A DNA stretch of 38,221 bases from a virus. A model generated the notes under the pieces. It was not told where the DNA came from. It worked only from the letters and a program-made list of their open reading frames with translations, and ran no database searches. The translations under genes and the position numbers were made by a program. The stretch's first letter is position 1. The number at the start of each line of letters is the position of its first letter. Of this stretch, positions 1 to 38,221 are shown one piece after another. The DNA lies in the IMG/VR virus record IMGVR_UViG_3300000233_000004, positions 1 through 38,221 of that record. One strand, given 5' to 3'.

Positions 1-74
1 ACTACAGCAACCTGCCAACGCAGCCGTAAACAACGCCAACGAGGCAGCAAGCAACGCCAACGAGGCCGCAAGCG
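1..74 (+). repeat. Terminal direct repeat, left copy (circular contig overlap)
   Basis: Bases 1-74 match 38148-38221 exactly by eye. The overlap includes non-repetitive sequence (1-30), so it is not explained by the internal NANEAAS codon repeat alone. The reading frame is open and continuous across the join. This is the usual signature of an assembled circular or circularly permuted molecule rather than a biological terminal repeat. Confidence 0.9.
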
Positions 75-517
75 CAGCCAATACAGCCGCAGGTAGAGCG
101 GATAATGCTACCGCCAATACCAATGCAACCGCACAGGCAGCAAATGAAGCGACAGCGGCTGCAAACGATGCAGCCACAAACGCTAATACAGTAGCCGTAA
201 ATATCGTTGAACTTCAACAGGCTATCGACCTCGTAGAAGCCCAGCGAGTTATCAATGAGAATGCACGGATAGCCGCCGAAACCATACGCGATAATTCTGA
301 AACTGCACGTAACGAAGCCGAGCAACTTCGCACCACAGCAGAACAGAATAGAGCCACAGCCGAAACCACACGCTCAGAAGCCGAGCAACTCAGAGCCACA
401 GCCGAGGGCGAACGTACTACTGCTGAACTTATACGAATTGAAAATGAAAATGCGCGAATTGCACTGATAGGCGATTTGAATACAATACTTGATGATATAA
501 ATGGGGAGGTTATATAA
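1..517 (+). CDS. Coiled-coil tail fibre/baseplate protein, C-terminal part (gene begins at 37942)
   Basis: This is the 3' part of a gene whose start lies at the other end of the window. The frame (codons from base 2, stop TAA 515-517) continues exactly from the ATG at 37942 once the identical 74-base ends are joined, giving a protein of about 240 residues. This part is Ala/Asn/Glu-rich with heptad-like repeats (NANEAAS twice, later AEQLR, AETTR and AEQLRATAE units), as expected of a long trimeric coiled-coil stalk. Such stalks in phage tail fibres link a baseplate-binding head to a receptor-binding partner. The adhesin gene starts two bases after the stop, so the two products probably act together. 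The fibre role is inferred from composition and position. Confidence 0.75.
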   Translation, partial: LQQPANAAVNNANEAASNANEAASAANTAAGRADNATANTNATAQAANEATAAANDAATNANTVAVNIVELQQAIDLVEAQRVINENARIAAETIRDNSETARNEAEQLRTTAEQNRATAETTRSEAEQLRATAEGERTTAELIRIENENARIALIGDLNTILDDINGEVI

Positions 518-519
518 AT

Positions 520-2163
520 ATGGGAACGAGCGCACAAAAATTACAGAAAATCCGTGAGAGCAAAGAAGCTATCCGTATAGCAATAGCTGCTAAAGGGGTG
601 TCTATTCCTGCTAATACAAAACTCGCCGATTACGACGCTAAAATTAGCTTGATTGATGAATGGGTTGCACCTACCGATTGGATTCAGCTTGAAACCCCTA
701 ATGACAATGAAATATTACTCCTTGCGTCTGATATGAACCCTCATTATGCCATTAACGTAGAAGTTGTAGGCGGTTATACAGTTGATTGGGGTGATGATAT
801 AGTTAACGATTGGGCGAGCGGTGCGACAGCTTCACATTCTTATACAAAAGGAGACGGTCAGGCTTGTAGTCGTGGTTATACTACTTTTAAAATTAGGATT
901 TATGCACAAGTAGCAACCAATAACATATTCTCTTATAGAACTTGGGTTAGTACAGCTTCTTTTTCAGGAATTTCAAATGGACTTTTATGGGCTAAATTTG
1001 GGACTAAAAATATTGGTTTTAACTCTTTATTTGGAAACCGCTATACCCCAATGGTTCGTAGCTTTTACATTGAGTCTGTTGAGATGCCTCAAGTTATGAA
1101 CACGATTTATGTAAATATGATAGATGCATTTAAGGATAGCACCTCTCTTGTTAAATTTGAAATGCCCAAACAACTTGGAGCAAACTCACATGGCTATATT
1201 GACCAATCATTTAATGGAGCTAAAATTAGACATTTGGATTTTTCAGCAATTGATACGTGGGAGTCGGGTTATACCTCAATCGGAACACCCTATTTAAAAA
1301 CATTTATTCCCCCAAAAAGATTAAATTTTGGCACAAGTGGGCAAAATGGTTATGGCTTTAGTGGATGTGATTTAGGAATGATGGTTTTGCCAAATACAGT
1401 TAATAATATAGTCAGATTTATAGATGGTTATCGTGGATATGGTATCACTTTTAATCCAACTTACGAAAACAGAATTATTTCTCTTGAGAACTTTTTTTAT
1501 ACGTGCTATAATTTATACGATTTAACATTTGTCAATGAAGTTAATTTGACCAGTGGAAATATTCAACTGATGATGTACGGTTGTTATTCAATAAAATCTT
1601 TTCGTTTTCCAACCAATAATGGCGTTTTAATAACGAACATTTCTAACATTTTTAGGCTGTGTTACAATTTAGAGACAATTGAGAATTTTCCTGTTTTAAA
1701 TTCTGTAACGACTATGGTAGGAGCTTTTTTTAATTGCAGCAGCCTTAAAAATATAGATAACTTAGACCAACTTGGCGATGAAACTACTGGAATGGATTTG
1801 GCACTCACTTACGCTGGTTGCTACTCTTTAAATCCACCAGGAGGTTTAAGAGTAAGGAATAAAATCACAGGTCGCTTTGTACTCGCAGGTATTAATGAGA
1901 GTAGCCCCGCTGCACTTCAATCCCTACTGTTTACCAATTCGGCAGCAGTAAGTACTTGGGCAGGCAGTAGTCCGCAGATAGACGTATCAAATTGCTCAAT
2001 GGATACAACTGCCCTTAATGATTTATTTGCAAGTATTATTGCTACAACATTAAATGGAAACCTCGGAGATAAACAAATCCGTATTACAGGAAACCCTGGA
2101 GCAAGTGCTTGTGATATGTCTATTATAACCAATGCAGGTGGAACCGTAAACAAAACAACATAA
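520..2163 (+). CDS. Leucine-rich-repeat tail adhesin (receptor-binding candidate)
   Basis: The protein has 547 residues. Residues 1-46 (KLQKIRESKEAIRIAIAAKG ... YDAKI) resemble a short N-terminal module common in Bacteroidota phage tail fibres, presumably the attachment part. Residues about 70-120 contain a beta-rich segment (YTVDWGDD). From about 180 to 430 there are irregular BspA-like leucine-rich repeats with CYNLYDL, CYSIKSF, CYNLETI and NCSSLKNI units. BspA-like repeats are known on bacterial surface adhesins, so the likely role is binding a host surface ligand at the tail tip. The ATG lies two bases after the coiled-coil gene, with GGGGAGG at 503-509 as a possible ribosome site. The ligand cannot be told, and the family call rests on repeat pattern only. 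Confidence 0.7.
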   Translation: MGTSAQKLQKIRESKEAIRIAIAAKGVSIPANTKLADYDAKISLIDEWVAPTDWIQLETPNDNEILLLASDMNPHYAINVEVVGGYTVDWGDDIVNDWASGATASHSYTKGDGQACSRGYTTFKIRIYAQVATNNIFSYRTWVSTASFSGISNGLLWAKFGTKNIGFNSLFGNRYTPMVRSFYIESVEMPQVMNTIYVNMIDAFKDSTSLVKFEMPKQLGANSHGYIDQSFNGAKIRHLDFSAIDTWESGYTSIGTPYLKTFIPPKRLNFGTSGQNGYGFSGCDLGMMVLPNTVNNIVRFIDGYRGYGITFNPTYENRIISLENFFYTCYNLYDLTFVNEVNLTSGNIQLMMYGCYSIKSFRFPTNNGVLITNISNIFRLCYNLETIENFPVLNSVTTMVGAFFNCSSLKNIDNLDQLGDETTGMDLALTYAGCYSLNPPGGLRVRNKITGRFVLAGINESSPAALQSLLFTNSAAVSTWAGSSPQIDVSNCSMDTTALNDLFASIIATTLNGNLGDKQIRITGNPGASACDMSIITNAGGTVNKTT

Positions 2164-2167
2164 AAAT

Positions 2168-2365
2168 ATGAAAACAAATCAAATTAATGACACACAAAAA
2201 GTTATCACCTCTGAAAATGGTAAGGTACTTACTAATGGTGGTGAATTTGCAAATTACCCTATTGAGTTAGTCGTGAATGTAGCGGATAATAGTTGGTATG
2301 AGATTGACAAGCCAGAAGAGATTGTTACACCCGAAGAAACACCTTACGGCTATGAAGAACGATAA
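2168..2365 (+). CDS. Small hypothetical protein downstream of adhesin
   Basis: A 65-residue acidic protein with an NGG..YPIELVV core and a C-terminal PEEIVTPEETPYGYEE tail. It starts four bases after the adhesin stop, and its end overlaps the start of the next gene by 14 bases, so it belongs to the same transcript. No family is recognised. The position suggests a tail-fibre accessory or assembly protein, which is only an inference. Confidence 0.55.
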   Translation: MKTNQINDTQKVITSENGKVLTNGGEFANYPIELVVNVADNSWYEIDKPEEIVTPEETPYGYEER

Positions 2366-2636
2366 ACAGAAACACATAACAGTAGGTAGGCTCATAGGTA
2401 TAGTCACCTTACCAGTAGCCTTTATTCCTAACATGGGGTTTTGGTGGGCATTACTATTTACCTTTGAACTTGGCTCACTGATATTTGTAGTAAAGGAGAT
2501 AGTTGACATATACAAAAAAACTCCAACAGGCTTTGACCCTCTCGACCTTGCAGCCGACTATATCGGTTACGCTCAAGCGGTAGTTGTCAGTTACCTGTTA
2601 TATCAAGGATGGCAGATATATTTATTAATAAAATAA
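2352..2636 (+). CDS. Small membrane protein of DKxKHxxxG type (lysis cassette)
   Basis: I choose the ATG at 2352 (MKNDKQKHITVGRL...; 94 residues). The frame is open from 2298, but the upstream part overlaps the previous gene completely. The N-terminal DKQKHITVGR motif, two hydrophobic stretches (about 12-45) and a GFDPLDLAADYIGY motif before a third hydrophobic segment resemble small membrane proteins related to DUF2279/VanZ-like families found in phages and bacteria. It begins the cluster of membrane proteins leading to the endolysin, so a holin or lysis-accessory role is plausible but unproven. Confidence 0.55.
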   Translation: MKNDKQKHITVGRLIGIVTLPVAFIPNMGFWWALLFTFELGSLIFVVKEIVDIYKKTPTGFDPLDLAADYIGYAQAVVVSYLLYQGWQIYLLIK

Positions 2637-2672
2637 AATAAACGAAACGTAACCCACTTTAATTAGTCCACA

Positions 2673-2951
2673 ATGAATGATAAATTTCAATACGTATTAG
2701 CAACCCTCGCGATCTCTTTCGGGTCACAATGGGCTATCCGTTTTTTTAAAAGCAAAGCAATTGGGAAAAACGAGGAGATAATCAACCTCAACCTTATTAT
2801 CGACCGAATGAGGATGGAGATTGACCGTTTAGAAGAAAAGATTGACAAGATGCGGATGGAGTTTGAAATCAAAGATGCAGCTTATTCAGCAGCTTTTAGT
2901 TGTCCCCACCATGCTACTTGTCCTGTAATGGCAAAACTGAATCAAAAATAA
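2673..2951 (+). CDS. Small membrane-anchored coiled-coil protein
   Basis: A 92-residue protein. Residues 1-25 (YVLATLAISFGSQWAIRFF) form a short hydrophobic segment. Residues 33-70 are a charged coiled coil (LIIDRMRMEIDRLEEKIDKMRMEFE). The end carries a CPHHATCPV motif with two cysteines and two histidines. This arrangement is common among small phage lysis-region proteins, but I recognise no named family. It lies between two membrane-protein genes and just before the holin candidate. Confidence 0.55.
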   Translation: MNDKFQYVLATLAISFGSQWAIRFFKSKAIGKNEEIINLNLIIDRMRMEIDRLEEKIDKMRMEFEIKDAAYSAAFSCPHHATCPVMAKLNQK

Positions 2952-2957
2952 CAAAAA

Positions 2958-3197
2958 ATGGAAAAAGTAAATTTAACAACCGTAATTCATCGCATTTTTG
3001 CACCGACACCACAATTTTGGCAGCGCATTCGTTCGCTTGCCGTAGCAGTAGGGGGTTCGGCAGTGGCTGTGCTTACAGCTAATATTACGCTCGATTTGGC
3101 TTTGCCGGTAATCGTCATTACGGTTGTAAAATACACTATTGCGATGTGTGTGGCTATTGCAGGCACAGCGCAACTAACAAAGGAAGATAAGCCATGA
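2958..3197 (+). CDS. Holin candidate
   Basis: A 79-residue protein with two hydrophobic helices: about residues 24-43 (RSLAVAVGGSAVAVLTANI) and 48-70 (LPVIVITVVKYTIAMCVAIAG), with a short charged tail (LTKEDKP). Two-helix proteins of this size directly before an endolysin gene are typically holins, which open the inner membrane at lysis. Its stop overlaps the endolysin start (ATGA, 3194-3197), so the two are translationally coupled. There is no specific holin family motif; the call rests on topology and position. Confidence 0.6.
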   Translation: MEKVNLTTVIHRIFAPTPQFWQRIRSLAVAVGGSAVAVLTANITLDLALPVIVITVVKYTIAMCVAIAGTAQLTKEDKP

Positions 3198-3619
3198 AGA
3201 TAGGTAAATTCTTTACGCTCGAAGAACTTACACGCACTGGCACTAAATTGCCAAACGTGCCAAACCAACAGCAAATTGCAGCGTTGACAGAACTTGTCAA
3301 AAATGTACTCGACCCTGTGCGCGTACTATTCAATAGCCCAATTGGCGTTAATAGTGGCTTTAGAAGTGCCGTTGTAAATGCTTCTATTGCCGGTGCACCC
3401 AACAGTCAGCACTGTAAAGGGGAAGCAGCCGACCTCGACACCGACAACAACGCACTGTTATTTCGCCTGATACGCGACAATTGTCAATTTGACCAGCTAA
3501 TTTGGGAGCGTGGCGACGAGAAGCAACCCGACTGGGTACATGTAAGCTACCGAGCCGATGGCAAAAACCGCAAAGAAATTCTTAAATTCAATGGGAAAAT
3601 TTATTTACCATTCAAATAA
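3194..3619 (+). CDS. Endolysin, peptidase M15 family
   Basis: A 141-residue zinc peptidase that should cut peptide cross-links of peptidoglycan at lysis. It shows the M15 pattern: SQHCKGEAAD with zinc ligands His73 and Asp80, then DWVHVSY with the third ligand His116, and Gly55-Arg57 (NSGFRS) at the usual place before them. The length fits single-domain M15 endolysins of Bacteroidota phages. There is no signal peptide, so release would need the upstream holin. It overlaps the holin gene by four bases and is followed by a spanin-like gene. Confidence 0.85.
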   Translation: MKIGKFFTLEELTRTGTKLPNVPNQQQIAALTELVKNVLDPVRVLFNSPIGVNSGFRSAVVNASIAGAPNSQHCKGEAADLDTDNNALLFRLIRDNCQFDQLIWERGDEKQPDWVHVSYRADGKNRKEILKFNGKIYLPFK

Positions 3620-3626
3620 ACGCACA

Positions 3627-4256
3627 ATGAAACCACTGCACACCATTCATCGCCTTGCAATAGGAATGTTAATGTTTTTACTTGTAATTACCGCGTTGGT
3701 AGTATTTATAACCAACGAAAGCAACTACATCGCACCCACGCAGCAAGATGTCGCTATTCAGCAAGTAATCGATAGCCTAACCACTGCCCACAATGCCGAA
3801 CTCATTGTGCGTGAAGATAGCATTCAAGCTGCAGCATATAGTAATATAGCACTGTTACAAACCGAACGCAACAAAGAGGCTGCAAAAGCAAAGAAATTGG
3901 AGCGTAAACTAACAGAACTCAATGAATCGGCGGAAAAACTCGAACAGGAATATGCCGACCAGTGCGGAGAACTGATAGACACTTACAGGGAGCGACACGA
4001 CACTGTAATGCACTTGCTTAAAGTAAGGACCAACGAACTTGTATTATGCCACACCAACACACAGTCGTGGCAAGATGTATCGCGCAGTCAGGACGTAGAG
4101 ATAACCGTACTCAAAAGCACTATCACGGAAAAAACCAAAACCATAAGCATCCAAAAAGATAGATTGACAAGCATCACCAACCGTAGCGATAGAAACTTTC
4201 TGTTTCGCAATTGGAAATGGATGTTTGGACGTTGGCGAGAATATGTGTTGGAATAG
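3627..4256 (+). CDS. Spanin-like membrane-anchored coiled-coil protein
   Basis: I choose ATG 3627, just after the endolysin stop; the frame is open from 3558 but would overlap the endolysin. The 209-residue product has a short basic N-terminus, a strong transmembrane helix (about 10-30, IGMLMFLLVITALVVFI) and a long heptad-rich region (about 45-190). That is the topology of an inner-membrane spanin, which joins inner and outer membranes in the last step of lysis. I found no separate or embedded lipoprotein subunit nearby. It is the last gene of the rightward lysis operon and converges on the integrase. Confidence 0.6.
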   Translation: MKPLHTIHRLAIGMLMFLLVITALVVFITNESNYIAPTQQDVAIQQVIDSLTTAHNAELIVREDSIQAAAYSNIALLQTERNKEAAKAKKLERKLTELNESAEKLEQEYADQCGELIDTYRERHDTVMHLLKVRTNELVLCHTNTQSWQDVSRSQDVEITVLKSTITEKTKTISIQKDRLTSITNRSDRNFLFRNWKWMFGRWREYVLE

Positions 4257-4290
4257 TAATTTTGTTCAAAAGTTCAAAAGTTCGGCTATT

Positions 4291-5454
4291 TTAGACTTTA
4301 AACACGTCGAAGCATTTTATTCCTCGCTGTTTCGATTGCTCCAGAACGTGAGCATAAATCAATGTTTCCCTGATGTCCGAATGTCCCATTATATCACGCA
4401 AAGTGTTTAAGTCAGGAATTTTCGATAAGAAGAAAGTTGCAAAGGTATGGCGACCTGTTTTGTGAGTAATGTGTTTTTTAATACCTGCCTGCTCCGCAAT
4501 AGTTTTTAAGTAACGGTTCATAGTCTGATCAGCCGGAAGCGCATCGAATACAAAGCCTTGTTTACGGGTTCCAACTATATCGTTTAAAATTGTCCGCATT
4601 GATTTTGACAATGGAACTACAATCGGTTCGGGTTTGCGGTTGCGAAGTTTTTCGCGATAATAAGTAAACGACACATTCGAGAACTGTTCAATTTTCATTT
4701 TGCGCGCATCGCCCACATGCTGACTACCAAAGCACATAAATAAAAACAGTTGTAATGTTTGATACAGTTTTACATCCAAATTACCAGCTTTATAGATTTT
4801 AAGCAATAATTGTAATTCAGACTCTTCCAGATAGCTGTAATTTGCTTTTGTACGCAATATATGAAACTCGTCGAACGGATTTACGTCTATATATCCAGCT
4901 TTGCAAGCCGCTTTCACATATTTGCGCAGCACACTCATATTTTTGTATGCTGTGTTTTCGTTATTTTTAATTTTCTTTCGAAGGTGATTATAAAAATCAG
5001 CCACAAACTCCAGCGTGATGTCTTCAAAATGCAAATCTGATGAAAAAACTTTCAACTTCTCAAGCACCGTGTTGTGTGTATTCAAAGTAACCAGTTCCAC
5101 CCGCTTACTCACTTGTTTTTTGTAGTCGTCGCAAAAAGCATAGAAATTTTCGAAATCGTCGGGTCTGTTATACGACTTCATAAACCCTGCCTTTGTAAGT
5201 AGTTTATTCCGCAATCGGTACTTCACAATCACCTCATTGATGCGTGATAATGTTTTTTCCATAACCAAATTTTTATCCGAAGCATTCTTATCGGCCATCG
5301 AAATACGCATTTTTGTAGCATTCCAATGCTTCGCATCACACAAAACTTTTGTGCTAAAGTGCACTTTTTCACGATTTACATAAAAGCTAACATATATATA
5401 GCCCGTAGATTTATCCTTTGCCTCAAGTCGTTGGTACAGTTTAATAGTAATCAT
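4291..5454 (-). CDS. Tyrosine-type phage integrase
   Basis: A 387-residue site-specific recombinase of the Bacteroidota integrase type: N-terminal arm-binding domain (about 1-95), SAM-like core-binding domain (about 100-195) and C-terminal catalytic domain (about 205-380). In the catalytic domain GRHTFAT supplies the second Arg (R335), GHSDIRETLIYAHV supplies His358 and the nucleophile Tyr367. The first Arg box, normally like GLRxSD, reads GSQHVGDA here, with His246 at the Arg place, and the HxxR His is displaced (HKTGR). The gene faces the lysis operon with a 34-base gap. It should insert and excise the phage at an attachment site, likely in the region upstream of its start. Confidence 0.9.
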   Translation of the reverse strand: MITIKLYQRLEAKDKSTGYIYVSFYVNREKVHFSTKVLCDAKHWNATKMRISMADKNASDKNLVMEKTLSRINEVIVKYRLRNKLLTKAGFMKSYNRPDDFENFYAFCDDYKKQVSKRVELVTLNTHNTVLEKLKVFSSDLHFEDITLEFVADFYNHLRKKIKNNENTAYKNMSVLRKYVKAACKAGYIDVNPFDEFHILRTKANYSYLEESELQLLLKIYKAGNLDVKLYQTLQLFLFMCFGSQHVGDARKMKIEQFSNVSFTYYREKLRNRKPEPIVVPLSKSMRTILNDIVGTRKQGFVFDALPADQTMNRYLKTIAEQAGIKKHITHKTGRHTFATFFLSKIPDLNTLRDIMGHSDIRETLIYAHVLEQSKQRGIKCFDVFKV

Positions 5455-5676
5455 ACATTTCTACATTTGTGGCGATTGGTCTACATTTTTACCGAAAATT
5501 CATTTAAACGCCTACACCCGACAACCTCGTAACTGGCTGATATATACACAAAACATAAAATCTCACAGTCGATAAGACTATGAGATTTTAGCAAATTGAG
5601 GTTCGTGGCGTACTTCTTTTAACCCTACTAATCAATAAATTATAATTATTTGGACTGCAAATGGTCTGCATTTTTA
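5455..5676. other. Candidate attP region with integrase arm-type sites
   Basis: This non-coding stretch between integrase and repressor holds three similar motifs: GGTCTACATTTTTACC (5478-5493), GGTCTGCATTTTTATC (5663-5678) and a shorter TCTACATTTGT (5460-5470). They flank a 14-bp hairpin (5557-5589). Repeated short sites on both sides of a core next to int is the usual layout of a phage attachment region. No tRNA gene end is visible. The assignment is an inference from position and repeats. Confidence 0.4.
5557..5589. terminator. 14-bp hairpin downstream of the repressor
   Basis: The arms AAAATCTCACAGTC and GACTATGAGATTTT pair with one C/A mismatch around the loop GATAA. It lies about 90 bases after the repressor stop on the minus strand and is followed there by a short T-rich run (TTTTATGTTTTG), so it may end the repressor transcript. 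It could equally be part of the attachment core. Confidence 0.45.
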
Positions 5677-6078
5677 TCATTTTTTCAATTTAGCTTGTGT
5701 TTCTGCAACTTTGATAGCCGGCACATCCTGCAGGGTGTATTTTTTTCCTTCTGCCTTGGCATAAGTATCCAACTTATACTTTAGCACGCCATTCTCCTGC
5801 ATTACTTCCTCAAATCGCTTTCGTATATATTCATCACCTTCGGTTATTTTTACAGGCGATATTTTTACTTCTTTTTTCTCTTCTATATCAAAAAAAAAAT
5901 TCATATCCTTTCCATAATACTCAGCAAATAACGGAAGTGTATCAAGAGAAGGTATTGATTCTCCACGACTTATACGGCCTATCATTCCGTCCGAAACGCC
6001 TGTTTTCTGTGCTATATGTAAATTTGAATTTCTATCAAATTGCAGTAAGTCTATGAGTTTCTTTTTGTTATACTTCAT
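5677..6078 (-). CDS. CI-like helix-turn-helix repressor
   Basis: A 133-residue protein from ATG 6078; the frame is open further upstream to 6150, but that would remove the operator region from the promoter, and MKYNKKK is a more natural start. Residues about 5-60 form an XRE/HTH_3 DNA-binding domain (LIDLLQFDRNSNLHIAQKTG, VSDGMIGRISRGES, PSLDTLPLFAEYYG). The rest is a charged helical tail that may dimerise. It is divergent from the early operon at 6205 and beside the integrase, the classic place of the lysogeny repressor. A perfect palindrome (6083-6099) just before the start suggests autoregulation. Confidence 0.75.
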   Translation of the reverse strand: MKYNKKKLIDLLQFDRNSNLHIAQKTGVSDGMIGRISRGESIPSLDTLPLFAEYYGKDMNFFFDIEEKKEVKISPVKITEGDEYIRKRFEEVMQENGVLKYKLDTYAKAEGKKYTLQDVPAIKVAETQAKLKK

Positions 6079-6082
6079 ATTA

Positions 6083-6099
6083 TTTAGAATAATTCTAAA
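6083..6099. promoter_or_regulatory. Operator palindrome at the repressor start
   Basis: TTTAGAAT, one central A, ATTCTAAA is a perfect inverted repeat four bases upstream of the repressor ATG. A TAAATTTA box at 6096-6103 (minus strand) overlaps it. Half-site AGAAT/ATTCT recurs with wider spacing in front of the second repressor (21736-21749). Confidence 0.6.
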
Positions 6100-6134
6100 T
6101 TTATATAATACATTGCATTTTAATTCGTAATATA

Positions 6135-6164
6135 TTGCGAGTTTCTGCATTCATTGTATATTTG
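6135..6164 (+). promoter_or_regulatory. Early rightward promoter, host type
   Basis: TTG at 6135-6137, 19 bases, then TATATTTG at 6157-6164 matches the Bacteroidota housekeeping promoter (-33 TTG, -7 TAnnTTTG). It would start RNA near 6168-6171, 35 bases before the Cro-like gene, and drive the early operon. A small dyad AGTCT/AGACT (6166-6182) sits on the start point. Confidence 0.65.
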
Positions 6165-6204
6165 CAGTCTAAAATTAAGACTAAAAATTCAATAAACAAA
6201 ATAA

Positions 6205-6405
6205 ATGGAAGAAATTAAGAAAAAATTAAACTTTAAAGCCTATTATGAAAGTTTATCTCCTGAAGATAAAATAACTATTAGGCAACTCGTAGTACCTGCT
6301 TACATGCAGTATTCTACATTTTATTATAAACTGGACAAAAACAAGTTTACAGAACTTGAAATTGAAAAACTTGAAATGTTAACCGGCGAAAATTTTACGA
6401 AATGA
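6205..6405 (+). CDS. Small Cro-like regulatory protein
   Basis: A 66-residue protein (FKAYYESLSPEDKITIRQLV, VPAYMQYSTFYYKL, FTELEIEKLEMLTG). The pattern of a helical segment, then an S-T-F-Y-Y/K recognition-like helix, then a FTELEIEKLE helix resembles short HTH proteins of Bacteroidota phages that sit where Cro would be. It is the first gene after the early promoter and overlaps the LuxR-type gene by four bases (ATGA). DNA binding is inferred and no exact family is claimed. Confidence 0.55.
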   Translation: MEEIKKKLNFKAYYESLSPEDKITIRQLVVPAYMQYSTFYYKLDKNKFTELEIEKLEMLTGENFTK

Positions 6406-6956
6406 TACTAAGAAATTTTGAATTTCAAGGATTACCTGATGGCGAAGTGGAAGTAAGAGAAATAGGGAAAGCACCTTACCAACTTACACAATCGAACCAT
6501 GAGTTTATTGATGCTTTTCATGCACTACTCGAAGAAAAGAGAAGCATAGCGTTAAATGCTTTGGAAAAGCGATACGAAAAAAGTAAAACCAATTATAGAT
6601 ATTGGAAATTTTTGATTGTTCGTGGATTTATCAAATGTAATTTTATTGTTTTTGATAATCGTTTAGACATAGACGACAATGGTAATTTGAATACCGAATT
6701 TGTACTTTGTCCTCGCACCGGCGAATGTGCCGAATGTGGACTCGTATGTAACTCTCCTATAAACACAGAACTTTCGGATCGTGAAATTCAAATACTTCGA
6801 CTAATTGCCGAAGGAAAAGAAAACACAACCATTGCTGATGAATTGTACATCAGCGTACACACGGTGCATAACCACCGCAATAACATACTTAAAAAGATTG
6901 GGAAAAATAACACTGCTGAACTTGTGAGTTATTGGTATAAAAACAACTTGAAATAA
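6402..6956 (+). CDS. LuxR-type HTH transcription regulator
   Basis: A 184-residue protein. The C-terminal 62 residues (ELSDREIQILRLIAEGKENT, TIADELYISVHTVHNHRNNI, LKKIGKNNTAELVSYW) are a clear GerE/LuxR DNA-binding domain. The middle carries a short cysteine cluster (CPRTGECAECGLVC, about 107-121) that could bind a metal. The N-terminal half matches no sensor domain I know. It is co-transcribed with the Cro-like gene. As the only obvious activator-type regulator among the early genes it is a candidate for switching on later phage promoters, which is an inference. Confidence 0.75.
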   Translation: MILRNFEFQGLPDGEVEVREIGKAPYQLTQSNHEFIDAFHALLEEKRSIALNALEKRYEKSKTNYRYWKFLIVRGFIKCNFIVFDNRLDIDDNGNLNTEFVLCPRTGECAECGLVCNSPINTELSDREIQILRLIAEGKENTTIADELYISVHTVHNHRNNILKKIGKNNTAELVSYWYKNNLK

Positions 6957-6966
6957 AAAAAATATT

Positions 6967-7263
6967 ATGGAAAAAACTTATTTCATTCGCAAACAGACGG
7001 ACAACCATCCAAAAAACAAGATTGATCAAATGCTTCACGAAGCTTTTGAAAAATATAATTTTCACTTAATTAGTGAAGATGATTTGGAAGTTTTTAACCA
7101 CGAATTCGAATTCATAGTCAACAAATACCAAATGGCTGGGGGACGTGCTGCCGTACCCCATTACTATAAGCACAAGCCCGGATTCGGAGGTAGCATTCTA
7201 ATCACAATGTCGGAATCGATAGCTTACATTCTCTACCCAATTAAAGGAACTATTACGCTATGA
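6967..7263 (+). CDS. Hypothetical early protein
   Basis: A 98-residue protein beginning MEKTYFIRKQTDNHP with an HEAFEKYNFHLISEDDLEVF helix region and a PHYYKHKPGFGG loop. No recognised family. It follows the LuxR-type gene by ten bases and its stop overlaps the start of the zinc-ribbon microprotein (ATGA at 7260-7263), so it is part of the early operon. Confidence 0.55.
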   Translation: MEKTYFIRKQTDNHPKNKIDQMLHEAFEKYNFHLISEDDLEVFNHEFEFIVNKYQMAGGRAAVPHYYKHKPGFGGSILITMSESIAYILYPIKGTITL

Positions 7264-7358
7264 ATCATTGCCCTGATTACACCTGCCCAAATTGTGGCAA
7301 CGTATATTGCCCTCGCTGCTTTGCTGCCTGCCCTACATGCGGGCGATTAACTGACTAA
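7260..7358 (+). CDS. Zinc-ribbon microprotein (32 aa)
   Basis: A 32-residue ORF that starts on the ATGA overlap with the preceding stop. It has seven cysteines arranged as HC-x4-C-x2-C-x4-C-x2-C-x3-C-x2-C (NHCPDYTCPNCGNVYCPRCF, then AACPTCGRLTD), enough for one or two zinc sites. The overlap start and the dense CxxC pairs argue that it is translated. It is likely a small metal-binding adaptor or DNA/RNA-binding peptide; the function is unknown. Confidence 0.6.
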   Translation: MNHCPDYTCPNCGNVYCPRCFAACPTCGRLTD

Positions 7359-7363
7359 AAAAA

Positions 7364-7930
7364 ATGAAAACAGCAATCAACACACAACCGTCTATTGGAA
7401 TGCTTTACTATGGTAACGAGCCAATTGGAAAGCCCGACACATTCCGCAATATCGGAGCGTTAGAACGCGAATTGATTGCTAATGGATTTGACAAAAAATT
7501 AATACATAAACATTATTTCAATGGGAGCTATAAAATTAATATTCATAATTTTGGTAATAATAGCCATAATGGTAATAATGCGCCGCTCGATACGCAACAT
7601 ACGAAGATTGCTACGGAACGAGAAAGACATTTACCTGAAACACCGACCAATGAGATGAGCGTAAAGCAGTACATTCTTACTGATTTTCGCGACCCTACTT
7701 GGCTCAACAATTACATAGCCTCAATGGGCGAAGAGGTGTTTTGGACGTATAAGCGAAAACTTTACCTAATGCTTTACAGCCTCGAAGTGGGGCAAAGCAT
7801 AGAGGTTAAAAAATGGGTAAAGCCTGAAAATCTGGACTTGTTTGTGAAAATTGCCTGCTGCTTTGTACAGGAGAGCCAATGCAACTACCAATTTAACAAC
7901 GAATTTACAATCATAACACGCACACTGTAG
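7364..7930 (+). CDS. Hypothetical early protein
   Basis: A 188-residue protein with no family I recognise. Residues 1-60 (PSIGMLYYGNEPIGKPDTFR) look folded, a middle low-complexity stretch (NNSHNGNNAP, about 64-74) acts as a linker, and residues about 95-188 form a helical domain with WLNNYIASMGEEVFWTYKRK. It follows the zinc-ribbon ORF by five bases in the early operon upstream of the primase. A replication or host-takeover role is only suggested by position. Confidence 0.55.
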   Translation: MKTAINTQPSIGMLYYGNEPIGKPDTFRNIGALERELIANGFDKKLIHKHYFNGSYKINIHNFGNNSHNGNNAPLDTQHTKIATERERHLPETPTNEMSVKQYILTDFRDPTWLNNYIASMGEEVFWTYKRKLYLMLYSLEVGQSIEVKKWVKPENLDLFVKIACCFVQESQCNYQFNNEFTIITRTL

Positions 7931-8014
7931 TTAAATTTAGTTGAAGAATTGTATAAAGTTGATTATTTTATTAGCGAAAACTACCCAAAATTAGAAGTTT
8001 AAAAATTGGAATTT

Positions 8015-8194
8015 ATGCGTGTTGAAAATCTCAAACACAACAAACAGTACTATTATACTGTAACGGGTCAACCGACCCGCGTACTCACATACAGAAATGA
8101 GCAACTTAATTATTGGGTGTTCGACGAAGATAGTACAAAAAAGATGCTGTTATTACACAAACAACAGGTAATCAGTAATGTAATAGAAGCATGA
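8015..8194 (+). CDS. Small hypothetical protein
   Basis: 59 residues from ATG 8015 (MRVENLKHNKQYYYTVTGQP...). An upstream TTG at 8006 in the same frame is a less likely start. The sequence reads like a small beta-barrel (YYYTVTGQPTRVLTYR, YWVFDEDSTKKMLLLHKQQV). No known family. It precedes the primase by about 100 bases, in which two even smaller overlapping ORFs occur. Confidence 0.5.
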   Translation: MRVENLKHNKQYYYTVTGQPTRVLTYRNEQLNYWVFDEDSTKKMLLLHKQQVISNVIEA

Positions 8195-8295
8195 CACATG
8201 CCGTATACTTCGAACAAAACGTAGGGAGGCTCAAGCCGACACTTTAAAATGAGCGACAAAGGAACGATTGACATAGCACAAAACTATTTTAAAAA

Positions 8296-11200
8296 ATGTA
8301 TAACGAATTCGACACCAAAAAAATATTAGATACTTGCAACGATAGAGTCGTTGACGTTATCAAGGATTTTATTCATATTACCCAAAAGAACCACAAGTGG
8401 TATGGTGATTGTCCCGCTTGCGGAAAAGCAAACGGACTGGAGATTAACACCGGTAAAGGTATTTTTAAGTGCTTTAAGTGCGGACAAGTAGGTGGTAATT
8501 CCGCTGTTTCGTTTCTGATGAAAGCCAAAGGCATGTCTTACCCAGAAGCACTTGAATTCTTGAATCGTAAGTTTAGCATTTTTATAGCTGATATTACAGA
8601 GCCTGTTATTAAAAAAGCAATAAAAACGACAAAAAAAAACGACAGTTATTGCGACCGTATGCTTACGGAATCGGGATTAGCTGCTAAAGATGTGCAAGCT
8701 TCCGTTTTTGTTAAGGACGAAAACAAAACCGTCCTAACTTCCAAAGTGTTCAAAGCGGGCACTGTAAACAACCATTTCGAAATTGTTGATGGAGACGATG
8801 TAATTATTGAATACTACGACTTGGAAGGTGCGCCCGTTAAGTATGAGCTGAAAGATGCAAAAGGCAAACTAACAGGGAAACACAAAGAGTTTTTTCGTGT
8901 GCGTTATCAGTTTCCAGAAGAACATAAAGACAAAGATGGTAAACCTACCAAATACAAATCGCCTTGGGGTTCAGGTAGTTTTATATATATTCCCGAAAAA
9001 ATCCGTGAACTGTACCGAAGCGGACAAAAAATAGATCGTCTATTCCTTCAGGAAGGCGAAAAGAAAGCCGAAAAAGCATGTAAACACGATGTTATTTCGG
9101 TAGGTGTTTCGGGTATTAATAATCTGGGACATGATGGGCGTTTACCCGAAGATTTAATTCGTATAATTCAGAAGCTCGGAGTTAAAGAAGTTATCTTCTT
9201 ATTCGATTCTGATTTTAACGAAATCAGCAACCACATTAAAATAAACGATTCGGTTGATAAACGACCTCGTAATTTTTTTTATGCTGCACGTGGCTACAAA
9301 GAATATATGCGCACACTCAAAACACGTGAGATATATGTGGAGATTTACATTGGGCACGTAAAACCTAATCCTGCAAAGGATAAAGGAATAGATGACTTGC
9401 TTTCGAATAGCTTAAAAGTAACACCCGACAAACTGAAGGAAGACATTGACCTTCTGATAAACGAAAAAAGTTTGGAAGGTCAGTTCCTGAAACTTTGGAA
9501 AATTACTTCGTGGACAGATTCAAAACTCGAAGAAATTTGGAGCTTAAATAATCCAACTGCATTTGCAAAGAGCCATCACGAAATCTTAAAAAACCTACCT
9601 GAGTTTCGCATTGGTCGCCATCTTTGGCGTTTCAAAGCCAATGGAGAATTGGAGAGTGCGCAGCCGCTTGAGAGCGATGAAACTTATTGGGAAGAAATTC
9701 GCAATAACGATAGAAGCGGCAACGCTAAACCGGTACAATATGAGTTCAGATATGGGCGATGTTTTACTTTTCTACAAAATAGAGGTTTTTATCGATATAG
9801 CGATTTGGATGGCAAAGGCTATCAATTTATAAAAATAGATCACCCCGTAGTTCGTACGGTAGAACCGTTCGAAATTCAGGACTTTGTAATTGATTTTACC
9901 AAGGTGGCAGCCAACGAAGGAGTTCTCGAAATGCTATACAAAGGTGGCGTTCAGTATTTAGGTCCGCAAAAATTAGGGAACCTTATTTTTTACAAACCAA
10001 ATTTCGAAGAACCTAGCCGTGATTTTCAACGCCTTTATTTTAAAGATAATTGCTGGGAAATAAACAAAGCAGAATTAAAAGAGCTAGATTATACAGCCGT
10101 TAATTACAATATTTGGAGTGATCAGAAAAAGGAATTCCCAGCAAAGCTGATTCAAACCAGCCTGATACATGTAAACCTAACAGACGATAAAAAGTTTAGT
10201 TATAGCTTAACCGAAGCCGGCAAACGCTGTCAGTTCCTGCAGTTCCTTATCAATGCTTCGAACTACACATGGCGCAAAGAAAAACAAATAGCAGATGGCG
10301 ACGAAACCGTATGTATTGAGCCGGAAGAATTGGAGGAAAACAACCTGCATTTAATTTCGAAATTAGCCGCATTTGGCTATATGACACTTTCGGCTAAAGA
10401 CAGAAGCGTTTCGCGAGCTGTGGTGGCTATGGATGGAAAACAGTCGGAAGTTGGGCTATCGAACGGACGAAGTGGTAAATCGATACTTGGAGAAGCCTTA
10501 AAGCATATACAAAAAACGTTGTATATCGACGGCAAGAAAAAGGAAATTGAATCAGACACATTTCTGTGGGATGGGTTGGACGAAAAATACGACACCGTTT
10601 TTATCGACGACGTTAGAACTAATTTTAGTTTAGAGTTTTTGTTCGCCAACATTACCGGCGATTGGAATGCAAACTGGAAAGGTGGACGACGGTTCAATAT
10701 ACCGTTTCACCAATCACCAAAAATTTACATCACTACCAATCATGCTCTAAATGGACGAGGTTCAAGTTTTTTGGACAGGCAGTACCTTATAGCGTTTTCT
10801 GATTATTACAACGACGATCACAAGCCAACGCACGATTTCGGCTGTCTTTTTTTCGATGAATGGGATTTTGAACAATGGAACTTATTTTGGAACTTAATTG
10901 CAAATTGTTTGCAAATATATTTAAAGTTCGGAGCCATACAAGCTCCGAGCGAACGTATTGCTACGCGTCAGCTCCGCCAAACTATGGGCGAAACATTCCT
11001 GAGCTGGGCAGACGAATACTTTAGTAACGAAAACTGCTTGAATGTGCGCCTTGTGAAGAAAACATTGTACGACGATTACATCAAATACAGCAATTTACCG
11101 CCAAAGCTTATTTCACCAACGGGCTTCAAAGAAAAAATCAAATCGTTCTGCATATGGAAATCGTACAAGTTTAATTTGAATATGTATGACCCAACAACGT

Positions 11201-11367
11201 TAAAGCCGTTGAAGTACGACAAAGACGGACGACCAATTGACGATGACAAATCGGGAGGCGTGGAATACTTCAGTATTTACAACCGACCTGTAAACACTAC
11301 CGACACACCAATAGTCATTTCAGGCAATATGATAGAGCCGGCTAATACGGATGAGAGACCTTTTTAA
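8296..11367 (+). CDS. Primase-helicase fusion (CHC2, Toprim, SF3 helicase)
   Basis: A 1023-residue replication protein that should both make primers and unwind DNA at the phage fork. Residues 39-62 are a CHC2-type zinc finger (CPAC ... CFKC; Cys39, 42, 59, 62). Residues about 246-310 are a Toprim domain (LQEGEKKA with Glu253; FLFDSD with Asp304 and Asp306). Residues about 700-900 are a superfamily 3 helicase: Walker A SNGRSGKS (722-729), Walker B TVFIDD (767-772), sensor KIYITTNH (809-816) and Arg finger region RGSSFLDRQ (821-829). It is the largest early gene. I see no separate helicase loader or DNA polymerase, so host polymerase is probably recruited. Confidence 0.9.
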   Translation: MYNEFDTKKILDTCNDRVVDVIKDFIHITQKNHKWYGDCPACGKANGLEINTGKGIFKCFKCGQVGGNSAVSFLMKAKGMSYPEALEFLNRKFSIFIADITEPVIKKAIKTTKKNDSYCDRMLTESGLAAKDVQASVFVKDENKTVLTSKVFKAGTVNNHFEIVDGDDVIIEYYDLEGAPVKYELKDAKGKLTGKHKEFFRVRYQFPEEHKDKDGKPTKYKSPWGSGSFIYIPEKIRELYRSGQKIDRLFLQEGEKKAEKACKHDVISVGVSGINNLGHDGRLPEDLIRIIQKLGVKEVIFLFDSDFNEISNHIKINDSVDKRPRNFFYAARGYKEYMRTLKTREIYVEIYIGHVKPNPAKDKGIDDLLSNSLKVTPDKLKEDIDLLINEKSLEGQFLKLWKITSWTDSKLEEIWSLNNPTAFAKSHHEILKNLPEFRIGRHLWRFKANGELESAQPLESDETYWEEIRNNDRSGNAKPVQYEFRYGRCFTFLQNRGFYRYSDLDGKGYQFIKIDHPVVRTVEPFEIQDFVIDFTKVAANEGVLEMLYKGGVQYLGPQKLGNLIFYKPNFEEPSRDFQRLYFKDNCWEINKAELKELDYTAVNYNIWSDQKKEFPAKLIQTSLIHVNLTDDKKFSYSLTEAGKRCQFLQFLINASNYTWRKEKQIADGDETVCIEPEELEENNLHLISKLAAFGYMTLSAKDRSVSRAVVAMDGKQSEVGLSNGRSGKSILGEALKHIQKTLYIDGKKKEIESDTFLWDGLDEKYDTVFIDDVRTNFSLEFLFANITGDWNANWKGGRRFNIPFHQSPKIYITTNHALNGRGSSFLDRQYLIAFSDYYNDDHKPTHDFGCLFFDEWDFEQWNLFWNLIANCLQIYLKFGAIQAPSERIATRQLRQTMGETFLSWADEYFSNENCLNVRLVKKTLYDDYIKYSNLPPKLISPTGFKEKIKSFCIWKSYKFNLNMYDPTTLKPLKYDKDGRPIDDDKSGGVEYFSIYNRPVNTTDTPIVISGNMIEPANTDERPF

Positions 11368-11406
11368 AAAATAAAATCAATTATAAAAATCAATTATTGT
11401 GAAATT

Positions 11407-11727
11407 ATGAAACACAACAAAATTATTGTATGCGTCTGCTCCGACGACCATGAACGCCGCCAAATGGTACAACGAGTAGCCATTAAACTTGGATTTGCCC
11501 TTACAATGAGCGATGCTAACAAAGTAGTACGCCATACACCACGTGATTTTGATTTATCAGAAGCCTATTTTATAATCGCTGCATCTTACAACCTCAACGA
11601 ATCGCCACACACAACGCACCAACTCTACCGACTTGCCATACAAGGCGTGGCAGTAGTGGTGGGAGTAAAAAGGTTACAACCGCTATTTGAACCAATGTGC
11701 TATGTTTATTATCAAGGAGATTTATAA
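11407..11727 (+). CDS. Hypothetical protein after primase
   Basis: A 106-residue protein with alternating strands and helices (KIIVCVCSDD, MVQRVAIKLGFAL, AYFIIAASYN, IQGVAVVVGV), suggesting a small Rossmann-like fold. No catalytic motif is recognisable. It starts 40 bases after the primase stop and is followed immediately by another small gene. Confidence 0.5.
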   Translation: MKHNKIIVCVCSDDHERRQMVQRVAIKLGFALTMSDANKVVRHTPRDFDLSEAYFIIAASYNLNESPHTTHQLYRLAIQGVAVVVGVKRLQPLFEPMCYVYYQGDL

Positions 11728-11728
11728 A

Positions 11729-11929
11729 ATGGACAAACTAACTTTTATCAACGGGAAGGAGTTTGGAACTCTCAACGGTGCAATCATCAGCATGAAAGCA
11801 TTAATCACTATACACGGCGAACAATATGTGGAATGCTATGAAAATAGCAACAGGTACAAAGTTTCTGAATTAACGGAGGCTTTAGATACTTTTCATTTTT
11901 CCCTACACCCTTTTATACCTTGCAAGTAA
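11729..11929 (+). CDS. Small hypothetical protein, last early gene
   Basis: 66 residues from ATG 11729, chosen because AAGGAGA (11713-11719) lies at good distance and the earlier in-frame ATG (11687) falls inside the previous gene. The sequence (LTFINGKEFGTLNGAIISMK) suggests a compact beta-rich fold. No family is recognised. It ends just before the large CGTAC-rich non-coding region. Confidence 0.5.
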   Translation: MDKLTFINGKEFGTLNGAIISMKALITIHGEQYVECYENSNRYKVSELTEALDTFHFSLHPFIPCK

Positions 11930-12105
11930 AAAATTGGTCAAATATATTTGTGAATCGAGAACAACATTAAAAATCGGCTGCCCTATACACAGCCAATTAC
12001 AACAGCTAAAATAGTTCAAAATCAGCCACATACTCTTATAATATTCTTTTTTATATATTTTTTTTAACTTTTCAAAAACAACCTATATAAAAATAAGGAA
12101 AAAAA

Positions 12106-12337
12106 TCGTACAATCGTACGAAAGCCATTTTTTTAAAAATAACTTTTTGAAAATCAGATTTTTAGCTCCGTACGAAAATCGTACAAATCCGTACTATTCG
12201 TACGATTTTGTTCAAAACCGTATTTCGTACAAAAAAAAGTTGAAAAGAACGCATTCGTACGAAATTTTGAACGGTATTAAATGGCTGTATTTCAGTAATA
12301 TATAAAATATTATAGTTATATTTGTACGAAAGTACGA
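12106..12337. repeat. Iterated CGTAC sites
   Basis: Repeats share the palindrome core CGTACG, often flanked as TCGTACGA. Spacings are irregular (8 to 84 bases), unlike a strict iteron set, but the density is far above the rest of the window. Related sites appear again at 21013-21098. Confidence 0.65.
12317..12324 (+). promoter_or_regulatory. Promoter -7 box inside the CGTAC array
   Basis: TATATTTG matches the -7 consensus and overlaps the last two GTACGA sites (12324-12337). The upstream -33 region (TTTCAG, 12290-12295) is weak. It could drive the gene at 12483 and be controlled by whatever binds the CGTAC sites. Confidence 0.35.
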
Positions 12338-12382
12338 ATATAATAGCTACTTAGCAGCAAGGGGGTATGTAAAATACCGAAA

Positions 12383-12418
12383 AATAATGTCTAAATATTT
12401 GGTCATTTAAACATTATT
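12383..12418. repeat. 14-bp inverted repeat
   Basis: AATAATGTCTAAAT and ATTTAAACATTATT pair with one mismatch around an 8-base loop. It is AT-only apart from one C/G pair and is followed by TTG rather than a clear T-run, so an operator or unwinding element is as likely as a terminator. Confidence 0.4.
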
Positions 12419-12482
12419 TTGTAGCTTGCATTCACATTTAACAAATTAATAATTAGTAATTTAGTTTAAAAAAAAATACATT

Positions 12483-12968
12483 ATGATAACCACTAAAATT
12501 ACAGTAGAAAAGCACCTTGCCGAATATGCCATTGGAAAATGGGAAAGTGATTTCTGTGCACCTGTTCGATTCCCCACGAATTCAGACTTGTACATCACCG
12601 TGTACGACCTTACACAGCGTAGACCAGAGAATGTATATCGCGACAACGGAAACCTCGAAATAATACTTCCAAGCCGTGGCGAATGTAAGGAATATGATTT
12701 TAGGAAAAACCCCGAAGTGTATAATTACCTTTCCGAAAGGTCATGTAAAATTCTGAATCGTAAAATTTCGCTACAGTTTTGGGCTGAGCTTCACGAATTA
12801 CTCGACCACGAAAAGCACGTTAACGGTAATCAACATATAAATACAATTTATACTTTTAAATGCAAGTATAGAATTGAATCCATCAGCGAAGATTGTATTT
12901 TAAAAAACTTCTACAGATGGAGGGAAAATTTGCGTAAAAAAACCAAACGCGGCTACAAAAAAAAATGA
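12483..12968 (+). CDS. Conserved Bacteroidota phage protein of unknown function
   Basis: A 161-residue protein (VEKHLAEYAIGKWESDF, APVRFPTNSDLYITVYDLTQ, GNLEIILPSRGECKEYDF, LQFWAELHELLDHEKH, FKCKYRIESISEDCILKNFY, RWRENLRKK). I recall closely similar proteins in many Bacteroidota prophages, but with no established function. The basic C-terminus (RKKTKRGYKKK) and the last repeat of helical motifs suggest nucleic-acid contact. It lies between the CGTAC array and the first structural genes. Confidence 0.6.
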   Translation: MITTKITVEKHLAEYAIGKWESDFCAPVRFPTNSDLYITVYDLTQRRPENVYRDNGNLEIILPSRGECKEYDFRKNPEVYNYLSERSCKILNRKISLQFWAELHELLDHEKHVNGNQHINTIYTFKCKYRIESISEDCILKNFYRWRENLRKKTKRGYKKK

Positions 12969-13072
12969 AGTTTATTTTATGTAAATCATGTATTGTTTTG
13001 TCAGTTTTTGGCAGTAAAAACAGCTGAATATGGCGAAGTATTTAATTTTCAACTAATTAAAAAATTTATATT

Positions 13073-13516
13073 ATGAGTGATAACATGGGCGGTATAGTTT
13101 CCGCAGAATATTGTTTTGTTTCGGAGCTGGCGTTTTGCGCTCCTCTAAAACATGGTATTTTATTGGCGTTAAAAGATGGCGAAACATGGAAGGAGTTTCC
13201 AGCGCACATCGGTAATATTGAAGTAAATATAATTGAAGAAACAAACATAGTGCACGATTTGTGGGTAATAAACGGCAAAATACGCTGTCCACGCAAAGCT
13301 TATGAAACCATTATGGAAATGATCATGTTTCGGTATAATAATAAAATTTTATTAAAGTACACTACTGCCAATGGTGATGTGATGGTAGTTGGCGACATGC
13401 AGTATCCTATAAAAATTTCACAAAAGATAATTCAAGGGACCACTGCATCAGACTACTCAGGTGTGGAGTTTTTACTTAACGGAATACAATTTCACCCACA
13501 ATTGGCACTTTTATAG
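13073..13516 (+). CDS. Probable structural protein with N-terminal DNMGG motif
   Basis: A 147-residue protein beginning MSDNMGGIVSAEYCFVSELA, followed by beta-rich sequence (LALKDGETWKEFP, ILLKYTTANGDVMVVGD, YPIKISQKIIQG). The DNMGG motif recurs near the N-terminus of the structural protein at 16046. Both look like beta-sheet proteins of the head or head-tail junction. It ends exactly where late promoter A begins (13516), so it is transcribed separately from the head operon. The role is inferred. Confidence 0.5.
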   Translation: MSDNMGGIVSAEYCFVSELAFCAPLKHGILLALKDGETWKEFPAHIGNIEVNIIEETNIVHDLWVINGKIRCPRKAYETIMEMIMFRYNNKILLKYTTANGDVMVVGDMQYPIKISQKIIQGTTASDYSGVEFLLNGIQFHPQLALL

Positions 13517-13550
13517 TCCTTTAAAAGAGTTTAATACAGTAGCATATTTG
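13516..13550 (+). promoter_or_regulatory. Late promoter A (head operon)
   Basis: GTCCTTTA at 13516-13523, 19 bases, then CATATTTG at 13543-13550 (one mismatch to TAnnTTTG). It is one of four sites with the same upstream octamer and identical spacing (others at 22923, 28368 and 35024). It would start RNA about 23 bases before the head protease ATG. Confidence 0.6.
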
Positions 13551-13573
13551 CAGTGTAATCGATTTAACACTGC
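13550..13573 (+). promoter_or_regulatory. Hairpin in the head operon leader
   Basis: GCAGTGT and ACACTGC form a 7-bp stem with a 10-base loop, between promoter A and the protease ATG at 13578. At the 5' end of the message it could stabilise the RNA or limit protease translation. Confidence 0.35.
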
Positions 13574-13577
13574 TAAT

Positions 13578-14459
13578 ATGCTCTTTTTGCACAATATCGT
13601 TAATTCAGTTTGGATGATAGAACCAGGATTCGCATCCAACTATCTTCCACTTGTTACCGACTACCTTACCGGTAAACGAATGGAACCTCAATCGCGTTCG
13701 TCGGACGATGAAAGCCAACTTAACGAACGGAATGGCATACTCACAGCGACGCTTCAAAACAATGCTTACTCAATTTCGGAATATGGACGATACGGTTCTC
13801 CCGAAGATGCTCCCGAAAATTCAATTGCTGTTATCAATATTACAGATGTAATTACCAAACATGACCAAGAATGTGGACCAAGTGGAATGGTTACCAAGAG
13901 TAACCTGTTGAAACGCTGTTACGCAAATTCGCGAATCAAGGCTATTGCCCTTGTAATTGATTCGGGAGGTGGCGAAGGTTACGCTATGCGATTAATGAAT
14001 CAAACCATTAGCGAACGTAACAAACCGGTTGCCGCTTTTATCGACGACTTTGCCTGTTCGGCCGCTTACGGAATTGCTTCGCCTTGCGATTTTATTATTG
14101 CTAACAGCACGATGGCTCGTATCGGTAGCATTGGCACATACATGACCATTGCCGATTATGCCGAATATTACAAGCAAAAAGGAATTAAACTTACCGAAAT
14201 TTACGCCACAGCATCCAAAGATAAAAACAACGATTATTACGAAGCTCTAAAAGGCAATGTAGAACCTATACGCAATGTGTGTAATCAATTCAACGAAGTT
14301 TTTTTGGGAATAGTTGAAACTAATCGTGGTGATAAACTGACCGCTAAACGAAATTCGTGGGGAACTGGCAAAGTGTATTTTGCTCAGGAAGCTGCCGAAC
14401 TTGGGTTGATTGATGGTATTGACACATTCGAGAATTTTCTTAATTACTTTAATACATAA
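13578..14459 (+). CDS. Head maturation protease, S49/SppA type
   Basis: 293 residues from ATG 13578, the first Met after late promoter A; the longer frame from 13461 overlaps the preceding gene. Residues about 83-230 are a ClpP-like S49 serine protease fold: IDSGGGEG (127-134), nucleophile Ser161 in FACSAAYGIAS, GSIG (183-186) and the likely general base Lys214 in ATASKDK. Phage S49 proteases cut scaffold and capsid N-termini during head maturation. It is followed by a scaffold candidate and the capsid gene, the expected order. Confidence 0.85.
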   Translation: MLFLHNIVNSVWMIEPGFASNYLPLVTDYLTGKRMEPQSRSSDDESQLNERNGILTATLQNNAYSISEYGRYGSPEDAPENSIAVINITDVITKHDQECGPSGMVTKSNLLKRCYANSRIKAIALVIDSGGGEGYAMRLMNQTISERNKPVAAFIDDFACSAAYGIASPCDFIIANSTMARIGSIGTYMTIADYAEYYKQKGIKLTEIYATASKDKNNDYYEALKGNVEPIRNVCNQFNEVFLGIVETNRGDKLTAKRNSWGTGKVYFAQEAAELGLIDGIDTFENFLNYFNT

Positions 14460-14464
14460 CACAA

Positions 14465-14899
14465 ATGAAATTTTTAAAAGACGATGAATTTGCATCGCTG
14501 AAAGCCAAAGCCGATAACTACGATAGTATTGTGAATGCTGTTGTTGCCGGTAATGAAAGCCTTACAGCCGAAGATGTAACGCCCGAAGTTATTCAGGCAG
14601 CCATTGAAAATGTAGGTGATAACGCAGACGAAACTTTATCGTCTGAAATAATCACCAACCAGCAAACTGAAATTCAGTCATTGACTGAAACAGTTCGCAC
14701 GTTGACCACTGAACGCGACAATCTCCAAACAGAGGTTGAAGAATTGCGTGTACTACCAGGTGCCGAAAGTGTAACCACTGTGAAACCTGCTGCCGAAATA
14801 AATGCAGAAACAACCGACACAGTGCTTGAATTTGCTCAGAAAAACAAAGGCAACACCTTAGCTATTGCAGCCGAGATGAAAAAAGCCGGTTTAGTATAA
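14465..14899 (+). CDS. Scaffold protein candidate
   Basis: A 144-residue acidic, Ala/Glu/Thr-rich protein with a central coiled coil (about 60-98, IITNQQTEIQSLTETVRTLT, TERDNLQTEVEEL) and a small C-terminal helical motif (VLEFAQKNKGNTLAIAAEMK). Acidic coiled-coil proteins between the protease and capsid genes are typically scaffolds that direct procapsid assembly and are then degraded. It starts five bases after the protease stop. No sequence family is claimed. Confidence 0.6.
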   Translation: MKFLKDDEFASLKAKADNYDSIVNAVVAGNESLTAEDVTPEVIQAAIENVGDNADETLSSEIITNQQTEIQSLTETVRTLTTERDNLQTEVEELRVLPGAESVTTVKPAAEINAETTDTVLEFAQKNKGNTLAIAAEMKKAGLV

Positions 14900-14922
14900 A
14901 CCCTATTAATTAAAAACACAAA

Positions 14923-15960
14923 ATGGCTAAAGTATTAAACGTTGCCGCTTTATCAGAAGCCGCTCGCACTTACGATCCTTTATTGCGTACCTTACCATTC
15001 TTCAGTCTTCAGGCTGCTGCTGCAAAGCTCAAATTGAATATTGTGGAAGTAGAAAACGAACATGTTCTTGTTAACATGCGTCGTAAAGCTGGAGGTACAA
15101 TTCCGTATGCAATTGGTACTGCATTTAATGCACAAATTGAAATTGCTAAGTTTTTCGAAAGCACGTTGAAACCTGAATTGGTTGCTTACGAAATTCAAGA
15201 AAACATTACCAACTACAAGGAAAATAAAGCCTTGGTTCAAGCTGGTACCACGCTCGATTTAAAATCGAAAGTTCATCCATTGGAAAGAACTATTTTGGAT
15301 GCAATTGTAAAATCGCACTCCGAAGATGTTTGTTTTGCCATGTTCCATGCCGAACGCGACAATGCAGTTCTTACACCAATGACTTCAATGACTGGATTTT
15401 ATCCCGCATTAGATTTGTTAGTTGCAAATGGTCACATTGCCGCCGGACAAGGTAACTTAGTAACAACAGGTGCTTTTTCTACACCAGTTGCTAACGATAC
15501 TATTGCTTACGATAAATTGGTTGAATTTATTGGCTCAGCTAATCCTTTGTTAAAATCGACTATTGGTGGTGTTCCTCAATTATTAATCACATTATCAGCA
15601 CTTAAAAATGTGCGTGATGCTTATCGCAACAAAGTAAATCAATTCCAAATGCCAACAATGGCTCAGGTTTTGGAAGCTCTTCGCGAGGATGCATTCTGCC
15701 CTGCATTGGTAGTTGATACCGACGAAACTTTAGGTTCAGGCTCAAAAGTGATTTTGCAAAAAGTGGGCAATATGGATTTAGGATTCAACACTTCTAAATC
15801 AGAAAATTTTGTTCAGGTTCGAAATATTGACCGGGACCCTAACATCGTTCAATTTTGGTTGGAAGCTGCTTATGGCGTTCGCATTCGCGACGTACACAAA
15901 AAGATTTTCCAAACCAACGAACAAGCCAATACTCGTATTGATTTATCAGGCGACTATTAA
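14923..15960 (+). CDS. Major capsid protein
   Basis: A 345-residue protein in the capsid position, after protease and scaffold. It has a hydrophobic N-terminal stretch (TLPFFSLQAAAAKLKLNIVE), many beta segments, an internal DYDP-free core with TSMTGFYPALDLLVANGH and a C-terminal VQFWLEAAYGVRIRDVHKKI typical of major capsid proteins of Bacteroidota siphoviruses. Codon use is cleaner and more regular than in neighbours, as often seen in highly expressed genes. A strong hairpin follows (15967-16000). An HK97-like fold is assumed, not shown. Confidence 0.75.
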   Translation: MAKVLNVAALSEAARTYDPLLRTLPFFSLQAAAAKLKLNIVEVENEHVLVNMRRKAGGTIPYAIGTAFNAQIEIAKFFESTLKPELVAYEIQENITNYKENKALVQAGTTLDLKSKVHPLERTILDAIVKSHSEDVCFAMFHAERDNAVLTPMTSMTGFYPALDLLVANGHIAAGQGNLVTTGAFSTPVANDTIAYDKLVEFIGSANPLLKSTIGGVPQLLITLSALKNVRDAYRNKVNQFQMPTMAQVLEALREDAFCPALVVDTDETLGSGSKVILQKVGNMDLGFNTSKSENFVQVRNIDRDPNIVQFWLEAAYGVRIRDVHKKIFQTNEQANTRIDLSGDY

Positions 15961-15966
15961 TCAATC

Positions 15967-16000
15967 AGTAATTCGGTTACTCTTGAGTAATCGGATTACT
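15967..16000 (+). terminator. Strong hairpin after the capsid gene
   Basis: AGTAATTCGGTTACTC and GAGTAATCGGATTACT pair over 16 positions with two G-U wobbles and a tiny loop, followed by an AT-rich stretch with TTTT. It probably protects the capsid mRNA 3' end or reduces read-through into downstream genes. Confidence 0.55.
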
Positions 16001-16045
16001 AATTAATTTTCATAAAAATATTCATTTTTAAAAATAAAAAATAAA

Positions 16046-16603
16046 ATGACTGAAGAATTTAATCCTATCACCGGACTTGAAGGTGATGATAACATGGGCG
16101 GCCACAAAAATTACGTTTTGTGGATTCCGAAATTTGCGGTTAGCGCCGTTCCCGAATTGAAAGGAAAATCAGCTATCACTACTGAGGCTGATTATGTAAC
16201 TGCTGTTGGTGCATTTACATTCAAAGATGCGGTAAATGGTAAACCTATTTACTTTGAGTGTACCAAAAACAGTGTAAAATACGATGCTCCAAGCCAGGGA
16301 GAAGACGAAGGTCAAAGCTTTGCTCCTCAAGGTGAATTTGGACGTGCCGGCGATAAAGTGGCTTATGCCGCATTTGGTAGAAAATGGAATAACACTCCGG
16401 GCTATTTGGTACTCGAAGACATGGACGGAAAACAATTTATTATCGGACAGCCCGGTCTTGAAGTAAGTTTAAAACCGGAATATGCCGGTGGACAAAAAGC
16501 AGCCGACCGCAGAGGCTACACTGTAAAATTTGCTACCGATTCGGTTGCTCCCAAAATTTACCTTGCCACGCCCATCAATATTGAAGCGATTATTGAAGTC
16601 TAA
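16046..16603 (+). CDS. Structural protein with DNMGG motif, head or head-tail
   Basis: A 185-residue beta-rich protein (GDDNMGGHKNYVLWIPKFAV, YFECTKNSVKYDAPSQGEDE, APQGEFGRAGDKVAYAAFGR, NTPGYLVLEDMDGKQFIIGQ). It follows the capsid gene and shares DNMGG near its N-terminus with the protein at 13073. Position and composition suggest a head decoration, tail-tube or joining protein. I cannot choose between these. Confidence 0.5.
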   Translation: MTEEFNPITGLEGDDNMGGHKNYVLWIPKFAVSAVPELKGKSAITTEADYVTAVGAFTFKDAVNGKPIYFECTKNSVKYDAPSQGEDEGQSFAPQGEFGRAGDKVAYAAFGRKWNNTPGYLVLEDMDGKQFIIGQPGLEVSLKPEYAGGQKAADRRGYTVKFATDSVAPKIYLATPINIEAIIEV

Positions 16604-16621
16604 TATTAAAAGTATCAACGT

Positions 16622-17542
16622 ATGTTGAAAATAATCAGACAATGGCTATCTAAACCATCGGGTAAATACTTCGATGGTTTAGCCATTTTTGCCCAACTGG
16701 CATCGCCACAGATAAAGAATAAATATCTAAACTATTTTTCAGCCCTAAAATCAGAGCCTTCCACAATTGACATTCATTTTACAATGTTAATAAATCAAGT
16801 GGCTAACATTGAACGCAACGTTTCTCTGAATCCGAAAGCCTACGAACATGTAACGCTTACATCCAAAGTAGTTGAAGCCGACGAAGAAACGAAAGCTGTT
16901 ATCGAATCAAAAGAGTTGGAATTGGTAGAGCTTCGTAAACAATTAAAAGAATTGGATGCTGACAAAAGTGATGTAGAAGATGAAAACATAGAACAACAGG
17001 AAACCATTGAAAGCTTAGAGCAGGGCATTCAGACAATGGAAGAAGAATTGGAGACACTCAGAGCCAAACGTGGTATTCAAATTGTGAACTACAATGATTT
17101 GCCTGAAGAGATTCAAAAGCTGTACGACCGTGTTCGTGTAATTACGCCCCTTATGGCTAATATACATGCCGAAATTTCGGTTGAGAAATTGCATCACAAA
17201 ACCCGCGAAAAATTAGTAGCTCAGCTGTATAAGTTGGACGATGAACGCCGCGCAGCTTGGGATGCTATCGACGACTGGAGCGAAGGCAAAAAAACAGAAA
17301 CGCCCATTGTAAAAGAAGCATTGCTTTATTCCGACGATAAAGTAATTGCAGGTGCACAAATGTCCCGCAGGGTAGAATCTTTAAAGGAAAATATAGCCAG
17401 AAGCAAAAAAACTGCCGAAGCTGCTGACCGTGAAGTGATAAAGGAAAATGCTTTGAAACGTGTTGCAGCTTACGAAACTGAGTTGGAAGAATTACTCAAA
17501 CAAATTACCCCAGAACCCGAAAAGGTAAGCGATGTTGAATAA
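16622..17542 (+). CDS. Coiled-coil protein of the head operon
   Basis: A 306-residue protein with a helical N-terminal domain (about 1-80), a long acidic coiled coil (about 85-150, ESKELELVELRKQLKELDAD and IEQQETIESLEQGIQTMEEE) and a second helical half ending in another coiled coil (AADREVIKENALKRVAAYET). No family recognised. Its stop overlaps the PLD-like gene by 11 bases, so they are co-translated. A morphogenesis role is inferred from its place between the capsid and terminase genes. Confidence 0.55.
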   Translation: MLKIIRQWLSKPSGKYFDGLAIFAQLASPQIKNKYLNYFSALKSEPSTIDIHFTMLINQVANIERNVSLNPKAYEHVTLTSKVVEADEETKAVIESKELELVELRKQLKELDADKSDVEDENIEQQETIESLEQGIQTMEEELETLRAKRGIQIVNYNDLPEEIQKLYDRVRVITPLMANIHAEISVEKLHHKTREKLVAQLYKLDDERRAAWDAIDDWSEGKKTETPIVKEALLYSDDKVIAGAQMSRRVESLKENIARSKKTAEAADREVIKENALKRVAAYETELEELLKQITPEPEKVSDVE

Positions 17543-18029
17543 AAGTGAATTTTATCAATTGTTTCCTCGGTTTAATTATGAGGGAATAATTGAACCTTTC
17601 ATGCATAAAGGAGAATGGGCAGTACATGAAGTATTGCCCATTCTGTTAGAGCATATCGATACGGCTGAAGTAATGATTGCTACCTTTAGCATTTCAGAAG
17701 ATAGTTTGAGACCATTGTTTTTCCTTGTCGATGCAGGTAAAATATCCAAACTTACTATGTTACTGGACACAACTGTAAAAAGGCACAAATTAGATATGTT
17801 GCTGTTTGCTTCAAACATTACACAAAATATCCGAATTGAAAGCAACCACGCTAAAGTATTGCTGATAAAAAACGATAAGTATAAGTTTGGTATTGTTGGA
17901 TCAGCAAACTTAAATCAACCCCAACGAGTTGAAGCCGGATTTTATTTTACTGCAGGGAGTCATTTTGATTTTTTTGAAAACCAATTTTATAACTATTTTG
18001 ATACAGCTATACCTTATGACCTTGACTGA
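17532..18029 (+). CDS. PLD-like (HKD-type) domain protein
   Basis: A 165-residue protein with the layout of a single phospholipase-D-like domain: VMIATFSISED strand (48-57), KLTMLLDT (73-80), then NHAKVLLIKND (105-115) with the HxK pair His106 and Lys108, and GIVGSANLN (120-128). The Asp usually four residues after Lys is not at its exact place. The superfamily includes nucleases such as Nuc and BfiI and various non-hydrolytic members that act as dimers. In a head-terminase operon a DNA-processing or packaging-accessory role is possible. It overlaps both neighbours. Confidence 0.65.
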   Translation: MLNKSEFYQLFPRFNYEGIIEPFMHKGEWAVHEVLPILLEHIDTAEVMIATFSISEDSLRPLFFLVDAGKISKLTMLLDTTVKRHKLDMLLFASNITQNIRIESNHAKVLLIKNDKYKFGIVGSANLNQPQRVEAGFYFTAGSHFDFFENQFYNYFDTAIPYDLD

Positions 18030-18297
18030 TGAGCAGATTAAACAGATAGAAGAGATGTCAGCTGTTTTTTTACCGGCTGATGAAATTGCTATTCTACTAA
18101 AGCTCCCTGCCGAAGATAGAGAAACTTTTGTACAAATTACCAAAAACCACAAAGCGGATCCAATTTACAACGCTTTCCATTTCGGCCGACTTTCAACCAA
18201 ATTAGAACTTCGAAAAACTGTAATAAAATTAGCAAAACATGGTTCACCTGCTGCTGAGCCTCTTGCCGAAAAATATATACGTGAACAAATAAGTTAG
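18016..18297 (+). CDS. Small HTH-like protein upstream of terminase
   Basis: 93 residues from ATG 18016 (MTLTDEQIKQIEEMSAVFLP...). The frame is open from 17929, but the internal start overlaps the PLD gene by only 14 bases and gives a natural N-terminus. FLPADEIAILLKLPAEDRET looks like a helix-turn-helix and LSTKLELRKTVIKLAKHGSP resembles a region I know from proteins next to terminases in Bacteroidota phages. It may assist DNA recognition in packaging. Confidence 0.55.
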   Translation: MTLTDEQIKQIEEMSAVFLPADEIAILLKLPAEDRETFVQITKNHKADPIYNAFHFGRLSTKLELRKTVIKLAKHGSPAAEPLAEKYIREQIS

Positions 18298-18301
18298 TGC
18301 T

Positions 18302-18895
18302 ATGGCAAAGGAAGATTTGACAATTTATGACAAAATAGAAAAATGTCTTTTTGAGGATAAAGAAAAAGCTGCTTCGATGTTGACACAAACTGAATTGGCA
18401 GTAAAGGAGAGAATTATGCTTTGTGTAAGTAAAAAACTTTCAGAACCAATGATTTCAGATAAATCATTAGTTAATTTTCTTACTTCAGGTGGCAATGGGA
18501 CTATAGCTTGCATTTCAAGCTCTCAGGCTTATCGCGATGTGGCAGCACTCACTAAAATAGTAGGCAATGTTCAGCTCGCTTCTAAGAATTGGTACAGGTA
18601 TATGATCGTTGAGGGTGCAAAGGAAGGCTATGAAATTGCAAAAACTGCAAAGGATTCAAAAGGCATTGCAGCTTGTTTAGATAAAATAGGTAAGTACACA
18701 AGGGCAGACAAAGATGACAACGATTTCGATTTTAGTCAAATGATTCCGCCAAACATGGAAGTTACCGACGATGTTACAGTTTTGGATGGAATCGAACCTA
18801 TCGAAGATTTAGAAACAGTACGCAATGAGTTCCGTAGCTTATTCAAAAAAGATTTAATGAAACGTTCAGTTATTGTCGAAGTTAATAAACCATGA
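18302..18895 (+). CDS. Terminase small subunit
   Basis: A 197-residue protein. TELAVKERIMLCVSKKLSEP followed by SDKSLVNFLTSGGNG and ISSSQAYRDVAALTKIVGNV, QLASKNWYRYMIVEGAKEGY is the pattern of small terminase subunits in Bacteroidota phages: an HTH-like N-terminus that recognises phage DNA, then an oligomerisation region, then an acidic tail contacting the large subunit. It overlaps the large-subunit gene by four bases (ATGA). Confidence 0.75.
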   Translation: MAKEDLTIYDKIEKCLFEDKEKAASMLTQTELAVKERIMLCVSKKLSEPMISDKSLVNFLTSGGNGTIACISSSQAYRDVAALTKIVGNVQLASKNWYRYMIVEGAKEGYEIAKTAKDSKGIAACLDKIGKYTRADKDDNDFDFSQMIPPNMEVTDDVTVLDGIEPIEDLETVRNEFRSLFKKDLMKRSVIVEVNKP

Positions 18896-20598
18896 ATTTA
18901 GCCACAGATAAACTTCATAAATTCGAAGAGGCTGCAAAACGGTTCTTTAATAAAGCGCAGCGCGATGCCATGTTAATATCGGCGCACGACGAATACATCG
19001 TGGCAAGTCGTGGAACTGGTAAATCCGAAGGTATTGACGCTCGTTTTATTCTCCGAAATATTTGGACGATGCCCGGTTCCACCGGCGCTCTTATTTCTCC
19101 CACTTATGCCAAAGCATGGGGTAATACCTTACCGGCTATCTGTCACGCTCTTTCAAGCTGGGGTTATGTGGAAGGTGTTCACTATTTTGTTGGTCGCCGA
19201 GCTCCTGCAGATAAAAACTTTAAGTTGCCAAAACGTATGCCTTTGCGCGATGCATGGAGTAATTGCTTTCACTTTTGGAACGGTACGATTATGGTGGTGC
19301 TCTCGTTCAATCAGGGAATGTCAGCTAACTCTATGTCCCTCGATTGGATTATTGGACCAGAAGCAAAGTTTTTATCTTACGACAAAATTAAATCAGAGGT
19401 CAATCCCGCTAATCGTGGCAATCGCCAATACTTCGGCGATTGTCCATGGCATCATTCCGTTTTGTACTCCACCGATATGCCGACCTCTAAAATGGGCAAA
19501 TGGATATTGGAAAAGCAAAAAGAGATGGACACGAAGCATATCAATTTTATACGTACGCTTTACAAAGAATTGATACGGTTCAAAATGCAGCCTGAGCAAA
19601 ACGAATACTCAAAGCGCATGATTTCGGAGCTTACAAGAGATTTAGCATTGGCACGCAAACATCAACGTCCTGTTAAACCACAACAGGGTAAAGATTATGA
19701 ATATACGGTGTATTATGCGGAGTATGATATTTTTGATAACCTCGAAGTGGTTGGTAAAGATTTTATATGGCAAATGTACCGCGATAGTCCAGCGTTGATT
19801 TGGCGGACTGCCTTCCTGAATGAGCGATTGTTTCGTGTGCCTAATGGTTTTTATTCCGCTTTGCACGATGACCATTTCTATATGCCAACAGATGTTTCTA
19901 AAAATATGAACGGTGGTCCAGATTGGCGTAAGCTATCAGGTAATGGTTGTATTTCCGATGGCGATTTGACTATGGGTATGCCGCTATATATAGCCTGTGA
20001 TAGTAATGCCGCCATCTCCACGCTTTGTGTTGCACAACCGGATAAGATTACTAATGAAATACGAACCCTAAAATCATTCTATATTAAAACACCAGGCAAG
20101 CTTCAGGACGTGGTTAAAATGTTCTGTGAATATTATTTAGGGAAGTTAAATAAAGAAGTAATTTTCTATTACGACCATACATTCACGTGGACTACCGGTA
20201 ATAACAACGACAGTTATAGAGATACCATTATTTCTGTATTAGAAAAAGCACGCTACAAAGTTACACCTGTGTACATAGGTCAATCACCTGGTCACGACTG
20301 GAAGCATTTACAAATAGATAAAGCATTAAAGGGCGACACGGAATATCTATATCCGAAATTCAACCTAATGAATAATGAGTTCCTGAAGATAGCAATGGAA
20401 CAAACAGGTGTACGTCAAGGAAAGAACGGATTCGAGAAAGATAAAACACCTGAACACTTAGACGATACTCCAGACAATCCGGACGAACACAAAACCCACG
20501 TTACCGATGCATGGGACACTCTCTATATAGGCTGTAACTTCTACTACCACGAGCCTAATCAAGGCTATTATGGAGCTGACTTTATTGGTCAGGATTAA
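18892..20598 (+). CDS. Terminase large subunit
   Basis: A 568-residue packaging motor. The N-terminal ATPase shows an adenine-binding/Walker A region VASRGTGKSEG (37-47), LISPTYAKAWGNT and a Walker B-like MSLDWIIGPEAKF (148-160). The C-terminal RNase H-like nuclease shows acidic residues in YIACDSN (Asp370), VIFYYDHT (Asp428) and HVTDAWDTL near the end. It cuts concatemeric DNA and pumps it into the procapsid through the portal. It is the last gene of the late A operon; the portal gene is 2.6 kb away, which is unusual. Confidence 0.85.
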   Translation: MNLATDKLHKFEEAAKRFFNKAQRDAMLISAHDEYIVASRGTGKSEGIDARFILRNIWTMPGSTGALISPTYAKAWGNTLPAICHALSSWGYVEGVHYFVGRRAPADKNFKLPKRMPLRDAWSNCFHFWNGTIMVVLSFNQGMSANSMSLDWIIGPEAKFLSYDKIKSEVNPANRGNRQYFGDCPWHHSVLYSTDMPTSKMGKWILEKQKEMDTKHINFIRTLYKELIRFKMQPEQNEYSKRMISELTRDLALARKHQRPVKPQQGKDYEYTVYYAEYDIFDNLEVVGKDFIWQMYRDSPALIWRTAFLNERLFRVPNGFYSALHDDHFYMPTDVSKNMNGGPDWRKLSGNGCISDGDLTMGMPLYIACDSNAAISTLCVAQPDKITNEIRTLKSFYIKTPGKLQDVVKMFCEYYLGKLNKEVIFYYDHTFTWTTGNNNDSYRDTIISVLEKARYKVTPVYIGQSPGHDWKHLQIDKALKGDTEYLYPKFNLMNNEFLKIAMEQTGVRQGKNGFEKDKTPEHLDDTPDNPDEHKTHVTDAWDTLYIGCNFYYHEPNQGYYGADFIGQD

Positions 20599-20611
20599 TA
20601 CAAACAATACC

Positions 20612-20695
20612 ATATAATTTGGGAGTTCCCCTTCGGGTCGGGCTTTCCGTTCTTGTATACCTGAATACAGGTATACGCCACTGCAATCCCTAACT
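20612..20695 (+). repeat. Structured repeat element, copy 1
   Basis: It starts with the prefix ATATAATTTGGGAGTT and goes on to CCCCTTCGGGTCGGGCT, a CCC/GGG mini-hairpin, then a GTATACCTG/CAGGTATAC hairpin (20655-20676) and ends ATCCCTAACTC. GAGTT near the start can pair with AACTC at the end. The GGGTCGGGCT...ATCCCTAA frame resembles a repeat I believe is common in Bacteroidota genomes, whose nature I cannot name. Confidence 0.5.
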
Positions 20696-20756
20696 CAAAA
20701 AGCAAGCCCCTGTATTAACACATTGCAAGAGGAAGAGCAACTGCCAATATAAGATA

Positions 20757-20904
20757 ATATAATTTGGGGCTTCCCCTGCGGGTCGGGCTACTTGCACGGC
20801 ATCCGATGTGTAAAGCTATACTAAATAGTCAACGCTTTAACCCATCCCATCTATTTGCACATCCTTACACATCGGCTGACAGAGAGTGCAAGTATCCCTA
20901 AGCT
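20757..20904 (+). repeat. Structured repeat element, copy 2
   Basis: Same prefix (ATATAATTTGGGGCTT, then CCCCTGCGGGTCGGGCT) with a longer branched interior: a 13-bp stem 20785-20797/20886-20898 with one mismatch, an 11-bp stem CCGATGTGTAA (20803-20813)/TTACACATCGG (20865-20875) and an AAATAG/CTATTT stem. The closing GCTT pairs with AAGC (20900-20903), where copy 1 uses GAGTT/AACTC, so the closing stem differs in sequence but keeps pairing. Confidence 0.55.
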
Positions 20905-20946
20905 AGCGTAAAGAGAATGCCGAAATACGTCATTCACTTTACGCTA
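20904..20946. repeat. 16-bp hairpin or cruciform
   Basis: TAGCGTAAAGAGAATG pairs with CATTCACTTTACGCTA with one mismatch around an 11-base loop CCGAAATACGT. A second hairpin (20967-20991, TGTTCGGT/ACCGAACA) has the similar loop CGAAATACA. Confidence 0.55.
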
Positions 20947-21012
20947 AGAGAAAGAATAGAAAACAATGTTCGGTCGAAATACAACCGAACAACGTGTTCT
21001 ATAAAAATATGG

Positions 21013-21113
21013 ACGTACATGCGTACGATAGTTTATAAGGGGCGATGTCCCAATGTAATGTAATATAATCCTAATCGGTCGTACGCACGCGTACGATGCG
21101 TTTATAGGAGGCG
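21013..21113. repeat. Two CGTACG dyads in a repeated unit
   Basis: GCGTACGATAGTTTATAAGG (from 21021) and GCGTACGATGCGTTTATAGG (from 21089) begin a repeated unit that ends in GGGCG or AGGCG. Each is preceded by another CGTAC, forming inverted pairs; the second is TCGTACGC-AC-GCGTACGA. They match the core of the 12.1-12.3 kb array. Confidence 0.5.
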
Positions 21114-21208
21114 TGTTTGTTAATCCTATTAACGTTTGGCATATAACGTGTTTTAAAAAGTTGCGACCGCTACATCCATCGAGGGCGTTGCGTGGTCTTT
21201 CGACGAAT

Positions 21209-21247
21209 AAAGGAAAAATTATATTTTCCTTTAAAACCTTTTTTTTT
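21209..21247 (+). terminator. Terminator-like hairpin after the terminase transcript
   Basis: AAAGGAAAA and TTTTCCTTT form a 9-bp stem around ATTATA; six bases later comes a run of nine T (21239-21247). It could end the head/terminase transcript before the opposing xre gene. Confidence 0.45.
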
Positions 21248-21404
21248 AAGAATCAGAAATGTAGCCGCTTTTTTTGGTTGATTTGATGGGAATAATACGA
21301 TATATTAAGTATTATTAAGAATTGGTTAAAAAACGGCTTTAAATAGTAACTTCTAAATGTTTATATTAATTGAAAAGTGTACCACAATGTAACAAACAAT
21401 AAAA

Positions 21405-21442
21405 TAGCAAGCCCTGAACAAGTGAATGCTCAGGGCTTGCTA
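21405..21442 (-). terminator. Intrinsic terminator of the xre gene
   Basis: TAGCAAGCCCTGA and TCAGGGCTTGCTA form a perfect 13-bp stem with a 12-base loop, 15 bases beyond the xre stop. On the minus strand TTTTATTG follows. Confidence 0.75.
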
Positions 21443-21457
21443 TAATGAGGTGTGTTG

Positions 21458-21697
21458 TTACTCAATCTTTATATTCAAATCATTGCCACAATGGGGACAC
21501 TTAATGTTAGCGTGTTGTCTATGCTCAAAAAGTTCTATTATACCAATGTCCAATGCCTTAGCAATACGCTCAAGCATTTCAACAGTAGTGTTGTTATTGA
21601 TTGCCCTACTTAATGCAGGTGAGCTTATGCCCATTCGTTTAGCTATCTCTTGTACAGATGAGCCTTTATCCTTAATAACTTCTTTAATTTTTAGCAT
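21458..21697 (-). CDS. XRE-family repressor with C-terminal zinc ribbon
   Basis: 79 residues from ATG 21697; the frame is open to 21775, but that would include the promoter and encode a hydrophobic leader unlike this family. Residues 3-60 are an XRE HTH (VQEIAKRMGISSPALSRAIN, NNTTVEMLERIAKALDIGII). The end (IKCPHCGNDLNIKIE) carries a CxxC half zinc knuckle. It is divergent from the antirepressor at 21887, with palindromic and direct-repeat operators between them, so it most likely represses that gene and itself. Confidence 0.75.
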   Translation of the reverse strand: MLKIKEVIKDKGSSVQEIAKRMGISSPALSRAINNNTTVEMLERIAKALDIGIIELFEHRQHANIKCPHCGNDLNIKIE

Positions 21698-21720
21698 ATA
21701 TATTGTTTTATAAGAGAGTG

Positions 21721-21749
21721 CAAATATAATACAAAAGAATATATATTCT
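21721..21749 (-). promoter_or_regulatory. xre promoter with palindromic operator
   Basis: On the minus strand TATATTTG (complement of 21721-21728) is a -7 box. Upstream of it, in the spacer, lies the perfect palindrome AGAATATATATTCT (21736-21749), a natural site for autoregulation. The -33 box is weak. Confidence 0.55.
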
Positions 21750-21813
21750 AATATAATCAGTATAAAATAAATCATTGATTATTATTTAATGATATTTAAC
21801 AATAAAATAAGCA

Positions 21814-21866
21814 TTGTATATTAAAACATATATTATCTTTGCATCATAATATTAAAACATATATTA
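21814..21866 (+). promoter_or_regulatory. Antirepressor promoter with tandem operators
   Basis: TTG at 21814-21816 and TATCTTTG at 21834-21841 form a host-type promoter with a 17-base spacer. ATATTAAAACATATATTA occurs twice, at 21818-21835 and 21849-21866, exactly 31 bases apart (about three helix turns), one copy in the spacer and one just past the start point. This is a good repressor binding arrangement. Confidence 0.6.
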
Positions 21867-21886
21867 ATCTATTTAAAAAGGCAGTT

Positions 21887-22444
21887 ATGAATGAAACAAA
21901 AATTTTAAAGGTAGCAACAGTAAACGATGTTGCAATTCTTATGACGGAGGAAAACTTAGTACCTATCAAGCCAATATGTGAGGCGTTGGGTATTGACTTT
22001 GCCAGTCAATTTACAAAGCTAAAAGAGGATGATTTTTTAAGTTCTACTGTTGTGCTCAGCACAATGGTTGGAGGGGATGGAAAAGAGAGAGAAATGGTAT
22101 GTTTACCCCAAGAATTTATCTTTGGTTGGTTATTTACCATTAACCCTAAAAATGTAAAGGAAGAGGCAAAAGAGGCAGTTGCAAAATATCGCATGGAATG
22201 TTACCGTGCATTGTTCAATTATTTCACTGAGCCTATCCGATTTATGAGCGAACAGACAAAAGCTGCCAACGCTTTAATAGACAAATACCAAAAGGCTCGT
22301 ATTGATTTTCGAGATGCGAAGGCAATAATGGACGATTACTATACACGGTTCAATAAGGTGCGTAAACTTACCATTGAAGAGTGGAGAATAAACAACAGTA
22401 TTTTGGAGTTGGATTTTGAAGCTGTATCCAAAATAGAAGAGTAA
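21887..22444 (+). CDS. Phage antirepressor, P22_AR_N-like
   Basis: 185 residues from ATG 21887, preceded by AAAAGGCAG; the longer frame from 21839 would start inside the promoter. The N-terminal half (LMTEENLVPIKPICEALGID, FASQFTKLKEDDF, REMVCLPQEFIFGWLFTINP) matches the P22 antirepressor N-terminal domain. The C-terminal half is helical. Antirepressors bind and disable phage repressors and promote induction. It is controlled from a promoter facing the XRE gene, so the pair forms a second switch beside the one at 6 kb. Confidence 0.8.
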   Translation: MNETKILKVATVNDVAILMTEENLVPIKPICEALGIDFASQFTKLKEDDFLSSTVVLSTMVGGDGKEREMVCLPQEFIFGWLFTINPKNVKEEAKEAVAKYRMECYRALFNYFTEPIRFMSEQTKAANALIDKYQKARIDFRDAKAIMDDYYTRFNKVRKLTIEEWRINNSILELDFEAVSKIEE

Positions 22445-22455
22445 AAACAAAAATT

Positions 22456-22481
22456 CAGTTGAGGGATCAGCCCCCTAACTG
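22456..22481 (+). terminator. Hairpin after the antirepressor
   Basis: CAGTT-G-AGGG pairs with CCCT-AACTG with one bulged G, 12 bases after the antirepressor stop. An A-run rather than a T-run follows, so its role on the plus strand is uncertain. Confidence 0.35.
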
Positions 22482-22501
22482 GGTTAAAAAAAACTGACCA
22501 C

Positions 22502-22777
22502 ATGACAATCATTAACGGATTAATTATAACTGATGGTTTGGTAGCTGCACTTAAGTTTGAGTGTCTATCTCAAGTTACTGATGAAACAACATTAGATGGC
22601 TTTGAGCAGTGGCTAATGCAAACCAACGATTATTTGTTGGATAGGCTTACTGAATCTTACCCCGACAATATCGACGAATTGAAAGAAATATCGACATTGC
22701 TTACAAACACAAAAGCAATACGCGACATGATACACAGATTGAATGTAGAATTGAAAATTAGCATTAATACTAAATAA
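22502..22777 (+). CDS. Hypothetical helical protein
   Basis: A 91-residue, mainly helical acidic protein (TLDGFEQWLMQTNDYLLDRL, IDELKEISTLLTNTKAIRDM). No family recognised. It follows the antirepressor by 57 bases, is probably on the same transcript, and is closed by a hairpin at 22796-22833. It may be an accessory to the antirepressor. Confidence 0.5.
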   Translation: MTIINGLIITDGLVAALKFECLSQVTDETTLDGFEQWLMQTNDYLLDRLTESYPDNIDELKEISTLLTNTKAIRDMIHRLNVELKISINTK

Positions 22778-22795
22778 ATAATTTTTAAAACAAAC

Positions 22796-22833
22796 AATCG
22801 GCATTACTTTTAATTTTTAATGAAATGCCGATT
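22796..22833 (+). terminator. Hairpin terminator of the antirepressor operon
   Basis: AATCGGCATT and AATGCCGATT form a perfect 10-bp stem with an 18-base AT-rich loop, 18 bases after the preceding stop. The following sequence is AT-rich without a long T-run. Confidence 0.5.
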
Positions 22834-22921
22834 ATTAATTAATATTAAATATATATAGTAAAAATGTAAAGCTATGTTAGAACTTGGAGTATTACTAAAA
22901 ATCAGAAATGAGGCAATGGTT

Positions 22922-22975
22922 TGTCCTTTATAGCCCCTCACTCAGGGGCTATTTTTGTATCTGTAAATTCACAAC
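22922..22975 (+). repeat. 54-base promoter-terminator repeat, copy 1
   Basis: Nearly identical to 28367-28420. It contains late promoter B, and its 19-base spacer is almost wholly taken by a hairpin: ATAGCCCCT (22930-22938), loop CACTC, AGGGGCTAT (22944-22952), then TTTTG, which looks like an intrinsic terminator. Confidence 0.75.
22923..22957 (+). promoter_or_regulatory. Late promoter B (portal operon)
   Basis: GTCCTTTA at 22923-22930, 19 bases, TATTTTTG at 22950-22957. RNA would start near 22961-22964, about 15 bases before the first gene of the portal operon. Confidence 0.7.
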
Positions 22976-22977
22976 GT

Positions 22978-23223
22978 ATGCAAAGTCGTATTCACATTTC
23001 AAAAATTTGGGACATTATGGAACAAACCGACAGGCAAGGTAAACCCAAACCGTTCGCGTTTCAGTATGCAAAGAAAAATGGCGAATTGGCTGATTACCCT
23101 GAAGGTGTAATGACTTCGATTCACAGCAAGGGTGCAACCGTGAATATACGCGTAAACGGAGATACAAAAACATTCCGGAAGGTGTGTATAACAAGGTTCA
23201 ACGAATTTAAAGTTTATCTATAA
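22978..23223 (+). CDS. Hypothetical protein before portal
   Basis: 81 residues from ATG 22978 (MQSRIHISKIWDIMEQTDRQ...), the first Met after promoter B; the open frame upstream is only promoter sequence. Its core (KPFAFQYAKKNGELADYPEG, VNIRVNGDTKTFRKVCITRF) is beta-rich. I recognise no named family. Its stop shares one base with the portal start, so it is coupled to the portal. Confidence 0.55.
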   Translation: MQSRIHISKIWDIMEQTDRQGKPKPFAFQYAKKNGELADYPEGVMTSIHSKGATVNIRVNGDTKTFRKVCITRFNEFKVYL

Positions 23224-24608
23224 TGGAAATATTTGATTTTGGTACAACGGCATACTTGGCCGGTTCGGGTTCTGTAGTTACTATGGGTGATACTAAAGGC
23301 TTGGTTGGCGATAGCACTACTCCTGTGGAAGATGTTGCCATTAAAGGCAAAAAGGAAACTATGAAGTTTATTAAACGCGGTGCGAGTAATAAGCAACCGG
23401 TTGAGGTGATCGAAAAGATAAACGAACTCAGCACCCTTGGCGCCAATGTGGCCTTTAATGCTAAAATGGCTTATGGCGATGGTATAATGGTAGCTAAAAA
23501 AGTACGTGACAAAGAAACTGGCAAAATTACCATTGAAGAGCAACTGGAAAGCGAACAGCCTGAAATTTTCAAATTCCTAACTGATAACAACTATGTAAAT
23601 TCTACTCAGGAATGGAGTATGGACATTGTGGTGTATTACGAAGGCTATGCCGAATTTATTTTCGGTCGTGGAGTGAATAAAATTGTACAGATTAATCCAG
23701 TTGAATCAATCAATAGCCGACTAACAGAAGCGAATGAAGAAACAGGCGAAATTGAATATCACGGTTACAGTGTTAAATGGCACGAAGGAAATCCAGAAGA
23801 TGTAAAAGTTACACGCCTACTCGACCGCCGTGCTCCTATTCGCGATTTGCGAATAAAACGTGGCATGGACATGAATTTACAAGGGAAGAAAGAAAAAGTA
23901 GCCGACGAAAAGTATATACTTCAGCTGATGCAACCAACACCTGGAAGGTACTACAATGGTAAGCCTTATTGGTGGGCTATTTTCGAAAGCGGATGGTACG
24001 ATATAGCGGTGGCTATTCCAAAATTCAAAAAAGCATTGCTTAAAAACCAAATGACCCTCAAATATCACGTAGAAATTAACGAGGGTTTTTGGCCTAAATA
24101 CTTTCAAAGTAAAGGTATAACTAAAGACGATCCCAAAGCTGTAAAAGCATGTCGTACAGAATTTTTGACAAACATGGACAAATTCCTATCCAGCGAAGAA
24201 AATGCCGGCAAATCGTTTGTGTCCGAATTCAAATATGACCAACTGAAAGGTTACGAAGTGCATGACATTATCATTAAAGCTGTGGAAAGCTTTATAAAAG
24301 GTGGCGAATACCTCGAAGACAGTCAGGAAGTAACGAATGTAATTTGTTACGCTATGGAAATTCACCCTTCTATTATCGGAGCTTCGGGAAAAAACGGAAG
24401 CATTAACGGAACTGAAGCAAGAGAACTGTTTATCATTAAACAAGCAATGATGAAACCAATCCGCGATTTGTTGGCATTACCACTATATATCGCAAAAGAT
24501 ATTAACGGTTGGGACAGAGACATTCATTTTGTGATACCAAATATTATGTTGACTACGCTCGACAAAAATACAGGCGCCGAAAAATCAATAGGAAATCAGA
24601 AAATATAG
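23223..24608 (+). CDS. Portal protein
   Basis: A 461-residue protein in the portal position at the head of a connector operon. It has a long N-terminal part with VIEKINELSTLGANVAFNAK, a central wing region with WSMDIVVYYEGYAEFIFGRG and QINPVESINSRL, and a C-terminal crown with VICYAMEIHPSIIGASGKNG, SINGTEARELFIIKQAMMKP, a pattern known from portal proteins of Bacteroidota phages. The dodecameric portal forms the DNA channel and joins head to tail. The terminase lies upstream, but a regulatory island intervenes. Confidence 0.75.
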   Translation: MEIFDFGTTAYLAGSGSVVTMGDTKGLVGDSTTPVEDVAIKGKKETMKFIKRGASNKQPVEVIEKINELSTLGANVAFNAKMAYGDGIMVAKKVRDKETGKITIEEQLESEQPEIFKFLTDNNYVNSTQEWSMDIVVYYEGYAEFIFGRGVNKIVQINPVESINSRLTEANEETGEIEYHGYSVKWHEGNPEDVKVTRLLDRRAPIRDLRIKRGMDMNLQGKKEKVADEKYILQLMQPTPGRYYNGKPYWWAIFESGWYDIAVAIPKFKKALLKNQMTLKYHVEINEGFWPKYFQSKGITKDDPKAVKACRTEFLTNMDKFLSSEENAGKSFVSEFKYDQLKGYEVHDIIIKAVESFIKGGEYLEDSQEVTNVICYAMEIHPSIIGASGKNGSINGTEARELFIIKQAMMKPIRDLLALPLYIAKDINGWDRDIHFVIPNIMLTTLDKNTGAEKSIGNQKI

Positions 24609-24638
24609 TTTATAGTAAAAAAAACAGTATTTTAAATT

Positions 24639-25493
24639 ATGGCAGCAATTATAAGTTCAATAGATCAACTCAAAAAAACGGTAAAGGTAAATGCAAAATT
24701 ACCTTACGATGCCGTTGAGCCTTTTTTGCAATCGGCTCGCGATATTTATTTGGTGCGATACCTTGGTGCGGAGATGGTGGCACTGCTCGAAGACAACGAA
24801 GTTCCAGAACGCCTGACAACACTTCACGCTTTGGTGTGTAAAGCTTTGGGACCATTAGCCGTGTGGATGGGCAATGCTGAACTTTCGGTTAGAATTAGCG
24901 ACAGTGGGTTTACTGTAGCTAAACAAGACGGGACTTCCGGATACGCGCCTGCCAGCGATACCAAAATTGCCAAAGTAGAAGAAAGCCTTGAACGTCGTGG
25001 ATTCCAATACCTCGACCAAGTGTTGGAATATCTGGAAGCGAACGCTGCCAATTTTCCCGAATGGACAAATAGCCGCTATTATACGCTTCGCGGTGGCAAC
25101 TACATACAATCGGCTGTACAATTCCATGAACTCGGTTTGGTGGACATTAACTACAGCCGTATAAAGTTCGAGAACCTACGCACCCAAATGAGCATTGCAG
25201 AGCAACGCTTTGTAACCGAAACTATTGGCGAAACGCTCGACACATCACTCCGTAGCAAACTAAACAGCGCACAAACACAAACAGAGCCTGAAAAAATTAT
25301 GATAGCTACTATTCGTAAATTTGTAGCTTGCAAGTGTGCCGGAACTCCTTATTACGACGAACAGGCGGAATATTTTTACAGCAAAATTCAACAGATGCTC
25401 GTTAAGTATGCCACTGAGCTGAACGTGGAACTCGCCACCAGTGCACCCGAATTTAACGCCGACGATAAACGCATTTACAACATAGGCGGATAA
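24639..25493 (+). CDS. Head-tail connector protein, DUF6712-like
   Basis: A 284-residue protein (SIDQLKKTVKVNAKLPYDAV, FLQSARDIYLVRYLGAEMVA, LVCKALGPLAVWMGNAELSV, LDQVLEYLEANAANFPEW) that I associate with a conserved Bacteroidota phage family close to DUF6712, found directly after portal genes. It is helical in both halves and has a small C-terminal acidic tail. The likely role is in the neck, joining portal and tail. The family name is from memory. Confidence 0.6.
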   Translation: MAAIISSIDQLKKTVKVNAKLPYDAVEPFLQSARDIYLVRYLGAEMVALLEDNEVPERLTTLHALVCKALGPLAVWMGNAELSVRISDSGFTVAKQDGTSGYAPASDTKIAKVEESLERRGFQYLDQVLEYLEANAANFPEWTNSRYYTLRGGNYIQSAVQFHELGLVDINYSRIKFENLRTQMSIAEQRFVTETIGETLDTSLRSKLNSAQTQTEPEKIMIATIRKFVACKCAGTPYYDEQAEYFYSKIQQMLVKYATELNVELATSAPEFNADDKRIYNIGG

Positions 25494-25509
25494 TTAATAA
25501 TTTATAATT

Positions 25510-26313
25510 ATGCTAAAATTACATATAGACAATAAAACCTACCTGTTGCCGGATAAGATGGACGAGATGACTACCGAGAATCTCGTTTTTTTATCGCAAC
25601 TGGTGAGTACCGATATGCCTATCCAAACCATTAAAGTAAAAATGCTATTTTCGTGTTTGGGCGCTTATGTGGCAAAAATGGACAATGAGAAATACCATAT
25701 AGTAATTGGTAAAGATAAATACTACATGACCACCGAAGAAGTTGCCGTTGCTTCTACCGCTTTCGATTATTTGTTTACCGAGCCTGATAAGGATGGACAT
25801 TGTTTTTTTGACAACCGGTTGACGGTAAATCATTTTCCTGAAATCAAGATAATGGGACGCAAATTTTACGCTCCAAAACAGGCAATGACTGATTTACTCT
25901 ATAACCAATACATCTACCTGCAAACCTACGATGTAATGAAAGAGAAAAAACCCGAAGCCGTGTATGCTTGGCTTGGTTGTATGTTCATACGAGATAAAAA
26001 ACAGTTTAACCCAGAAGATTTAAACCTGAAGCACATGAAAAGATTACCACCCGAAACCATTATACTTATGTTGTGGTTTTGGATAGGAAGCTGCCGTTAT
26101 ATTGCCGAAAAATTTCCGCGTATATTTCCAGACGATGAAGGCAGCATAGGTGGCAACCCTTACGATGGACAACAAAAGCTACTGGACTATATTGCCAAAG
26201 CCGACCCGGAAAAGAAACGCCAATACAAAACCGACCAATTATACAACATCCTTTACTCGCTCGATTACTTGCTGGAGAGTGAAGAAAAAGAAACCACTAA
26301 CCATTCCACCTAA
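25510..26313 (+). CDS. Hypothetical neck/tail region protein
   Basis: A 267-residue protein. An N-terminal part (KLHIDNKTYLLPDKMDEMTT, ENLVFLSQLVSTDMPIQTIK) looks like a ubiquitin-like strand-helix fold, and a C-terminal half is helical (HMKRLPPETIILMLWFWIGS, YNILYSLDYLLESEEKE). No known family with certainty. It follows the connector by 16 bases and is the last gene before the moron-like insert. A chaperone role for tail assembly would fit the place but is a guess. Confidence 0.5.
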   Translation: MLKLHIDNKTYLLPDKMDEMTTENLVFLSQLVSTDMPIQTIKVKMLFSCLGAYVAKMDNEKYHIVIGKDKYYMTTEEVAVASTAFDYLFTEPDKDGHCFFDNRLTVNHFPEIKIMGRKFYAPKQAMTDLLYNQYIYLQTYDVMKEKKPEAVYAWLGCMFIRDKKQFNPEDLNLKHMKRLPPETIILMLWFWIGSCRYIAEKFPRIFPDDEGSIGGNPYDGQQKLLDYIAKADPEKKRQYKTDQLYNILYSLDYLLESEEKETTNHST

Positions 26314-26451
26314 CCCCATAAAGGGAAAATAAGCAAAAAAGGATAAGACAAAAACATTAGACTGTTTTTTCATAAATTTAATTATTGATTAAGATTGTCT
26401 GGGCTGTGAAGTTCGGGCAATTTGTTTTTTAATGCGTTGGTTTGCGCTGGC

Positions 26452-26481
26452 TTGCTTGTGTTTGATTTTTCTTTATATTTG
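26452..26481 (+). promoter_or_regulatory. Host-type promoter of the moron cassette
   Basis: TTG at 26452-26454, 19 bases, TATATTTG at 26474-26481 is a full match to the Bacteroidota consensus, with no GTCCTTTA element. It is followed within five bases by an ATG, so the message may be leaderless. Such a promoter allows expression from the prophage. Confidence 0.7.
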
Positions 26482-26485
26482 CACT

Positions 26486-26590
26486 ATGAATTTCAAAGAA
26501 CGAATAAAAGGAAATCTTATGGCAGGTTTAATTATAGCTGCTGTTATGGCGGTAATTCAACTTATTATTTATATTATTAATCAATTTTAA
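26486..26590 (+). CDS. 34-residue single-helix membrane peptide
   Basis: The ORF reads MNFKERIKGNLMAGLI then IAAVMAVIQLIIYIINQF: a basic N-terminus and one strong transmembrane helix. An alternative start at 26519 has a Shine-Dalgarno-like AAAGGAAA but would remove the basic part. It lies directly behind a strong host-type promoter and 13 bases before a lipoprotein gene, so both are likely expressed in the lysogen. Small membrane peptides of this kind act as superinfection-exclusion factors or toxins in other phages; no function is assigned here. Confidence 0.55.
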   Translation: MNFKERIKGNLMAGLIIAAVMAVIQLIIYIINQF

Positions 26591-26603
26591 AAATCAATTT
26601 TTT

Positions 26604-26948
26604 ATGAAAAAAGTTTTTTTAGTAGCCGTAATGGCTGTAATGTTATTTTCTTGTAGTTTTTCAGATATAGACACTGTTGATTTGAAATCTACAGTTAGTT
26701 TTACAGGTACTCAATTTATTGTTTGCAATTTAGATTCATTTAGTTATGAAAATACTAAATTTGAACTTAACGATGATTATATTTTGAATGTTGGTACATT
26801 AAATCATGGTGAAACATATACAGTTGGAATGATGCAATTTGCTGATAGCAAAGGAAACAGATTTGATTTTACAAAAAAACCTTTAAAATTTACTATATGG
26901 TGTGATTTAAATGATGATAAAAATGGATTTTTATATGTTAATTGGTAA
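26604..26948 (+). CDS. Small lipoprotein, moron candidate
   Basis: A 114-residue protein with a lipoprotein signal: MKKVFLVAVMAVMLFSC, basic residues then a hydrophobic helix and a lipobox ending at Cys17 (LFSC). The mature part is small and beta-rich (VSFTGTQFIVCNLDSFSYEN, FTKKPLKFTIWCDLNDDKNG). Codon use is more AT-rich than in the flanking structural genes, as expected for a recently acquired gene. Together with the upstream membrane peptide and own promoter it forms a moron-like unit; surface exclusion or lysogenic conversion is the likeliest benefit. Confidence 0.65.
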   Translation: MKKVFLVAVMAVMLFSCSFSDIDTVDLKSTVSFTGTQFIVCNLDSFSYENTKFELNDDYILNVGTLNHGETYTVGMMQFADSKGNRFDFTKKPLKFTIWCDLNDDKNGFLYVNW

Positions 26949-26988
26949 TTATTTTCATACAAAGAGTACCAATTTCAAAAAAACGTTG

Positions 26989-27060
26989 TATATTTGCACA
27001 GCGAAAAAAATCAAATAACGAGCAACTTTAAAATGTTGCCCACTTTTCAGGGCTTTTTTT
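26989..27060 (+). ncRNA. Candidate leader RNA or attenuator
   Basis: TATATTTG (26989-26996) is a -7 box with weak -33. An RNA starting near 27001 would fold GCAAC/GTTGC (27022-27039) or, in competition, GCCC/GGGC (27038-27053) followed by seven T (27054-27060), an intrinsic terminator. The two hairpins share bases 27038-27039 and cannot both form. Confidence 0.45.
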
Positions 27061-27202
27061 ATGCCCAAACCATCAGATATTAAAGACTGACGGCTGTATT
27101 ATTCCTCTTGTTACTTTTTGAGCTTGCTCGTTAGTGATTGTTTTCGCGAACACGGAATATGTACAGCCGTTTTTTTGTACAGTTAATTAGCGAAAACAAT
27201 CA
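27001..27202. repeat. Interlocking inverted repeats before 27209
   Basis: 27001-27025 is nearly the reverse complement of 27124-27147 (only a few mismatches and one gap). In addition ACGGCTGTA (27090-27098) pairs with TACAGCCGT (27162-27170), and TGATTGTTTTCGC (27135-27147) pairs perfectly with GCGAAAACAATCA (27190-27202), six bases before the next ATG. The last two pairings cross each other, so they are alternatives or a pseudoknot. Confidence 0.55.
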
Positions 27203-27208
27203 TTCATT

Positions 27209-27469
27209 ATGAAGACAACAGCCATCGGCAGCCGTTACCCTGCCAAGCCGGTACACCAAGAACCGGTACACCAAGCCAAAGAAGCAAACACTGCTGAAGC
27301 TTTGGTATTTCTCAACGAATTTATCCGTGAAGCACGTAAGGAAATCCGCAAACGCTCCACTATCAGCGTAATAGGCACGCAAAGCAATGCTACCGATTAC
27401 GACGCAGTTACTTTTCTGTCCGAGAACTTTAGCCTCACCATTAATTTTACGGAAGGGATAGCGGTATGA
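27209..27469 (+). CDS. Small hypothetical protein
   Basis: An 86-residue protein. The N-terminus has a short repeat (KPVHQEPVHQAKE), followed by a basic helix (ALVFLNEFIREARKEIRKRS) and a beta part (ISVIGTQSNATDYDAVTFLS). No recognised family. Its start lies six bases after the stem GCGAAAACAATCA, so initiation could be controlled by RNA folding. Its stop overlaps the next small gene by four bases. Confidence 0.5.
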   Translation: MKTTAIGSRYPAKPVHQEPVHQAKEANTAEALVFLNEFIREARKEIRKRSTISVIGTQSNATDYDAVTFLSENFSLTINFTEGIAV

Positions 27470-27627
27470 GCTTAGTAGAAGGATTAACCCGCAGACTCGA
27501 GGAACTTATACTTGAAAAACTCCACCTCGAACGAAAAATATTATTGTTGGAAAAAAAGAGATTGGCAGACCCTGAAATAATTAAACACCTTAAACCCTAT
27601 TTCACCAATATAGCACAATTAAACTAA
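27466..27627 (+). CDS. 53-residue coiled-coil microprotein
   Basis: It starts on the ATGA overlap with the previous stop and encodes MSLVEGLTRRLEELILEKLH then LERKILLLEKKRLADPEIIK and HLKPYFTNIAQLN: one long amphipathic coiled-coil helix and a short tail. The overlap and heptad pattern support real translation. Function unknown. Confidence 0.55.
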   Translation: MSLVEGLTRRLEELILEKLHLERKILLLEKKRLADPEIIKHLKPYFTNIAQLN

Positions 27628-27633
27628 ATAGCC

Positions 27634-27792
27634 ATGCCAAACGAACTAAAACCCCCAACCACGCAAGCCGAAGCATTGCGAATGGTAGAACCACTTAATC
27701 CGTCATTGCCAAGAGGAACATTTACAGCCAAAGAAATGGATATAGCATTCATTAGATTACACAATTTTATTACGGCACTAATACCAAAATAG
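27634..27792 (+). CDS. 52-residue hypothetical protein
   Basis: It starts six bases after the preceding stop (MPNELKPPTTQAEALRMVEP, LNPSLPRGTFTAKEMDIAFI, RLHNFITALIPK). A proline-rich N-terminus is followed by a helical end. It continues a tight run of small genes leading to the KilA-N gene. No family recognised. Confidence 0.5.
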   Translation: MPNELKPPTTQAEALRMVEPLNPSLPRGTFTAKEMDIAFIRLHNFITALIPK

Positions 27793-27800
27793 TTAAATTT

Positions 27801-28349
27801 ATGGAAACAAAAATTTGTGTATTTGAAGAAAATGAGATTACCTTTCAATTATTGAAAGATAATGGAATGATGGTAAACGCCACCGAAATGGCAAAGATAT
27901 TTGATAAAAAAGTTGAAGCTTTTATGAGAAATGAAAGCACAATTTTATTTATTAGTGAAGCACTAAAAAGCGAGAATTCTCGCTTTTTAGGAATAGCAAG
28001 TGAAGAAGATTTAATCATTTCAAGACAAAAATCAGGCACTTTTATGCATCGTGTTTTGGCTCTAAAATTTGCGGCTTGGTTAAATCCTCGTTTTGAACTT
28101 TGGGTTTATTCCACTATCGAGCATTTATTATTCGGAAAACATGTAGAACGTGAAAAATCTTTCGAAAAAACAATCTCTCTTCAGAACGAATTAGACTTAC
28201 TTGTAATGAAGGTAGATAAAACAGGAAAAGATTTTGAGCGATATATAGAAATTCAGAAATTATTAAATAGAGAAAAATATTATCGAACATCTCTTACTAA
28301 AGAAAGCGTAAACGAAATGCAAAGTTTATTTACAGAAAGCGAGAATTAG
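27801..28349 (+). CDS. KilA-N domain DNA-binding protein
   Basis: A 182-residue protein. Residues about 15-110 fit the KilA-N domain: DNGMMVNATEMAKIFDKKVE, then SRQKSGTFMHRVLALKFAAW and LNPRFELWVYSTIEHLLFG. The C-terminus is helical. KilA-N proteins are phage DNA-binding regulators, often antirepressors, so this may be a second antirepressor beside the one at 21887. A perfect 28-base palindrome lies inside the coding region (27963-27990). It ends just before late promoter C. Confidence 0.8.
   Translation: METKICVFEENEITFQLLKDNGMMVNATEMAKIFDKKVEAFMRNESTILFISEALKSENSRFLGIASEEDLIISRQKSGTFMHRVLALKFAAWLNPRFELWVYSTIEHLLFGKHVEREKSFEKTISLQNELDLLVMKVDKTGKDFERYIEIQKLLNREKYYRTSLTKESVNEMQSLFTESEN
27963..27990. 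repeat. Perfect 28-base palindrome inside the kilA-N gene
   Basis: Each half reads CTAAAAAGCGAGAA on its own strand, meeting at GAATTC with no loop. It encodes KSENSRFL in frame. A long perfect palindrome in coding DNA could be a self-binding operator or a hairpin in the message. Confidence 0.7.
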
Positions 28350-28366
28350 TTCTTTACTTCAAATAC

Positions 28367-28420
28367 TGTCCTTTATAGCCCCTAACTCAGGGGCTATTTT
28401 TGTATTGTAAAATTCACAAC
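28367..28420 (+). repeat. 54-base promoter-terminator repeat, copy 2
   Basis: Nearly identical to 22922-22975. The hairpin arms ATAGCCCCT (28375-28383) and AGGGGCTAT (28389-28397) surround loop AACTC and run into TTTTG. It would terminate the transcript arriving from the kilA-N gene and start the next one. Confidence 0.75.
28368..28402 (+). promoter_or_regulatory. Late promoter C (tail operon)
   Basis: GTCCTTTA at 28368-28375, 19 bases, TATTTTTG at 28395-28402. RNA would begin about 20 bases before the ATG at 28427. Confidence 0.7.
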
Positions 28421-28426
28421 TCTATT

Positions 28427-28921
28427 ATGATACATTACAATCACTTCGCCTATGGGCTCGACCTTGTAAACAGTCTCCGCTTGTACGATGCCGAAAAGGA
28501 ACGCACATTTCACAAAGCCACCAACAGCGATTCGCTTGGTTCTATCAGCGAGCACCTAAGTAATATAGACTATCCGGTACTGGTAGCTATCGACGGCAAA
28601 GATGCTGACTTCACCGACAACGGAACTGAGGCACTACTCAAAAAACCGCAATACTTTTTTATGCTTCTTAAGCCTGCTACATCCGACGACAACGAAGCCA
28701 TACTTGCCGTACAGTCCGAAATGGAAGCAAACGCCATACAAATACAAATGCGTATGATGAATCAATCGGAACGTAACGAAGAAGGATTAACCGGATTAAT
28801 GCCCGATACATTTTCTATACGTGGGATTGGTCCCATTGCCGATGGACTATATGGTGTAATTATTGGTTTTAATTTGGAATATGGTATTGGCACCAAAATT
28901 AATGCTGACTATTGGGTATGA
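28427..28921 (+). CDS. Tail completion protein candidate
   Basis: 164 residues from ATG 28427 (MIHYNHFAYGLDLVNSLRLY...), the first Met after promoter C; the frame is open from 28400, which lies in the promoter itself. It has a beta-strand core (YPVLVAIDGKDADF, QYFFMLLKPATSDD, GPIADGLYGVIIGFNLEYGI). First in the tail operon and just before a gp10-like gene, it is probably a tail completion or head-tail joining protein. Stop overlaps the next start. Confidence 0.55.
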   Translation: MIHYNHFAYGLDLVNSLRLYDAEKERTFHKATNSDSLGSISEHLSNIDYPVLVAIDGKDADFTDNGTEALLKKPQYFFMLLKPATSDDNEAILAVQSEMEANAIQIQMRMMNQSERNEEGLTGLMPDTFSIRGIGPIADGLYGVIIGFNLEYGIGTKINADYWV

Positions 28922-29583
28922 GACCGGAACTACAAGACATGACCGTAGCCGATTGGATGCAAACCAAAAATGGAATGAATGCCGGAGTATTTAAGCAATT
29001 AGTAAAAATTGCCAATGTAGGAGGCGTTCAAGTTCCTGGTGTTGTATCCACCTCCCGAAACCCACGCATCACATTTGTAAGCGAAAACGACAGTACCATG
29101 TATCAGCGCGTACAGGATGTGGAAAGCCTCGACAGGTTTAACTCGGGCGTAAAAGCATGGTCGCGGAAAGTAGAAGCACAACTCAAAGCATCGGCTAATG
29201 CCCGATTCGGACATGCCGACCGCCAGTTATCGACAGAGATTCCACGCTTAAGCGACAGTATACGAGCCAAAGTGCGATTTGATAAAACATACAAACTCGA
29301 AACCCGAAGTGTTGGTTTCACTATTGCTCGGCATGGTGTGTATCTGCATCAGGGAGCCGGTGCCGGATATGGTGGACTTACCGGTAGTAAGTGGACAGAT
29401 AAATACGGAACTTTGAAACATACCAATCCATTAAGTTACGGCAAACAAGGCACAGGCGAACGCACTGCCGTACATTGGTTTAACAGTGTGATTGAAAATA
29501 ATATGGAAGAATTAATACAAATTGTAGCAGATTATTCGCTCGATTTGGCTGTAAACATTAACAGTATATTATTACCAGAATAA
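28918..29583 (+). CDS. HK97 gp10-like tail completion protein
   Basis: 221 residues from ATG 28918, overlapping the previous stop (ATGA). The order of LSDSIRAKVRFDKTYKLETR, VGFTIARHGVYLHQGAGAGY and a C-terminal helix ENNMEELIQIVADYSLDLAV fits the gp10 class, where a basic strand region precedes a conserved histidine/glycine segment. Such proteins cap or close the tail tube at the head. It lies immediately before the tape measure gene. Confidence 0.6.
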   Translation: MRPELQDMTVADWMQTKNGMNAGVFKQLVKIANVGGVQVPGVVSTSRNPRITFVSENDSTMYQRVQDVESLDRFNSGVKAWSRKVEAQLKASANARFGHADRQLSTEIPRLSDSIRAKVRFDKTYKLETRSVGFTIARHGVYLHQGAGAGYGGLTGSKWTDKYGTLKHTNPLSYGKQGTGERTAVHWFNSVIENNMEELIQIVADYSLDLAVNINSILLPE

Positions 29584-29587
29584 CATT

Positions 29588-32500
29588 ATGACAAACGATT
29601 TTAAACGCGGAATACGAGTGTACCTCGAAACTTCCGACTATGGCAAAGGCATTGAAAGCATGGTGGCTGCTACCAAAAAGTATGAAGCAGAACTTAGCCG
29701 ACTAACCGACGAAAGCAAAAAAATGACAGCTGCCGGACAAAACTCCGGTAAGGCATGGGACGATTTGCAAAAACAACTCAAAGCCCACGAAAAGCAGATA
29801 ATAAAAAGCCAAGCGTCCGAAGCCGATTATCGCGCAAAACTTCAACAAACCGAAAAAGTATTGAAAAACTTAAGCGGTGTAAGCTACAACGAACTATTAG
29901 CCGTACAAAAGCAGCTACAAAAAGAAGTAAAAGCCACCACTCGAGGAACTGACGAACACAAAACAAAACTCCATCAACTTGACAAAGTAAACAAAGAAGT
30001 TTCGAAGTCGCAAGCGGAAATGAATTCAAACCTTGGTAAAAATCAAAGTTTTTTTGGACGTGCTGCCGATGGTGCTAATCGTTATTTTAATGTTGCTCTC
30101 ACATTCATTGCCAGCATTACAGGCGCATCACTTGCATTCCGCAAATTAGCTGAAGATGTAGCACACATGGACGATGTGTATAGCGATGTAATGAAAACTA
30201 CAGGCATGACAAAAGAGGAAGTTCTCGCCCTGAATGCTGAATTTAAAAAACTCGATACACGTACAGCCCGCGAAGATTTGAATAAAATTGCCGAAGCTGG
30301 TGGTCGTATTGGCGTAGCTAAAGAAGACATATTGAAATTTACAAAAGCGATGGACATTGCCAATGTAGCAATGGGCGATAGCTTTACAGGTGGAGTAGAA
30401 GAAATATCGACCAAACTTGGTAAACTTAAAAATTTGTTTGCCGAAACAAAAGATATGCAAATCGAAAAAGCATATCTCTCCATTGCCTCGTCTATAAACG
30501 AATTGGGAGCAAACGGAGCAGCTTCCGAATTAAATATATCTGAATTTGCTTTACGTATAGGTTCACTTCCTGAAGCATTAAAACCTTCAGTTGCCGAAAC
30601 GCTTGCACTCGGTGCCGCTTTCGAAGAATCGGGGATTGAAGCCGAAATATCAGGGCGCGCGTACAATATATTCCTTAAACAAGCGGCGACCGAATCCGGT
30701 AAGTTTGCTAAAGTAATGGGTATTACAAAGCAGCAAGTTGAAAACTTGATAAATACAAACCCGATGGATTTTTTCCTTCAGTTTGCTCAAGGCATGAGAG
30801 GAATGGATGCTACCGATGTGGCTAAAACATTGGATTACTTGGGTATAAATGCCGATGGAGCAAACAAAGCCATTGGAGCTGCTGCCAACAGTACCGAACG
30901 TTTCCGCGAATTGATTACAATGTCGAATAAAGCATTTACCGAAGGCAATTCGGTAATAAACGAATATAACATTAAAAACAACAACTTAGCGGCACTACTC
31001 GATGACGTTAAAAAAGCGTTTAACGAAACAGCTCTGGAGTTGGGCGAAAGATTGTATCCTATTTTATTAAAATCAGTTAAAGGTACTACCGACCTAATCA
31101 GGGCATTGGTTGAATTACCAAAATGGTTGAAATCGAACTGGCAATGGATAGGTACACTTGCTATTGTAATGACAGCATATACCATTTCGGTAAATAGTGC
31201 ACGCATAGCAGCTGCACTATGGTACGCTACCGAAAAAATAAAAGTAATGTGGACAAACAGAGCCACCATAGCACAAACAGCTCTCAATTTTGTAATGAGC
31301 AAAAATCCTATTGCTTTTGTAATTACATTGATAGCCGGACTGGTAGCTGCATTTATTACCTGGTATAATTCGTCGTTAAAAGTTCAGGCAGTAATGCAGG
31401 GAATTTTTGCTTCGATGAAAGTAATGGGAAGTAAATTGTTGGCTTATTGGACTGGGCTATGGCAGCTTATTTCGGGAGCTGTAACACTCAATCCTAAACA
31501 ATTAAAAAAATCTATCGAATCGTTCAAAAAAGCATTTACCGGATGGGGCGACGATTTAGCGAAAGCCTACACCGAAGCTTATAACAAGCGTATGGCACAA
31601 GGCGTAATTAAAACACCAACTAAACCAGGAACAAAACCAAATAAAAACGGAACACCAACATCACCAACACCACCACCAACACCAACTTTCACTACAGCTG
31701 ACGACAGCGACAATAAAGAAGAAGACCCTTATGAAAAGGAACTGAAGAAAAAGGAAATCAAGTACAAAGAGTTGCAGCTGGAACTCATGGAACTACGCCG
31801 TATAGGTGAATTAACTGAAAATGAATACAATAAAAAAGCCACTAACCAACAGTTTATGTTTCTGCAGGAAAAAATGAACCTGCAACTTGAATACAAAAAA
31901 GATACAATTGATACCGAAATTGAAATATCGAACCAAAAAACGAAAATTCAGAAAGATGCCGATACTGCCATTCTTAAATCAATATCTGATTTGCAGGATT
32001 CGGGATTAGCTACCTTAGAAAGTGCTAATCAAACTAAGCAAAACATGCTTCAGTTATCACTTAACAATCAAGTGATAACTGAAAAGGAATACAACCGCGA
32101 AATTAAAAAGCTCGCTGTTGAAATGCTTGCAGCTAAAATTGCATTAGCCGAAGCTTCTATAAAAGCTCTCGAAATAGCCGACTTTGCCGACAAGGATGTG
32201 AAAGATGCTGCCATTAAAAAAGCAAACGACGATTTGCTCAAGATGAAAGGCGACTTACTCAAAGCACAAGGCGATGTTGCTAAAGATATAGCCAATGAAG
32301 TTGAAGGCAATACTCAAACCGTTGCCGACCGTATGCAAAGCATTTTTGGAGATTCTTTTTCGAATATCGGCAAACTATTTACAGTCTTCACAACCGGACT
32401 TAAAAAACTCAAAGAAGGAGATTTAACAAATTGGTCAGATTGGGCAACTACTATTGGTGAGATTGTACAAGCGGCGCTTGTCGTAGCGCAGGAAGAAAGC

Positions 32501-33328
32501 GATAAATATTTTGAGCACAAAGCTGCCAGCCTCGAAGCCGACAAACAACGTGAGCTGACTAATGCCGGTGATAATGCGGAAGCACGCGATGCTATAAATC
32601 GAAAATATGCACAAAAAGAACTCGATTTAAAAAAGAAACAATCAAGTGCCGATACATCTCTAAAAGTTGCTCAGGCAATAGCAGCCGGAGGTTTAGCCAT
32701 TGTACAGGCATTCGCACAGCTCGGACCTATTGGTGGAGCAATAGCAGCTGTATTGATTGCCGGAATTACAGGTCTACAAATTGGTACTATATTGCAACAA
32801 AATAAAGCCATACAAGCCACAACCCTCGACAGTTCTGCCACCGGTGGAAGTGCCGAACCTCCCAAAACTGGTGCTCGCGTAGCCACACCACAAGCAGCCG
32901 AAGGGCGATGGGATGTAATAGGTGCCGACGATGGACGAACATACAAAAACGTACCTTACCGTGGCGTGGCTCGCACCGGAATAGTAACCACTCCTACACT
33001 GGTTGGCGAAGTTGGCGATGAGTTAATTGTGGATAATCCCACGCTCCGTAACATCCGTATGAATGCGCCAAACGTACTAAGCACTATTAAGCGAATGCGA
33101 GTAAATCAACGTGCCGAAGGTAATTACAGCAATGTAAGCCATAGTACTGCCAGTAGCGAACAAAACCAAATCAGTGCACTATATACCACACTATCGGATG
33201 TGATAAGTAAAAACTCTGCGATACTATCTTACCTTGTCCAACATGGCGTAAATACGATTTTTGTACTCGACGAATTCGAAAAAATGAAAGCACTCCGCGA
33301 TAAATCACGCGACAAAGGCTCTCTCTAA
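29588..33328 (+). CDS. Tail tape measure protein
   Basis: A 1246-residue protein, the longest in the window, setting tail length and guiding DNA entry. Residues about 20-140 form a coiled coil; about 190-480 are a TP901/PhageMin_Tail-type domain (TKEEVLALNAEFKKLDTRTA, REDLNKIAEAGGRIGVAKED, ILKFTKAMDIANVAMGDSFT); hydrophobic helices occur near 515-600 (LAIVMTAYTISVNSARIAAA, FVITLIAGLVAAFITWY) and near 1020-1070; a Pro/Thr linker (SPTPPPTPTFTTADD) divides the halves; a second coiled coil lies about 715-900. Reverse-strand open frames opposite it are shadows. Confidence 0.9.
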   Translation: MTNDFKRGIRVYLETSDYGKGIESMVAATKKYEAELSRLTDESKKMTAAGQNSGKAWDDLQKQLKAHEKQIIKSQASEADYRAKLQQTEKVLKNLSGVSYNELLAVQKQLQKEVKATTRGTDEHKTKLHQLDKVNKEVSKSQAEMNSNLGKNQSFFGRAADGANRYFNVALTFIASITGASLAFRKLAEDVAHMDDVYSDVMKTTGMTKEEVLALNAEFKKLDTRTAREDLNKIAEAGGRIGVAKEDILKFTKAMDIANVAMGDSFTGGVEEISTKLGKLKNLFAETKDMQIEKAYLSIASSINELGANGAASELNISEFALRIGSLPEALKPSVAETLALGAAFEESGIEAEISGRAYNIFLKQAATESGKFAKVMGITKQQVENLINTNPMDFFLQFAQGMRGMDATDVAKTLDYLGINADGANKAIGAAANSTERFRELITMSNKAFTEGNSVINEYNIKNNNLAALLDDVKKAFNETALELGERLYPILLKSVKGTTDLIRALVELPKWLKSNWQWIGTLAIVMTAYTISVNSARIAAALWYATEKIKVMWTNRATIAQTALNFVMSKNPIAFVITLIAGLVAAFITWYNSSLKVQAVMQGIFASMKVMGSKLLAYWTGLWQLISGAVTLNPKQLKKSIESFKKAFTGWGDDLAKAYTEAYNKRMAQGVIKTPTKPGTKPNKNGTPTSPTPPPTPTFTTADDSDNKEEDPYEKELKKKEIKYKELQLELMELRRIGELTENEYNKKATNQQFMFLQEKMNLQLEYKKDTIDTEIEISNQKTKIQKDADTAILKSISDLQDSGLATLESANQTKQNMLQLSLNNQVITEKEYNREIKKLAVEMLAAKIALAEASIKALEIADFADKDVKDAAIKKANDDLLKMKGDLLKAQGDVAKDIANEVEGNTQTVADRMQSIFGDSFSNIGKLFTVFTTGLKKLKEGDLTNWSDWATTIGEIVQAALVVAQEESDKYFEHKAASLEADKQRELTNAGDNAEARDAINRKYAQKELDLKKKQSSADTSLKVAQAIAAGGLAIVQAFAQLGPIGGAIAAVLIAGITGLQIGTILQQNKAIQATTLDSSATGGSAEPPKTGARVATPQAAEGRWDVIGADDGRTYKNVPYRGVARTGIVTTPTLVGEVGDELIVDNPTLRNIRMNAPNVLSTIKRMRVNQRAEGNYSNVSHSTASSEQNQISALYTTLSDVISKNSAILSYLVQHGVNTIFVLDEFEKMKALRDKSRDKGSL

Positions 33329-33359
33329 TTATCAATTACCAATTACCAATTATCAATTA
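33327..33359. repeat. AATTAYCAATT tandem repeat in the gene gap
   Basis: The gap between the tape measure stop and the next ATG is made of short repeats (ATTATCAATT, ACCAATT, ATTATCAATT). This AT-rich spacer type is common in Bacteroidota intergenic DNA; no regulatory role is evident. Confidence 0.4.
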
Positions 33360-35020
33360 TGAGAATAATAACAGCTTTAGGCGAATTTATTTTGCCACTC
33401 AATTTCGAAACTACACTTACCCGATACAATGTAATGCTCACCAGTGCTGGCGAACAAACCATACCATTTACATTACCGCCCGAACCAGCTAATATGAAGC
33501 TACTTGGTTGGAGTAATCGATTTGATTCAGGATACAAGCCGATTATAGATTTAGCCGTAACAATTGTAGATGGCTTATCTATTTCACACGGTAATTTAGG
33601 AATACATACTGCCGACGACGAAGACGGTATTTCGTGTACACTATACATTGGCACTGCTGACTTTTACAGCCAAATAAAAGATGTCAAATTAAATTCATTG
33701 CCTTGGCCAATAATAAAATCGCCAACTTACGATGCTCAAAATCTATCGCAACGAATAGATTATCTGATTAGTATTTTAAAATCGGAATACAACACACCTA
33801 CATCCGATGCCATTTTTAAAATAGCTCCATTAGCCACAACACAAGATTACACATTTAGGTTTGAAGGCGTTAATACTACTGGTAGATTTGTTTTAAATGG
33901 ATTTGATAAAAATAATCAAACACTTCAATTGCTTACAACCGATGATTATTTAGATGTATTCCAAGGCGAATATAATCAAACTTTAGTGGAAAGCGATACA
34001 ACTATTTCGCTATCGAAAGGGTACGGAATGACACCATTTTTGAAAATTGATTTTATTCTAAATTTTATTTTTTCGAATTACGGATATACGCTCGATATGT
34101 CGGAATTAGAAACTATTACAACACAATATCCGCATTGGTGCTTAGCCAACAATATAGCCGATGCCATATATACAGGCATTCTCAAAACATATCAATTATT
34201 GCCCGATACAACTATTGCTAACTTTATACAAAAAATTGAATTTGAATTTGCAGGGAAATTTATAGTAATCGAAGTGCAAAAAAAAGTTTCATTCAAAATG
34301 TATCGAAATGCACTTACAGCACAGCCAACAATTGATATTACGCCTTATTTGCAATCGAACCCTAAAAAAAAAGAAAGCAATTTTATTGATTTAGTTATTA
34401 AAAACGCTAATGATAAAAGCGATACTGTTTCCGAATCAACCAAAAACACAACCGATATAGCCTTAGAGATAATGGAATACGTTAATACTGGGCAGACCTA
34501 TAAAACAGATTTAACCCCAAGCGATAGGTATATTGCTTTAACATATACAAGTGTTGGCGAAATTACACACCTTAATTCATCGGTAATTTCGTATGGCATT
34601 ACAAAAAAATCGGAAACTGAAAAATCCACCGAAAAAATTCAACTCTTATATATACCTACCGAATGGAATGAATTAATTGGTTCGCGTACGGATTATAGCT
34701 TTTGGAAATTGAATTATCGAAGTACATTTCCTTGTTTTTATTTAGAAATGTCCGAAATTAGCGAAACTACACTTGGCATAATACAATGGTTATATGAAGA
34801 GTACAAAGAATTTCTTATCAATTCAAATTTACCAATTACTGCAAAAGCAAATATACCATTCGTTATTCTCGAAAAAATGAATATAAATTTACCGGTATTA
34901 ATACAAAATCAAAAATGCCTAATTGAAAAAATAGAATATCAAATAGGAAACAATCCATCGTTAAATGATAGTCAAAACATAACATTACGCACGCTATTAT
35001 CGTACGAAAATAGAGTGTGA
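33359..35020 (+). CDS. Large baseplate/tail tip protein
   Basis: A 553-residue beta-rich protein directly after the tape measure, where siphoviruses encode distal tail and tail-associated proteins. The N-terminus (MRIITALGEFILPLNFETTL) and TIPFTLPPEPANMKLLGWSN suggest docking to the tail tube. Later parts hold KIEFEFAGKFIVIEVQKKVS and TIDITPYLQSNPKKKESNFI, like hub proteins of Bacteroidota phages. No enzymatic domain is seen. Its last codons contain TCGTACGA by chance or design (34999-35006). The exact role is inferred from order. Confidence 0.6.
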   Translation: MRIITALGEFILPLNFETTLTRYNVMLTSAGEQTIPFTLPPEPANMKLLGWSNRFDSGYKPIIDLAVTIVDGLSISHGNLGIHTADDEDGISCTLYIGTADFYSQIKDVKLNSLPWPIIKSPTYDAQNLSQRIDYLISILKSEYNTPTSDAIFKIAPLATTQDYTFRFEGVNTTGRFVLNGFDKNNQTLQLLTTDDYLDVFQGEYNQTLVESDTTISLSKGYGMTPFLKIDFILNFIFSNYGYTLDMSELETITTQYPHWCLANNIADAIYTGILKTYQLLPDTTIANFIQKIEFEFAGKFIVIEVQKKVSFKMYRNALTAQPTIDITPYLQSNPKKKESNFIDLVIKNANDKSDTVSESTKNTTDIALEIMEYVNTGQTYKTDLTPSDRYIALTYTSVGEITHLNSSVISYGITKKSETEKSTEKIQLLYIPTEWNELIGSRTDYSFWKLNYRSTFPCFYLEMSEISETTLGIIQWLYEEYKEFLINSNLPITAKANIPFVILEKMNINLPVLIQNQKCLIEKIEYQIGNNPSLNDSQNITLRTLLSYENRV

Positions 35021-35023
35021 TTT

Positions 35024-35058
35024 GTCCTTTAATTACAACACTCCACACATTAAATTTG
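35024..35058 (+). promoter_or_regulatory. Late promoter D (fibre and lysis operon)
   Basis: GTCCTTTA at 35024-35031, 19 bases, TAAATTTG at 35051-35058. The next ATG is at 35063, so the transcript is probably leaderless. It would serve the fibre genes and, across the circular join, the lysis genes to 4256. Confidence 0.7.
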
Positions 35059-35062
35059 CACT

Positions 35063-35299
35063 ATGATACTGAACGAAACATATAATTTGCCTATTGCAGC
35101 ACCGGAGTTTTCGGATATCAACATTGGATTGTCGGCATTTCGCACATTCAAAAATGTACCCTACCTACAACTGACCGATTTAGCTGCATTTATGGCTACA
35201 CCAAGCAATGAACGTACTGAATTCGAAGCGTTGTTTGTTGAAACCAATAAAATTGTTTCAGGACGTTATTGTCAACGTATTTTAACTGATTTAATTTAA
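35063..35299 (+). CDS. Small tail protein
   Basis: A 78-residue protein (LPIAAPEFSDINIGLSAFRT, YLQLTDLAAFMATPSNERTE, FVETNKIVSGRYCQRILTDL). No family recognised. It is the first gene after promoter D with an ATG only five bases past the -7 box, and it is followed four bases later by a larger tail gene. A minor tail or fibre assembly role is likely. Confidence 0.5.
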   Translation: MILNETYNLPIAAPEFSDINIGLSAFRTFKNVPYLQLTDLAAFMATPSNERTEFEALFVETNKIVSGRYCQRILTDLI

Positions 35300-35303
35300 A
35301 GCA

Positions 35304-36446
35304 ATGCCAGCGACTTACAATATAATATATAACACTACAGGACACTACCTTGCAGGTAACCCCATGATAGTACAACTTTTGCCCACCACGGCTAATGCTC
35401 GTTATAGAGTGTACACGGGTAATGGTACTACATTCACCACATTGCGGTATCAGGGCGTTGTATCACAAGCCAATACATGGGCAATTGTCGACATTAGCAG
35501 CTTATTTGCCGAAATGGCTGAAATAGCCGGTGTGCTGTTGGCTAAAGTTGTATTGGTCGACAACGCGAATGCCGAATACGGCGCTGATGAATATTCCGAT
35601 TATATAACCATATTTGGTGGTGGTATTAGCAAGTTGCTTATGCGAAAACTAAAAGCAGCAAATACAAATATTTTTAGTTGGAAATTGAAAAATAATGAAA
35701 GTAATTTTTTGTTGACAACACGTACAAATAATGCCGAAATATTCATTCCTGAAAACGAATTAATGCCACTTGGCTATTATGCTCGTGGACTTAATTTTAC
35801 AATAGAAAACGATGCTTTAGTTCTAATGGGGCACGAAGACTCAGTAAATGAAGAATTGGAATTGATTGATTTTTCAGAATTACAATTGAACCATTTATCT
35901 AATTACGAAAAATGGGTCAATGAATTTCGTATAAAAAGTAACGATGGTTGGGCGTGTACAGTAATTATTACTGAAGCTACTCAAGCCACACCTTACTATC
36001 TTAAATTCAGAAATTCGTGGGGCATGTGGGAGAAAATTGCACTTTACGCCGAAGCCGACTATACACCCGAACTAAATAGCTCTGAAAAAGCGCAACGATA
36101 CGATAGCGACATTGCCGCACTTGCCACTGTTAATTGTCGTAAAACAATTACACACAAGTATCGCTTCAATACGGGCTTTCGCTCACCAGCCGACAAGCTA
36201 TTTGTGCTCGATGCGATACATGCTTCACACACCGTTCTTATAGTAAATGATGTGGATTATGCCGCTTCGTTTACACTTACAGGCGAAGTACTTCAAACTA
36301 CCGAAGGCGCACCAATTAACCTGAGCATTGAAGCCTATTTGGCTGACACTGACACTTATTATAGCCCATTGTCCGACGATACTGTTTGCGGGATAACATC
36401 GGGTGGCTGCGATATAACAATAAATAATATTGATATAACAACTTAA
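35304..36446 (+). CDS. Tail/fibre structural protein
   Basis: A 380-residue protein, beta-rich throughout (MPATYNIIYNTTGHYLAGNP, YVQL-like strands, TVIITEATQATPYYLKFRNS, WGMWEKIALYAEADYTPELN). The end TDTYYSPLSDDTVCGITSGG and CDITINN looks like a small terminal cap. I recall similar proteins in Bacteroidota phages behind the tail tip gene, with no named function. It lies in the fibre operon. Confidence 0.55.
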   Translation: MPATYNIIYNTTGHYLAGNPMIVQLLPTTANARYRVYTGNGTTFTTLRYQGVVSQANTWAIVDISSLFAEMAEIAGVLLAKVVLVDNANAEYGADEYSDYITIFGGGISKLLMRKLKAANTNIFSWKLKNNESNFLLTTRTNNAEIFIPENELMPLGYYARGLNFTIENDALVLMGHEDSVNEELELIDFSELQLNHLSNYEKWVNEFRIKSNDGWACTVIITEATQATPYYLKFRNSWGMWEKIALYAEADYTPELNSSEKAQRYDSDIAALATVNCRKTITHKYRFNTGFRSPADKLFVLDAIHASHTVLIVNDVDYAASFTLTGEVLQTTEGAPINLSIEAYLADTDTYYSPLSDDTVCGITSGGCDITINNIDITT

Positions 36447-36451
36447 AAAAT

Positions 36452-36652
36452 ATGGCAAAGAAAGAATTTTCAACAGACTTTACCCAGTTAGCCGGCAACA
36501 CACCGCTCACATTCCGTGTGTTGGTAGAAAATCCAAACACCGGCACAGAGCATTGGGCAACGGTGGAGCAAACGCAAAATATACTGCAAGCCAACCTTAC
36601 CACTGCCTTACAAGCCAATATTGACATGGCATTAGTATTAGGATTAGATTAA
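36452..36652 (+). CDS. Small hypothetical tail protein
   Basis: A 66-residue protein (KKEFSTDFTQLAGNTPLTFR, VLVENPNTGTEHWATVEQTQ, NILQANLTTALQANIDMALV). A beta N-half and helical C-half. It follows the preceding gene by five bases. Similar size to the 65-residue protein at 37380, but not clearly related. Confidence 0.5.
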   Translation: MAKKEFSTDFTQLAGNTPLTFRVLVENPNTGTEHWATVEQTQNILQANLTTALQANIDMALVLGLD

Positions 36653-36674
36653 ATTAAAATAACAAAAACATACA

Positions 36675-37355
36675 ATGGCAACAACACAAGAATTACTCGA
36701 CCTTAAATACGGTCGGCAGTTACTCGAAGACAGAGCACGGTTATCGGAATTATTTTCCGAAGAGATTTTAGGAAGTGCCTATCGACAAAATATAAATACC
36801 CTAACGGGTATTTTGAACATAGAAGAAATTAACACGGGATGGACAAATGCTAAACTAAAAGGCTTGGGCTTATTATCAAAACTGAAAAGATTACATATAG
36901 AAGGTAATGCAGAAACCGAATTAAATATAAGCAACCTTACTGACTTGGAATACCTACACGTAGGGTATTCTGACGGTCTTACATCAATAGGGAGGTTACT
37001 TTATTTAACCCAATTAAAAGAGATAAGCATAATGAATACGGCTATTGCTTATATTGGTGATATTGTTTATAGCAATCAATTAGTCTCTATAAATGCAAGT
37101 AATTCTAATTTGTCAGCTATAAGTCTGAATTACACTTCACTTGAAACCATAAATTTCCAAAATGCAAAATTTGACCAGGCTGCGGTAGATAAGGTTCTGA
37201 GTGATGCAGCAACCGCTAAAAGAAATGGTTCGCCACTTGAAACTCTTACCCTTGATGGCGCGAACATGGCTATGCCAACAAACAGGGATACAAATAGTTC
37301 TTACCTCTACCTTAGAGACACCGCGCATATAACCGTAACTATCCGAACCTCTTAA
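36675..37355 (+). CDS. Leucine-rich-repeat tail protein
   Basis: A 226-residue protein. Residues about 50-185 show repeated LRR units: LNISNLTDLEYLHVGYSDGL, LLYLTQLKEISIMNTAIAYI, QLVSINASNSNLSAISLNYT, SLETINFQNAKFD. The end (AAVDKVLSDAATAKRNGSPL, ETLTLDGANMAMPTNRDTNS) is like the end of the adhesin at 520 in its layout (TTALNDLFASII ... RITGNPG). Two LRR proteins within the same fibre operon suggest a duplicated receptor-binding design. Confidence 0.65.
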   Translation: MATTQELLDLKYGRQLLEDRARLSELFSEEILGSAYRQNINTLTGILNIEEINTGWTNAKLKGLGLLSKLKRLHIEGNAETELNISNLTDLEYLHVGYSDGLTSIGRLLYLTQLKEISIMNTAIAYIGDIVYSNQLVSINASNSNLSAISLNYTSLETINFQNAKFDQAAVDKVLSDAATAKRNGSPLETLTLDGANMAMPTNRDTNSSYLYLRDTAHITVTIRTS

Positions 37356-37379
37356 ATAACAATAAAATAAACAAACAAA

Positions 37380-37577
37380 ATGGCAACAACATTAACGAAA
37401 ACGTACCGATTGGTATATAATGGAGATAAAATAACAGTGCTTGGCACATTCGATGCTAATAGCATTACAGGGACATCACAGAATTGTTTTGAAACTGACG
37501 ACCTCGCAGAGATGAAAGCGAAGATTGCAACGCTCAGACTTACGCCCGATGAAAAGCAACACGCTGAATTTTTGTAA
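37380..37577 (+). CDS. Small hypothetical tail protein
   Basis: A 65-residue protein (MATTLTKTYRLVYNGDKITV, LGTFDANSITGTSQNCFETD, DLAEMKAKIATLRLTPDEKQ). A beta-hairpin start and a helical end. It follows the LRR gene by 24 bases in the same operon. No family recognised. Confidence 0.5.
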   Translation: MATTLTKTYRLVYNGDKITVLGTFDANSITGTSQNCFETDDLAEMKAKIATLRLTPDEKQHAEFL

Positions 37578-37596
37578 ATAGTAAATAGCAAATATA

Positions 37597-37935
37597 ATGA
37601 CATACAAGCCCTGTATCGTAAATCTTTCGCCACTTCAGGAGGGCAATTTAGCCGATTTTCTGAATGTGAATTTTAACGAATCATTTCCGCTCGCCGATGT
37701 GGGCGAAGTTGTGCTTAGCATTAGAACTAAAGGTGATAAGTCTGCCTATTTGGTTAAAAAACTCAGCGAAGGTAAAATTATAGTTACTAATCAGAATGTG
37801 TTAATACCATTTTTGCCCGAAGATAGTGCCGGTCATGCAGGAGATTATGATTATGAACTCGACTTCTACAACGAGCAGAATCAGCCATTTGCTACACTCA
37901 AAGGTAAAGGAACTATTGAGAGAGAAATTAAATAG
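37597..37935 (+). CDS. Baseplate-like tail protein
   Basis: A 112-residue beta-sandwich-like protein (GNLADFLNVNFNESFPLADV, GEVVLSIRTKGDKSAYLVKK, VLIPFLPEDSAGHAGDYDYE, LDFYNEQNQPFATLKGKGTI). The AGDYDYELDFYN...FATLKGKGTIE pattern recalls the N-terminal domain of baseplate upper proteins that hold tail fibres. It precedes the coiled-coil fibre gene by six bases, consistent with that role. Confidence 0.6.
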   Translation: MTYKPCIVNLSPLQEGNLADFLNVNFNESFPLADVGEVVLSIRTKGDKSAYLVKKLSEGKIIVTNQNVLIPFLPEDSAGHAGDYDYELDFYNEQNQPFATLKGKGTIEREIK

Positions 37936-37941
37936 GTACGT

Positions 37942-38221
37942 ATGAATACAATTATTTTTGAAATAATTCCACCGGTAGAACTCACGCCGGTTATTAATGG
38001 TTTACCTATTGGCGTACCGGGGCACACACCTTATATCGGCGAAAACGGTAATTGGTGGATTAACGGCGTAGACACAGGCAAAAATGCCATTGGTGAAGAT
38101 GGCGCACCATTCACTTATGCCGATTTTACGCCCGAACAAATTGCCGAACTACAGCAACCTGCCAACGCAGCCGTAAACAACGCCAACGAGGCAGCAAGCA
38201 ACGCCAACGAGGCCGCAAGCG
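37942..38221 (+). CDS. Coiled-coil tail fibre/baseplate protein, N-terminal part (continues at 1-517)
   Basis: Start of the gene that crosses the contig ends. It encodes MNTIIFEIIPPVELTPVING, then VPGHTPYIGENGNWWINGVD, TGKNAIGEDGAPFTYADFTP, EQIAELQQP, followed by the NANEAAS repeats. The GEDGAPFTYADFTPEQIAEL segment is a motif I associate with Bacteroidota tail fibre N-termini. The 93 codons here join in frame at base 75 after the 74-base overlap, giving about 240 residues in all. Confidence 0.75.
   Translation, partial: MNTIIFEIIPPVELTPVINGLPIGVPGHTPYIGENGNWWINGVDTGKNAIGEDGAPFTYADFTPEQIAELQQPANAAVNNANEAASNANEAAS
38148..38221 (+). repeat. Terminal direct repeat, right copy
   Basis: Identical to bases 1-74; see the left copy. 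Joining the copies leaves one unbroken reading frame. Confidence 0.9.

Follow-up and report, generated by a model that had tools for sequence, protein, structure and literature searches.

Integron attC sites are recognised by their DNA fold, their arms being variable and their sequence poorly conserved, and the element described in the present study may be recognised in a similar way; to our knowledge, however, the element has no cassettes and no attC core pattern, and its junction is different. REP and REPIN sequences (RAYT, TnpA-REP) resemble it in being short, intergenic and folded into hairpins, with many copies in both orientations and lineage-specific families, but the element forms a three-way junction rather than one hairpin, lacks the GTAG tag and is not associated with a Y1/RAYT gene. 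The CGTC-tagged REPs of Bacteroidetes and other phyla are palindromic dispersed repeats without a dedicated transposase, in which stems of 8-9 bp carry loops of 4-5 nt and are marked by a CGTC tag (PMC3733652). The element is likewise a dispersed palindromic repeat without a dedicated transposase, and differs from these in its three arms and its variable closing stem P1. Frpo promoters have been described in plasmid leading regions (PMC11541004), and some plasmid copies of the element resemble Frpo/ssi sites as folded DNA that adjoins anti-defence genes, possibly in leading regions; in the element, by contrast, no promoter boxes were identified, and its copies are mostly chromosomal. Finally, Rfam RF01705 (Flavo-1), listed as "Gene; sRNA" from Bacteroidetes with no known function, has the same base and inner bulged stem in the long hairpin P3, and is matched by one of the two copies examined here (copy 1) and by three IMG/VR contigs. 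The Rfam model covers the P3 arm alone, on the opposite strand, whereas the element also includes P1 and a small hairpin P2, occurs in several phyla and is without RNA-like wobble.

We conclude that these sequences probably represent a dispersed, REP-like miniature DNA element with a three-way junction fold, likely moved by a trans-acting enzyme. As far as the literature searched shows, the Flavo-1 part was known, and the full anatomy, the range across phyla, plasmids and phages, the finding that substitutions follow a DNA-like pattern and the rejection of RAYT as partner are new; the bare 10-mer GGGTCGGGCT was found only in seemingly unrelated papers.

Anatomy of the two phage copies and covariation of the fold

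The window, that is the whole stretch of 38,221 nucleotides analysed (IMG/VR record IMGVR_UViG_3300000233_000004), is a 38.2-kb viral record with phage genes, in which the two repeats lie between a gene taken as the phage large terminase subunit (terL) from its genome context and a small HTH gene on the opposite strand (Table 1). A sequence-only reading of this DNA had reported a prefix of ~33 bases common to both repeats, a shared ATCCCTAA and closing stems of different sequence (GAGTT/AACTC and GCTT/AAGC), all of which are present, the prefixes being 91% identical. Its assignment of a single hairpin to copy 1 and of a different, branched set of stems to copy 2 is replaced by a common three-arm fold evident from the homologues. 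One anatomy fits both copies, comprising GG, the 5-bp closing stem P1, the small hairpin P2 and the long hairpin P3, joined at a three-way junction with near-constant joints (N/TC/T). The full plan reads TTT-GG, P1 (5 bp), one free base, P2, joint TC, P3, joint T and the P1 return arm. At the base of P3 are GGG, a C.T mismatch, a T-A pair and a freely covarying pair, followed by the variable long hairpin (pattern GGGCTN...NATCCC). P2 is CCC-TKC-GGG in the window copies and is located within the 33-nt prefix, the main difference between the copies being the length and content of P3.

Table 1. Window positions of the two repeats, their parts and the upstream gene
Feature	Positions	Strand	Remark
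Upstream gene, putative phage large terminase subunit	18892..20598	+	context only; no Pfam match
Copy 1, whole	20618-20696		
Copy 1 33-nt prefix	20612-20644		
Copy 1 5' TTTGG, leads into element	20618..20622	+	TTT 73-85%, GG ~90% in 190 elements
Copy 1 P1 5' arm GAGTT	20623..20627	+	pairs with AACTC at 20692-20696; P1 covaries in homologues
Copy 1 P2 hairpin CCC-TTC-GGG	20629..20637	+	other perfect hairpins replace P2 in homologues
Copy 1 P2-P3 joint TC	20638..20639	+	TC in joint of most P2 variants
Copy 1 P3 arm, base GGG.CTT...AA.TCCC	20640..20690	+	fold and covariance model
Copy 1 inner 9-bp hairpin of P3, GTATACCTG/CAGGTATAC	20655-20663 / 20668-20676	+	
Copy 1 ATCCCTAA	20686-20693		
Copy 1 joint T (P3-P1), then P1 3' arm AACTC	20691..20696	+	sequence
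Copy 1 match to Rfam RF01705 Flavo-1	20632..20699	-	35.1 bits, E 5e-6 to 6e-6, gathering score 42
Copy 2, whole	20763-20904		
Copy 2 33-nt prefix	20757-20789		
Copy 2 5' TTTGG	20763..20767	+	sequence
Copy 2 P1 5' arm GGCTT	20768..20772	+	GCTT (20769-20772) pairs with AAGC at 20900-20903; outermost G.T with 20904
Copy 2 P2 hairpin CCC-TGC-GGG	20774..20782	+	sequence, fold
Copy 2 P2-P3 joint TC	20783..20784	+	sequence
Copy 2 P3 arm, GGG/CCC base and inner stem	20785..20898	+	repeats, fold
Copy 2 P3 stem ACTTGCAC/GTGCAAGT	20790-20797 / 20886-20893	+	
Copy 2 P3 stem CCGATGTGTAA/TTACACATCGG	20803-20813 / 20865-20875	+	
Copy 2 ATCCCTAA	20894-20901		
Copy 2 joint T (P3-P1), then P1 3' arm AAGC(T)	20899..20904	+	sequence

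Further repeats were observed beyond the element, a 19-nt inverted repeat with 89% complementarity directly after copy 2 (20904-20946; TAGCGTAAAGAGAATGCCG / CGTCATTCACTTTACGCTA), and two CGTACG-rich repeats in inverted setting at 21018-21097 (CATGCGTACGAT, CACGCGTACGAT), where related phages have a GCGCGCGGGCGATGCGTT-like sequence.

Both copies folded better than dinucleotide-shuffled sequence in most settings, as RNA (z -1.9 on the plus and -2.8 on the minus strand for copy 1; -2.6 and -5.0 for copy 2) and as DNA (-3.0/-2.4 and -3.6/-5.0, respectively), most clearly for the minus strand of copy 2. A covariance model built from other elements and copy 1 scored copy 1, a training sequence, at 70.5 bits (E 5e-19), and copy 2, which was outside the training set, at 25.8 bits (E 8e-6), with the alignment of copy 2 ending at 20851 because its P3 is longer.

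The fold is demonstrated by covariation. A diverse set of 38 elements, picked by exact pattern so that its constant columns mean little, had 52 two-sided and no one-sided changes at four freely varying inner pairs. When the model was used to collect 107 distinct elements, pairing was kept in 98.4% of their cells, and two-sided changes affected 12 of 13 pairs (178 cells) against eight one-sided cells, although the alignment was fitted to the model and the copies are related rather than independent, so that these counts overstate significance. None of 500 shuffles reached the scores, and moving the partner by 1-3 columns gave at most 20 two-sided cells, compared with 178. The proposal in the sequence-only reading that pairing is kept while sequence changes is thereby supported. 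A lack of further homologues with compensatory changes, which that reading had named as refuting, was not observed, such homologues being recovered in large numbers.

Distribution, dispersal and plasmid copies

A pattern scan over 84,980 genomes returned at least 119 stretches. Most of the matches listed are from Bacteroidota, but they also include Aureimonas and Selenomonas (two each) and one MAG each of Anaerovibrio and Planctomycetota; the GGGTCGGGCT...ATCCCTAA frame, suspected earlier to recur in Bacteroidota, does so and also extends beyond them. About seven IMG/VR pattern matches appeared to be coding coincidences and were without the 3' half. Genome searches with a covariance model (R1) gave matches in 29 of 198 Bacteroidota genomes, leaving the majority sampled without a match. 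In the class of Selenomonas (Negativicutes), 3 of 121 genomes had matches, and in that of Aureimonas (alphaproteobacteria) 10 of 142 did, several of the latter weak. Carrier genomes had from one to at least 150 copies, including 68 in F. lotistagni and at least 150 in one MAG, and the element is also found on phages and on plasmids of Moraxella, Acinetobacter and Bacteroidales. Copies are dispersed, intergenic and present in both orientations, as are REP sequences.

The surroundings of these copies differ. Twenty copies fetched from one genome had in common the element and short edges (left TTATTTTTT, right GCTTCGCC.TTCGAAC or similar), with unrelated outer flanks. An identical 88-nt element occupies two loci in Saccharicrinis (L269, L271), and plasmid pMOV1 carries two near-identical copies with differing flanks. 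With regard to DDE-type MITEs, which have terminal inverted repeats and target-site duplications, P1 forms a 5-bp inverted repeat internal to the shared edges, and no target-site duplication was seen by eye at the Saccharicrinis loci or among the 20 copies of one genome.

For the mobile DNA element that we favour, we infer the following mechanism. A single strand would fold into P1 (5 bp), the short hairpin P2 and the long hairpin P3, with joints N/TC/T and a 5' TTTGG, and it would be this DNA fold, rather than an RNA fold, that is under selection or templated renewal. Recognition of this folded strand, perhaps where replication or transfer leaves a gap, would most likely fall to a nuclease or transposase that is structure-specific and provided in trans, and the element would be copied to new intergenic T-rich sites. 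Single-stranded DNA would thus be the active form, with the trans-acting enzyme moving the element.

The main rival likens the element to the single-strand DNA signals Frpo/ssi. It would serve as a folded promoter or priming site while plasmid DNA passes into a recipient in single-stranded form, and the chromosomal copies would be secondary. Several plasmid contexts, in which copies adjoin genes for anti-restriction or of the leading region and share the same orientation, are consistent with such a role: besides the Moraxella copies, an Acinetobacter indicus copy lies between an antirestriction gene and ardA, a Phocaeicola copy precedes a gene with an ArdC domain by ~0.6 kb, and a Selenomonas copy is upstream of a putative radC-like gene on a mob-type contig (predicted ORFs). 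A query with the A. indicus element recovered relatives on 257 plasmids, mostly of Acinetobacter, of which 244 were typed conjugative, and the relative on pAb-G7-2 is upstream of T4CP and mobF genes; the Phocaeicola query recovered relatives on 93 plasmids, mostly of Bacteroidales. The Bacteroides plasmid copies examined, in contrast, adjoin recombinase or LuxR genes, no -10/-35 pattern was seen, and chromosomes carry up to at least 150 copies per genome without orientation bias to genes or forks, and we regard this role as unlikely.

Plasmid copies also varied in form. A Moraxella catarrhalis plasmid has a shortened copy (L042, ~7860-7920) from which most of P2 and P3 between the ends is lost. 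Acinetobacter plasmids have two copies ~4-5 kb apart (L399, 4275 and 9015; L304, 468 and 4011) that are near-identical within a plasmid. Between the plasmids of A. indicus and A. baumannii the likeness is only ~70%, which suggests that the copies evolve in concert.

DNA or RNA as the paired form

RNA helices tolerate G-U on their own strand. Mismatches read on the plus strand of the 107 elements comprised eight G.T and eight A.C among 1361 cells, and isolated inner-helix mismatches gave the same counts (G.T 8, A.C 8), where an A.C on the plus strand is a G.T on the minus strand. As a control, 30 tRNA genes from the same loci had 47 G.T and no A.C among 637 cells. Orientation relative to flanking genes looks random (++ 26, +- 22, -+ 15, -- 25). 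Based on the equal rarity of G.T and A.C, the contrast with tRNA and the seemingly random gene orientation, we think that the paired form is DNA and not RNA, a view that draws on evolutionary patterns in sequence.

This bears on the relation to Flavo-1 and on the possibility that the element is a structured RNA, namely the Flavo-1 RNA, a small RNA or a cis-regulator. Copy 1 aligns end to end with the Flavo-1 model (E 5e-6), indicating homology over the modelled arm, with a minus-strand score below the gathering score (Table 1); copy 2 has no match to this model, and three IMG/VR contigs with the same frame (L010, L028, L030) pass the cut-off. The Rfam listing as sRNA, the match of copy 1, the strong covariation and the good RNA fold of the copy 2 minus strand would all suit an RNA, but neither strand tolerates wobble, orientation to genes looks random, and P2 and the P1 5' arm are left out of the Rfam model. 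Flavo-1 matches in F. psychrophilum have been reported as indistinctly sense or antisense to transcribed regions, with many outside them (PMC9723704), remarks that fit a non-RNA reading and count against the RNA alternative, which we judge quite improbable. A cis-regulatory RNA or terminator was rejected on the seemingly random orientation to genes. The frame that the sequence-only reading could not name is therefore nameable in part, overlapping Flavo-1 on the opposite strand in the P3 arm only, and of the RNA, transposition or packaging roles it had offered, mobile DNA is favoured, RNA disfavoured and packaging unlikely.

Two other motifs were considered. A GGG-CCC-GGG triplex motif was rejected, as P2 variants without G/C runs retain the fold, and a published triplex repeat differs in sequence from the element (PMC4666352). 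The Bacteroidota -7 promoter box (TAnnTTTG) does not account for the 5' flank, whose profile, ATWWTTTGGG, is out of register.

Scarcity of wobble on both strands offers a simple general test to distinguish DNA-level from RNA-level covariation that could be used for other orphan families. An orphan Rfam "sRNA" may be filed as the wrong molecule, being part of a larger, folded-DNA-like signal of several phyla. If so, efforts to find what it does as RNA are misdirected, and phages, conjugative plasmids and chromosomes would share a DNA enzyme, recognising the fold, that is still to be discovered.

Orthologous sites, arm turnover and the search for a mobilising enzyme

Flavobacterium species have elements at two orthologous intergenic sites, one following a putative aminotransferase-like gene and the other a putative UbiA-like gene. 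The position of the element is kept at these sites while its inner hairpin or P2 is swapped for unrelated hairpins, and a few species lack the element. P2 replacements there include TCCCGATAGCTATCGGGA, CCCGCCGCGGCGGG, TTCGCC-A6-GGCGAA and a 20-bp hairpin, and ~30 further P2 variants were found beyond them. Saccharicrinis and Chitinophaga-type MAGs, in turn, have near-identical inner parts with differing P1 stems, nearly all of them paired. In three Flavobacterium species (L284, L287, L289) the palindrome TCCCGATAGCTATCGGGA takes the place of P2 at one site, and near copies are present elsewhere (L343, L345); possibly it is an independent repeat with hairpin loops as its insertion sites.

A more specific proposal, which we advance tentatively as a possibility, is that the element defines a new class of mobile DNA, characterised by its three-way-junction fold and not by sequence and moved by a non-Y1 enzyme, in which both sides of a stem are renewed jointly, through templated copying as the element moves. 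Such co-renewal would account for paired changes almost without one-sided intermediates, as at the P1 inner pair among the 107 elements (TA 57, GC 47, AT 3, no mismatches).

Persistence at orthologous sites across species could reflect function rather than parasitism. The corresponding alternative, a domesticated BIME-like structural site (supercoiling, nucleoid protein, termination) that benefits the host and is not mobile now, is in keeping with the intergenic location slightly nearer to gene 3' ends (median 88 vs 148 nt) and with the intact fold at orthologous sites in ~10 Flavobacterium species; given that phages, plasmids and several phyla have only 1-3 copies and that most sampled Bacteroidota are without the element, we consider it very improbable.

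Returning to the REP-like mobile element, no associated transposase family or mobilising enzyme was found when Y1 genes were checked for presence in carrier genomes and for neighbouring elements; such a family was what the sequence-only reading had suggested looking for. Y1_Tnp was absent from 7 of 20 carrier genomes, including F. lotistagni and the MAG with at least 150 copies, and no element was located within ~1.5 kb of 30 Y1 genes, which together exclude RAYT/Y1 as a general partner. Atypical structures have been reported adjoining Bacteroidetes Y1 subclass 2.6 genes (PMC6006769); the structures at the 30 Y1 loci examined are not this element. The GTAG tag at the hairpin foot was absent from the flank profile, the foot being TTTGG before P1. 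Over four genomes, orientation relative to the replication fork showed no bias (31 of 59 concordant), and a lagging-strand trend that a single Flavobacterium chromosome had suggested (13 of 16) thus disappeared. The missing mobiliser, target-site duplication and replication bias count against the explanation that we favour.

We consider a packaging role in phages unlikely, since the element is mostly chromosomal and has no copy in the fetched stretches of 22 phage contigs with related terminases (66-88% identity). A separate 15-nt motif, AGGGCG(T/G/C)TGCGTGGT, occurs at 21182-21196 of the window, 584 nt after the terL stop. Each of the 11 related phage contigs that were checked has it 90-199 nt beyond this stop, with inverted orientation in four (L227-L229, L236). 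It is possibly a packaging or regulatory site, and its greater distance from terL in the window is expected if the repeats were added.
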